From Bolinopsis microptera (taxonomy: Eukaryota; Ctenophora; Tentaculata; Lobata; Bolinopsidae), in the NCBI RefSeq assembly GCF_026151205.1, contig NC_087074.1, positions 9,457,226-9,521,225 on the forward strand: 64,000 nt of DNA, in the 5' to 3' direction. A model generated the notes under the pieces. The model saw only the letters and a program-made list of their open reading frames with translations, was not told where the DNA came from and made no database searches. Position numbers and translations under genes: made by a program. Below are positions 1 through 64,000 of this stretch, piece after piece; position 1 is the stretch's first letter; the number at the start of each line of letters is the position of its first letter.

Positions 1-155
1 ATTCATCCAGCAATTATATTTTACATAAGATCTAGTGGAGGGTAGGCAAATTGAATTTAATCTGTTTATATTGCGATTCTAGCGAATTCGTCGATCAGTT
101 TAGTCTGTAAATTATCTGGAGTTAAAAAGAGTTTGATAAAATAATATAAACGTAC

Positions 156-1941
156 TGCTGGTATAATTAGCAGTTTCAATAGTAAGAAGAGGAGTCTCTG
201 TAACAAGCTGATTATCAATAATGGGGGGCCACGTATCAATAGGGAACTCCATCATAGTTGCATACATTGCACCTGAAATAATAAGTTATATCATTAATCG
301 GTAGAACTTGGACGAGACAAATTATGGAGTGAGACGCTACAGTTTCCAGAAAATGTTGTGGAACATTTTTGGTGCCAAAACAATTAGACGTGTATATGTA
401 TTTGGGCTTCATGTGGAGGAGTTCAGTTTTTGTGATTCACTCTAAATCAAATCAGCAGACGAATGTGGGATGATCTTCGCTCTTAGAAGCCCTAGATTCG
501 CAATAACTTCACTCATAGCAGTCACAAGAATAATAAGCTCTAAACAAATTTTATAAGATGTTATGAAAAGTATATTATTGCCCACATAAAGGGGACGGCG
601 GATAATAAGTCAATTATTTGCTATTTTGATTTAATAATAATTGTAAGTCTTTATTTCTGTTGAATGGTAGAAAAGATAAAAACCAAGAATTGAAGATTCG
701 TTGGCACTCCGCAAGCAGTTGAGTATATCTGATGCACTAGAACAACCAGTCTGGTTTTTTAGGATCTCCCACTTCCCTTGTTGCTCGTCCATCCTGAAGG
801 ATAAAGAGAGCTTTAACGCGATACTATCAAGATATATTTCAAAGATACAATTATTGTGATTACCACAAATAGAGGGAAATCAACAAAAATTATAAGAAAT
901 GTCCAAACCTGGTTTTAGTGAAGGCCCATGGAGCGATCATGGTGCCCGATATGGAAATAGAGGAGGAGAAAAGACCGTCAGTGAGAGGAGATGTATGAAG
1001 ATAGGTTACAATTGCTCCTCCCGCTGATTCTCCCATGATTGTTACCTGTTAATGTGATTCTAATAATTTCTAAACTCTAAAAGCTTATTTCAATGATAGA
1101 AAAATCCTCATTTCAACTTTGTAAGATAAAATTAACTTCAAAATCTGAACTGTTCATAAACTAGTTGCTTAAATAAAGAGAATAAACTCACCCTGTTCTT
1201 GTCTCCACTAAATACTTCAATATGATTCTGGACCCACTCCAATGCCATTTTAACATCCCACAACCCCAGATTAGCAACGATACCATCGTAAGCATTCAAA
1301 AAGCCAAGAAGCTGCAGTCTATAGTTGACTGACACCAGCACTATATCAGCATATTCAACCAGTCCTGATCCGTCTCTACTGATACCATCTCCATTACTAA
1401 AACTACCACCGTGGATATAAAACAAAACCGGCTTTTTCAGGCCTTTGTTTATCCAATCATGCTTGGTTAAAACGTTAAGATAAAGACAGTCTTCTGAGAA
1501 AGAGAGCTGAGGACTGAGGTAGTCCGGTGAGGGAGGGTAAATGTTTTGTAGGCAGGAGGAAGGGAGGATGGTCGCGTCTATCTGCTCCCCTGAAATAGTG
1601 GCAGCACTGTTTATTTTTTAACGTAATATCTAACTCAAAACAGACGACTAAACTTAATAGACGGAACCAGCGAGAATTTATAATTTTGAGTCTAGATAGA
1701 TGTAATATTTCTCGCCGCGATCTTTATCTCATTACTAACCTTTACTATAAGTTCGTTTGACGGGGCGAGAGAATCTGAGCTGTCCAGTGGGGCTCTCTGC
1801 GTACGGTACACCAGTGAACCCAGCTATAAAGGAGTCTCCAGTACGTACTCTCCGGCCAGTTACCACTGCACCATCCACATCTACTGTCACGAACTTCTCT
1901 GTTCTCTCACGCCTAAAAGTCAGCAGATTTATTAGCTGCAT
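156..1941 (-). CDS. Carboxylesterase type B (cholinesterase/neuroligin family), 5' part, five exons, runs off left edge
   Basis: Exons traced on the minus strand: 1740-1941, 1192-1589, 909-1045, 684-793 and 156-272, with GT-AG borders and matching phases throughout. The encoded protein shows the family hallmarks in order: GVPYAESPTGQLRF near the N-terminus, SEDCLYLNV (signature 2), the oxyanion-hole HGGSF, NYRLQLLGFL, and then GESAGGA with the nucleophile serine in exon 3, followed by SISGTMIAPWAF and NCLRS. The acid and histidine of the triad would lie left of the window, so activity cannot be judged fully. The family hydrolyses carboxylic esters, and many members are secreted or membrane-anchored. 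The start is uncertain: an ATG at 1941 opens the frame, with an in-frame stop a little upstream, but a further upstream exon with a signal peptide is possible. The donor ending exon 4 (GTTTTT) is weak but is the one that keeps phase. Confidence 0.88.
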
Positions 1942-1974
1942 TTGGTCGAAATAAAAGATAAGCCACAGTTTCAA

Positions 1975-4900
1975 GTTGGCTTCAGACTAACTGTGAAATC
2001 AATTGACAAATCAATTTTATCACATATGTGCACATTCAGCATTAACTTGATGGACGTTTGGGAAATTGGTCACGTTTTCGGTAGCATGACTTGGCAACGA
2101 GTAGCAACGATAAAGGGTAAATAATGGGTTCATTCTGGCAGCGACATTGATATGGTTCTTGGACATATATTTACTTTTAACATCCATGCTTAATTAGAAT
2201 GCTGACATTATTAGAATATTATTTTAATTAACATTTATGACAGCTCCTATATCACGCACCAGATGTACGCGATGAGAGTCAAAAGGAAGAGTGATCGCCA
2301 GGGTCTTAGAATTGTTAAGATAGAATCTAGGAAACTTATGCTGGAAACTTTTACACCGTACACATTCTAAATAGTAAGTTGATGAAGTCGTTTCTTCAAC
2401 TGAACTTTTGTTATGTCTATATTTCATCTTTTGCAAGTTTACTGTATCTTTATTATATCTTTTAGAATCGTAAGGGATCAAGATTGTCAAGTCTCATGTT
2501 TAGAAATAGATTGATGTATTTGAATGGGAATCAATTGAATTAAGTGTGGATTAAAAGGAATAAATGGGGAATTTTGCGTTCATATTTGGTCGTTTATAAT
2601 ATGTATTAGCCAAAAAAAATAAGCTAGAGCCCAAAAATCCCAATTCAATCTTCCGTTAAAATTACCAAAACAAAAGGAGCTGTGGCTCAAACAAAATACA
2701 AACCGTTTCTTGGTGGCGCTAAAGGGCTGCAGGACTAGCAGCAGAAGGAAACAAGCTACACTCCGCATGTCTGTAAAAGTGAACTAAACAGGTGTGCAGG
2801 TTGTTGCTGAAGAAGAAACAAACTTCTCTCACATCTAACCACTCCCACTCTTTGACCGTCTGACTCCTGGCATTTTATTGCGTGCGTTTTTCGAACCTTA
2901 GCGATGTTTTGTTAGCGCGAAATTTGATCACAGCATGGGAGTTGTTGTAAACTTCGGTGTCCGTCAAAAGGACAGGTCTGTAAGATAAAGGGCCGAGCTG
3001 TATTAAGGGCATAAAGCTAAAGAGTGGCCTCGAGGAGAAGAATGTTCCAGAGAGCAGGTGTTAAGGCATTGTTTGGAAGAATATTGTTCGTTAAAGGATC
3101 GTTGTTATTTAAGTATTAATTACAGAGTTATTGCAGTATTTAATCGTTTATTTTAATAGACGGTGTGCACAGGTTTAATAAAATATGTCAAGATAAAGCA
3201 CTAAAAAAGAGTCTTACGACGATGGGGAACGGAATAAGATGACAGCTGCGAAGGTCTGGTTTAAAAATGGCGTACACCAAAGAAGAACAGATTTGAAGGG
3301 AGGATTAAGATCTAAAACGAGACGGAAATGTCAGTGGTACCGACAGGAACGTGACGTAACCCGTCGCATTCCACGGCAAAATACCTTAAAAATCCGGAGA
3401 AAATCCATACAAACCCCGACAACGGCGCGAAATTAGAATCTTCTCGAGAAGTAGTGAGTCCTCAGTTTTTTAACGAAAGTACAACTTTAGACGTGAAATT
3501 GACAGCAAACAATTTGCCATTTAGGAGTCACTGATCCGTGACAGAGGAATCATTACAATATTATTAACTGACTGGAGTCCGGGAGACGAGGGAAAAATAT
3601 CTAAATCATGACCATGAGAAAAAGAAATAGACAATCAATATCAAAAATAAATTCATTGCCTTTAACTTTTATATTAAATACTAAGTATTCAAAACCTCTG
3701 AGTGAAGGTTAACCCTTAAATGTTACTGCAGTAATAAAAAGTGATTCTGAAGCAGCATGGCCTTTTATGGGACATCTTCAATGCATCATAATATCATACA
3801 TTGACAAATGAATTCAAATATCTAGAACACGCTTTGACAAAAAAACTGCACCCGGAAAGATATATCTGAGCCATTCAACCGATATAGGGGGTCACCTCGT
3901 ACAATGGGAGCTGGAGGGGGGGGCGCTCCTTCATGAGATTGCTTTAATCCGATCCTTACGAAATTCGTAGTATAATCGAGTAACTACATTGATACGTCTA
4001 GGCTCATCTGATAAGATGGTCAAAGACTGGCTTTGACCAAGATGAGTTTCACAGAGTCTATAAAATGGACACAAAAAGATATCATAAATTCTATAAAAAA
4101 AACAAAGATAAAATGGGCATACGACAATCAACTACTATGATTATTTTGCAAAACATTGTTGATCAAAGTGAAAACAAAATTAAATAAAAGTCGAAAATAC
4201 ATCGATAATTCTTAAGATATGGCCATTCCGAATTCCGATCATCCTGTACTTTTGGTTCATAAGATTCCACTACTGGGGGGCCATAGTGCTATCCAGCATA
4301 ACATTTGACCAGCAACAGGAACAAGTCATCATCCAACGTAATTCAGTAACTCCTTCACTTAACTAACACCCTATTGTTGATCTTTTGTTGATCTCTCTGG
4401 TGAGTGAAGCTCTCAAACATACAAGTTTCGTTTTCCCAAAAGTGCACAGCAGGACAATAAACATAGAAGCCTTGGCTGTATTTCCAGTAGCGAAATACCG
4501 ATAAACTTCCGTATTAACAGTCAGTATGCTGGCAACACAACTGACTGTGTCATTCACTTTTCAGGCACCAACAATGCGATATAGTTTTAATGTTAAGATT
4601 CTCAGCAGGACCACAAAAGTACAACCATCTGATTTGAGATAAATAAAAAAAGTTTAAATTCCGTGAACAGTAAAACGCGGGACAGCTATTAATACTATTA
4701 CCGAAAACTCGAGCACATTAAATTATTTTTCAGTATTGACAGGATAAGGCTTGCCTTTGATTGACGATGCCGATCCTTTCCGTATAGATCTTTGAAGCGA
4801 GGGTTTGTAACATGCAGTTCAGACCAGGCAGATTAACTTATTAAAATCAGAGCTTGTCTTGGTAAAAGCATCGTAGTTATTATTTGATGTACCAATTTTA

Positions 4901-6678
4901 ACCCGGATAGAATATTGGTTTTAATGAACAAATTGGACAAAAGCTAGTTTCAGAACTGATAATCTGTCTCAAGGGTGCAAGACATTTTATCCTTTAACAT
5001 TTCATCTGACCGCGCTAATTACTTATTACCACCCGGTTTTAAACCTCAAACGTAACCTAATACCCAAACATAACTTTAACTCTAGTCCCAACCTTAACTC
5101 TTATTACTTCAACTCTGATTAACTCTGCAACTTATGTTAAAAGTACCCTAAGACAGACGCTGCATTTATATGTTATTCGGCTATCTAATACATCACGTAC
5201 CGTCTAGCTAGACTCTTCAGCCTAAAATTAAATAATGTCACCGAATTTATAACGGCGACCCGTAAAATGCTATGCCCAAGGGGAAAACAAAGTCCAATCC
5301 CGACTTTTTATCCTCTTGTTTTTCAAGAACAACAATTCTAGAACAGAAAGGTGACAATATAAAATAAATGTATTCAACTGCATTTGGAGACGAGAAGCAA
5401 AATAATGAGCAGCTGGAAAGAATTTGTATTTCACAGAATATCCTTGACATACTGATCACACAAAAGCAAGAAAATCATATTTGAAGCAGTGCGGAAAGTC
5501 CAAAAATTACAGTCGGTAGGTCTCGATACGTTTAAAGGAAAAGGATCAATAACAAGATTACATTTATCAATGAACAAACATATATAATATGCGTAATATC
5601 TGGTTTTCTTCCTAACATAACAATAAATATTTATCCAACCATATCCAATTAGTTGGCGGAAATCTTATAAATAGTTCTAATTTTAATGTGAGCTTAATTG
5701 TCAATTTGGCAATGAACTGTCTCGAGCACAAATTAATTAAAAATTAAAGCTTCACAGAAAGAGACAAATATGTAAATTTGCACAACTTAATAATTACCAG
5801 TACTACATACAAAACGTGTTAGAATAATGACTCGATGAATGAAAGAAGTGCTGGCTGGACGACACAATACAGAATTAAAACCGCGGAGCTCCGTGCTAGG
5901 CCCTTTATAATTTGCTACTGTCTTGCTAACATGGACTGTTAAAATCAATTGCTTCAATGTCATTTATAAAAAACGACGGTATAGAAACCCTGTGAAACTT
6001 TCCCAAAATAGGTATATATAACGACCGAACTGAAAGGTTGGGTCAGGAAGGAGTGGCTGGGTCAGGGAGCTGGGTACTAATGACCGATAGACGCGATAGT
6101 GGCGGGTGTCTAGTCCTTCACCCACAATCACCAGGACTCACTCCCCCACAAAACCCCCCACAATTAATCAGTTTATTTTTACTGTTACCGCGGCTCCTTC
6201 CCCTGAAATTATGTTTTATACTTCGTTATTTTTAGTTACTGTTCACTGACACCTAGGCGTGATATATTTTGTACCTGCTGGAGCAGTGGAATGTCAAAAG
6301 TTCGATCCCTGAACTTCTCAAAGTTAAACTGATAAAACGATCGATATGGAATGATTATTGTGGTGTCAAATTATTGACGTTCTGGCGTGATAATTTTTCA
6401 TGGATATTAATATGAAGAATTTAATATGAATGGGTTATTTAATACCATGTCATATCATACGCTTATCAAATCATGAGCCCAGGTAGTGGGCCCAGGTAGT
6501 GAATACCAACGACAGGTTTTGGTGGAAATTTAAAATCTAAAATATATGCAGTCACGTCACATACATAACTAATCCATCAGTAACAGAAACTTCAGATAAA
6601 ACGGCAACAAAAGCTGATCGTCTAAAAGTAAAATGCAATAAATTAATAAAAGAGCCCCTTTGTGTTAAAAACTAAAAA
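1975..6678. other. Intergenic region without a supported gene
   Basis: AT-rich sequence between the esterase 5' end and the FTSJ3 stop codon. Only short open frames without family resemblance or splice support occur (for example an 88-codon frame at 2224-2490 minus). A stretch at about 5,035-5,130 has loosely periodic AACCYTAACTCT-like text. I see no RNA gene or mobile element that I can support. Confidence 0.5.
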
Positions 6679-9600
6679 TCATCTTGATCTCGGTTTATGT
6701 CCGACTCTGTTTCTTGCTTTCTTAATCTTAGGTGCGCCCTTCTTCTTAGCAGCCGCTCGTTTCATTCCGTCGACATCCTTCTTCATTCTGGAGTCAACAA
6801 ACTTAACCCTACCCTTAGCTGTTGCTGGTCTCTTTTGGAACTGACCATTAGCTGAAGTTTATGTAAATTAAAATAAAGTTATGAGTTAGGTTACGTGACA
6901 CTAAATTATTATAGGCGTTTACCACGTAAAATAACTTGTACGCCATGCAACAATTTCTGGGACTAATTCTTGGAATTTTCAACCGGCTTTGAGATGATAT
7001 TCTAGATGAGTTTAAAACTTAAATGCAATAATATTTGCTCACCCCTCTTAGCCTTAACATAAGTAGTCTCTTGTTTCTTCTTGCCCTGTTCCACTTTCTT
7101 CACCATTTGTTTCAGCTTCATAACTTGTTCTGCTTGAGCACCGCCACTGTTATCAGTGATAAGGTCCGCTTGTTCTGCAAGTTTCTTCAACTTTTTCATA
7201 GCCTGAAAACGTTGAGACAAGATTAGTGTTTGCTGCATTTTAAATAAGGATCCACCAGATTAACTCAATTAGGCGACAAATTTGATACATAAACTACAAA
7301 TAGCTGTCCCTTCACTCTTCATAACAAAATTGGCAGTTAAATATCGCGCATTAATCATATTTAATGATCAATCATAGACTCGCCTTAAACTTGGCCTTTG
7401 CCTTTGCCTCCGCTATTTTCTTGATCGGTCTGGCGTTGATCTCCCTGACTTGCTGCTTATACTCATCCACCTGCTCCTTGGTTACAGGTAGCTGTTTCTG
7501 ATAATACTTCTTCTCCTCGTCTTCAAACCAGTCTGGGAGATCCTCCTCACCCCAAGCCCACCTGGAAATATTGAGGAATTTAAATATGTGAAAAAAGGCA
7601 GTGCAGTGGAATAAAATGTTTGGACCATCGATAAAATCAGGAACTACTTTTTAACAACGTAGTCAAAAGAGGGAGCTAATCTCTTACACCAACCACCTTC
7701 CTCTAATACTTAATCTAATTATAATTCTATCTAGAAACCATTTGTTTAGATCTTACTGGACCTACGGTGAAAATAAAACTCACCTATGATACCCAGCATC
7801 CATTATCTCGTTCTTCCTCTTCCTGCTGGTCACAATCTGTTGGCCTAATGCCAGTTCGGCCGCTGTCAAGGCTTTGTGACGTTTCTGTGCTGGTACCACT
7901 TCCATATCCTCTGTTGTTTTGGACGCAGGTTCTTTTCGCTTCTTATCACGAAGGTCCCGATAGTCTTCGGCATCAGATTCTGAGTCAGAATCTGTTTCGG
8001 AGTCTGATTTGTCATCTTTGGGTGTTTCTTTCTTTGGTTCAGATTTCTCGCCCTCGGCTTCAGGAAGATCAAATTTAACTTTTTTGGCCTCTGGTTCTGA
8101 TGTTGACTTATCAACTTTTTCCTTATTAACTCCAAAGGCACTCGCCATAGCATCCACCTCTAGATCTTCGTCAATATCTTCTTCAGCAAGCTTGTCTTTC
8201 AACTGAAATCAATATTCGTATTGTATAAAAGTTGGCAAAATCTTATTTGTTAGTACAAATTATAAGATGACGAAAACCTTATGAATGCCAAAAGACACGA
8301 AAGCAGGAGTAGGATTATTCAAGTTTTTAATTGAGATACCATTGTCCAGTAATAGTATGGTACAGACGAATAACATTTATACCTTGTTGAACCACAGATT
8401 TGTCTTATCGATCTTGTCCCTTTTCTCCTTCACAAGCAAAGGATTGGCCTCCTTTTCTTCTTCCTCCTCTTCAACCTCGTCCTCTTCGTCTGTAGCGGAG
8501 TCAATATCTTCACCTACGGGATATTACGTCTTAACCACAAAATTCCTCTCTAAACTTGTATGACAGCAACAACATGGTACTTTCCATAGTACGATTAAAT
8601 TAACAACCAGCAAGCCGCAGACGGAATGAGTACCTAAAGGCTAAATATTTACAGTAAGTTTTTTTAAATACCATCTTCTTCATCGTCTGCATCACTACCA
8701 TCGTCATCACTTTCATCTTCATCTTCATCTTCCTCCATTACTATTTCTTCCACCTCCTTTAGTTCCTCAATAGGATCGTCTGCTTGAACTTCTGTTGTTT
8801 CGACTTTCTCCAGACCCTTAAATTTGTAAAATACTAAAGCAACAAATCTTTTCGATGTTTAAAAACGAATTTTATCTTTTGAGCATAAACCATTTAACGA
8901 CATAACACAATTTAAGATAACATAAAAACAGACGCTTGGAATCATATTTCCAATATTTCATATACATTTTCATATATTATGGTAATGATAAAGAGCAATT
9001 AGGACTAGGGGGTATGGTCTTTTTGTTTTTTTTGTTTAACATACCTGTTTACTTTTGATCGATTGTAAATTGAACAGATTAGGATCCTCGTCTGCTCCAA
9101 ACGCTTCCTTGGGCACATCCAATCCTTTAGCAACCTTGGCTAGGTTCTTTTCTTTTAATTTGCTCCCTTTCTTCTTCTTTTGGCGCTTTATCGCTTTCTC
9201 TGCTGTTTGTAATTCTACGATTTGGTGCTCGATTTTTGTCTAAGGAAGTGTTAATAATTGTAGTGATTATAAGACGTATTTGAGTATTTATATTTGTTAT
9301 TCCAACAATGCACAATAACTTTTACAACGCTTGGTCTCCACACCACACCAATCATAATGTCTATTTCACTAAAGTACCCATTTTTAAATTTTATTGCTAA
9401 ATTAGCAGGACAGGCGAGTCTCAATGACAAACCTCTTCATCTTCTTCCTCTTCTTCCATCTCTACGTCTTCATCTACTTTCTCCTCCGGACCTTCATCTT
9501 TCAGTATCTTTTCCCGCCATTTGATGATATTTCTGAAGTTTGAAAATCATAACTCGACTAGACCATCTGCTGAATTTATTTATACTAATAAAATATGTTA

Positions 9601-12600
9601 TGTTACCATGGGTGATGATTTTGCCTTATCTAGAATCACTCACTTGATCTCCCTCTTTCCAAGAACTTTTATATCTTTAAGAGACTCTTTGAGTTCAATT
9701 GTTGTGTGTTTGCTGTCCAGTAACTTCTCATCTTTTATCTCTGAGATGATAATATGGTATCATACATCATTATTATAAGTAACCACCTTAAGAAAAGGTC
9801 TACAAGTACAACAGAAAATATAGAATCGATTGCTGTATAAATTTAACTAATGGGAAAGAAAACAACAACAAAAAAAACAGATTATTGCCTCATAGTCATA
9901 AATACTTCAGAAAACTAACCGATGGTATAAGCACTGCTGAGCAGATCCAAATGGTCCTCTGAGTCGATAAATAACCTTGCTGGAATAGTCTTGTGTAACG
10001 ACAATGATGCACCATCGGAGTAACCTTCTCTGGATCTGGTGAATTTCTGAAAGAGAGATGTATTCAATTGGAAGTATTTACAAATCTGGTCGGTTTCCAT
10101 TTGCTATCAAGTGAATTTTAAAAAAGAGTTTTCCGTTTTACGCCACAGAGATGGAACGTATTTGAACAAAATAAACTAGAATTTATAAACGTTTTATTTA
10201 TAAACTTAGAAAATATCAGCATTTTGCTTACTGCTGGATTGATGAGGTTTAGTTTCTGGTTGTTTGTTTCTTTGGCAACGTCAGCGAAAACACATTTGTA
10301 ACTGAAGAACTTCGGATCGATCTTGTCCGGAGCGAGGAAATGCTGGAATATATTTCCGATCAAAACTAATCGATCCTTGTCAGTAAAAGTGAAACCTTTG
10401 TTTTAATTGATTCCATAGTCGAATTTATTACGGTACAAATTATAGTTGAGATCATTTTCTTACCTGACAAACCACGAATATCTCTGCAGATTCGTTTCTG
10501 GAAGCTTGCGGTTTTGTTGCCATCACTTTTTTGAAAAACTGAAAATAACTTATTGATCATTGAACCCGAACGGCGAACATATTTCCTTTTTATGTGAAGT
10601 CTAATAAATTAATATCGGAGATAAAAAAGTACATATTTTGTATGGGCAATATTAAGTGAAATTCAACAGCAGTGATTTTAAATACAAAAAGTACTCATTA
10701 TCATAGGTAAACTTTGCCAACCTGTTGGAAGACCCAGAGTAAAGCCTGGTAATCTTTACTTCTGAATATCTTGGTGACGAATGTTCCGCCCTCTTTCAAA
10801 AATTCAGCAGCTACTTTAAAAGCTGATAACGTTAACTGAGCTGAAAATATGAACATTAAATAACAAAACTGGACCAAACAAAATTACAGAGGTTGTTTTA
10901 ACACTGACCTTAAGGGAAGATCAGGACTTGAAACTACAAACTGAAAGGGACCCTAACCTTGGCTGAAAGCATCCTGTACCCAAGCTGTACCAACATTTGG
11001 GGCTCCATCATTCAGCACACAGTCCGCTTTCCATGTCTGCATCTGTTTTTTGAGCTTAGATCGGCAGCTGTCCGACGTGATGTCGTCAACAAATGTTGTG
11101 ACATTAGGGATTGCCCTGCAAGTAGCGAACTTTTAGTTACTGTAATAAACTCTAAACACCGCAAATATAAGTAAATATAGGCAATAAGTAATAACAGACT
11201 AATATAGGCAAATACAGGCAAATTGGACGAACTTGTTATTCGTGCACAGCTAGTAAGGTTTGCACGATCTGGCATGCCCATGTTTTAGTTAGAACTCTTA
11301 TTTATGTTATAACCACTCAACCAGTGCAGTGCTAGTATCACTTACTTGATAGGATCCAGATCTATACCAATGATAAGAGAAGAAACAGGCATGAACTTGG
11401 CTGCCACCTGACACCAGGACCCAGGCGCTGCACACAGATCAATACATACTCTCGCGTTCTCTAGAAACCCAAACTTTCTGTTAAGTTGGATCAGCTTGAA
11501 GGCTGATCGGGCTCTGTAACCTGGGGTTGTGCTATTAAAAGACACTGTCCAAATTTAGGAATATTAGTGGGTAAGTTTAGGAAATCTGTGGGGGGGGGGT
11601 CCAACCCGATCCAATCCGATCATTCCGATCCCGATTTTGGCCTCATCAACCCTCATATCGGAAAAAATCGGGAAAATTTAAATCTTCCCTCTGAGGTTTC
11701 TAGGCGATATAGGTAGCTATTTCTGTACTTAAATATGACAAGAAATCGATTGGTGGTGGTCCCAGAACCCCAAAATAGTTTCTTGTTCCAAACAAGAATC
11801 GTTTCGTCCGGAAAAAAAACACACTGTCGTATCAACTTTTGTTTGACAGAAACATCCACCCCGGTCCACAATTGAAAGAGGTACGGTTGGTAATAACAAT
11901 CGTAACAAATAGCGAACGCTTTAGTAACTTTTGATTTAAATTGTCTCCACAATTTGTAACAGGCTATCTGCAGAAATGGGTAGCACAGTTATCTCTTAGA
12001 TACAAAGAATAGTTTACACAATTTTTAATAACATTAAAAGGGATGAAAATCACTTTATTTATCAAAATCTTTATTTATCATGTAACAACTTTTCCATAGT
12101 ACTGGAGAGTAAAACTATGTTAAACAAAAAAATTCTACAGCACATTTTGAGTCAGTAACAGTAACATGTCAATATGTTACAGACTCACATGCGTTTAAAA
12201 ACATTTTAGTAACAATAAATTGTGTAAACTGATGAGGAGGAGGATGAGGACTGAAGAAGAGGAGGACTGAGGAGGAGGAGGAGAAGGAGGAAAACTGAAG
12301 AGGAGGAGGACTGGGGAGGACTGACGAGGAGGAGAAGGACCGAGAAGGACTGAGGAGGAGGAGGAGGACTGACGAGGAGGAGAAGGACTGAGGAGGAGGA
12401 GGAGGATGAGGAGGACTGACGAGTAGGAAGAGGACTGGGGACTGAGGAGGACTAAGGAGGAGGAGGAGGAGGAGGAGGCTGAGGAGGACTGACGAGTAGG
12501 AAGAGGACTGGGGACTGAGGAGTACTAAGGAAGAGGATGAGGAGGATGAGGAGGATGAGGCGGAGGAGGAGGAGGACTGATGAGGAGAAGGAGGAGGAAG

Positions 12601-15600
12601 ACTGAGGAGGAAGACTGAGGAGGATGAGGACGAGGACTAAGGATGAGGACTAGGAGGATGATAACGAGGGCTAAGGAAGAGGACTGATTAAGATGAGAAG
12701 GAAGAGGAGAAGGAGGAGGAGGACTGCGGAGGAGGAGGATAAGGAGGAGAATGAGGAGGAGGAGGAGGGGGAGGAGGATGACTCAGGAGGAGGATTCAGG
12801 AGGAGGAGGAGGACTCAGGAGGAGAACTCAGGAGGAGAACTGAAGAAGAGGAGGAGGACTGATGATGAGGAGGAGAAAGAGGACTCCAAAGGAGGACTCA
12901 GGAGGAGGAAGAGGAGGAGGACTCAGGAGGAGGAAGAGGAGGAGGAGGAGGACTAATGACGAGGACGAGGACGACTAGTGGAGGACTGAGGATGAGGACT
13001 GATGAGGAGGAGAAGGAGGAGGACTTAGGATTAGGATGATGAGGAGGAGGACTGAGGAGGACTGAGGAGGAGGATGAGGAGGAGGAGACTGAGGAGGCGG
13101 AGGAGGAGGCGGAGGATGATGAGGAGGAGGACTGAGGAGGACTGAGGAGGAAGACTGACGAGGACGAGGACTAAGGACGAGGAGGAGGACGACGACGACT
13201 GAGCAGGAGAACTGATTAGGAGGAGAAGAAAGAGGAGAAGGAGGAGGAGGAGGAGGAGTCAGGAGGAGGAGGACGACTAAGAGTAGGACTCAGAGGGGAC
13301 TGAGGAGGAGGGTGAGAAAGAGGATGAGGACGAGGACGATTATGAGGAGGACAGAAGATGAGGACTGATGAGGAGGAGAAAGAGGAGGAGGACTAAGGAA
13401 GAAGAGGAGGATGACTGAGGAGGAGGAGTCAGGAGGAGGAGGACGACTATGAGGAGGACTGAGGAGGGCTGATGGGGAGGAGAACGAGGAGGATGAGGAG
13501 GAGAAAGGAGGAGGTGGAGGAGGAGGAGGAGGAGGAGAAGGAGAAGGAGGAGGACTGGGAGTAGGACTGAGGAGGAGGAGGGGACTGAGGAGGAGGGTGA
13601 GGAGGACGAGGAGGACGAGGAGTCATGAAGAGGACTGAAGAGGACTCAGGAGGAGAAGGACTCAGGAGGAGGAGGAAGACTTAGGAGGAGGAGGAGGACT
13701 GATGAGAAGGAGGAGGAAGACTATGGAGGAGGAGGAGGACATCTAAATGTTTTGTCTGTTTTTGTCTGTTTTTGTCTGTTTTTGTCCGCCCTACTTTTTG
13801 TCCGTTTTTAACATATAGGGTACCGAACGGACACAAAACATGATCCCCCAGCCAAGCATGTGTTACGATACAAATGTACTTGACTATACATTTAAGGTGC
13901 AGTGTACTAGTGATATTATGGTATGTTTAAAGACGGGACCACAAAATGACAAAATATAACCCGGTACCTAGTGTTGTACTAATACATAATAACAAGTAAC
14001 AGGGATAAAATTAATGAGCAGAAACAATCGATCTCACGTCAAGAGGCCAAAGCACCTGGGTCTGGGAGTACATGACAACTTCAACTAGTAGTGAGCATAC
14101 TAGCCCCTGCAGTGGAAAAACACATAAAACATACTATTGGAATGTCCAATTGGTTCGTTTTCTCATAACAATATAGGGCAATTCCACGGTAAGGTTCCAC
14201 TTGGTGAAAATGAAAAATGTTAAGATAGGCACCTAATTTTGGTTAAAATATGTTCATTAGACTCTTAACCTTACAAGTCAACAAAAGTTTTTTGTTTCAT
14301 ATTGCGTTAACTTTTGATTTTTCTCATTCAAAGGAACACTACTCGGAAATGAAAAAAATCGTTCAAATTTTCAAAGGGCCATAGTTTGGGTATGCAGCAA
14401 TATTTCTCTATGAAATTCCATACACTTAGGCATATGCATAAGAATGAAAGCTATGCAAAGTTTTAAAACCGTTACTCAAATACTTTTTCTAAAAAATTTC
14501 CACAAAGATGGTGTCACGTCCGTCACAAAATTAAGCAAAAAAGTTTTTTCAGAGCCACATAGTGCTATTTATATTCAAAAAACCACTGTAACCTATCTCT
14601 TCTGAAGGTAAGGGAGTACCGTAGAAATTATCAGGCTTGTATCTTTTAAGAAAAAATTTTTGTAAGGGTGGTCCCAACTTGTCGCGTCCGTCACATTTTT
14701 TTGAAAATGCTCCAAAAAATCTTAAAACAGACTTTAAAGGCATTTTTCTTAAAGCTGAGGCCGTCCTCAACAAAACTATGTCGTCAAATCAAAAATTAGA
14801 CAGAAAATGACCGAGTTATGTATAATTTTGTATATGCCCATATATGGGCATACGGCTCACTTTTAGCCATTTTTATCCATATTTCCATTATTTTGACTAA
14901 AACCAAGACAAATAGAAGTCAAATAAGGTTGGATTGTGTTGACTATGTTGACTAGACTATCAAATAACATCATATGCAATTCAATAATTTAATTTACTGA
15001 TTTTTTGCCATTTTATTTGCTTACAACTTTTTCAGAGGTAAAAGGCACAAAAAATGGACTTAACCCTATTTTCGCATATTTTTGAAGTAAAAATTCAATA
15101 TCTTCCACATTTTAAACACTAAAGTAATGAAACTTTTAGGAGATGGTCTCAACAGTATGATGCGTTGAACAGTGATGAATGTTTTACCAGAGTTATAAAT
15201 TTGTTCAAGTAGAGAAATAATTGATGCCCCTAGACTGATACCCTAGCGTATGCCCAAAATGGACGATTTTGGCTGTTGCAGACCTCTTGGGGGTATTTGA
15301 GGCCTAAAAATTGGCATGAATACAGAGTAGATGTCACTGAACAAGATAAAAGTGTCAAGTGGAAGATTTGGAAAAATTGAAAAAAAACGTGTGTCCGTCA
15401 CAGTCACGTCTGTCACAATTTGAAAATGGCGCCACGCAAACAAAAATTGAGCAATCTCTAAGAAAATGGCATCTCAGAAATCCCTAAACCTTCTTCTATC
15501 ATTGTAATTCCAAATTAGATACAATAGATAACTTTTTGAGATAAATTTGGGTACCATCTGAGTAGACACCCAAAAAAGGTGTCAGAGGAACCCCAATAGA

Positions 15601-18600
15601 CGTTAGTCACTAACTGACGGACGTAGCCTCCCATTAGGGAGGTAAAGTGGGTGCCCCAACATAAAAAATAAATTAAAAAAAAAGACACCCAAAAAAAGTG
15701 TCATATTTACGTCACGTCCGTCACAGGGGTGCTATCTCAGAAAGTAATAATGGTAGGGGTCTGAAATTTTCACACAACCTGTAGAAAGGTTAAATGTGGA
15801 CTAATAAACAGTTGGAGCTGATAAATAAACAACATCTCGAGTACAACATTCGTTTGAACTTTAAAAAACAGCAAAATCGTGGTGTCCGTCACGGTGGAAT
15901 TGCCCTATAGCATATGTAGGGGTTCTGGTTGAATTATATCACTTCTGAGAGGTTTTAGAGATCGATTCTGTAAATTTCTCAATTTAGGAGAACTCAGGAG
16001 GAGAACTGAAGAAGAGGAGGAGGACTGATGATGAGGAGGAGAAAGAGGACTCCAAAGGAGGACTCAGGAGGAGGAAGAGGAGGAGGACTCAGGAGGAGGA
16101 AGAGGAGGAGGAGGAGGACTAATGACGAGGACGAGGACGACTAGTGGAGGACTGAGGATGAGGACTGATGAGGAGGAGAAGGAGGAGGACTTAGGATTAG
16201 GATGATGAGGAGGAGGACTGAGGAGGACTGAGGAGGAGGATGAGGAGGAGGAGACTGAGGAGGCGGAGGAGGAGGCGGAGGATGATGAGGAGGAGGACTG
16301 AGGAGGACTGAGGAGGAAGACTGACGAGGACGAGGACTAAGGACGAGGAGGAGGACGACGACGACTGAGCAGGAGAACTGATTAGGAGGAGAAGAAAGAG
16401 GAGAAGGAGGAGGAGGAGGAGGAGTCAGGAGGAGGAGGACGACTAAGAGTAGGACTCAGAGGGGACTGAGGAGGAGGGTGAGAAAGAGGATGAGGACGAG
16501 GACGATTATGAGGAGGACAGAAGATGAGGACTGATGAGGAGGAGAAAGAGGAGGAGGACTAAGGAAGAAGAGGAGGATGACTGAGGAGGAGGAGTCAGGA
16601 GGAGGAGGACGACTATGAGGAGGACTGAGGAGGGCTGATGGGGAGGAGAACGAGGAGGATGAGGAGGAGAAAGGAGGAGGTGGAGGAGGAGGAGGAGGAG
16701 GAGAAGGAGAAGGAGGAGGACTGGGAGTAGGACTGAGGAGGAGGAGGGGACTGAGGAGGAGGGTGAGGAGGACGAGGAGGACGAGGAGTCATGAAGAGGA
16801 CTGAAGAGGACTCAGGAGGAGAAGGACTCAGGAGGAGGAGGAAGACTTAGGAGGAGGAGGAGGACTGATGAGAAGGAGGAGGAAGACTATGGAGGAGGAG
16901 GAGGACATCTAAATGTTTTGTCTGTTTTTGTCTGTTTTTGTCTGTTTTTGTCCGCCCTACTTTTTGTCCGTTTTTAACATATAGGGTACCGAACGGACAC
17001 AAAACATGATCCCCCAGCCAAGCATGTGTTACGATACAAATGTACTTGACTATACATTTAAGGTGCAGTGTACTAGTGATATTATGGTATGTTTAAAGAC
17101 GGGACCACAAAATGACAAAATATAACCCGGTACCTAGTGTTGTACTAATACATAATAACAAGTAACAGGGATAAAATTAATGAGCAGAAACAATCGATCT
17201 CACGTCAAGAGGCCAAAGCACCTGGGTCTGGGAGTACATGACAACTTCAACTAGTAGTGAGCATACTAGCCCCTGCAGTGGAAAAACACATAAAACATAC
17301 TATTGGAATGTCCAATTGGTTCGTTTTCTCATAACAATATAGGGCAATTCCACGGTAAGGTTCCACTTGGTGAAAATGAAAAATGTTAAGATAGGCACCT
17401 AATTTTGGTTAAAATATGTTCATTAGACTCTTAACCTTACAAGTCAACAAAAGTTTTTTGTTTCATATTGCGTTAACTTTTGATTTTTCTCATTCAAAGG
17501 AACACTACTCGGAAATGAAAAAAATCGTTCAAATTTTCAAAGGGCCATAGTTTGGGTATGCAGCAATATTTCTCTATGAAATTCCATACACTTAGGCATA
17601 TGCATAAGAATGAAAGCTATGCAAAGTTTTAAAACCGTTACTCAAATACTTTTTCTAAAAAATTTCCACAAAGATGGTGTCACGTCCGTCACAAAATTAA
17701 GCAAAAAAGTTTTTTCAGAGCCACATAGTGCTATTTATATTCAAAAAACCACTGTAACCTATCTCTTCTGAAGGTAAGGGAGTACCGTAGAAATTATCAG
17801 GCTTGTATCTTTTAAGAAAAAATTTTTGTAAGGGTGGTCCCAACTTGTCGCGTCCGTCACATTTTTTTGAAAATGCTCCAAAAAATCTTTAAACAGACTT
17901 TAAAGGCATTTTTCTTAAAGCTGAGGCCGTCCTCAACAAAACTATGTCGTCAAATCAAAAATTAGACAGAAAATGACCGAGTTATGTATAATTTTGTATA
18001 TGCCCATATATGGGCATACGGCTCACTTTTAGCCATTTTTATCCATATTTCCATTATTTTGACTAAAACCAAGACAAATAGAAGTCAAATAAGGTTGGAT
18101 TGTGTTGACTATGTTGACTAGACTATCAAATAACATCATATGCAATTCAATAATTTAATTTACTGATTTTTTGCCATTTTATTTGCTTACAACTTTTTCA
18201 GAGGTAAAAGGCACAAAAAATGGACTTAACCCTATTTTCGCATATTTTTGAAGTAAAAATTCAATATCTTCCACATTTTAAACACTAAAGTAATGAAACT
18301 TTTAGGAGATGGTCTCAACAGTATGATGCGTTGAACAGTGATGAATGTTTTACCAGAGTTATAAATTTGTTCAAGTAGAGAAATAATTGATGCCCCTAGA
18401 CTGATACCCTAGCGTATGCCCAAAATGGACGATTTTGGCTGTTGCAGACCTCTTGGGGGTATTTGAGGCCTAAAAATTGGCATGAATACAGAGTAGATGT
18501 CACTGAACAAGATAAAAGTGTCAAGTGGAAGATTTGGAAAAATTGAAAAAAAACGTGTGTCCGTCACAGTCACGTCTGTCACAATTTGAAAATGGCGCCA

Positions 18601-19405
18601 CGCAAACAAAAATTGAGCAATCTCTAAGAAAATGGCATCTCAGAAATCCCTAAACCTTCTTCTATCATTGTAATTCCAAATTAGATACAATAGATAACTT
18701 TTTGAGATAAATTTGGGTACCATCTGAGTAGACACCCAAAAAAGGTGTCAGAGGAACCCCAATAGACGTTAGTCACTAACTGACGGACGTAGCCTCCCAT
18801 TAGGGAGGTAAAGTGGGTGCCCCAACATAAAAAATAAATAAAAAAAAAAAGACACCCAAAAAAAGTGTCATATTTACGTCACGTCCGTCACAGGGGTGCT
18901 ATCTCAGAAAGTAATAATGGTAGGGGTCTGAAATTTTCACACAACCTGTAGAAAGGTTAAATGTGGACTAATAAACAGTTGGAGCTGATAAATAAACAAC
19001 ATCTCGAGTACAACATTCGTTTGAACTTTAAAAAACAGCAAAATCGTGGTGTCCGTCACGGTGGAATTGCCCTATAGCATATGTAGGGGTTCTGGTTGAA
19101 TTATATCACTTCTGAGAGGTTTTAGAGATCGATTCTGTAAATTTCTCAATTTCCCGATTTTTCCGATTCCGATTTTGGCCTCATCAACCCTCATATCGGA
19201 CATCGGGTTGGACCCCCCCAATCTGTAGATTGTCTTAGTTACCATAAATAAGGAACATCAGAAATACTAAATATATACTACTATATATAGTAGTATTATA
19301 TACTATATATACTAAACTATTCATTCTATTCATGTTACCTGTTTCTTTAGCAAGCTGGTAGAACTTATCCCTACGGGCCTTTCCAACCTTCTGCTTCTTA
19401 CCCAT
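6679..19405 (-). CDS. FTSJ3: FTSJ3/SPB1-type rRNA 2'-O-methyltransferase, complete, 16 exons, 809 aa
   Basis: Nucleolar pre-rRNA 2'-O-methyltransferase and 60S maturation factor. Minus-strand exons: 19339-19405, 11346-11520, 10958-11115, 10722-10840, 10464-10538, 10232-10342, 9920-10046, 9644-9740, 9433-9532, 9045-9239, 8672-8816, 8383-8513, 7784-8202, 7384-7561, 7043-7202, 6679-6851. They total 2,430 nt with every phase consistent. The start sits in a strong context (CCACCATGG). The FtsJ domain has SAM motif DLCAAPG (residues 50-56), NDGAPNVG with D117, and a K31-D117-K157-E192 tetrad. Acidic and lysine-rich middle segments follow, then the SPB1 C-terminal domain ([23 protein letters not shown]). 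Length is close to yeast and human orthologues. Intron 1 is about 7.8 kb and filled by a transposon; the others are short. The intron at 7203-7383 begins GC, not GT. Exon 11 uses an AAG acceptor. Confidence 0.97.
12230..13740 (+). repeat. GGA-rich (GAGGACTGAGGAGG-like) satellite array
   Basis: About 1.5 kb of degenerate GGA/GAGGACT units, almost entirely purine on the plus strand with regular CT interruptions. It ends in a short TTTTGTCTG tandem at about 13,747-13,785. Part of it is repeated at 15,986-16,908 by the larger duplication. The open frame of Arg/Glu runs inside is a by-product of the repeat. Confidence 0.95.
14176..15905. mobile_element. Non-autonomous DNA transposon C, copy 1 (4 bp TSD TATA)
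   Basis: Terminal inverted repeats start GGGCAATTCCAC at the left and end GTGGAATTGCCC at the right, flanked by TATA on both sides (14172-14175, 15906-15909). There is no coding capacity. The interior carries the motif CGTCCGTCAC or close variants at about 14,517, 14,689, 15,393, 15,404 (CGTCTGTCAC), 15,713 and 15,883, the last directly abutting the right inverted repeat. Confidence 0.8.
17342..19071. mobile_element. Non-autonomous DNA transposon C, copy 2
   Basis: Same element as at 14176-15905, displaced by 3,166 bp. It arose with the larger tandem duplication rather than by a separate insertion, because its flanks are duplicated too. Confidence 0.8.
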
Positions 19406-20258
19406 GGTGGCTACAGGGTGAAAAGGGGTCAGAATCTATTATATAATAGAGTCTGGGTATGGAATCCAACTCTTTGGTTAACTACCATACAAGGAATAAG
19501 GATATCCACTCACCACTGCGTTGTTAAAGTTCTGTATGCATATAATTTGAATCAACTCTACAAATTTATTTAATTTATTTAAAACATTTGTGATAAATTC
19601 TATGACGGGCTAGGTTGAGGAACAGACAGTTCAACTTAAGCTAAAATGCAACATAGCTTGTAATAAAACCAAGTATGTGAACGAAAGTTGCAATATTATT
19701 AGCGATAAAAATGGTAAATAACATTCAATTTTTGCTTAAAAATGTTAATTGTAATGGACTGGGACAGTTACAGTCAGTTATTTTTATATACAAATTACTT
19801 TGTTCAGCAAGCTGAGACATTCAAATAAACAAAATAAACCGTTCATTTTTCCATCTCAATTAATATGTTTAGGTACAAATTTATGAAAGATAAACTGCTG
19901 ATTGTTATATTATATGAATTAAATCTTTGGTACCAAGAAAACATTAAGCAAGTTCATGACGAGCCATCAACATTAAGCGTTACACACAAACATAGGTTCT
20001 TACTCAGCAGTCCAAGCCAGCTCAGCTGTTTATACAGGTCCGTATTAAGGCAAACATTATCAGAAGCACCGTTGTGACAAAACATCCGAGCGCACTGTAC
20101 AATCCAGAAACTTCTCTGATTTTAATAACACCTAAAAATGCAGAAAATGCACTGCAAATTGTGCAACTTAACAACCACCGCAACGAAAACATGGTGCCTC
20201 TGAACATTATAGATTTATTAAAGGTGTCAATATATAATACTCGCATCCAAACAAATGA
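19406..20258. other. Intergenic: FTSJ3 upstream region and USF3-like 3' UTR
   Basis: The two minus-strand genes are head to tail here. An AATAAA signal on the minus strand (20214-20219) lies about 40 nt after the USF3-like stop and is the likely polyadenylation signal. The rest would hold the FTSJ3 promoter; no clear core element was identified. Confidence 0.6.
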
Positions 20259-23200
20259 TTAGTTGTTGATGCCGGTAAGGGAGGCGATGCTGTGGTTGAG
20301 CGGTTTGGAGTCTGCAGGCTCTGGATCTGGTGACATTGTGCCGTCTCTGTAGCTGGCTGAGGACAACATCACGTTACTGCTGCTGTAGGGCGGCGTGAAG
20401 CACGAGTCACTCGAGAAACTGGGGGGTTGTGCAGGAATTTAAAATAATTTATCAGAATATTCTTGAAAATTTTACCAATGTTCGCGGAGGTGTTAAGTGT
20501 TCGGTCTAGCGAAATAAAGATCTCATAATGGGATTTGAAACTCCCTTCCAGAAACAAGCTCGATAAATTTATACTGGCAAAATTAAGAAGGCTGGTTGAC
20601 GCTCAGAAAATATATCAAATAAGTTCCAGTCCTCCTCGGCTCAAAAGGTGAACGGCCGAAAAAACATTGGATTTCCGACCTAAAACCTTGTATCTGAAGT
20701 GCTGGTGAGGTAGATGTCTCCAGCTGAGGAGTCCATCATGGAATGCTTGGAATCTTCGTCACCCTCCTCCTGCATTCCGTTGTAAGGCTGACAGATCTGG
20801 GAAATGGAGAAGTCTGTGACGTTCGTGTTCCTGGAGAAAATTGTGATTAGAGCTTTTTTTAATGAAAAAGACCATGATGAAAATTTCAATATTATTTAAA
20901 TTGGGCTATTTTATTTTTAATGTTATCATTTTAAAAGCACGATCACTTAGTTTCTGTACACAACAATGCGGTTCAAATAAATTCTTGCTCCAACCACGTG
21001 GCTTCAAAAGCTACAAGTGACATGAGCGTTAAGAGTGAGGTCCCTTTTACCAGTTGTGAACGGAATTGCATCATTCGTCACAAAAAATATATTCCAAACG
21101 TAGATATAATATAATAGAAATTTCTTCTCTATCTATATTTATTAATTTATATCTAAATTTCTAACCTAGAAGCTTGTGTAGTCATGGTAACGTTAGAGGC
21201 GGAGGGATGAGGGACATTGGAGACTGGTGTAACAGTGACAGGCATGACATTCTGCTCTACTACCGGGATAAAACACTGGGCGGTCTGGTTAGCTACTGTA
21301 ACCGTGCTTTGTGGGATCAGGACCGTTCCTTCTGAGTTGGTCGTTACCTGAGAAAAGTGGTGTTTTATAATAGGGACTGAAATTAGGATTTTAAAACAAT
21401 ATTTTGTTAAGTTTTACAGTTCAACACGAACAAAATTATCTACAATCTGCGATAATAACTCGATGTGTGAGCAGTACCTACCCCACTGACAACTTGAAGA
21501 ATTGGAGTTGTTGCTTGAACCCCAACCATCCCTCCTTGTTGTACACCAACCATCCCTCCATGCTGGACGCCAACCATTCCACCATTCTGTACCCCTACCA
21601 TGCCACCTTGCTGAACCCCAACCATTCCACCTTGCTGAACTCCAACCATAGGCACCGTAGCAGCTTGACCTAAGCCTAAGGTTTTAAAATTATGCATTTG
21701 GTAAAGCATCTTTGTATCTAGATATGACAATATCTTGGGCAGCTTCTGTCATAATATTTGGTAGCAATGTCTTCTAAGATACCAATTGATACAATACAGA
21801 ATGTATCTGACCGATGCAAAAGTAACAAACACAACTAACCTCCCTGCACCCCGACAGTGACAGTTTGAGCGGTGACAGTTTGTCCTGCTGATTGTACCAC
21901 AGGGAAGGTACCGGGGAGAACAGTGGAGGACCCCTGTGTTGGTAATTGAGCTAGAACAGGCTGGGTTCCCACAACTACCGAGTGTTGTCCTGGAGAATTA
22001 GAGGATTAATTAATAATATATACGTTAACTTTAATAACTACGTAAATAAGTGTCTTAAAGTTGCAACCTTATCTAATCAATATTCGAACTATTCACATGT
22101 CGCAGGTCGCTGAATGCCATACAGAATGATATGAGAATTGTTGATAAATACCCTGAGGGCCCTGAATAAGCGATCCGATCTGTAGCGGTGCACTCTGAGT
22201 AGTCTGATTCCCTGAGTTATCAGTAGCGTAGTTCATGAGGGACGGAAACTGGTTCAGGACTATGGGACTCTTGTAGTGGAACGTTGATTCACACATCACT
22301 TGGTTTGAGGACAGTGTGTTCAGTGGCACTGAAATTTGGGGTGTAAGGTAAAGCTGTGCAGTATCTCATGCCAAACATTTGAAAGCTAAATCATGAATAA
22401 TAGATGGTGTTAACAACACTATTATTAAGTGAAACTTACACTCATGTTGGTAGTACGAAAAGAACTATATAAAGAACCCAATAATAAGATTCAATTAAAT
22501 ATATAAGACCAAGAAAAACAGCAGTATCCTGTAAACGCTGTAATTGTTATAGCACCTTTCGAGAAGCTCCGAAGAATAGACAGTCACAATAGTCTAAACA
22601 TGAGACAATCAGACTGGTAACAATAACCTTAGTTTAAATATCAGTTATTGTATTAAAATTTGAACCTCGAAAGTTAAAACAATTTGGTATGACTGATATC
22701 TTGATGGAGATCTAGTAACTTTGTTCCGTCTATATTACCTGCGAAGTGGGGTAGACTGCCTGGTATCATGATAACCACGGGGCCATTCTCTCCCTGAACA
22801 AGGACGGGGGTTTGGGGTAATACTGGGGTGTTAGGGCTCGCTGCTACCAGCTGAGTGTTGGTGGTTGCCATGTACAGGGTGTTTGATTTTCCTGTTGTAA
22901 AAAAAAAGAAATTCAGTATAATATGGATGTGATACAAAATTCCTGTTCCAATCAAGCATTGCAAAAGTGATTTTACGAACTCATAAAAACAGATAACGTT
23001 TTACCTAAAAACAAGCCAAAGCCAAAGTAAAATGAGTCTCTAAAAGTCCTTGAGATATAATACTAACCGGACTCCCCTGCTACTGCAGCGTGCACATAGG
23101 CAGGGAGGGACAGCAGTGTATTGTTGTTCACAGTTGATGTGGCATTCTCTGCTGCAGCTCCCAACAGCGCTTGGATTGAATGAGCAGATCCGTTCACGTT

Positions 23201-25128
23201 GTTTTTCATCATGTTTCCGTTCTTGACCTGCAAGTATATATTTTAGGATTATAGAACACACACCGGACTTATGACACTGTTTCTAAAGGAATTATTTTAA
23301 TTTGCTTTTCTGTAAATGTGTTTTGGTATCATATAATAAATAACCTATAAAAGTTAAGGAAAGTTATTCTTCTGTGGTGGAAGCATTTACCTGTAAATTA
23401 GCCAAGACCGGATGGGCATTCGTAAGAATAGGGTGGGCGTTGGTAAGGAGAGGATGAGCGTTGGTAAGAACAGGGTGGGCGTTCGTAAGGACTGGATGGG
23501 CGTTGGTGAGAAGAGGATGACCATTGGTAAGAACAGAGTGGCCGTTCGTAAGGACTGGATGGGCGTTAGTGAGGACAGGGTGTCCGTTTGCAGCAACTAT
23601 TGTGGTGTGGACAGCATTAGACTGAGCCGTTGTTGGAAGAAGGTTGGTAGGGAAAGTTGGGAATGCCGTGACAACTGAGCCCATGTTATTTGAGGCAACA
23701 ACGCCAGTCTGGGTTTGTAGTTTTACCTGAATAATGTGTGAAAAAGGTGTTCCATATCAGCTGTTAATTTAAACTTAAATTGTAATCCTCGAAAAGATAT
23801 TGAATAAGATATTTCAAGATATTATATATCCAGTCTTATCATCTTGTCAGCAATAAATAATTTAGTTGAAATCCGTACTTAGCTGAACGCAACTTTGACT
23901 GATCTGCTTTACATACCTGTATTGGTTGGGAAGCAAGCATAGTGGGCTGACCTGGCACAGCAGGAATGCTACCAGCTGCCATTAATGGCACAGTTATTAT
24001 ATTTTGGGATTTCTGGGTGGTTGTTACTGCAGTCACTATTGTCTGAAAGATTGGAATATCGTTATTTTTTTGAGTCATCAAATTATAATAAAAAGAATTT
24101 CTTAAAAATGATCATGCCCTCTAATCCAACTGGTTGAAAACATTGAACAAAAACTGCTAACTATGCTTCACAGTGATCAGACTTTTTTTCTTTTAACCAT
24201 GACCAGAATCAACCTAACAATAACATAGTTATTTCTTACAGGGAGGTTGGGAACAGAGTTTGCTTTGGTAAGGTTGGAGACGGCTACTCGGTCCAATGTT
24301 GGAGTCATTGTTGTGTCTTCACCATCACTTCCTGATGAAGTTGAACACGTTTTGAGTACTTGTGGCTATCATTACAGTGAAAAAGAAACTGAAAAATGGT
24401 ATCAATGGTATTACATTTCCAGCCCTTACTGTAAGGTATTTAAAACAACAAACCTGATGACTGAGATCTTTCATTTCTGTTCTTGTGTATAGACATGTTC
24501 AAACTCCAGGCTCCCTTGCTCAGCTGTTGAGCTTCTTTCAAGAGTTGAAGGTAATGAGAATTTTCAGAAGATAGAGATTCCACATTTTTGGTCAGTTTGA
24601 TAACCTCTGTTTTGAGAAGTTGAACATCATCTGGAAGGTCTTTCTCCTGTTTCAGCTGCTCAATAAAATTTACAGTCTTTTCTAGGATACAGTTCTTACT
24701 TAGTTTACCATTGCAATCAGGAACAAGCGCACATAACCTCACAATCCATTTATTGATCTTATCTTTTCTTTTTCTCTCTGTTTCATTGTGTATAATCCGT
24801 CTTTTATCTTCATCACTAGCATTTGGAGTAACAACATTTGAAATCGGAGTAGCAGCAGTCATGATGTAGTATGGTGAACAGTTTCCAGTCTTGGATGACA
24901 CGGAATATGGAGAACGAAAAACAGCAGTGCCAGGAATTTTGGTGGGTGCTGAAATAATAGTGTTAAAACTGACTACATGTAGCACAATATGGATTATTAA
25001 AGACGACAGTAAACTATAAAGAAACTTGTTGAAATTAAAAAATCACCTTTGTTTCTTTGATCTCTCTGACCATCTTGAATGTTTTCCTCGACTGACCCTT
25101 TCTTTTCAGGTGGGAGTTTATCAGACAT
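20259..25128 (-). CDS. USF3: USF3-like bHLH-leucine zipper transcription factor, complete, 13 exons, 816 aa
   Basis: Nuclear DNA-binding protein by family. Minus exons: 25047-25128, 24454-24948, 24240-24331, 23917-24042, 23391-23726, 23068-23227, 22739-22891, 22152-22328, 21840-21989, 21482-21675, 21166-21347, 20687-20830, 20259-20418 (2,451 nt, all phases agree). The bHLH is near the N-terminus (about residues 75-132). Its basic region is HNETERKRKDKIN with H81, E85 and Lys at the position that is Arg in USF1/2 and Max. Then come KNCILEKTVNFIEQLKQ and a zipper ending SENSHYLQLLKEA. N-terminal placement, the Lys and the zipper ending resemble vertebrate USF3 more than USF1/2, whose bHLH is C-terminal. 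The remaining 650 residues are Thr/Val/Gln/Pro-rich, as in activation domains, and include two tandem peptide repeats. The C-terminus is Ser/Pro/Asp-rich. USF-family membership is firm; the USF3 subtype is likely. Confidence 0.85.
21512..21649 (-). repeat. Coding tandem repeat MVGVQQGG, about 5.5 units
   Basis: A 24 bp unit in exon 10 of the USF3-like gene encodes MVGVQ(Q/N/H)GG. It is in frame and keeps the Gly/Val/Gln character of the presumed activation domain. Confidence 0.9.
23397..23588 (-). repeat. Coding tandem repeat HPVLTNA/G, about 9 units
   Basis: A 21 bp unit in exon 5 of the USF3-like gene encodes H-P-(V/L/I)-L-T-N-(A/G), nine times with few changes. Copy number may vary between alleles. 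Confidence 0.92.
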
Positions 25129-26402
25129 TTCTGCCTAAATATTTAGGATGATGTTTAATTTTTATTTGTTTTATCTAACTGTACACATTTCATGATGAAC
25201 ATTGCAAATAAAGTTAACAACTAATAAGACTGTATAGTTGAATATAAACTGAATGTGAGATTATGTAAACTAATGTACTTACTGCTTTTCCCCTGCAGTA
25301 AATTTCCCATTTACAATTGTCTCATAATGAATAACTTTAATTACAGCAACTCATAGCAAGTTAATGACTAGGTGGCCAGTGGCATAACGTTGCCTTTTGG
25401 CGCGCGGGGCCCTTCATTACGCCACTGTAGGTGACCGAAAGGTTAGAGCTTCTGCCTAGTGACACCTAGTGATCCTAGTCTAAGAAGTATGTTAAATATA
25501 GTTATGTTAATATTTTCCATCTTGGAGTACAAAGGGGAGACGTACTTTAGGTAATGATTGTTGCTTTGACTAAAATCAGGAACAAGTTGTCCTTGGGGTG
25601 CATCCGACCCTCGAACACTTATTAAGTAAAACAAAATTTTTAAGTAAATCAAAATTTAAGTTTTATTGCCATTACAATGAATAATGATATCATAATAAAT
25701 ATAAGTAGACATCCGATAATAAACTTATTACATCCAGTACAACCCAAGATGTCAGCCGACGCGACTTACAAAAATAAAGAAGGCTAGCATGTTATGTTCA
25801 TTGACAAGCGCCAAGGCAAGTGAGTGAGAGTCGGTTAAGGTACTAAACGGGATGTTAATATGTTAAATTGTAATACTGATCTTGTATAATCTATATTGTA
25901 ATCCATGTGTATCCAGAGCAGTAACATAACAGAGTAGCTAAGGATCCATTGGATTAATACGAAATTACACATCCCTGTGATGATCGGAAACGTTTTTTAT
26001 GTTAAATGGAATGGCCAGGGGCAGAGAAAAGATCAGGAATCTTCTTAGGATACCCATTATGCACATCTTCATAATAGTGTACAATAAACACAGTAGGAAA
26101 ACAAATTTTAGGAAAACAAATTTAAATTTTGGTATTTATTAATAACAATCAAAACATATCATATCATAAAAATAAAGCTGCGCGTTGGTTGACTGCCTCA
26201 GTAAGACGAATAATTTAAACTTGAAGGTGCCCTGCGCATTTACAGAACCTTATGCGGCAATCACATATTCATGAGGACCTGTGAGCGCCAAATTTAATTT
26301 AAAGTTTCTAGAGATCATACATCACTACGAGTTACTCATGCTTTTGGATTATAAGAGTGCGGATTGTCAGGTATTTCATTCATTCATACTTAATCGGTTT
26401 AA
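25129..26402. other. Intergenic; contains a 51 bp inverted repeat
   Basis: Upstream region of the USF3-like gene. At 25377-25427 CAGTGGCATAAC and its near complement CATTACGCCACTG face each other around a GC-rich centre with GGCGCGCGGGGCC, like the fused ends of a small DNA transposon. No gene is seen. Confidence 0.5.
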
Positions 26403-27107
26403 GCTGTATATTTAGAAACGGATGTAGAGAAAAAGGAGGAAACCTCTACTAATTTGATACTATCTGCCCAATACTGCAAAGAACTAAAAGACCTCAGAAT
26501 GTTCCTAGAATCTAAGAAACAGACTATTGAACACATAATTGGTGAGAACGTATCCATCACTATCGCAAATAGAAGAGGTAGTAACATAAGTGACCAACTC
26601 TTCAAACGAAGAAAATTCGCCACTACACCAGCAGAATACGTGAAACAGTCTAGAAGAGACAACAACACCTCATCACAAGCATGTAAAAGACCAAGATGCC
26701 TGACTTGCAAACTCACGGAAAACAACACTGATGGGAAATTTATTGTTAACAATCAGATATGTGAACTAGATATGAGTTTAAATTGTAGTGATGATAATGT
26801 TATATACGTAGCTCAATGTAAGTTATGTTCTAGTGGCTTCTATTTTGGCCAGACATGGCTACCCCTCAATATACGCATGAATAACCACAGAGCAGCTTTC
26901 AAACCAGAACATTATAATAAGTCATCATTAGCTCTGCACATTCACGATGTGCATTATGAAATGTTAGATGATAAACTTTCTAGTTTTAACTTTGGGATTA
27001 TCCGTAAATGCAATAGAGATGACCTGAACATGTATGAGTATATGTTTATCGAGAGATTTAAAGCCAGGATAATTGGTTTAAATAGGAGCAAGGTCAGTGG
27101 CAATTAA
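26403..27107 (+). pseudogene. Penelope-like element fragment: zinc finger plus GIY-YIG endonuclease
   Basis: Open for 234 codons from just after a stop at 26,400-26,402; the first ATG is at 26499. It encodes a basic linker, a Cys cluster CKRPRCLTC, then VIYVAQCKLCSSGFYFGQT...LNIRMNNHR, the pattern of the GIY-YIG nuclease with its preceding CCHH-type finger at the C-terminus of Penelope-like retroelements. This includes the Y...YFGQT core, the catalytic Arg helix, the HR pair and a later Glu (YMFIERF). No reverse transcriptase domain is found upstream, so this is a 5'-truncated copy. Absence of stops suggests a young insertion, or less likely a retained host gene. Confidence 0.72.
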
Positions 27108-27762
27108 TGTTATCTTTGGTTCAGGTCACACCTCACGTTCTTTCACTGGGTGTACGGCTATATTTTCCGCTTCCTAGTTCTCACTTTTGTACACCGAGTA
27201 ACGAGTTTACACTTTGTTGTTTTTTTTCTGCCCCATGAGTTTGTAACTTTACTATGGATTTTCAGATTAATTAACCGTATGTTTACTAATATGACATATT
27301 CTTCTGATATCAGTTTATTAAATTTTTGAGAGCTTGATCATGAGACATTATTTCAAATTGCCCTTTCCGAATCGTTCGGTGCAATGTATGCGAGTATGAC
27401 CAATATATAACCTTACTTTATTCGTATGTTTGGCCTCAACACAAATTTTGGCCACGTCTACTCAAGAAAACAGTTTCAGTGGTCAAATATTAAGGACCAC
27501 CATTGTTGTTTTTTTAATCAAGTTACGATCTACATTGATTTATACATAAAATTGAATTTTAAATAGAAATGTGAATATATTAAAATTTAAAACTTTCAAA
27601 ACGAAGGCTTATAAATATTATTGAATTATGATTGTAAAATAAAGGATAAATTTTTAATTTGTTTCATTTAACATTTGTTTTACTAATTAGTAAAATAAAT
27701 CGTTAAACTAATCAAATTGTTTTGTTAAAAGTTTTGATACAATATTTTACCTCAAATTGGTT
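27108..27762. other. AT-rich stretch without a recognised feature
   Basis: Probably the remaining 3' part of the Penelope-like fragment followed by AT-rich spacer. Nothing further is supported. Confidence 0.4.
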
Positions 27763-28290
27763 AATAACGGGTGATATTGTAGGTTTACAACCTACCAGGA
27801 CGCGCGCCGAGTTGGACTCGTTGATGGTCCTGTTGACGGATGTTACTCGTCTAAATTTCTTCGAAGTAGCGTGCGCTGCTTTCTTCTCGATGGCAAGAGC
27901 TACGAAGTAGCGCGCGCCGGGTAAGATCATTAACAATGGTCAAATGGTCCTGTATATATATATATGGAACAGATATTTTACGAGTATCACCCGTTAACGG
28001 GTGATACTGGTAAAATATTTGTTCCGTCGACGAGTCCAACTTTTATTGACAATGTCAACCTTTTAATTCTAGATCGTTGCTCTGCGAAAAATGCTAGTTT
28101 GCACGGCGCATCGAAGCTAAGCGTCGAAGTCCTCCAAGTCCAACTCGGCGCGCATCCAGGTAGATTATAAACCTACAAAATTGTAATTGGAGGACTTCGC
28201 CATTTCGACGCGCCGCGCAAACTAGTATTCTTGCTTCGCATCAACAACGATCTGGAAGGGTCGACATCGTCAATCAAGATTGTAACAAAG
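27763..28290. repeat. Nested foldback repeats with TAACGGGTGATA ends
   Basis: Several inverted repeats overlap here. At 27,963-28,024 two element ends meet head to head on a central TTAA (27994-27997), each GGAACA...GTATCACCCG. A second long hairpin has arms at about 28,040-28,135 and 28,183-28,285 sharing CTAGTTTGC, CGAAGTCCTCCAA and AGATCGTTG. A third pair joins the left start (GTAGGTTTACAACCTACC, 27,777) with 28,150-28,175. The same terminal sequence bounds the MITE at 30840-30986. Confidence 0.7.
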
Positions 28291-30839
28291 CAGAATCGCC
28301 ATGCTTTAACCAACACTTTTTGTACCACCATTTTTTATTTAAAATTCAATTAATTATTATATATATATATACAAATCAAGCGTTACATTTTAGCCATGCA
28401 AAATTACATTCCCAGGAACCCTGACCGGATGGGGCTTAACTTTGAAAGTAAAAGAGTTGGAGACTTCCGGTTTTTTGTAACATGTTCCTCTTTTAAAAGT
28501 AACGTTACCTCTCCAGGAGGAAAATTCAAGACAACGTAATTGTTGAGTTATCTCAAAATCTCCAGAAAAGTCCCCTTTCGGGCCGATCAAAAGTTTGCAA
28601 CTTTAACTTTGCGGATTCCTGTACTCTGGTTGGCTGAATTGTGTCACGTGGTAGCTGCCTGAACATTGGAATACGCCACGCGTGCAAATCATGCTTGTTG
28701 TTGCGCGCGAGGTCAAGCCGTCTGTTTAAATTAAACCAACTCTAGTACCACCACCAGCCGGTAACTTTTCCTGGGTATGAAGTAACCAATTAGGGCTATT
28801 AAATGCCGAACACAAGGATATTTCGTATTCGGATCATATGCCTGCAGGCCGTCTGTCGCTTAAGACCATGGTCGCTCTTAACTGAGCGATAAGTGACGTT
28901 AAGTGAGACCGTGAGCACCACTTCTTGCCAATTTGCTTTTGAATTACGGCCCAATCATGAAGTTAAACAGTACAAGTTGTGTTTTAACGGCAAAATACAG
29001 CGAATTCTAGCCCTTGAAAGTTGTAGGTTTGGAAGATCAATACGGATGCTTTAATTCATAAAAGTCTTAAGTTAGAACGGCCAAAACACCCTACTCGGCG
29101 TCAGCAAATTGACATATTTTAGTATTCTAATTGAAAAATGGTGCTGCAATATATAAGTTGCTTAATGTTTGATAAATCGTGTAACTAGAAGCAGTATATG
29201 CAAAGCAACTTAGGTGATAGGTGATAGGCAATATGAAATTACACATCTTACTTTAACTTTATCCCGTCACCCATGGACTTATCAATTAACGGCTGGTGGT
29301 GGTGTCATCGTTTGTCGTACTCAAAACGTTTCGCGGTTGCGAATGCCGGCCCATCGAGGAAAATCTTTTTACTTTGTATTTTAACCATTATAAAGTGTGA
29401 TTAGTCGGATATAGTACTGAGTTCAAACAGTCCCCGAAACGAAAAAGCAAACATTTGATTTTTGTTTCGGCGACTGAATCGTCGATGGGCCGGCAAATAT
29501 TTGTTGTCGAGTAGTGTTGAATACTCATATTAACATGATTATTGATTTAATTTAGGAATTGTATATAAATATCTTTGACCAAGTTTAATTGTTAATGAGA
29601 ATGCACCGTACCCCAGCACTGGGCGCGCGCGTTCAGCGTGGGGCTTTTCGTTTTTGATTTTACAAATGACATAGCAACTTTTAATGATTATTAATGGAAT
29701 TATCGGATATTTATAATTCAATATGTATTGATTCTTCTGTGGAAAATAAAAATTGTATTTTACTTTTTTTAAAATTGTATTTTACTTGGCCGGATGACAA
29801 CTAACTAAATTTTTTAAAATGAGAAAAATAAATTTGATTACGAGCGTGCTAAATCACTTTTGTCATACGATGTATGACCCGCCGCGCACGAAGTGCGCGG
29901 CTCCCCCTGTATCGTCAGGACGATAAATAGTGAAACGACCGTGGGGGTCGCAACGTGATACAAAATCACTTTACACATTACAGTCGATCTTCGAGATTGT
30001 TCTAAAAGGGCCCCCGATGAATGTAACCAACTTCAATCGATGTACTTTCGGACGCTGATTCCAAATCACCCCCATGCGACATAGGGCCAGGGTTAAAATG
30101 CTCTCCTGACGAGATATTGGCGAAAAACTGTATCGATCACGTGATATGACCGTATAATTTAAGGAAGTTAGTCTAATTTCTCATTAGGGTTAGGGTTTTA
30201 GCAAATGTTTTTGCTAAGGATTGGGTTAGGGTTAGGATTGGGATCAGATTAGAGCTAGGGACAGAGGGTTAAGGTTTCGAAAAGTCGTTCAGAACCATCT
30301 AGGGAATGGGTTAAAAAAGTCACGTGACAGTCGAGTGTTACCTGGGGACCCCAGGCTATTATGTTCATATACATAGCCTGGCGTAATTGAACCCTCTAAA
30401 ACGCGCAAGTAGGCGCGTCTATGCAATTTTAAAATCAAATAATCAGAATTTACAATCTAACTCAGAGCGGCTCTTGTAGCACATACGTCACTTCTTTACA
30501 ATTGGTAAATGGCGTGCACGTGATCTTTTGCGCGGCTGTAATTGGTTCTGAACGATCACGTGAATGCTGGTCACGTGCGCTATAACATCCAATGAGCATT
30601 CGCACTTTTTTCAGGGCGATAGAGGTCGTAATTCACTCAGCCCGAATAGAGATTCGGCGGAATGACCGGCTGAGCGCCGCCCAGTAAGTCGAGTGTAGAG
30701 TGATTAGTCATCATCTACTTGATTACATAATAATTAATTTGGCTGAACCAACACATAGCAAAAGCCACATTAACGTTGAGACCGTCAATAACAAACGACT
30801 GCCATTAGAATGCAACAAATATAGTTATTTCTAAAACAA
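28291..30839. other. Gene-free region with scattered CG-rich motifs
   Basis: No supported coding frame. There is a short GC hairpin CCGCGCACGAAGTGCGCGG at 29,882-29,900 and a degenerate TTAGGG-like tract at about 30,184-30,240. It is probably decayed repeats and spacer. Confidence 0.45.
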
Positions 30840-30986
30840 TTAACGGGTGATACTCGTAAAATATCTGTTCCATATATTACAATAAAACAAGTGTGTCACA
30901 AACTTCACAAGTGGATTCATGCTCTATAACCAAAGCCCTCACAATTTAATATATGGAACAAATATTTTACGAGTATCACCCGTTAA
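30840..30986. mobile_element. 147 bp MITE with TTAA ends
   Basis: Inverted repeats of about 36 bp, starting TTAACGGGTGATACTCG on the left and ending CGAGTATCACCCGTTAA on the right. TTAA at both borders is the duplication used by piggyBac and Kolobok transposases. There is no coding capacity. Confidence 0.85.
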
Positions 30987-32156
30987 TGTACACGTAGAAT
31001 CATGGCTAAGTGAAGATTGTGTATGTAAAATAAATTTGTTTCGCTATTTACAAATTCTTCATTTCGAAATTTAAATAATTAATAAATTTTACAGCAATAC
31101 ATTAAAATTTTAAATTTTTTTACGTGTTTGATAAAAGTGGTCTTCAACAGACAACAAATCTTTGATGTGCTCTCACTCAGGGATAACTCAACAAAGTTAG
31201 GTTATCGGAATTTATGTTTTACTCATACACTGCACAGTGCACAAGTTATATTACTTTAAAACACCAAAGCAGAATTTTTGCAGACCACTGTATGCAAACA
31301 TTTTGAAACGTAGCCCCAGCTTTTCTATACCATCAACAATCGAATTATAAAATGGCAGCAATAGACAAGATATTGCAAGGCTAGATACAGACGTCAACGA
31401 AAGATCATTCAGTATTAACAATTGAAAGGGTACTTCTCCCTCAAACCTGATACAACAGTGACAAGAGGATTTTACGGATGTACCCAGCACACAAGTTTTG
31501 CAGCTTCGAACTGGTCGGGCAGCGTCTGACAAAGAGAAAAAAAAACGTGAACATAATGAAAGCGGTGGTACCACCGCTTTCATTATGTTCACGTTTTGTG
31601 TCTAAACCGCTAACTTGACCCAACTCGTTTTCAGTACGAATTTGTTGTCCTTACTGTAATAAGTTATTTAGACCTTACCTGATAACCACTCCTAGAAGAT
31701 AAAGGTGTGTTTAGTTTGTGGTAAAGGCCTGAACTTTTGACTTTTGTGTTACTACAATGGTATGCAGTGAAATTGATTTTGTAATGCTTGCGGACATGCA
31801 TATGGTATTAAGACAAGGTTTTTATCGGCATTGCAGTAGTTTTTGCTCTTTGATCTCCTTACTCCTGTTATATTGTAAAAACAAAGTTGGGCCATTTGTA
31901 TGCAATGCCCTCGCTTTGCTGATCAATTAACATGCGACTGTACAAAGTCATGATAAAGTTGTAGGCATGCTTCTAGAGGAAAATATCGTCAGATACTTGA
32001 AGGCCCACAGGATACAACTGAAATTATAGCTTATATACAAATAATTATTTTATTATCTTGATATTTTTTGTGTTTGTCTAAATATGTTGTTTTCTTTGAT
32101 AAATTTTCAACCCTAATTACTTAGACCTATAATTGAAACTGTTTAGGTCCTAGGAA
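30987..32156. other. Upstream region of the 610 aa gene
   Basis: AT-rich spacer with no supported gene except the palindrome listed separately. A splice-acceptor-like TTTAGGTCCTAG lies just before the ATG at 32157, so a 5' untranslated exon may lie here. Confidence 0.4.
31542..31597. repeat. Perfect 56 bp palindrome, no spacer
   Basis: Arms of 28 bp meet at GGTACC with the axis between 31569 and 31570; all 28 pairs match. Key sequence on the left arm: CGTGAACATAATGAAAGCGG. Confidence 0.95.
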
Positions 32157-33989
32157 ATGAATGTGGGAGAAGCTTTGTTAACAACTACTGCTAATCACCT
32201 TGGTACCTACAATGAGGAAACTGATCGTTTCATCCTTACTGACAAATCAAGCATCCTTACTTGTACAGTGAAGACTGATGTTCATAGCAGAATCATTGAC
32301 TGTTCTGTTTCAAGTTCACTATTCGAACACAGTAATGACCAAATTCTTGACAGCTGGAATTATGAGTGTGAAAATGAATGCATAGTTATCAAATCAAAAG
32401 CAGTTCATCTCATCAAAGAATCAAAAGCAGAGAAACACAGATACCAACCAGAGAATTTGCCAATACTTGGATGCTGTTCATTCGAAGGCTATGTTGTTAC
32501 TGTAACTTCCACAAGTTATACTGTTTGCAATCTTTCAGACCTTTCAACTTATTCCCACAACGTAAGTGAAATTAAGAAATGCACTTCACTTATAGCTGGA
32601 TGGAATATGAAAATTGCTGTTGATGGCTACAGATCTGTGAAGCAAATAGATGTCCTTATCTGTGATGGTAGCAAAGTGTATCATTATGTTGGAGATCTTG
32701 TATCTGTCATTGATACTGGTAGAGTGCTTTCATTTTGCAAAACAGAGTTTGGCTACCTTGCTGCTTATGAAACCAATTGGCGACTCAGCCCCATGCACTT
32801 GTTTGGGGATCAGCCAATTAATTTGGATAGTTTGGAAATACCTAGAAACCACAGATCATCTAGTGAGGCTAGGTTACAGCTATATGGGTGGGATATGGAA
32901 CTGTTGGATGACAAGAATCTCCCTGGGCACAATGAACCCACTCTTCTTGTTGAAAGACGAAATGTGGTTTGTGTTTCAGGATTTTACAAGCATGTCATAA
33001 GCATATTTTTCCTGAAGAATGGAACAATCAGTCATACAAAAGACATTTCGATTGGTCTGGAAGGAAGATGTGCTGGCCTTGCATTCATGAAAAACAATCT
33101 ACTTGTTTTGAGGCGTAGATTTGATTCTGACAATATTCTGCTTACATTTCCCTCTAAGTCTGGTACTGTTACAGGAGATGTAAGCCTTGAAGTGATCAAA
33201 CTAGACGAGCATATAGGAAAGTTAATGGGTAAAAAGAGAAAGCATAAACGGAATATGGATAAACAATATGGAAATATTAGTGATCAATCAACTGAAGGAA
33301 TGATGAGCTATCCTCAATTTATTCGTGACAACATTACTGAGGAGGAAATTGAACAAAAAGCCCAACAGATATTAGAGGAGTATCGTTCTAAACCTCCTCG
33401 AACCGGATCATTCTCAGAGTCTGAGCTGTCAGAAGGCACTCTCGAGATACTAGCAGAGTGTAAACCTCGCCATCCATTTATCCCAATCCCGGTTTGTGAT
33501 TCATCAGAGGATGAGGAATATGAACTGCTTATGCCTGGACAGTTCGTATTGCCCGCTCATAATATTCAGAACAAGTCTGATTTAATCAAGGAAGTGTGTT
33601 TGGACGCAAAGGATGAGGAATCTGAATTACTTATGCCTGGAAAGTTGATAATGCCTGCTTTCATGAGTCCTAGTGGTCAAAACACTTCTAATTTAATAAA
33701 GGAAGTTTTTTCAGAAACAACAGAGTTGAGAAATAAATTGCCCGTCTTCATGACTCATGACGGTCAGAACACGTCAACTTTAATTAAGGAAGTTCGTTCA
33801 GCTGCAGTTGAGTCAGGAAACGAAGCAAAAACTAGCACCAACATCTCAGAGAAAGCGAATCAGAACAATTGTAACAGTAATGAAATTCCTTCTAAATTCG
33901 ATGAAAAACTTGACAAAATAATCAATTTACTGGAAAGACAAAATCTTTTGCTTGAGATGATTGCTAGACAATCTCTGGTAGATAAATAG
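32157..33989 (+). CDS. Unrecognised 610 aa protein, single long exon
   Basis: An uninterrupted frame with ATG at 32157, by far the longest non-transposon frame in the window. I do not recognise the family. The first 350 residues are beta-strand-like (alternating hydrophobics with turns, such as VLICDGSKVYHYVGDL) and could be a degenerate beta-propeller; this is inference only. A basic patch GKKRKHKRNMDK near residue 358 may be a nuclear signal. The next segment is acidic and Ser/Pro-rich. Residues about 455-545 hold three copies of a unit with (Y/S)ELLMPG(Q/K), a PAF/PVF core and (D/N/T)LIKEV. The C-terminus (about 581-606) is a short leucine-rich coiled coil. It lies 50 bp upstream of a hAT insertion that probably sits in its 3' UTR. 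It could be an intronless host gene or a domesticated element gene. Confidence 0.7.
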   Translation: MNVGEALLTTTANHLGTYNEETDRFILTDKSSILTCTVKTDVHSRIIDCSVSSSLFEHSNDQILDSWNYECENECIVIKSKAVHLIKESKAEKHRYQPENLPILGCCSFEGYVVTVTSTSYTVCNLSDLSTYSHNVSEIKKCTSLIAGWNMKIAVDGYRSVKQIDVLICDGSKVYHYVGDLVSVIDTGRVLSFCKTEFGYLAAYETNWRLSPMHLFGDQPINLDSLEIPRNHRSSSEARLQLYGWDMELLDDKNLPGHNEPTLLVERRNVVCVSGFYKHVISIFFLKNGTISHTKDISIGLEGRCAGLAFMKNNLLVLRRRFDSDNILLTFPSKSGTVTGDVSLEVIKLDEHIGKLMGKKRKHKRNMDKQYGNISDQSTEGMMSYPQFIRDNITEEEIEQKAQQILEEYRSKPPRTGSFSESELSEGTLEILAECKPRHPFIPIPVCDSSEDEEYELLMPGQFVLPAHNIQNKSDLIKEVCLDAKDEESELLMPGKLIMPAFMSPSGQNTSNLIKEVFSETTELRNKLPVFMTHDGQNTSTLIKEVRSAAVESGNEAKTSTNISEKANQNNCNSNEIPSKFDEKLDKIINLLERQNLLLEMIARQSLVDK

Positions 33990-34488
33990 TAATTATTTAA
34001 ATTTTGTTCACCTTGGAAGTTTTTTAAATTATCTCGTTTGAAGTAGGGTTGCCAACCGATATTACCGGGCGATAATTATCGGCGATAATTTCCCATAAAC
34101 CGTTATCGATTATCGCGATAATTTTCGATAATTATCGCGATAATCAACCAATTTTTATTATGGTAAAATGGCCACATTTAGCATATTTTTCGAATCTATT
34201 TCTCTGTTTGTATTAACTAAAGTTGAAACCCAGTGCTAGCATAATTTGCAGTGTGATACTGATGGTATGCTGACGTGCTGTGTAGTATGTAATGTGTATG
34301 AATTTGTGGCAGTGAAAATTGAAATGTTGCGTTATCGCATCTAATAAGTAACTTGGAGGTTGTTATATATGGTCCACCCGTATTCACACTCCGACCTGAG
34401 TTTAGTCATTTTCCGATACGAGATTGGGGACGGGTTCTATAAACAAACTATCAACAAACATATGGTCAGACGTATTTATTGTCGTTTG

Positions 34489-34980
34489 TTAAGGGGGCAG
34501 GGGGGGGGTCTTTATGAAATTTCTCTCGAAATTGATTTTATAGTTGTTTCTGATAGAAGGGAGTGATATCTACCAGATGTTTTTGGTCCCATGGAAAAAT
34601 TTTGTTCCTAGCCGAAATTATTGCCGGTCAAAGGTCAGCGCTCATGTGTAATTGTATTGCGCGAGCGATTTTCAATCGCGCGCCCTGAAAATCGAGTCTA
34701 AAAATCTATCTTCTCCTACATTTTTTGAGCAATCACCTTGAAACTTTCAGGATATGTTCTAAGGACCATTTAGAAACTTCTGGTCTATCAGAATTTTAAA
34801 ATAGGCCTTAGAAAAGTTTTTATTCGATTTTGAAAATCTTGGACCTCGTTTTTTGACGGCTAGGAACAAAATTTTTCCATGGGACCTAAAACATCTGGTA
34901 GATATCACTCCCCTCTATCAGAAACAACTATAAAATCAATTTCGAGAGAAATTTCATAAAGACCCCCCCTGCCCCCTTAA
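34489..34980. mobile_element. 492 bp MITE with about 125 bp inverted repeats and TTAA ends, inside the hAT
   Basis: The left arm (34,489 to about 34,615) and right arm (about 34,855-34,980) are near-perfect complements, starting TTAAGGGGGCAGGGGGG. The related hAT segment at 38,535-38,550 reads across the site without it (TTTATTGAAGCACGG), giving an empty site. Confidence 0.88.
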
Positions 34981-34991
34981 AGCACGGAAAG

Positions 34992-35240
34992 GAACTCAGA
35001 CTGCAACGAGACTACAAAACCTGTTGGAGCTCAGTGTGCAGTATGTTGGAGAGATATAACCGGATAACTGATGCAGTGCACAGAATTTTAGATGACTTGG
35101 AGCTAGGCAATCTAAAGCTGGATGCAGGAGAGACTGAGTTAGCTAAAGACATAACCAAGACTCTCGCACCGTTCAAGAATGTAACTGAGTTTTTGTCTAA
35201 AAGAGAAAGCATGCTCGCTCAAGCAGAAGTGATTATTTAG
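34992..35240 (+). pseudogene. hAT transposase remnant 1
   Basis: Encodes ELRLQRDYKTCWSSVCSMLERYNRI...LAPFKNVTEFLS, matching the D(V/Y)KTRWNS-ML-R and LxPF-TE-LS landmarks of hAT transposases. It stops at 35,238-35,240; the rest of the enzyme is missing. Tryptophan is kept, but the usual Arg of KTRW is Cys here. Confidence 0.82.
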
Positions 35241-36269
35241 TTTATTGACAGTAATTAAGCTCGGGAAAATGGGTCAAACTTAATCCTTGTCATGTCCACC
35301 TGTAGGTTCCACCAGGATCTCGAATTTATAACGTTCATTAGTATAGTAGTATAGTGACACTTGAATTCCACGAACTTAAGTTGTCGATCTTTAGTACGTA
35401 AATCGTCCGATAGTTAGTGAGAAGAGGAGCAATTTGGTTTACAATAGCTCAAAGCTATCAAGATAAGCTCAAAATGATTCGACTTCGAATGAAATCTACT
35501 GGAAATCCATTCATCATGGACTTGAATCAAGATAGGATTTCTATCGTGGGAATAGCTACCAGAGCTGAGGTATGGAACTATGATCATTATTTATTATTAG
35601 AAACCCTGGCACCGGTCATATCCGGTGGTTTTACATTTACGAGCCGACTAGCTCCTAGACACCTATTGACAGCCTGACAGGGTGGCTCACTCAAATTTGA
35701 ACTGTGACACGTCCAAATTCCATGGTAAATTGGGGTTTTGATGTAGTAACCAGATTCATTATAAATAACATTTATGTCATGATAATCAATATGCCCATCA
35801 GCTGGTTAGGTGAGTGTGTAAAAAATATGCAATAAATTGTAGGTTTACTGATCACCAGCCTCACGGAGCTAGCTCTATGAGGCTGGTCAACAAACCAGCA
35901 GGACAATAAGAAAATGTAAAATTTGCCCCGTCAATATGTCTCAGCGAACCTTAACATTAGTCGAAATATTCTCCTTAGCATCGCGAGGCTATTATTAACA
36001 AAGAAGCTTAAAATTGTGTATAACAGAGTAACTTGATGAACGTGTGTATAAACGCTTCACACCACTCTATATTTGCCGTACGGATGCCAATTATGGATCG
36101 CTTCCCCCTGGTTTAAAGTCCTGACTGAAGATTGATTAAAAATGGAATTGTCAACTAAGACGATAAATGGGGAAGGAATTTAACCAGGCAACTATTTATT
36201 TGCTTCACTATGCAGTATGCACCTATGCACTCTGTTGGCGTTCACGTGCACCCTCTCAGTTTCTCATTT

Positions 36270-37870
36270 GGACACGTTCATAAAAAGGTGGCACTAGAGA
36301 TTGATTTTTCACTGCCAAAATTGTGTGAAGCATTTTAAAATACTTGTATCTCAAGGAGTATGCTATGAAAGTTAACCAAATTTTAATATGTGGTCCAAAA
36401 AGATTCAAATATCACATAATTAAGTCATTCATCTCTTTATATCTGTTAATTGTGCAGATATGAGCCAGAAATCACAAAATATTCATTTCTTGCACCTCTA
36501 ATGATGAATTTACATTCTGTGAGTGTGTCCTGCTTCTCAATGTGATTATTGAACCTTTTTGAGATAGTTGAGTGTTAAAAGTGCAAAGTATCACTGGTTA
36601 AATGTGGAGTTACGATGCAATTATCACACACAGGGTTAATTCTGACTAAGTGTTTTAGAATGATGAATGTGATATGAATATCAACGGAACGATTGTAACA
36701 ATGAACTCTATCAATCACAATTATATCATGCTAACTAATATTTAGAGAATTTAGATGGTTAAAAGTGCCATAATGAGTCAAAAATCACATAAATGAGCAT
36801 GTATTGAAATTATGCTGTATCAGGGGAATGTATAACTTTTTGGCTCTATATCAGGTTGGTATTCATAGTAAATCTGCAGTAATTTGTTGTGACACTTGTT
36901 TATGGTCATGGAGAAGTTCGTTATTAGAGTAATAGTGGAATCAATAATCACAAAAAACTGATTTTAAACTGAGTAAACTAGGCAAGTACTTTTACAGCTC
37001 AAGCCATGATAATTTTGTCGCCATAATGTGACAAATGAATCATATCAGTAACATATAATACTTAATCGGATTTTTGAAATGTGATTATTGATTCATTACC
37101 TTTACTTTCAAAATGTCATTTCAACTTGAACATTACGTATGATTCAATTATCACACTTTAAAGGAAATTACATATTTGGTAGCCAGATTTGTGTGATTTT
37201 TGAATCATTAAAGCACCAAGATCAAAAATTATCGCTCAAAGGCCTTCAATATGGTATAAGCTTAGACATGGATTCAAAAATCACATAATAAGAATCATAG
37301 AATGGATATAAATTGTCATATCGTGCACTTAATTTAAGGCTTACTATAGTGTGACTTAATAGCGCACCTTTAACGAAAATGTGATTTTTGAATCATATTA
37401 ACTGGTTTTAATACTATTTAATACTATTTTGTACCCTAAAAAATGATAGAAAGCCAATAAAAACGTAAGATGATTCAATAATCACTGCTCAAAATAGGCT
37501 CATTTCCAACGTTTAAGTTGTGATTTTTGAATCATTTTGGCACCAATAACAATTTCAGATAAGACATTCCATTCCTTACATGCATTATAATCACCATATC
37601 AATTTTGGCGTCTTTGTGAATAGTACTTTTCAGATTATCTAGTGTTGATTCATCTTGCATTTCTAATTGTGTGATATTTGAATCATTGGCACACAAATAA
37701 CGATAACTCCTGTAATATAAGCACTAGAGACTCCGTGATTTCAGGATCATGAAATTTAATCGAATTTCTAAAGGTATAGATAGATATATCAACCAACAAA
37801 GAACAATGACTATTTTTAAAACGCATTTAAAAAAATCAATCTCTAGTGCCACCTTTTTTTGAACGTGTCC
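36270..37870. mobile_element. Non-autonomous DNA transposon A, 1,601 bp (4 bp TSD ATTT)
   Basis: Inverted repeats of about 40 bp start GGACACGTTCATAAAAAGG at 36270 and end complementary at 37870 (TTTGAACGTGTCC), with ATTT on both sides (36266-36269, 37871-37874). There is no coding frame. The interior is a field of TGATTCAAAAATCACA-like motifs in both orientations, for example at about 36,775, 36,938, 37,081, 37,141, 37,190, 37,270, 37,379, 37,470, 37,520 and 37,670. Confidence 0.87.
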
Positions 37871-38547
37871 ATTTGATCTCATGCAGATGCGGCAGAGGTG
37901 CCGACCAGAGTAACAGGTCACTGTTAGAACAGTGATTATTGAACGTATGATAGATAACAACCGATACTAAAGCAGTGGATCTAAATGTCACCTGGTCAAA
38001 CCCGGGGTGAAATATTTACATTAAGCGTCCCAACGGCTCCTGGCACAGTACATGGTAGAACCTGGTTAGCACGGGAAATTGGGTCAAACTTAACCCTAAT
38101 TGTCATATCCTCCTGTAGGTTTTACTTAATGAATTTACAAAATTCACCAGTGTAGTAATTATAGTAATAGTATTGTGACACTTGAAAGTCACGAACTTAA
38201 GTTGCTCAAAGCTATCAAGATTAGGGTTACTAAATACTAACCGATATTATCGAGGAAAATTTCCCAAAAATCTTTATAGATTATCACGACAATTTTCGAG
38301 AATTACCGCGATAATCAACCAATTTTTATTATGGTAAAATGGCCAAAATTTAACACATTTTTTGTATCTATTTCTCTGTCTGTAAAGTTAAAACCCAGTG
38401 CTACTGCTAGCATAATTTGCAGTGTGATGGTATGTGCGTATGAATTTGTGGCAGTGAAGATTGAAATTTTGCGTTATCGCATCTAGTAAGTAACTTGGAG
38501 GTTGTATGGTCAGACGTAGTTATTGTTGTTTATTGAAGCACGGAAAG

Positions 38548-38690
38548 GAACTCAGACTGCAACGAGACTACAAAACCCGTTGGAGCTCGGTGTGCAGTAT
38601 GTTGGAAAGATATAATCGGATAACTGATGCAGTGCACGGAATTTTAGATGACTTGGAGCTAGGCTGGATGCAGGAGACACTGAGTTAGCA
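38548..38690 (+). pseudogene. hAT transposase remnant 2
   Basis: Parallel of the 34992 fragment: ELRLQRDYKTRWSSVCSMLERY with the canonical KTRW. It loses frame after LDDLELG because about 14 bp present in the first copy are missing. It is dead. Confidence 0.82.
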
Positions 38691-39158
38691 AAAGACATTA
38701 CCAAGACTCTCGCACCGTTCAAGACCATAGTTGGTTCGTGCGTCATTTTTTCGGGAAAAGTGCGTGAAGTGTGTTCATTTTTTTTTCGTGCTTTAAAGTG
38801 CGTTCTCCGTTGGCACATTTATACAATTAAAACAACAGATCATAAAATATTAGCAAAAAATTAAGTACAAAGGTTGCAATGTTACATCTTACTCTTAGCA
38901 TAGGAGCATAATTCAAATATGCAGAGTGTATACAAATATTACTTGACAAATTAATCGCCGATAACCGATAAAATCGCGATAATTTTGAAAAAATTATCGA
39001 TTATCGCGATAAAAAATGTTGTACCGATAATGGCAACCCTAGTTTGAAGATCACGAAATTCGAAAGACAATTATTGTACTAATAGTTATTATACATAATA
39101 ATAATGTACTATTCAATTCTAATTGTTAAATTTTATTCGTATTTCTTGCCGTATTTCA

Positions 39159-40391
39159 TTATTGCATTTCAAATGGTATAGCATCTTCGTAGTAAGGGGA
39201 TTGGACTCCCGAATTTGGGGCTTGATTTCCTGAAAGGTTATTATTACATTATGTTGAATGATTTACAAGTTAACAGCTGAAAGTTTTACTCCCGAATATT
39301 GCAACGAATGATTGTCCAACTAAACTGAATTTGTAGCTCAAACTGAAGTAGTGAGTAGGAAACTCTTCAATTTAAATACCTGAGCAAGTTGTAGTTATTC
39401 TGAGGTTATCATCGTAATCAGACCGTATAGCGTACGTTTCCACCTGGTGTTGCATCTGACGTCTGGCAGGAGCAGCATAAGAATACTGAAATTCTAACTC
39501 TGAATTGTCCCTCTCAGTTGTGGCCGAATTTTGCTGTCCATTGAAGTCTATCGTCAATTCATAGTAGTCAGAGGAGTATGGACATTCTTGTTCTGTTGAA
39601 GTTTTCTCAGTGACGAAATCTGCAGATACTACCGATGATGTCGAGGGGGGTACCCTTTTCTTACTCATAAAGATCCTTTCTCTGCTAGAGATGTCAGCTC
39701 CTGAGCTTATTTCTGGTTTATATCTGTTGTTTCTGGTAGGGGGCACCATTGCTTTCTTAGCATGAACACTACTTCTGGTAATATTAACTTTCCTTCCGGA
39801 GATGAGAACTGTTGTCTGGTCATCATTTATTTTCAAGATATTTGCTGTTGAGCTTTGTCTAAATGGTAATGGTATGGGTGGCCTTGTCTTCCTCGGTATT
39901 TTATTCAATGGAGAAACACTGTCCTGTTGATTGTCACGAGCTGAATGGAACTGTGGCTCCGGCTGGATCAAATGAGCCCTCAAAGGAGACATGCCTTTAC
40001 GAATTAACCGGGAATCACCCCAATTATCATGACTAATTGAATCAGCTGCGGGGTCGTTTTCCTGTTCTGTCAGTTTAACTGACTCATACTGCCCTGAGGT
40101 CAAAGAGGGTTGTTCAGTCTCAGGATCAATATGTAGAGTTTTGTAACCAGAACGTATATCTTGATTATAGTTTACATTCTGAGCGTTAGTGTTCCAGGAA
40201 ACAGTCTTCCCGCGATGAGACTTGTTCAGGGATAAAGTAGGGTCCCTAATACGTGGCTCTGGCGGTATGGGCGCTCTCCCCGGCCTTTTATTAGTCTCCT
40301 CGTCCTTATCCGGCCTTTTATTAGTCTCCTCGTCCTTTTGAAAGCACCACGGTAAGGCTGAAATCATCAAATCTTTGAAGTTTTTAACCAT
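39159..40391 (-). CDS. Unrecognised 360 aa proline-rich protein, two exons
   Basis: Exon 1 is 39380-40391 and exon 2 is 39159-39229; the donor CAG|GTATTT and acceptor TTTCAG|GAAATC keep phase. AATAAA on the minus strand at 39132-39137 is a fitting polyadenylation signal. The family is not recognised. The sequence looks disordered: a tandem KDEETNKRP duplication near residue 20, proline motifs RAPIPPEPR and RKTRPPIPLPFR that resemble SH3 ligands, and tyrosines in SxYxxL contexts (SGYKTL, SDYYEL) that resemble ITIM/SH2 sites. No signal peptide or membrane span was found in the N-terminus. A cytoplasmic adaptor role is conceivable but is inference. It is divergent from the zinc-finger gene 634 bp away. 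Confidence 0.75.
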
Positions 40392-41024
40392 GATATTATG
40401 GACGTTTTCACGGCTGATAACAAAAAGTATAACAAAAGTTTTTTTTAAGTAACAAAAAGTAACATAATAAAGTTACAACTACAACTGTATATAAGTGTTT
40501 CATATTTCATTCCCAGGAAGCCAAATTTTGCTCCAACGTCATGGCACAATAAATCAAAATGTTGCTTTTAGTAGCTTGATAGCTGAGAAAAGCAGGTGAT
40601 CATTTGACTTGCCAAAGTGTTAAGAAAAGACTAGAGTTTGGGCACCTAATTACTAATAATATACTATATAATAAAGCTCAAGATATGTATACAATTGTAA
40701 TACAATATCCATTTCTAGTAGATCCAAGAGTTGGGCAAGGGTTTCTCAATACCACTATTAATAATTACACCCTGGTTCTGGGAATGCTATTTAGTGAGGT
40801 AGAATTGTCATGTAATCTGTATAGCATACATTGTACATTACAAAAATATTTATGTAAAATTGTATTTTTAGCTCCAAGGTAATACATAAGCTACAAGTTA
40901 TAAAAAGATTTAAACAGTTTGCCTCATTTGTTGAATTTTGAGCGGCACTTTCTAAATTTGGACACGAGTCTTGAAACACCCTGTAGATAAAATAATCCAA
41001 AAGTAACAGACTAAATTAAAAGGT
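40392..41024. other. Bidirectional intergenic region between two divergent genes
   Basis: 633 bp between the starts of the 360 aa gene (minus) and the zinc-finger gene (plus). It presumably contains both promoters; AT-rich, with no motif I can assign. Confidence 0.5.
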
Positions 41025-43968
41025 ATGAAATGTCCGCTGTGTTGCGAGTTTGTGCCCAATGAGGAGCTGCTACAAGACCACTATCTGACTACCTGCTCGG
41101 GTCTTGCGGAGGAAAGTGAAGATGAGGTGGTGCTAGAGGGGGGTAACAAGAAGAAGTTTCAGTACATTTCACCTACTACACCTGATCAGGAGATCTACTT
41201 CCTCTCTACTTCACTTGATGTAATGGCTATAGAATGCAGATTTTTAAAATTTTATTTTGTGCTGACTCTGCACGAATTACAAACTCTTAAAACAACCGAA
41301 TTGCCTAAATTATCAAACTATTTTCTTATCTAACTTACTGCAAATAACGTGATAACACCATGTCATATTATCAGACTCCACAAGTGACGCTGGTGAAGGT
41401 ATCTGACGACTTATTCCAATCTAAAGAGGTAGTAGTACCGGAGGGCACAGTGTGTGAGGGTCAGCTGGTGGTGGGGGAGGATGTGTTATCTGTTGCTCCT
41501 TTTAGCACTGTCGGAACTATCATTACACTTCATGTTACACGTGGGTTATCATTACACTTCATGTTACACGTGGGTTATTTATATGTTTTTTGGAATCTTT
41601 TTTAAAGCAAGTTAAGTGTAGTTAGTAGCTGAAAAAAAGAAAGAGTTTGATTAAATCGAACAATAGTTATGGACATGTTCAAACCTGGTTGGTGGTTTTG
41701 TTACACTGCCAAAATGGGCGATTTTCTCATTTTTACAATAACTCCATTAATAATTACTCGATGGTCTTGAAACTTTCAAATATGATTATAATTGTCATAA
41801 CAAATAGTCTCAGGTCATCGGCTATGAATAATATTGTAAAATGGCCCAGTTATATTGAAAAATGTAACATTTGGTTACACTTTTCAATGGCTCAGCCAAT
41901 CATTAAATTCTAAAGATTCTTGCTTCACAAAAATGTACTTTAGGTATTTGCTTAGCTGTGGAATGAAAAAAGGCCCACTTTTGAGTTCATAAAAAGGCCC
42001 AAAATGGACATTTTGTAACATCTTGTTTTCATGATATCTTTATAGTTTGTTACAACCACAGCTAGTGTAGGATATGTATTTAACTCTAAAACCAGGTTAT
42101 TAGTGCAGCAATTCTTGTATAAAGGCATTACAACAATCTTGGTATATGGCTCATAATCAATAAAAGGCCCATTTCTTTGAATAACGTAACATGGGTACAA
42201 ATGAGTATGTTATACAGAGGTGTTTGATCTAGTATTGGTTTTAAGTTGGTTGATGCATTAAAATTAAGACATGAAACAACTTAACAAATTTAAAAAATGA
42301 TAATTGGGACCAAATTATTGAATTTTGTAACAATTTAAATGTAATGTAATTTAAATTTACGACAGAACGCGGTAAATTTAATCAAATGAATATATAGCTA
42401 ATTAGATTAAAGGTTGGATATTTAAAAACGTTTAATTTATATTATATATCAAATTGTATAGAAAATAGAAATTGGGCCCTATATATTGAAATTTGTAACA
42501 ATAAAATGTCAGGTCACGAGTTTATCCACTGAAGTGGCAGAGTGACAATTGACTCGTAATTTATACAAAATTTTACAATTTTGGTGTACAAAATGCTTGA
42601 CCGGAACATTAAAACGTTACAAAATTCAATGTTTTGGGCCCAAGTACAAAATATGGTCAATAATATGGTTGATGGAACCCTTTATGACCTAGGCAAACTG
42701 GTCTGAACTTCAAAAACTATAATATAGCTTGCCTAACACCCCTCACACTAGGATACATACTATATACTATACTCTATAAATTTACTTTCTAATGTTACAT
42801 TATTCAAGTTCCGCAGCCATTTTATCAAATTATACGAATAAGGATTGCTTTACAATTCTGTATGAGAATCTAAAAACCATGTTACCAGTACAAGAATATA
42901 TTGAACATTCCAAATATAATGAGCGTTGTAGTAAAAACATAAATATGTTACAAAATTCAATGTTTTGGGCCCAAGTACAAAATTTGGTCAAGAATATGGT
43001 TGATGGAACCCTTTGTGACCTGGAAAAACTGGTATGAACTTCAAAAACTATAATATAGCTTACCTAACACCCCTCACACTAGGATACATACTCTATACAC
43101 TTAATTTCTAATGTTACATAATTCAAGTTCCGCAGCCATTTTATCAAGTATATGAATAAGGATCGCTTCAGAATTTTGTATGAGAATCTAAAAACCATGT
43201 TACCAATACAAAAATATATTGAATATTCCAGATATAATGACCTTGGCAGTGAAAACATAAATATGTTACAGAATTCAATGTTTTGGGCCCAAGTACAAAA
43301 TTTGGTCAAGAATATGGTTGATGGAACCCTTTGTGACCTAGAAAAACTGGTCTGAACTTGAAAAACTATCAAGAAGCTTCTCTAAAAACTCATTGAAAAA
43401 GTGTAACATAGAAATGTGTTACAAAATTCAATCTCCAGGGCCCCCAACTAAACTGCTATATCTCAGGACCTGAATATGTTACAAAAATTCTGATTCAAGG
43501 GTGCCCTCAGTCAAAGGGTCTAGTTTTTGTCAGTAGTTTCAGTTTTTCTTAAAATGTTACAGATTTCAATCTGGGGGCCCAGAAGTAAATAGTGGGAGAA
43601 ATGTAACAAAACCACCAACCAGGTTTGAACACGTCCTTATATGTAATCAATTAATCAATTAATCAATTAATCAATTAATCAATTAATCAATTAATCAATC
43701 AATCAATTAATCAATTAATCAATTAATCAATCGATCAATTAAATAACCCTATAAATGACCAGGTCGTGAGTTTGACACGTGGTCCACACACAGCTCTAAA
43801 AGTTCCACAACCAGTGCCGGAGAGAGAGTGATTCTCAAACACAGTGCATCAATGTCCAGCCTCTCATCTCAAAGTACAGGTTTGTCACATTCCTCCACAA
43901 GTATGGTATCCATTATGTGTATAATACTGGTCCAAGCTTTTATGAAGACATTCAGTTTTCCCGATTAA
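41025..43968 (+). CDS. Small zinc-finger protein, three exons, with transposon B in intron 2
   Basis: Exons 41025-41219, 41375-41540 and 43763-43968 join in phase (189 codons including stop, 188 aa). The N-terminus MKCPLCCEFVPNEELLQDHY...C gives C-x2-C-x12-H-x4-C, like a UBZ-type or other short C2HC finger; the exact class is unclear. An acidic stretch follows, then an exon 2 domain (TLVKVSDDLFQSKEVVVPEG) I do not recognise, then a Ser/Thr-rich exon 3 and a hydrophobic tail ending FSFPD. A 29 bp tandem duplication repeats the exon 2 donor (41,511-41,570); only the first copy preserves phase with exon 3. Exon 3 may instead have a donor at 43,880. The stop lies 30 bp from the convergent transporter stop. 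Confidence 0.62.
41672..43636. mobile_element. Non-autonomous DNA transposon B, 1,965 bp (4 bp TSD TTAT)
   Basis: Inverted repeats of 35 bp with one mismatch start GGACATGTTCAAACC and end GGTTTGAACACGTCC; TTAT flanks both sides (41668-41671, 43637-43640). The interior holds about 18 copies of TGTAACA/TGTTACA, which also ends the inverted repeat (TTTTGTTACA). It also has about 2.5 tandem units of about 319 bp (from about 42,600 to 43,360). Short similar open frames in those units (42792-43037, 43152-43355) reflect the tandem repeat, not a known protein. Confidence 0.88.
43645..43742 (+). repeat. ATCAATTA microsatellite
   Basis: An 8 bp unit TCAATTAA repeated about 12 times with TCAATCAA/TCGATCAA variants, in intron 2 of the zinc-finger gene next to transposon B. 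Confidence 0.95.
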
Positions 43969-43997
43969 TGAACTTAGAGGTGTACTGAAACTGTCCT

Positions 43998-45789
43998 TTA
44001 ATTGTTCTTATTCTGTTTCCTTATCGCAATCTCGACGCCTGCACTCGTACAAAACGAGACTACACAAAAACCAAGCATCATGTATCCACCCTGTTCGTAT
44101 GTAAGGTACTCCATCGCCAACAGGGCAACCAAATGACCAACCCTGTTAAAGGCCGTCCAAAGACATAACCAAATTGTCGTACCTTTTGATTTGGAGGAAG
44201 CGCTCATTTCTCTTCTCGCAAGTTTTACTTGGACTTCCTCAAAGGCAAATAGGGCAGCCAATGTGCACATTTGATTTGAAAGGCCCTGAAGCAGTGTGGA
44301 AATATAAGCGAAGATAACCACGTTATCATACAGAAATGTTAACTTTGGGTTGGGGAAGAGGATGAAAACTCCGATTGCTGAGAGGAATGCTGAAAATGCC
44401 ATGATCTGAAATGGTGTTGCCCAGCCTTTCTGGATGATGTAACCGGATACGATCGATCCTGCAAACCTTGCCACGTAAAGGATAAAAAGATATGTCCCAC
44501 CCTGAGAAATACTCACTTCAAACGTGTCGAAAAGGTATGGAGTGGTTATTGCTGAGGTAAATCCAACCAGTGCCTCAAGAATGCTGTAGGAAATAATGGG
44601 AATAACGATTAATGGAGAAAGCCCCTTGGCCTTAGGCTCGGTCTCCTCGTTGGTGTTCTGGGCTGTTGTGATATCAGCTTCCTCTGTTGCCTCATAATTA
44701 GGTGGATCTGCCACATTTGTGTTGGTTATAACAACATCCTCACTACCAACTTGATCACCAGTCATCTCATTTTCCAAGTCTCCAAAACTATTCTCAACCG
44801 TTTCATCAGAAGATTTATTTTTAGTGTTAACATAAACTGGCAGAGAATTCTTTGGCAGAACCACAAGCTTGTACGAAAACAGGACAAGACATATACCCCC
44901 AGCAATGAGCAGAGTAGAGGTAAATCCAAAGTGATCATACAGAACTCCCCCAATAAGAATAGCAGTGGAGCCCCCAGAATGATAACCACTGTTGGTGAGC
45001 CCTATAGTAAGTTTAACATGGTCAGGGAACCAAACTCTGCAGCCCTCCACCACACCTTTACACGCCAGGAAACCCACGTAACCTTGTACAGCTCGTAGGA
45101 TTAGTAGGAGGGTGATTGTTAATGAGTTGTACTGCTCTGGTATCAGCCCCACCAGTCCCTGTCCTGCAGGAAGGAATTATAAATACCATAATGAATAATG
45201 ATGTGTGATTTTTAGATTGAAATTTTTAATGGATTGATATTTAACCAGTGTCTTTTGATACGTGTTCTTAAGATAAGAATGCACCTTAAAACTATCTTGT
45301 TTTTCTTGTCAAATACTCTGCTAATTGTAACAATTACCCATCATCTGTACCACGTTAGCTGCCACAAAAGTGACCTGGTATTTCCACAGGGTGACTTTTC
45401 TCTCATGGATGAGATAGTGTTGCATGTCAAACAGCATGTTGAAAAGATAGCCAACTCCTGGCATCATTCCAAACAGGCCCACCAGAAAGCTGCTTATACC
45501 TGTGTATGTTAGAAGTTGTGTTAACTTCTATATATGGTTAATCTAATGGTTATTATTCGTCAGTTTGAAGTTCAAGCTGACGCACCTCAGAAAATGACAA
45601 AATTGACGTTTTATCCCAGAAAAGGAAAGGAAAATTAAGTTGTATCTAGTCATCTTAACCATTTAAACACATACCTCTGTCGAGTAAATACTTGACGTAG
45701 AAGGATTGCGTATTAACCGAACTGCCTGATATAGCAAGAGGCATGAGGTACACTGCCAGCAGTACCATCAGACCCAGTTTTGAGAACAT
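43998..45789 (-). CDS. MFS transporter, tandem copy 1, three exons, 480 aa
   Basis: Exons 45675-45789, 45338-45499 and 43998-45163 (1,443 nt, in phase). About 12 hydrophobic segments: one in exon 1 (LGLMVLLAVYLMPLAIS), two in exon 2, the rest in exon 3, with a long acidic central loop (about residues 210-270) between the two halves. Motifs: LLILRAVQGYVG, then GLTNSGYHSGGSTAILIGGVLYDHFGF, which lines up with the antiporter-type motif of DHA/SLC18-like MFS proteins. Closest in pattern to SLC18B1-like carriers; the substrate is unknown. The ATG at 45789 is preferred because an acceptor (TTCAAGCAG) precedes it, but the frame stays open to about 45,843 in all three copies. Unit-specific changes are seen, for example in the central loop. 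Confidence 0.85.
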
Positions 45790-47314
45790 AATCCGGATTC
45801 CTGCTTGAACCCCAAAGTTATTTCCTCGTATAGAAATCGACAAAGAAAGATTATGATTAAAATGTTTGTAGCAACCAAGAATTAGAATGAGGAGAAAAAA
45901 TGGTGAGAATGTTTAAGATTCTGTGCACTTTTTGTAGATGGCTACCCTGCCCCTTCCATTCTTAATCAAGCAAACTATCGTAAAAATGAATGACGGAAAC
46001 AACAGCTACAACTGGCAAAAAAGTGCTTAGGAAGTAAATTGCATCTATATTTAATTATATAGAGACATAGAGGTCAACATTCTACAATGTGATAAGATAC
46101 ATATCATTCCTTAGTGTTCCTCACACGTCATTTCGAAGCAAATAAAATCGAGACGTCCTCAAAATCGTAAACAATAAGATTGCAGTTCAATTTTACTTAC
46201 TTTTTATTAATATATATTAGCGACAAGAGATATATATATTATACGATTATGAAATTTAACCTTCTTGGGCCCAGCAATGTGAGATGAAAAGTTGACTGAA
46301 AGTAAACTGGATCTATCATTTGTAGTACTATAATATAGTTTACATATTATAAAGTCAGCGCAAATCCTAGTTGTCATTCCTGATTCAAGTTTTAACTCGC
46401 GAGGTAGATTCTTAGAATCTGTGTGTGATTTGCCATGAGATAGAGGTCGCTGTGGGTCAGCTGAAAGCTTTATTAGTTTTACATTCACGGACAGTGCCAG
46501 GAATATTGCCTGGGGTTTTGAAGCAGTGAACTGAACAGTTAGTGTAAGTAAGTGGCTTAGGGTTAGCCAAGAATCTCAATCATCGGCTCTTCAAGTTCAA
46601 TGGTAACATCTGAAGTGTCTTGAAATGTAGAGTTTGTGAACTGGAAAGTTCCTTTGACCTATGAAATCCAGTAATATTATTTTTCACGTGGCGATCGTAT
46701 GGCTATAGGACAACCAAAGTAAAAAGGTATGAAATGGCCGTTGTAATAATATTTAATGCTTGTGATATGAGAGCCGGAAGGGTGCGGGTGTCACGGTAAG
46801 GTGGTAACAGGGTGGTTCTGGTTGTTGTCTAAACATGAAGAGTAAACAGAGTCTGAAGTGACTTTGTTACCATGCCAACCCCACCTTCTCATTCACAGAA
46901 CTAGATTTTACCTACCTTACTTGGGAATATTATAGCGGGTTAATTTATGACTGGGAAAATTAATGACCGGGAAAAATATGGCGGACTTTCCCAAAACCCG
47001 CCAAATTATCCCGGTCATGAATATACCGGTGGCCGACCTTTCAAGTTTTTTTTCAGAGGTCAACAAATTTTCAACCGAAATTTCTGTTTTTTTGTTACTT
47101 GTTAAAGAAGTTATTTCAATTTACAGTTATTGATATTACTCAGAAATAGAAAAAAAGACACGTATATTTAAAGGAAAATAAATCTAAGCAATAATAAGTC
47201 AAATCTTCATTAAAGCGTATTCTCATTCTCGTTATCGCTAATGTCCCCTCCATTATCATTATTGATATCCCCCTGCTGCTGACCGTCAAAATTTGACTCA
47301 AATTCGAAGTCGTA
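45790..47314. other. Transporter upstream region, duplicated in unit 2
   Basis: Matches 57,601-59,390 with indels. A conserved but unexplained minus-strand frame at 46207-46488 recurs at 58388-58639. A CG-balanced stretch with GACCGGGAAAAATATGGCGG at about 46,960 also recurs near 59,114. It likely includes the promoter and any 5' exon. Confidence 0.5.
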
Positions 47315-47474
47315 TTATTGTCTTAACAAGACTTTCATTTTGTCCGCTAGTGGGGCTACTGCTTTCAAGGTCAGCCGGAGCTTGATTTCCTGCCCACCGC
47401 TTGGTATTGGGGAACGTCTTGGCTTTACATCTTCAAATGCTCCAGTAATCAATCCACCGTGGACCATGAAATAG
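47315..47474 (-). pseudogene. Host reading frame X, C-terminal part, cut off by the LINE
   Basis: Encodes YFMVHGGLITGAFEDVKPRRS... to ...KVLLRQ and stop (47315-47317). Together with 54712-54872 it restores a continuous 321 nt frame when the LINE is ignored (161 + 160 nt). Family not recognised. The corresponding copy in unit 2 lies at about 59,395-59,508 and 59,933-60,139. Confidence 0.65.
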
Positions 47475-48720
47475 TTTTAAACTATTTTCACAACTACAAT
47501 TAAATACATTTATTGAGGATGTCGAAAAAGAATGTCAGTCAAGCAAGTTCGCAAGTAATGCAGCACTAATTGGAAAAGGTGTGTGGGGGTGATGCGGGGT
47601 GGCCGGGTCGTGTACTCAGAAGACTAGCCATGGACTCCTGAAGCAAGTTGAGTAATTATCATTTTTCTACAATCAGCATCAGCACCGCCATAAACATCAT
47701 CATTCAAATCCACGTCCACGTGACCCTACCCTGACCCTACTTTTAACCCTGCGAACTTGCTTGGCTACAGTCTGGATATCCTTAAATATTTGTATATATA
47801 TATGATACTGCTGTATGTAGTGTTGAAATGTATGGTGACTACGGTCTGCACTTGAAATAGAAGAGCCTCAATAAAATAGCAGTTATTATAAGTAATGGTT
47901 TTGTGAACCACTGCAAATAGCAAATTTACTAAAACGTATTGATATGTAGTTACTTTATTGCTCATTTAATGTATGACAAATTCAAATTTAAATTATACTT
48001 TAAATTTATACTGATATCTTTGATTGTCATAACTCTAAAAGTATTAACAGATGAATATTAATTTTTTTAAATGTTTAAAATTGCACTTGAGGTTTAGCTG
48101 TGCTTTTATCATTATGCTGTCCTATTCGTGTTAGAGTGAGAAGATTATTTAACCCAAGACAGTTATTCAATGGAAATCTAAAAAGTAAAGATATCCACCT
48201 GCAGTCTTGCAAAATCCCTCTCCCCATTTTTTCCCCTGTTATCTGCCTCCCCACACATTTTTTATTAAAAAATTTATATATAATACCCGCAGACTATTTA
48301 CCCTTTATATGTGTACATTCATTCAGATTTGAGATTCTAACTAATATTTGTGTGGGATTGTTTATTGATAAAGTTGAAAATTTACATTGAATTTGAATTG
48401 ATATCCCTTCCTTACCCCAACCCCTCCGATCCTTACCCCAGCCCCTTCCCCCTCATTGCACATTCACTCCATTTTACATATCATCCAAAACAATTGACGT
48501 TTCGATATACTTTATTCATTTTCAATCAACAATCGTACTTAATAACTCATTAACTAGCCTTAAATATACTGGTGATTCCTGCTAAGCTTAACGTGATCAC
48601 TGATAAATTTATGTTACTCATCTCACTGCCGCCTAGCTTGTTTCAGGTTTACTGGTCTGGTTCGATGGGTCTGACCCTGGCCCCCTCCGCTCACCCCTGT
48701 ACTCCGCATCCATTATCATC

Positions 48721-50889
48721 ATGAAAAAGACCGACAAGAAACTCGACAGGAGATCGGACCTCTTTAATTCCACGTCTCGAGGGTGCAAGTCAGCTGGATC
48801 CACCCCTATTTCAAGCCCTGTTTTAAGCCGAAAAGTCACTAGCAGAATACATAATAGGAACACAGAGCCAGATGCAGATCTAACATCTGATGGAGACTTT
48901 GTAGATGTAGAGAGCAACGAACCAGCATCGATCCCAGGAACGCTACTCTCTAAGTGTCCCTGCTTTGTAGAGTCAAAGAACCCTGCAATCTTATGTGTTA
49001 CTTGTAAGCAGACCTTCCATTCTAACTGTGTTAACCTTGCTGGCCTCACAGCAACTTCTCTAAAGAAGCTCAGCACTTCCTGGAAGTGCCCGGACTGCTT
49101 TATCTTTCCTTACACAAGAAGATTGAAGGAGGAGGAAAAATCCAAAGCGTTAACAGAATTCTTTAGCAATATTTCTAAGATATCAAAGTGTAATGAGGAA
49201 CTCAAAGAAAGTACAACAACCATAGAGTTCTTCAACGAGCATATCAAACACCTCATACTCAAGGAGGACAGTTGTTTCAAAGAACACTCCAAAAGAACAG
49301 AACGATTAGTGACTGGAATTGAAGATATCACTGAAGACATAGCTTCTATCAAGGGTGTACTTACGAAAGTAAAGGAGAGTGGCTCAGCTCTTGAGACAAC
49401 CAGCAACTCTCTCAAACAGGAGATTGATGGCCTGAAGGACTCTCTCAAAAATATACCTATGACAGAGCAACCTCCGACTAACAGCAGTACTTTCGATCAT
49501 GTTGACAACCTGATGACCCAGATCAAAGTGCAATTGGAAAAGATCAATGATCATGTATGTCCCTCAACGTCCACACAGAACTTTGATGAAGGTGAACTAC
49601 GTTACAATGAATCTATCCTTATGACCCCTAACACTACTTCTCCTCACTTTGCTGCATCTCAAATTCCTGAAGGCCCTGCATGTGACCCTTATCTAACTTA
49701 TCAGGAAGATATAGTGCCTGTTGAGCTTCACAGCAAACTTATAAAGCTGCTGGAGGACAATAGTGCGGATTTTTCTTCGGTTGGTGGCAGCAGGGATGTT
49801 GTCTACTTTGGTGAACATGGATACTGGTACACAGGAGCCTATCATCAGGCAAAGGAAACTCCACCGGAGATACAAGATCTTTTGGACTGTGTGCGTCCCT
49901 CTCTCCCCAATAGGAAGAGCTGGCTGAACTCTTGCCTTGTTACAAGATATACAGGCAATAGTAGCCATATCCCCCAACACTGCGACAATGAGGTTCTTAT
50001 TGACCCAGAATCGATAATAGTCACTGTGTCCCTTGGTGAAGAACGCACAATAAAGTTCACACATAAGTCGACTGAAAAGTCCTTAAAGCTCAAAGATGGA
50101 AGTGTATACGTGATGTCCAGAATGTCCCAAGAAATCTGGAATCATGGTATTGAACCCCTCGCTAATGAAGAAGATGGCGAGGAATCTGAAGAGAAAACTT
50201 CTGTGAGGTACAGCTTTACCTTTAGGCATATTGCGCCTTTCTACAAAAATAGCACAGTGTTAATTGGAGACTCAAACACTAAGTACATTAAATTTGGTAA
50301 AGATGTTGGAACTCTAGGAAAATGGGTTCCCGGTAAGCGAATGTGGGCTGCTAAAATCGACGATATTCCTGCTCCCAAAGACATAGGCCCCTTTCGGAAC
50401 ATTGTTATACATACGGGAATCAATGATATTCGAGATGATTCCAACAGACCATCCACTAGAACACTTATTGCTAAGCTTAAGAAGAAATGTTGTGAAATTC
50501 AGCAATTTTATCCTAATAGTAAAGTTCATATTAGTTTACTCTTGCCCACCAAATCACAGTTTGTTAACTCACGTATAGGGGAGTTAAACAGTTTAATTGT
50601 AGACATGGTTTATAATAGGAAAAACATGTTTATTATAGATAACTCTGTACTAGGTTCTGTTAACGGATGTATGCCCTCTAAGTATGGTAGATTCTCACGT
50701 GATGGCACACCATTGGTCAATGATGTTGTTCATCTCGGGAGAGAAGGCCTGAAAATATTTTGTATGAACATAAAACGGTGTATTGTACAACGTGGTGGAA
50801 GTCAGTCCACGGAAAGATTTAAAGGTGGAAATGGTGACTATAGGAGTGCCCTAAGTAGGGGTAGTACGGGTGATATCTTACCGATATGA
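48721..50889 (+). CDS. LINE ORF1: PHD-like finger + coiled coil + AlkB dioxygenase + SGNH esterase, 722 aa
   Basis: Domains in order. PHD-like zinc finger at residues 79-126, with Cys/His ligands C79, C81, C92, C95, H100, C103, C123, C126. Coiled-coil-like helix about 135-275. AlkB-type 2-oxoglutarate/Fe(II) dioxygenase about 330-503, with N403 and Y410, the H420-C-D422 metal pair, third ligand H475 (WNHGI), and R496-Y-S-F-T-F-R502 matching the 2OG-binding RxNxTxR pattern. SGNH-type esterase about 511-685, with GDSN (S518), HTGINDI and the D668-V-V-H671 dyad. A basic Gly/Arg tail ends it. CR1-family ORF1 proteins are known with PHD and esterase domains; the AlkB insertion between them is the unusual part. 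AlkB enzymes oxidatively remove N-methyl groups from nucleic acids, so a role on the element RNA or cDNA is plausible but inferred. It overlaps ORF2 by 4 nt. Confidence 0.9.
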   Translation: MKKTDKKLDRRSDLFNSTSRGCKSAGSTPISSPVLSRKVTSRIHNRNTEPDADLTSDGDFVDVESNEPASIPGTLLSKCPCFVESKNPAILCVTCKQTFHSNCVNLAGLTATSLKKLSTSWKCPDCFIFPYTRRLKEEEKSKALTEFFSNISKISKCNEELKESTTTIEFFNEHIKHLILKEDSCFKEHSKRTERLVTGIEDITEDIASIKGVLTKVKESGSALETTSNSLKQEIDGLKDSLKNIPMTEQPPTNSSTFDHVDNLMTQIKVQLEKINDHVCPSTSTQNFDEGELRYNESILMTPNTTSPHFAASQIPEGPACDPYLTYQEDIVPVELHSKLIKLLEDNSADFSSVGGSRDVVYFGEHGYWYTGAYHQAKETPPEIQDLLDCVRPSLPNRKSWLNSCLVTRYTGNSSHIPQHCDNEVLIDPESIIVTVSLGEERTIKFTHKSTEKSLKLKDGSVYVMSRMSQEIWNHGIEPLANEEDGEESEEKTSVRYSFTFRHIAPFYKNSTVLIGDSNTKYIKFGKDVGTLGKWVPGKRMWAAKIDDIPAPKDIGPFRNIVIHTGINDIRDDSNRPSTRTLIAKLKKKCCEIQQFYPNSKVHISLLLPTKSQFVNSRIGELNSLIVDMVYNRKNMFIIDNSVLGSVNGCMPSKYGRFSRDGTPLVNDVVHLGREGLKIFCMNIKRCIVQRGGSQSTERFKGGNGDYRSALSRGSTGDILPI
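50886..50889 (+). promoter_or_regulatory. ATGA stop-start overlap between ORF1 and ORF2
   Basis: The ORF2 ATG (50886-50888) overlaps the ORF1 TGA (50887-50889). Such overlaps allow termination-reinitiation in some bicistronic LINEs. No other device for ORF2 translation was identified. Confidence 0.8.
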
Positions 50890-53800
50890 CCTCAATAAAC
50901 TTCAATATTACAAGAGAGAGATGTCCAGGTTGTGATAGCAATGTACTAAGCCATCATAAAATCATAATATGTGAGAGTTGCGATACAATATATCATGCCA
51001 AATGTTCTGAACAGAGTTTTAAATTTGATCATGTTAAACAAATGTGGCACTGCAGTCAGTGTTACGCCTTCAAATCCCAAAGGTACAATCCTTTTAACTC
51101 AATTATTTATGACAAATATGATCCCAACACTGTAGAAAGAGACGAGGATATGGAGACTATTTCAAACATTCTAAAAGACTGTAGGTATTATAACATGACA
51201 AATTTCAACCGGCTGTCAAAAAACATACTTAACCATAACAAGCCGTTTATATCTATTGTGTTTAACAACATTGATGGGAACGCATCTAACTTTGACAGCT
51301 TTATTACTGATATGAGTCAATATGATGAGAAATTTGCAGTTATTGCGCTAGCTGAAACAAACATTAATGAGGAAAATAAAGATCTATACAAAATTGATGG
51401 TTACAGCAGTGAGTACAACTCTAAAACTGATGGGAAAAAGAAAGGTAGTGGCCTTGGTATATATATTGACAATCAGTACCAATACAGCCGAATCGAAAAG
51501 TTATGTAAATGCTCTGACAATCTTGAAACACTTTTCGTTGAGATCACTAACACAGAGGTTCCACAGATTGCTGGTGTTGTTTACAGGCCCCCTAGTGGTG
51601 ATATTCAAGATGCACTTGCTGAGCTTGATGTGTTGATGAAATTTCTACCGTCTAATAATGTAGCCTTGACAGGTGACTTCAATGTTGATCTTTTGGCCCA
51701 GGGACGAAACATAGCTGAATTTGAACAAACTATCTACAGTAACAATTTAATCCCTTTGATATCGATTGCCACCCATGCCAAGCCGGGTTGCAATGAAAGC
51801 TTAATTGATAATATTTTAGTGAACTCTACTGAGCGTGTGTTAGGATCTGGAATTCTTGAATCCAAGATTTCCCATCATAACCCCATCTTCTGTTTCATAT
51901 CGTGTAATATTAAAGAGAGTTCAAATACTGCCAAACTTAAACCTAAGTATGATTACTGTGAGTCTAATATAGAAAGTTTCCTTAATGATATTGGAAAGGA
52001 TATCTACCAATCGAACTTTTCGTATGATGAGGAAGGTTTTGAAAAATTTGTCGAAACTGTCCACGAAAAAATCGAACTGAATTTCAAAGTGGACTGTACT
52101 GCTGGTTTTCAATCAAAACGCAATAGATTGATGAATCCATGGATCACTTCTGCGTTAATTAAATCTGTGTTTACTAAAGGCTTTCACTACAAGCGATGGA
52201 AGGCTTCGTGTACCAAAATCAACCCATTAGGTGAGGAAACTTTATATCTTAAGTATAAGGAGTATCGTTCTATCTTAAACAAAGCTATAAAATCTGCGAA
52301 AAAAGCCCACTATGGGAAAAAATTTGAACTTGCTAAAGGAAATATTAAAAAAACCTGGGAATTGATCAACGAACTCAGGGGTAAATCTAAAAAAGATATA
52401 AAAGCATCATTCTTAATTGATGGTAGAATTGTAACTGAACGCCGTGAGATTGCCAACGGATTTAACATCTACTTCTCGTCTATTGCTCGTAATCTTAATT
52501 CAAAAGTTCAATCTTCTGTACCATCTCGTACGGTAACTGATGGCAATTTCAATAAAACGAAGTTTAAACAATACCTCAAGGGCAGAGAAAGAATAGTGAA
52601 CTCTTTTTTTCTCAGCCCCTGTGACGAGGAAGAGATAAGTAAAATTATTGGTAGCCTTGAAAATGGGAAGGCAAGTGATATCTCTGTTAGAGTCTTGAAA
52701 AAGAGTGTAAATTATCTGTCTGGTCATATCTCTAGATTCTTTAATTGGTTCTTGGACAATGGGGTCTTTCCAAACAAGCTTAAAACGGGCTCTATTACAC
52801 CAATTTATAAAAAAGGAGACTCACGATGCCTTGATAACTATCGACCTGTTTCTACATTACCGATATTTGGCAAAATACTTGAAAAAATAATTTATAATAG
52901 GTTATATAATTACCTCAGTGCTATGAACGTGATTTATGATCGACAATTTGGTTTTAGAAAACAACACTCAACATCTCATGCCGTAAACTATTCTGTCAAT
53001 AAAATACTTAATGAGATTGAACAGAAAAATCATGTAATTGGAATATTTATTGATCTAAGTAAAGCATTTGACACAATTGAGCACGATAAACTCCTGCATA
53101 AACTTGAACACTATGGAGTAAGAGGTATTGCACTAAAAACTCTTGCTAGCTATCTAACAAACCGTAGCCAAGTAACTTCTTTTCAAACTGAAAAATCGGA
53201 CAAGTGTTCAGTTGAGTATGGTGTACCCCAGGGGTCAGTGTTAGGACCTCTACTATTTCTGATTTATATAAATGATATTGTGAGCTCCTCAAGTTTGGCT
53301 GAATTCGTCCTGTTTGCTGATGATACAAATATTTTTGTGATAGGTCGTTCAGCACAGGAAGCTTTTGAAAAAGCTAATCATGTAATGAAACAGGTCAGTA
53401 ACTATATGGAGTCTAACAAGTTACATATAAATGCAGGGAAAAGTTGTTTTATGCATTTTCAGCCAGGTTTGTCAAGAGCAACACAGACCTGTGCTAGAAC
53501 ACGGCCCTTTAACAGGAATCTAACGATTTCAATAGATGGCAAAAAGCTAGAAAAAGTTCAATGTACAAAATTTCTTGGGGTGATAATAGACGAACAGCTA
53601 TGTTGGGAACCACATCTTAATCATTTATCTTTAAAGCTGAACTCCAGTATTGTATCGATTAAGAGAATTTGCAAATTCATTCCCAAATCTGAATATTTGA
53701 AACTATACAATGCTCTTTTTATGTCACATCTTAGCTATTGTATAAGTTGCTGGGGTGGGATCCCTAAACATAAGCTGAATAAAATCTTTGCTATTCAAAA

Positions 53801-54317
53801 ACGATGTATACGACTGCTATTTGGTAACATTCCCAATTTTGATCATAAAGAATACTACTTAACCTGTGCACGTTCAAGAACTTATAACGAACATATGGCT
53901 AAAAAGAACTACTGTCTTGAACACACTAAACCGCTATTCACTGAGCAGAAAATTATGAACCTGGAGAATCTGCACATGTACCATACATTTATGGAGCTAT
54001 TCAAAATTCTTAAATTTGATGTCCCCCAGTCGATTAAAGATCTTTTCAAGTTCTGTCCTAGAAATGAAAAACTTCGTCTGATTGTCCCATTACTGAGGTT
54101 AGATATCTCCCAACAGAACTTTTTGTACACCTCTACGAAAATATGGAATGATCTCATCCCCTATGTATTCGAAATATGTGATGCTAATGTAGATGGGATA
54201 ATAATCCCGGGGTCTTCCAAAAATTCAGACTTATCAGCCTCGTCAGGTATTATTAAATCTAACCTTAAAAAGCACTTGCTATCCCTCCAAAATCGAGGTG
54301 ACCCTAATATATGGTAA
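50886..54317 (+). CDS. LINE ORF2: PHD-like finger + APE endonuclease + reverse transcriptase, 1143 aa
   Basis: Begins with its own PHD-like finger (C13, C16, C29, C32, H37, C40, C56, C59). The apurinic-type endonuclease spans about 121-340, with AETN (E157), YRPPSG, GDFNVDLL (D264, N266), SLIDNIL (D308) and a final S329-H330-H331-N-P-I. The usual family motif there is S-D-H, so the catalytic Asp is replaced by His. The reverse transcriptase spans about 630-860, with DLSKAFD (723-729), GVPQGSVLGPLLFLIYINDI and the F-A-D-D active site (810-813). The C-terminus has the Cys/His-poor tail ending SLQNRGDPNIW. The enzyme would nick target DNA and copy its RNA onto it. The RT motif set puts it in the CR1/jockey group. 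Confidence 0.95.
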   Translation: MTSINFNITRERCPGCDSNVLSHHKIIICESCDTIYHAKCSEQSFKFDHVKQMWHCSQCYAFKSQRYNPFNSIIYDKYDPNTVERDEDMETISNILKDCRYYNMTNFNRLSKNILNHNKPFISIVFNNIDGNASNFDSFITDMSQYDEKFAVIALAETNINEENKDLYKIDGYSSEYNSKTDGKKKGSGLGIYIDNQYQYSRIEKLCKCSDNLETLFVEITNTEVPQIAGVVYRPPSGDIQDALAELDVLMKFLPSNNVALTGDFNVDLLAQGRNIAEFEQTIYSNNLIPLISIATHAKPGCNESLIDNILVNSTERVLGSGILESKISHHNPIFCFISCNIKESSNTAKLKPKYDYCESNIESFLNDIGKDIYQSNFSYDEEGFEKFVETVHEKIELNFKVDCTAGFQSKRNRLMNPWITSALIKSVFTKGFHYKRWKASCTKINPLGEETLYLKYKEYRSILNKAIKSAKKAHYGKKFELAKGNIKKTWELINELRGKSKKDIKASFLIDGRIVTERREIANGFNIYFSSIARNLNSKVQSSVPSRTVTDGNFNKTKFKQYLKGRERIVNSFFLSPCDEEEISKIIGSLENGKASDISVRVLKKSVNYLSGHISRFFNWFLDNGVFPNKLKTGSITPIYKKGDSRCLDNYRPVSTLPIFGKILEKIIYNRLYNYLSAMNVIYDRQFGFRKQHSTSHAVNYSVNKILNEIEQKNHVIGIFIDLSKAFDTIEHDKLLHKLEHYGVRGIALKTLASYLTNRSQVTSFQTEKSDKCSVEYGVPQGSVLGPLLFLIYINDIVSSSSLAEFVLFADDTNIFVIGRSAQEAFEKANHVMKQVSNYMESNKLHINAGKSCFMHFQPGLSRATQTCARTRPFNRNLTISIDGKKLEKVQCTKFLGVIIDEQLCWEPHLNHLSLKLNSSIVSIKRICKFIPKSEYLKLYNALFMSHLSYCISCWGGIPKHKLNKIFAIQKRCIRLLFGNIPNFDHKEYYLTCARSRTYNEHMAKKNYCLEHTKPLFTEQKIMNLENLHMYHTFMELFKILKFDVPQSIKDLFKFCPRNEKLRLIVPLLRLDISQQNFLYTSTKIWNDLIPYVFEICDANVDGIIIPGSSKNSDLSASSGIIKSNLKKHLLSLQNRGDPNIW

Positions 54318-54711
54318 CTAATCTATATTATATCTCAAATTCTACATCTGGTACGGCTCTGCACACATGATATCTCTCTCTGCCATGAAACATGGCTAAC
54401 CTTTCAAACTATGATTTAAAACATAAACCTAAACTAAAACTCAACTGGGCTCTCCTATGTCACCAAACTAGACCAATAAGCAATTTTAGCTTAGATAATT
54501 ATATTTTTCTATATTTGTATAATAAGTATTATATTGACGTAGTGGATGGTTGAGGGGGTTTCAAGCACAGGTCACTCTCAAATCCTAAAGATAAGCAGTG
54601 GCCTTCGGCACTGGAAACCTCTTCAAACCTCCCCTGATTTATTTATTATTGATATTGTTTGATTGTGCCGTAAAAATAAATATTTGTTTTATTAAATATT
54701 TGTTTTATTAG

Positions 54712-54872
54712 TGGCACAGTTTACTCACTTCTAGCGGGATGTGGCCACAAGTTACTTTAACGGGAAAAACTTCCTTTTTCTTTAGTCTACACACTTCACA
54801 CGAGAAGAGATCAATCTTTTGCAACTCAGTTGATGTCTCTCGCTCCACTGTTACACGCTCTCCAGGTTCGAT
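54712..54872 (-). pseudogene. Host reading frame X, N-terminal part, right of the LINE
   Basis: Encodes IEPGERVTVERETSTELQKI, then FSCEVCRLKKKEVF and VTCGHIPLE up to the LINE junction (reads TGC CA|C TAT across the empty site). A CAG acceptor precedes 54872. A Cys pair and a CGH triplet hint at metal binding, but the family is unknown. Confidence 0.6.
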
Positions 54873-55560
54873 CTGGGATCACAGAAGCGATGAGTTTTAT
54901 CAGTTTTCCGGAACAGGATCCGTTCAAGGACTTATGAAGGGTATGAAGCCCAGGGATGTTACAGGGATTTTATAATTTAAATTTAAATCACATGAACTGC
55001 TAACAAGCAAATTGTTTTATACCTGCACTGATTATGATACTAGAGCGCTAATAATCATTTTTAAATTGTGTACATATACAACAGTTTTTCAGTTGACGAG
55101 AGGATGACATCATTTGTTTGTTTTTTAATTAATTTTAACCAGTTATATTATTATTATAATATATATATATATATTATTATTATTTTCGTTTTCTTCCATT
55201 TATATAGACTAGCAGGAACCCGTCTAACCCTAAAATGGTGTCAAGACTCAAGAGACTAAAACAATTATTAGTACTTGGGGGTACCAAATTTTGGGCTCTA
55301 AAACTCCTATTTCTTGGCCAATTTTTTATTTTTTCATGCTGATTTGGAGGCCATTAAAGCATTTGACCCAGTCAAAAAAGTTTCAGTTGTATATCTTTTA
55401 CGGTTTTTGCAGAAATTCGCGTTAAAAGTTGATGCCGTGGTGGCAGTAAAATGGCACGGATAAATAAATATATAATATATATATATCGTCTCGCTTTATA
55501 TATAGTAAGATTGTTTTCTTCTTTACGATTCACTGATTCATGGGCAAGATAAATGACCAG
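54873..55560. other. Spacer at the unit 1/unit 2 boundary
   Basis: Duplicated at 60,160-60,534 with deletions. It contains AT microsatellites (for example 55,155-55,190). About 280 bp at 55,210-55,490 are absent from the second copy, so they may be a small insertion. No gene. Confidence 0.5.
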
Positions 55561-55766
55561 GTCGTGAGTTTGACACGTGGTCCACACACAGCTCTAAAAG
55601 TTCCACAACCAGTGCCGGAGAGAGAGTGATTCTCAAACACAGTGCATCAATGTCCAGTCTCTCATCTCAAAGTATAGGTTTGTCACATTCCTCCACAAGT
55701 ATGGTATCCATTATGAGTATAATACTGGTCCAAGCTTTTATGAAGACATTCAGTTTTCCCGATTAA
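55561..55766 (+). pseudogene. Orphan copy of zinc-finger gene exon 3 (unit 2)
   Basis: Same length (206 bp) and frame as 43763-43968, ending in FSFPD-like text and TAA at 55764-55766, but exons 1 and 2 were not duplicated. It is unlikely to be expressed as a full gene. Confidence 0.75.
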
Positions 55767-55795
55767 TTAACTTGGAGGTGTACTGAAACTGTCCC

Positions 55796-57600
55796 TTAAT
55801 TGTTCTTATTCTGTTTCCTTATCGCAATCTCAACACCTCCACTCATACAAAACGAGACTACACAAAAACCAAGCATCATGTATCCTCCTTGTTCGTATGT
55901 AAGGTACTCCATCGCCAACAGGGCAACCAAATGACCAACCCTGTTAAAGGCCGTCGAAAGACATAACCAAATTGTCGTACCTTTTGATTCGGAGGAAGCG
56001 CTCATTTCCCTTCTCGCAAGTTTTACTTGGACTTCCTCAAAGGCAAATAGGGCAGCCAATGTGCACATTTGATTTGAAAGGCCCTGAAGCATTGTGGAAA
56101 TGTAAGCGAGGATAACCACGTTATCATACAGAAATGTTAACTTTGGGTTGGGGAAGAGGATGAAAACTCCGATTGCTGAGAGGAATGCTGAAAATGCCAT
56201 GATCTGAAATGGTGTTGCCCAGCCTTTCTGGATGATGTAACCGGATACGATCGATCCTGCAAACCTTGCCACGTAAAGGATAAAAAGATATGTCCCACCC
56301 TGAGAAATACTCACTTCGAACGTGTCGAAAAGGTATGGAGTGGTTATTGCTGAGGTAAATCCAACCAGTGCCTCAAGAATGCTGTAAGAAATAATGGGGA
56401 TAATAATTAATGGAGAAAGCCCCTTGGCCTTAGGCTCGGTTTCCTCGTTGGTGTTCTGGGTTGTTGTGATATCAGCTTCCTCTGTTGCCCCATAATTAGG
56501 TGGATCTGCCACATTTGTGTTGGTTATAACAAAATCCTCACTACCAACTTGATCACCACTCATCTCATTTTCCAAGTCTCCAAAACTAGTCTCAACTGTT
56601 TCATCAGAAGATTTATTTTGAGGGTTAACATAAACTGGCAGGGAATTCTTTGGCAGAACCACAAGCTTGTACGAAAACAGGACAAGACATATACCCCCAG
56701 CAATGAGCAGAGTAGAGGTAAATCCAAAGTGATCATACAGAACTCCCCCAATAAGAATAGCAGTGGAGCCCCCAGAATAATAACCACTGTTGGTGAGCCC
56801 TATAGTAAGTTTAACATGGTCAGGGAACCAAACTCTGCAGCCCTCTACCACACCTTTACACGCCAGGAGACCCACGTAACCTTGTACAGCTCGTAGGATT
56901 AGTAGGAGGGTGATTGTTAATGAGTTGTACTGCTCTGGTATCAGCCCCACCAGTCCCTGTCCTGCAGGAAGGAATTATAAATACCATAATGAATAATGAT
57001 GTGTGATTTATAGATTGAAATTGTTTATGGATTGATATTTCAGTAGTGTCTTTTGATACGTGTTCTTAAGATAAGAATCCACCATAAAACTATCTTGTTT
57101 ATCTTGTCAAACTACTCAGTTAATTGTAACAATTACCCATCATCTGTACCACGTTAGCTGCCACAAAAGTGACCTGGTATTTCCACAGGGTGACTTTTCT
57201 CTCATGGATGAGATAGTGTTGCACGTCAAACAGCATGTTGAAAAGATAGCCAACTCCTGGCATCATTCCAAACAGGCCCACCAGAAAGCTGCTTATACCT
57301 GTGTATGTTAGAAGTTGTGTTAACATCTAATGATTAATCTAATGGTCATTATTCCTCAGTTTGAAGTTCAAGCCGACGCACCTAAGAAAATGACAAAATT
57401 GACGTTTGATCCCAGCAACTAAGGTTATAAATAAAAGGAAAATTAAGTTGTACTATCTAGTCATCTTAACCATTTAAACACATACCTCTGTCGAGTAAAT
57501 ACTTGACGTAGAAGGATTGCGTATTAACCGAACTGCCGGATATAGCAAGAGGCATGAGGTACACTGCCAGCAGTACCATCAGACCCAGTTTGGAGAACAT
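55796..57600 (-). CDS. MFS transporter, tandem copy 2, three exons, 480 aa
   Basis: Exons 57486-57600, 57137-57298 and 55796-56961; identical exon lengths to copy 1 and fully open. Differs from copy 1 at scattered sites, many in the acidic central loop (for example NPQNKSSDETVETSFGD) and in the last helix (CMSGGVEIAIR against CTSAGVEIAIR). Same membrane topology and motifs as copy 1. All three copies being intact suggests they are functional or very young. Confidence 0.87.
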
Positions 57601-57865
57601 AATCCGGATTCCTGCTTGAACCCCAAAGTTATTTCCTCGTATAGAAATCGACAAAGAAAGATTATGATCAAAATGTTTGTAGCAACCAAGAATTAGAATG
57701 AGGAGAAAAAATGGTGAAAATGTTTAAGATTCTGTGCACTTTTTGTAGATGGCTACCCTGCCCCTTCCATTCTTAATCAAGCAAACTATCGTAAAAATGA
57801 ATGACGGAAACAACAGCTACAACTGGCAAAAAAGTGCTTAGGAAGTAAATTGCATCTATATTTAA

Positions 57866-58366
57866 TTAATTTTGAGTTTTAAGGTATGAAATGTGGCCTC
57901 AAACGACTTAGTAAAATTCATCGTAAAAAGGGCCAAACATGGCAGATTTAAGGCTTAAAATGCCTATAACTCAAAAAGTATCAGTTTTTTTGAAATAATT
58001 TTTACAGAATCGTAATCAGCTTGAGAAGACGAATCTTTTAGTACCAAATAGGTGATTTTAGAAGACAAATTGTCTTAAATAATTTTCTAGCTCGAACACA
58101 AGGGTCCCCCCTTGTATAAATTTTGTACAAATTGTACACATTTTTTTACAAATTTTGTGTCTTTAACTATTATAACGTACGACACCTCGTTAACCCAATC
58201 GATGTTTGGAAGGCTGCACATTTTCACATACCTAACTCACAAGGGTCTTACGGAGTTGTGCGAGATGACGATACATAGAGGCCGCAGAATTATGAGGACT
58301 ACCAGATCCTGGTGGAACCTAAGCGATCCATGATATCACGACAATCCCCTAAAAAAAGTGCTTAGG
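57866..58366. other. Insertion specific to unit 2 upstream region
   Basis: About 500 bp are present here but absent at the corresponding point of unit 1 (about 46,050). It includes a stretch at about 58,175-58,345 that recurs inverted at 62,795-62,975. Mobile origin is likely; the ends are not resolved. Confidence 0.55.
58170..58345 (+). repeat. Repeat R, forward copy (inverted partner at 62795-62975)
   Basis: Both copies keep an open frame containing TYDTSLTQS-FGRLHIFTYL and MRTTRSWWNLS, only a few residues different. I do not recognise this peptide; it may be part of a mobile element or of a host exon picked up by one. Confidence 0.65.
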
Positions 58367-59508
58367 AGGTAAATTGCAGATATTTGATTATATAGAGACA
58401 TGAAATTTAACCTTCTTGGGCCCAGCAATGTGAGATGAAAAGCTGACTGAAAGGAAACTGGATCTATCATTTGTAGTACTATAATATAATTTACATGTTA
58501 TAAAGTCAGCGCAAATCCTAGTTGTCATTCCTGATTCAAGTTTTAACTCGCGAGGTAGATTCTTAGAATCTGTGTGTGATTTGCCATGAGATAGAGGTCG
58601 CTGTGGGTCAGCTGAGAACTTTATTAGTTTTACATTCACGGACAGTGCCAGGAATATTGCCTGAGGTTTTGAAGCAGTGCACTGAACAGTTAGTGTAAGT
58701 AAGTGACTTAAGGTTAGCCCAGAATCTCAATCATCGGCTCTTCAAGTTCAATGGTAACATCTAAAGTGTCTTGAAATGTATAGTTTGTGAACTGGAAAGT
58801 TCCTTTGACCTATGAAATCCAGTAATATTATTTTTCACGTGGCGATCGTATGGCTATAGGACAACCGAAGTAAAAAGGTATGAAATGGCCGTTGTAACAT
58901 TTAATGCTTGTGATATAAGAGCCGGAAGGGTGCGGGTGTCACGGTAGGGTGGTAACAGGGTGGTTCTGGTTGTTGTCTAAACATGAAGAGTAAACAGAGT
59001 CTGAAGTGACTTTGTTACCATGCCAACCCCACCCTCCCATTTACAGAACTAGATTTTACCTACCTTACTTGGGAATATTATAGCGGGTTAATTTATGACT
59101 GGGAAAATTAATGACCGGGAAAAATATGGCGGACTTTCCCAAAACCCGCCAAATTATCCCGGTCACGAATATACCGGTGGCCGACCTTTTAATTTCTGTT
59201 TTTTTGTTACTTGTTAAAGAAGTTATTTCAATTTACAGTTATTGATATTACTCAGAAATAGAAAAAAAGACACGTCTATTTAAAGGAAAATAAATCTAAG
59301 CAATACTAAGTCAAATCTTCATTAAAGCGTATTCTCATTCTCGTTATCGCTAATGTCCCCTCCATTATCATTATTGATATCCCCCTGCTGCTGACCGTCA
59401 AATTCGAAGTCGTATTATTGTCTTAACAAGACTTTCATTTTGTCCGCTAGTGGGGCTACTGCTTTGAAGGTCAGCCGGAGCTTGATTTCCTGCCCACCGC
59501 TTGGTATT

Positions 59509-59932
59509 AATAAAACAAATATTAATAAAACAAATACTTATTTTTACGGCACAATCAAACAATATCAATAATAAATAAATCAGGGGAGGTTTGAAGAGGT
59601 TTCAAGTGCCGAAGGCCACTAATTATCTTTAAGATTTGAGAGTGACCTGTACTTGAAACACCCTCAACCATCCACTACGTCAATATACTTATTATACAAA
59701 TATAGAAAAATATAATTATCTAAGCTAAAATTGCTTATTGGTCTAGTTTGGTGAAATAAGAGATCCCAGTTGAGTTTTAGTTTAGGTTTAGGTTTTAAAT
59801 CATAGTTTGAAAGGTTAGCCATGTTTCATGGCAGAGAGAGATAGCATGTGTGTAGAGCCGTACCGGATGTAGAATTTGAGATATAATATAGATTAGTTAC
59901 CATATATTAGGGTCACCTCGATTTTGGAGGGA
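59509..59932 (-). mobile_element. 5'-truncated copy of the same LINE, 424 bp
   Basis: The reverse strand reads the last codons of ORF2 (SLQNRGDPNIW, stop), then the 3' untranslated region and the ATTTGTTTTATTA tail repeats. It corresponds to about 54,284-54,711 of the full element with scattered differences. It is inserted in host frame X of unit 2 at GGTATT/TTGG, where unit 1 reads GGTATTGGGGAACG (47,404-47,417). Confidence 0.92.
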
Positions 59933-60139
59933 TATTGGAGAACGTCTTGGCTTTACATCTTCAAATGCTCCAGTAATCAATCCACCGTGGACCACGAAAT
60001 AGTGGCACTGTTTACTCACTTCTAGCGGGATGTGGCCACAAGTTACTTTAACGGGAAAAACTCCCTTTTTCTTTAGTCTACACACTGCACACGAGAAGCG
60101 ATCAATCTTTAGCGACTCAGTTGATGTCTCTCGCTCCAC
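59897..60139 (-). pseudogene. Host frame X (unit 2) fused in frame to the LINE ORF2 C-terminus
   Basis: Reads VERETSTESLKIDRFSCAVC, then HIPLEVSKQCHYFVVHGGL and VKPRRSPI and then passes directly into SLQNRGDPNIW and the LINE stop codon. The original host ending is stranded at about 59,395-59,508. A 17-18 bp deletion upstream (about 60,157) removes the CAG acceptor seen at 54,873 in unit 1, so expression is doubtful. Confidence 0.7.
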
Positions 60140-60534
60140 TGTTACACGCTCTCCAGGAAGCGATGAGTTTTATCAGTTTTCCGGAACAGGATCCGTTCAA
60201 GCCTCAAGGACCTATGAAGGGTATGAAGCCCAGGGATGTTACAGGGATTTTATAATTTGAATTTAAATTACATGAACTGCTAACAAGCAAATTGTTTTAT
60301 ACCTGCACTGATTATGATACTAGAGCGCTAATAATCATTTTTATATCGTGTACATATACAACAGTTTTTCAGTTGACGAGAGGATGACATCATTTGTTTG
60401 TTTTTTAATTAATATTAACCAGTTATATTATTATTATAATATATATATATTATTATTATTTTCGTTTTCTTCTATTTATATAAATTGTTTTCTTCTCTAC
60501 GATTCACTGATTCATGGGCAAGATAAATGACCAG

Positions 60535-60709
60535 GTCGTGAGTTTGACACGTGGTCCACACACAGCTCTAAAAGTTCCACAACCAGTGCCGGAGAGAGAG
60601 TGATTCTCAAACACGGTGCATCAATGTCCAGTCCTCCACACGTATGGTATCCATTATGTGTATAATACTGGTCCAAGCTTTTATGAAGACATTTAGTTTT
60701 CCCGATTAA
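60535..60709 (+). pseudogene. Orphan copy of zinc-finger gene exon 3 (unit 3), deleted
   Basis: 175 bp instead of 206: a 31 bp deletion at about 60,630 breaks the frame. Otherwise nearly identical to the unit 2 copy. Confidence 0.75.
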
Positions 60710-60738
60710 TGAACTTGGAGGTGTACTGAAACTGTCCC

Positions 60739-62543
60739 TTAATTGTTCTTATTCTGTTTCCTTATCGCAATCTCGACACCTCCACTCATACAAAACGAGA
60801 CTACACAAAAACCAAGCATCATGTATCCTCCTTGTTCGTATGTAAGGTACTCCATCGCCAACAGGGCAACCAAATGACCAACCCTGTTAAAGGCCGTCGA
60901 AAGACATAACCAAATTGTCGTACCTTTTGATTCGGAGGTGGCGCTCATTTCCCTTCTCGCAAGTTTTACTTGGACTTCCTCAAAGGCAAATAGGGCAGCC
61001 AATGTGCACATTTGATTTGAAAGGCCCTGAAGCAGTGTGGAAATATAAGCGAAGATAACCACGTTATCATACAGAAATGTTAACTTTGGGTTGGGGAAGA
61101 GGATGAAAACTCCGATTGCTGAGAGGAATGCTGAAAATGCCATGATCTGAAATGGTGTTGCCCAGCCTTTCTGGATGATGTAACCGGATACGATCGATCC
61201 TGCAAACCTTGCCACGTAAAGGATAAAAAGATATGTCCCACCCTGAGAAATACTCACTTCGAACGTGTCGAAAAGGTATGGAGTGGTTATTGCTGAGGTA
61301 AATCCAACCAGTGCCTCAAGAATGCTGTAGGAAATAATGGGGATAATAATTAATGGAGAAAGCCCCTTGGCCTTAGGCTCGGTTTCCTCGTTGGTGTTCT
61401 GGGTTGTTGTGATATCAGCTTCCTCTGTTGCCCCATAATTAGGTGGATCTGCCACATTTGTGTTGGTTATAACAAAATCCTCACTACCAACTTGATCACC
61501 ACTCATCTCATTTTCCAAGTCTCCAAAACTAGTCTCAACTGTTTCATCAGAAGATTTATTTTGAGGGTTAACATAAACTGGCAGGGAATTCTTTGGCAGA
61601 ACCACAAGCTTGTACGAAAACAGGACAAGACATATACCCCCAGCAATGAGCAGAGTAGAGGTAAATCCAAAGTGATCATACAGAACTCCCCCAATAAGAA
61701 TAGCAGTGGAGCCCCCAGAATAATAACCACTGTTGGTGAGCCCTATAGTAAGTTTAACATGATCAGGGAACCAAACTCTGCAGCCCTCTACCACACCTTT
61801 ACACGCCAGGAGACCCACGTAACCTTGTACAGCTCGTAGGATTAGTAGGAGGGTGATTGTTAATGAGTTGTACTGCTCTGGTATCAGCCCCACCAGTCCC
61901 TGTCCTGCAGGAAGGAATTATAAATACCATAATGAATAATGATGTGTGATTTATAGATTGAAATTGTTTATGGATTGATATTTAAGCAGTGTCTTTTGAT
62001 GCGTGTTCTTAAGATAAGAATCCACCATAAAACTATCTTGTTTATCTTGTCAAACTACTCAGTTAATTGTAACAATTACCCATCATCTGTACCACGTTAG
62101 CTGCCACAAAAGTGACCTGGTATTTCCACAGGGTGACTTTTCTCTCATGGATGAGATAGTGTTGCACGTCAAACAGCATGTTGAAAAGATAGCCAACTCC
62201 TGGCATCATTCCAAACAGGCCCACCAGAAAGTTGCTTATACCTGTGTATGTTAGAAGTTGTGTTAACATCTAATGATTAATCTAATGGTCATTATTCCTC
62301 AGTTTGAAGTTCAAGCCGACGCACCTAAGAAAATGACAAAATTGACGTTTGATCCCAGCAACTAAGGTTATAAATAAAAGGAAAATTAAGTTGTACTATC
62401 TAGTCATCTTAACCATTTAAACACATACCTCTGTCGAGTAAATACTTGACGTAGAAGGATTGCGTATTAACCGAACTGCCGGATATAGCAAGAGGCATGA
62501 GGTACACTGCCAGCAGTACCATCAGACCCAGCTTGGAGAACAT
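60739..62543 (-). CDS. MFS transporter, tandem copy 3, three exons, 480 aa
   Basis: Exons 62429-62543, 62080-62241 and 60739-61904, exactly 4,943 bp from each copy 2 boundary. The protein differs from copy 2 at only a handful of residues (for example SSFLVG to SNFLVG in exon 2, ATSESKG for ASSESKG, and VVIFAYISTLL as in copy 1). It is intact. The copy 1-like residues at some sites suggest gene conversion among units. Confidence 0.87.
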
Positions 62544-62794
62544 AATCCGGATTCCTGCTTGAACCCCAAAGTTATTTCCTCGTATAGAAATCGACAAAGA
62601 AAGATTATGATCAAAATGTTTGTAGCAACCAAGAATTAGAATGAGGAGAAAAAATGGTGAAAATGTTTAAGATTCTGTGCACTTTTTGCATTTTGTAGAT
62701 GGCTACCCTGCCCCTTCCAGTCTTAATCAAGCAAATTATCGTAAAAATAAACGACTGAAACAACAGCTACAACTGGAAAAAAGTGTAGGGCCTG

Positions 62795-62975
62795 TCATGA
62801 TATCATGGATTGCTTAGGTTCCACCAGGATCTGGTAGTCCTCATAATTCTGCGGCCTCTATGTATCGTCATCTCGCACAACTCCGTAAGACCCTTGTGAG
62901 TTAGGTATGTGAAAATGTGCAGCCTTCCAAATATCGATTGGGTTAACGAGGTGTCGTACGTCACCTCGAGATCGG
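62795..62975 (-). repeat. Repeat R, inverted copy
   Basis: Complement of 58,165-58,345, starting near TGTCATGATATCATGGATTG. It lies just where unit 3 stops matching unit 2, so it may mark the right breakpoint of the array. Confidence 0.65.
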
Positions 62976-64000
62976 GCGACAGGGGGCTGACCAGGCCATA
63001 ACCCAATTGATTGCGTCGGAGGCACGTGATTATGAGCCTGAGGTCACGTGACTGTGACGTCACCAGAGCTTGTTTTCCGTTTCCGGCTCATTGGACTGCA
63101 GGTGAGTTTGCATGCTTGTGAATGTGGGTTTAAGTACAGCTGTACTGTAGTTTATATCTTATTACCCCCTTTTATAGAAATCGTAAATTTATTTTCTGAC
63201 AGAAAGCTAGAAATTTACCAAAATATCGACAATGTTATAAACTTATTTTGATGTACATGACTGACCTAAGATTGCACGAGAAATCGATTAAACTTGGTTT
63301 CAGAGCTCAACAATGCTTCCTTATGCCTTGAAATCCATGTTTTATCGATACAATCAACATTATGATCCTGTTGATTAATTAGTAGCAGGTAATAAATAAG
63401 CAGAAACAACGGATTGATTTTGAGTGACCAATAATCGCCGTGATGATACGCTCACAGGCTACCACGTCTCGTGTAACCCTAGGACTCTAACACTTAACAG
63501 ACTCTAACACTTAACAGACTCAAACACGCTCACAGGCTTCCACGTCTCCGGTCTCGTGTACCCTAGGATTTGGTTTTGGATCGGACACTCAAAACAACGA
63601 TAGAGGAGCGGTCTACACGCTCACAGGCGCCGGGACAAGTCAAACTAGGCAAAATCGCGGTGAATTTGCGGCGAAAGATAGTGTATTTGCATAGCTAAGT
63701 TAGATGTCATAAATTCGTTAACTAGTTTGTTAGCTTGCAAAATAGGGAGCGACAGGCTTGTCAGGCAAAACAATACCATCTATATTAATAATCTTAAGTG
63801 TTAAGGTCTAAACATACTCCTCTTCGTGATGTTGTTACACGAATAGGGTAATGAAAATTATTAGTCGGTTTGTGTGAAGATAGTAGGTCTGTGCGGCTTT
63901 TAGTGATAATAGAAAATTATTATAATTATTAGGTAAGAATTATTATAAAAGTTATTTTTATATGGAAACAAGGAGAGTAAGTTTACATATTGAGGCACTT
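62976..64000. other. Right-edge region without a supported gene
   Basis: Contains three spaced copies of ACGCTCACAGGC (about 63,448, 63,526 and 63,617), the first two followed by a CCACGTCTC-type sequence, and a short ACTCTAACACTTAACAG duplication at about 63,484-63,518. No coding exon could be supported. Confidence 0.45.

Follow-up and report, generated by a model that had tools for sequence, protein, structure and literature searches.

An AlkB-type dioxygenase joined to an SGNH hydrolase in the ORF1 protein of a ctenophore LINE

The ORF1 proteins of LINE retrotransposons have been surveyed in 448 Jockey-superfamily elements, in which PHD, RRM, CCHC, L1-type Tnp22, coiled-coil, zipper/zinc finger and esterase domains were recorded, with the esterase confined to two vertebrate subgroups; the word 'AlkB' does not occur in that article, and its Table 1, listing the 448 elements, has no such entry (PMC4120745). 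The closest described architecture is the type IV, or esterase-type, ORF1 of CR1/L2 LINEs such as ZfL2-1, which likewise combines a coiled coil or zipper with an SGNH domain and is accompanied by an endonuclease and a reverse transcriptase, and PHD domains are common among CR1/L2 elements, as in the element described below (PMC3905857; PMC4120745). For ZfL2-1, the esterase has been described together with its catalytic residues, and a membrane role for the LINE esterase has been proposed; neither 'AlkB' nor 'oxygenase' appears in the main text of that paper (PMC3905857); within these sources, the AlkB domain is what sets the present ORF1 apart from the ZfL2-1 type. Esterase ORFs have also been reported in other retroelements (PMC6431247, PMC5408684), again with no mention of 'AlkB', and the passages of PMC12859917 contain nothing on an AlkB-bearing LINE ORF1.

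Enzymes acting on RNA have been acquired by other selfish elements. A Phalaenopsis Ty3/Gypsy element also encodes an AlkB-family 2OG dioxygenase, whose demethylation activity was shown in vitro, and the same report cites AlkB domains in plant RNA viruses (PMC9289625). That element is, however, a plant LTR retrotransposon with a separate AlkB ORF for an ALKBH5-like m6A eraser, described as recent and as present only in Phalaenopsis among the screened genomes (PMC9289625), whereas the LINE presented here has no LTRs, gives no gag or integrase match in ORF1 or ORF2 (Pfam, E up to 1), carries AlkB fused to SGNH within ORF1 and has 296 related proteins. Lepidopteran TRAS LINEs have also gained an RNA-handling enzyme, but theirs is a virus-derived RNA helicase located in ORF2 rather than a dioxygenase in ORF1 (PMC5563155). 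Human ALKBH2 and ALKBH3 and bacterial AlkB share the fold, the HxD...H ligands and the R-x5-R arginines of the LINE domain, but are stand-alone enzymes. The Alpha- and Betaflexiviridae and the Closteroviridae are likewise RNA-borne selfish replicons with their own AlkB, which, unlike that of the LINE, lies within a polyprotein of viruses that do not use reverse transcription. We know of no SGNH partner of a plant RNA virus AlkB.

The window analysed here is a stretch of 64,000 nucleotides from the ctenophore Bolinopsis microptera (contig NC_087074.1), and all coordinates are positions within it. It contains the LINE in one unit of a tandem array, with the following features.

47476..54710, + strand: whole LINE insertion, about 7.23 kb, with ends set by the empty site that an adjacent tandem unit retains
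47476..48720, + strand: 5' leader, 1.2 kb, from the insertion point to the start of ORF1
54540..54636, + strand: stable stem-loop in the 3' UTR, from the fold of 54530-54709
54678..54709, + strand: 3' tail, two tandem copies of the 16-base unit AAATATTTGTTTTATT, read directly
59937..60050, + strand: empty (pre-insertion) site of the full-length copy; the joined flanks align across it and the junction differs by 2 bases
59509..59936, - strand: 5'-truncated sister copy, LINE 3' end only, inverted, 95.8% identity over 431 columns
43998-44765, 55796-56563 and 60739-61506, - strand: near-identical 255-aa ORFs in tandem, the last two 4.9 kb apart

The neighbouring repeat unit retains the empty site, since the joined flanks of the full-length LINE reproduce its sequence, and the LINE is therefore placed at about 47476-54710. 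The two sequences differ by a 2-base junction duplication, by a small number of substitutions and, to the right of the junction, by an indel of 18 bases; because the LINE tail ends in TTA, the duplication is read as 2-4 bases, leaving an uncertainty of up to 4 bases in the ends of the element. The truncated sister copy, which ends in a similar doubled tail, is absent from the unit that holds the full-length LINE, where its own empty site remains, and most simply the LINE family moved after the gene units had been duplicated. No direct repeat longer than 150 bp was found at the LINE ends by self-comparison of the window. An ORF2 with a reverse transcriptase and an endonuclease match below cut-off, the lack of LTRs, the 5'-truncated copy and the empty site are features of a non-LTR element, and the whole is apparently an autonomous and recently mobile LINE. 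The features that suggest membership of the CR1/L2 clade (Jockey superfamily) are confined to the PHD-like fingers, the SGNH domain, the short target duplication and the tandem 3' tail. The fold of 54530-54709 in the 3' UTR reaches -49 kcal/mol (z -3.92), with none of 200 shuffles equally stable. Its stem-loop is a candidate for the structure by which the ORF2 reverse transcriptase recognises the element RNA.

Other parts of the window have their own repeats. The units carrying the 255-aa ORFs are 95-97% identical in DNA; these ORFs are hydrophobic and transporter-like by eye, and the two of the three that were tested gave no Pfam match over the cut-off. A 3167-bp stretch is duplicated head to tail at 12820-19152 with 99.9% identity, both copies beginning in a purine-rich GAG-type repeat, and represents either a recent duplication or an assembly artefact. 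At 26499-27107 (+), a 202-aa ORF shows a CxxC...YxGQT...R...HR pattern, which we take to resemble a Penelope-type GIY-YIG nuclease; Pfam gives no support for GIY-YIG in this ORF.

ORF1 is composed as follows.

48721..50889, + strand: ORF1, 722 aa, with PHD-like finger, coiled coil, AlkB and SGNH
48955..49098, + strand: C4HC3 PHD-like finger, residues 79-126 (Pfam PHD 1.1e-4, below cut-off)
49114..49449, + strand: long helices, presumed coiled coil, residues 132-243 (AlphaFold helices 132-180 and 182-243)
49675..50238, + strand: AlkB 2OG-Fe(II) dioxygenase, residues 319-506 (H420, D422, H475, R496, R502)
50248..50790, + strand: SGNH hydrolase, residues 510-690 (S518, N568, D668, H671)

A first-pass annotation made from the sequence had described a LINE ORF1 with a complete AlkB dioxygenase beside an esterase, and this observation holds: the ORFs, the domains and the active-site residues are intact, and there is little doubt as to what the domains are. 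Pfam places an AlkB-type 2OG-Fe(II) oxygenase at residues 366-502 (9e-19), and the AlkB claim is borne out by fold as well as by profile, the AlkB fold being found together with the HxD...H ligands and the R-x5-R arginines; the structural comparison revealed no non-AlkB fold. By both profile and fold, ALKBH2/3 are nearest, ALKBH5 also matching by fold with a lower Z (17.6), and identity to solved AlkB proteins is 18-25%. The AlkB domain alone, as protein query, gave 5 matches among 29 candidates, and its BFVD matches include plant RNA virus polyproteins and giant-virus AlkBs. For SGNH, the motif blocks (Ser, Gly, Asn, His/Asp) and the fold are both present. A single-sequence comparison of the SGNH domain with PDB sequences gave no match and a profile gave a weak one (0.0087) with 4c1b not among its matches, so that identification needed fold comparison. 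Esterases of the ZfL2-1 kind have two transposon-specific residues, His191 and Ser228 in ZfL2-1 numbering; H564, which sits 4 residues before N568 as H191 does before N195, may correspond to the first, and S605 is a candidate for the second.

The protein search with ORF1 returned 296 relatives (E up to 1e-3), the best 120 of which, at 40-90% identity, were examined. Proteins of another ctenophore, Mnemiopsis leidyi, are among them (P0005, P0006 and P0043). The AlkB motif lies N-terminal to the SGNH motif in 118 of the 120; P0037, of 506 aa, has no SGNH motif, and the gene model P0043 from Mnemiopsis has the finger, the coiled coil and SGNH but misses the AlkB stretch between the last two, possibly because of predicted splicing, or else as a splice variant or domesticated form. 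Loss of the ligands was looked for among these 120 proteins, and the ligands are kept in 119, the exception being P0043. H420, D422, H475 and R496 are invariant in all 119 relatives with a residue there (one gap in 120), and R502 in 120/120. Y370, presumably the counterpart of the aromatic residue with which ALKBH2/3 stack against a damaged base, is conserved in 118/118, and Tyr410 of the Asn-x-Tyr motif before HxD in 119/119. In the SGNH domain, GDSN and N568 are kept in 120/120, H671 in 119/119, D668 in 117/119, and H564 and S605 in 119/120 each, again among the best 120 of the 296. Among the 59 relatives of at least 650 aa with a finger, the mean differences are lowest in SGNH (0.47), AlkB (0.50) and the PHD finger (0.51) and higher in the coiled coil (0.72, from 849 of 1711 pairs), the N-terminus (0.79) and the linker (0.83).

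The finger has a different distribution. Its C4HC3 pattern occurs near the N-terminus (residues 1-250) in 61 of the 120 ORF1 relatives, namely 59 of the 65 of at least 650 aa and 2 of the 41 of 500-649 aa, 14 of the 120 being shorter than 500 aa; late predicted starts or cut contigs may partly account for its absence from shorter relatives. Among the ten full-size ORF1s linked to an ORF2 (see below), six have the finger and four do not. Since it is scarce in the 500-649-aa class and absent from four of these ten, AlkB-SGNH looks like the fixed core of ORF1 and the finger like an option. A Pfam scan of 42 members gave 2OG-FeII_Oxy_2 in 42/42 at 0.01 or better, PHD in 18/42 and Lipase_GDSL_2 in 5/42. 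Of the PHD-AlkB-SGNH picture first drawn for this ORF1, the AlkB-SGNH part therefore stands, but the finger is lacking in many relatives.

Related DNA loci were sought by pattern. Scans of viral contigs with ORF1, ORF2 and a distant ORF1 subset gave 31, 30 and 33 pattern matches, respectively, with no confirmed relative. In the genome contig scan, 72 places matched the pattern and 11 of them were retained as loci; the frames of these 11, 191-247 aa stop to stop and without the GDS motif, resemble stand-alone bacterial AlkBs. The H[RSC]D[DN]E motif common to the 11 loci is not independent evidence, because the search pattern included it.

The partner of this ORF1 is described by the following features.

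50886..54317, + strand: ORF2, 1143 aa, with PHD-like finger, endonuclease and reverse transcriptase, overlapping the ORF1 stop as ATGA
50922..51062, + strand: C4HC3 finger, residues 13-59 (Pfam PHD 0.001, below cut-off)
51300..51860, + strand: endonuclease, residues 139-325 (Exo_endo_phos 2.3e-4, 21.4 bits, below the cut-off of 24.5)
52809..53588, + strand: reverse transcriptase, residues 642-901 (RVT_1 3.6e-39; FADD at 810)

The best matches of ORF2 among solved sequences are human L1 ORF2p (1.3e-17), followed by a further RNA-directed DNA polymerase and by R2 proteins. Its protein search gave 2769 matches, and 89 of the best 120 carry the C4HC3 pattern within their first 120 residues. ORF1 and ORF2 matches were assigned to a common contig by identical contig size, an indirect linkage. 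Twelve exact size coincidences were found, one of which (3969) was dropped as too short for both ORFs; the remaining 11 pairs on contigs big enough for both compare with a shifted mean of 0.935 (maximum 5, 200 shifts), so that about one of them may have arisen by chance. In the P0122/P0126 pair (contig 68612), the ORF1 side is a 127-aa AlkB fragment; this pair was left out of the Mantel tests, which were run on the remaining ten together with the window. Distances correlate between AlkB and the reverse transcriptase (r 0.63), SGNH and the reverse transcriptase (0.70) and AlkB and SGNH (0.78; p 1e-4 each), and between endonuclease and reverse transcriptase (r 0.52, p 0.0013). Joint descent of the fused ORF1 and its ORF2 would produce such correlated AlkB, SGNH and reverse transcriptase distances, and the partnership of the two is thus shown, indirectly.

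The conserved active sites suggest, without proving, that the RNA of the element is cleaned by its own protein ahead of copying. In the reading that we prefer, the ORF1 protein would oligomerise through its coiled coil on the element's RNA; the AlkB domain, using Fe(II), 2-oxoglutarate and oxygen, would demethylate bases that hinder reverse transcriptases, m1A and m3C for example; and the ORF2 enzyme would copy the clean template during target-primed reverse transcription. Here catalysis, substrate, own RNA as target and oligomerisation are the parts that we infer. Both m1A and m3C interfere with reverse transcriptases, and m1A is an obstacle for the R2 enzyme of a non-LTR element; after AlkB treatment most 3' tRNA halves were captured more and intact tRNAs changed modestly (PMC12140624). 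That an esterase-bearing ORF1 with AlkB between coiled coil and SGNH clears methyl blocks off its own RNA for ORF2 is, in our estimate, an evenly balanced proposition. A broader version, in which an apparently old and widespread LINE lineage has AlkB as a fixed ORF1 core for template repair in its own particle, with AlkB-SGNH rather than PHD/RRM defining that core, is put forward tentatively.

A different role, in which AlkB removes host regulatory m6A or m1A from the element RNA so that it escapes host control, is rather unlikely. The ALKBH5 fold match would suit it, and so would the orchid Gypsy enzyme, which demethylates m6A in single-stranded RNA in vitro and is proposed in that study to counter control by the host (PMC9289625). 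In mammals, however, L1 is reportedly favoured by m6A and suppressed by ALKBH5 (PMC7873242), so m6A erasure need not benefit a LINE. The profile and fold are, moreover, nearest to ALKBH2/3. These enzymes are linked to m1A and m3C rather than m6A.

Action on DNA, with an ALKBH2-like domain repairing lesions or erasing DNA methylation at the target site or in new cDNA, perhaps guided by the PHD-like fingers, is improbable: many ORF1 relatives keep AlkB without the finger, and LINE ORF1 proteins are generally RNA-particle proteins. Slightly more doubtful still is that AlkB was kept for nucleic-acid binding, with catalysis unneeded, and stands in for the RRM or zinc knuckles found in other ORF1s. 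Pfam detected no RRM or CCHC knuckle in the window ORF1 or among the families listed for the 42 members, and the orchid protein still binds RNA after loss of catalysis (PMC9289625). Residue 408 (49942-49944), commonly Asn in AlkB enzymes though not treated here as a defining feature, points the same way, being Thr in 88, Ser in 17, Asn in 11 and His in 3 of 119 relatives (Thr408 in the window protein), whereas the equivalent Asn is kept in 11/11 bacterial AlkBs. Thr or Ser here may tune cofactor binding and is the main point against assuming AlkB activity. A binding module would, however, have no need for three invariant Fe ligands and both arginines (119/119; R502 120/120). A captured host gene fragment or assembly fusion with no role has a negligible probability, and host gene fusion, chance motif and assembly artefact were rejected on the empty site, the 296 relatives, the active-site conservation and the shared-contig linkage to ORF2.

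Among the matches listed in the open-licence PMC literature, the scope of our search (Repbase Reports and Dfam lie outside it), no AlkB-bearing LINE was found, and, as far as searched, the AlkB-SGNH ORF1 is an undescribed variant of the esterase-type LINE ORF1 that is real, intact and strongly conserved. The function that we infer for its AlkB domain is well motivated. This LINE parallels, in fused form, the AlkB gains made by RNA viruses of plants and by the LTR elements of orchids. In the laboratory, AlkB added by hand improves the reading of methylated RNA by the LINE-type R2 reverse transcriptase (PMC12140624). If template cleaning is the true role, this LINE would carry an equivalent of that laboratory step within its particle, suggesting that RNA methyl damage or marks truly limit retrotransposition. 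It would then be a reverse-transcribing element equipped with its own RNA repair, and would offer both a test system for such methyl limits and a natural pair of reverse transcriptase and demethylase.
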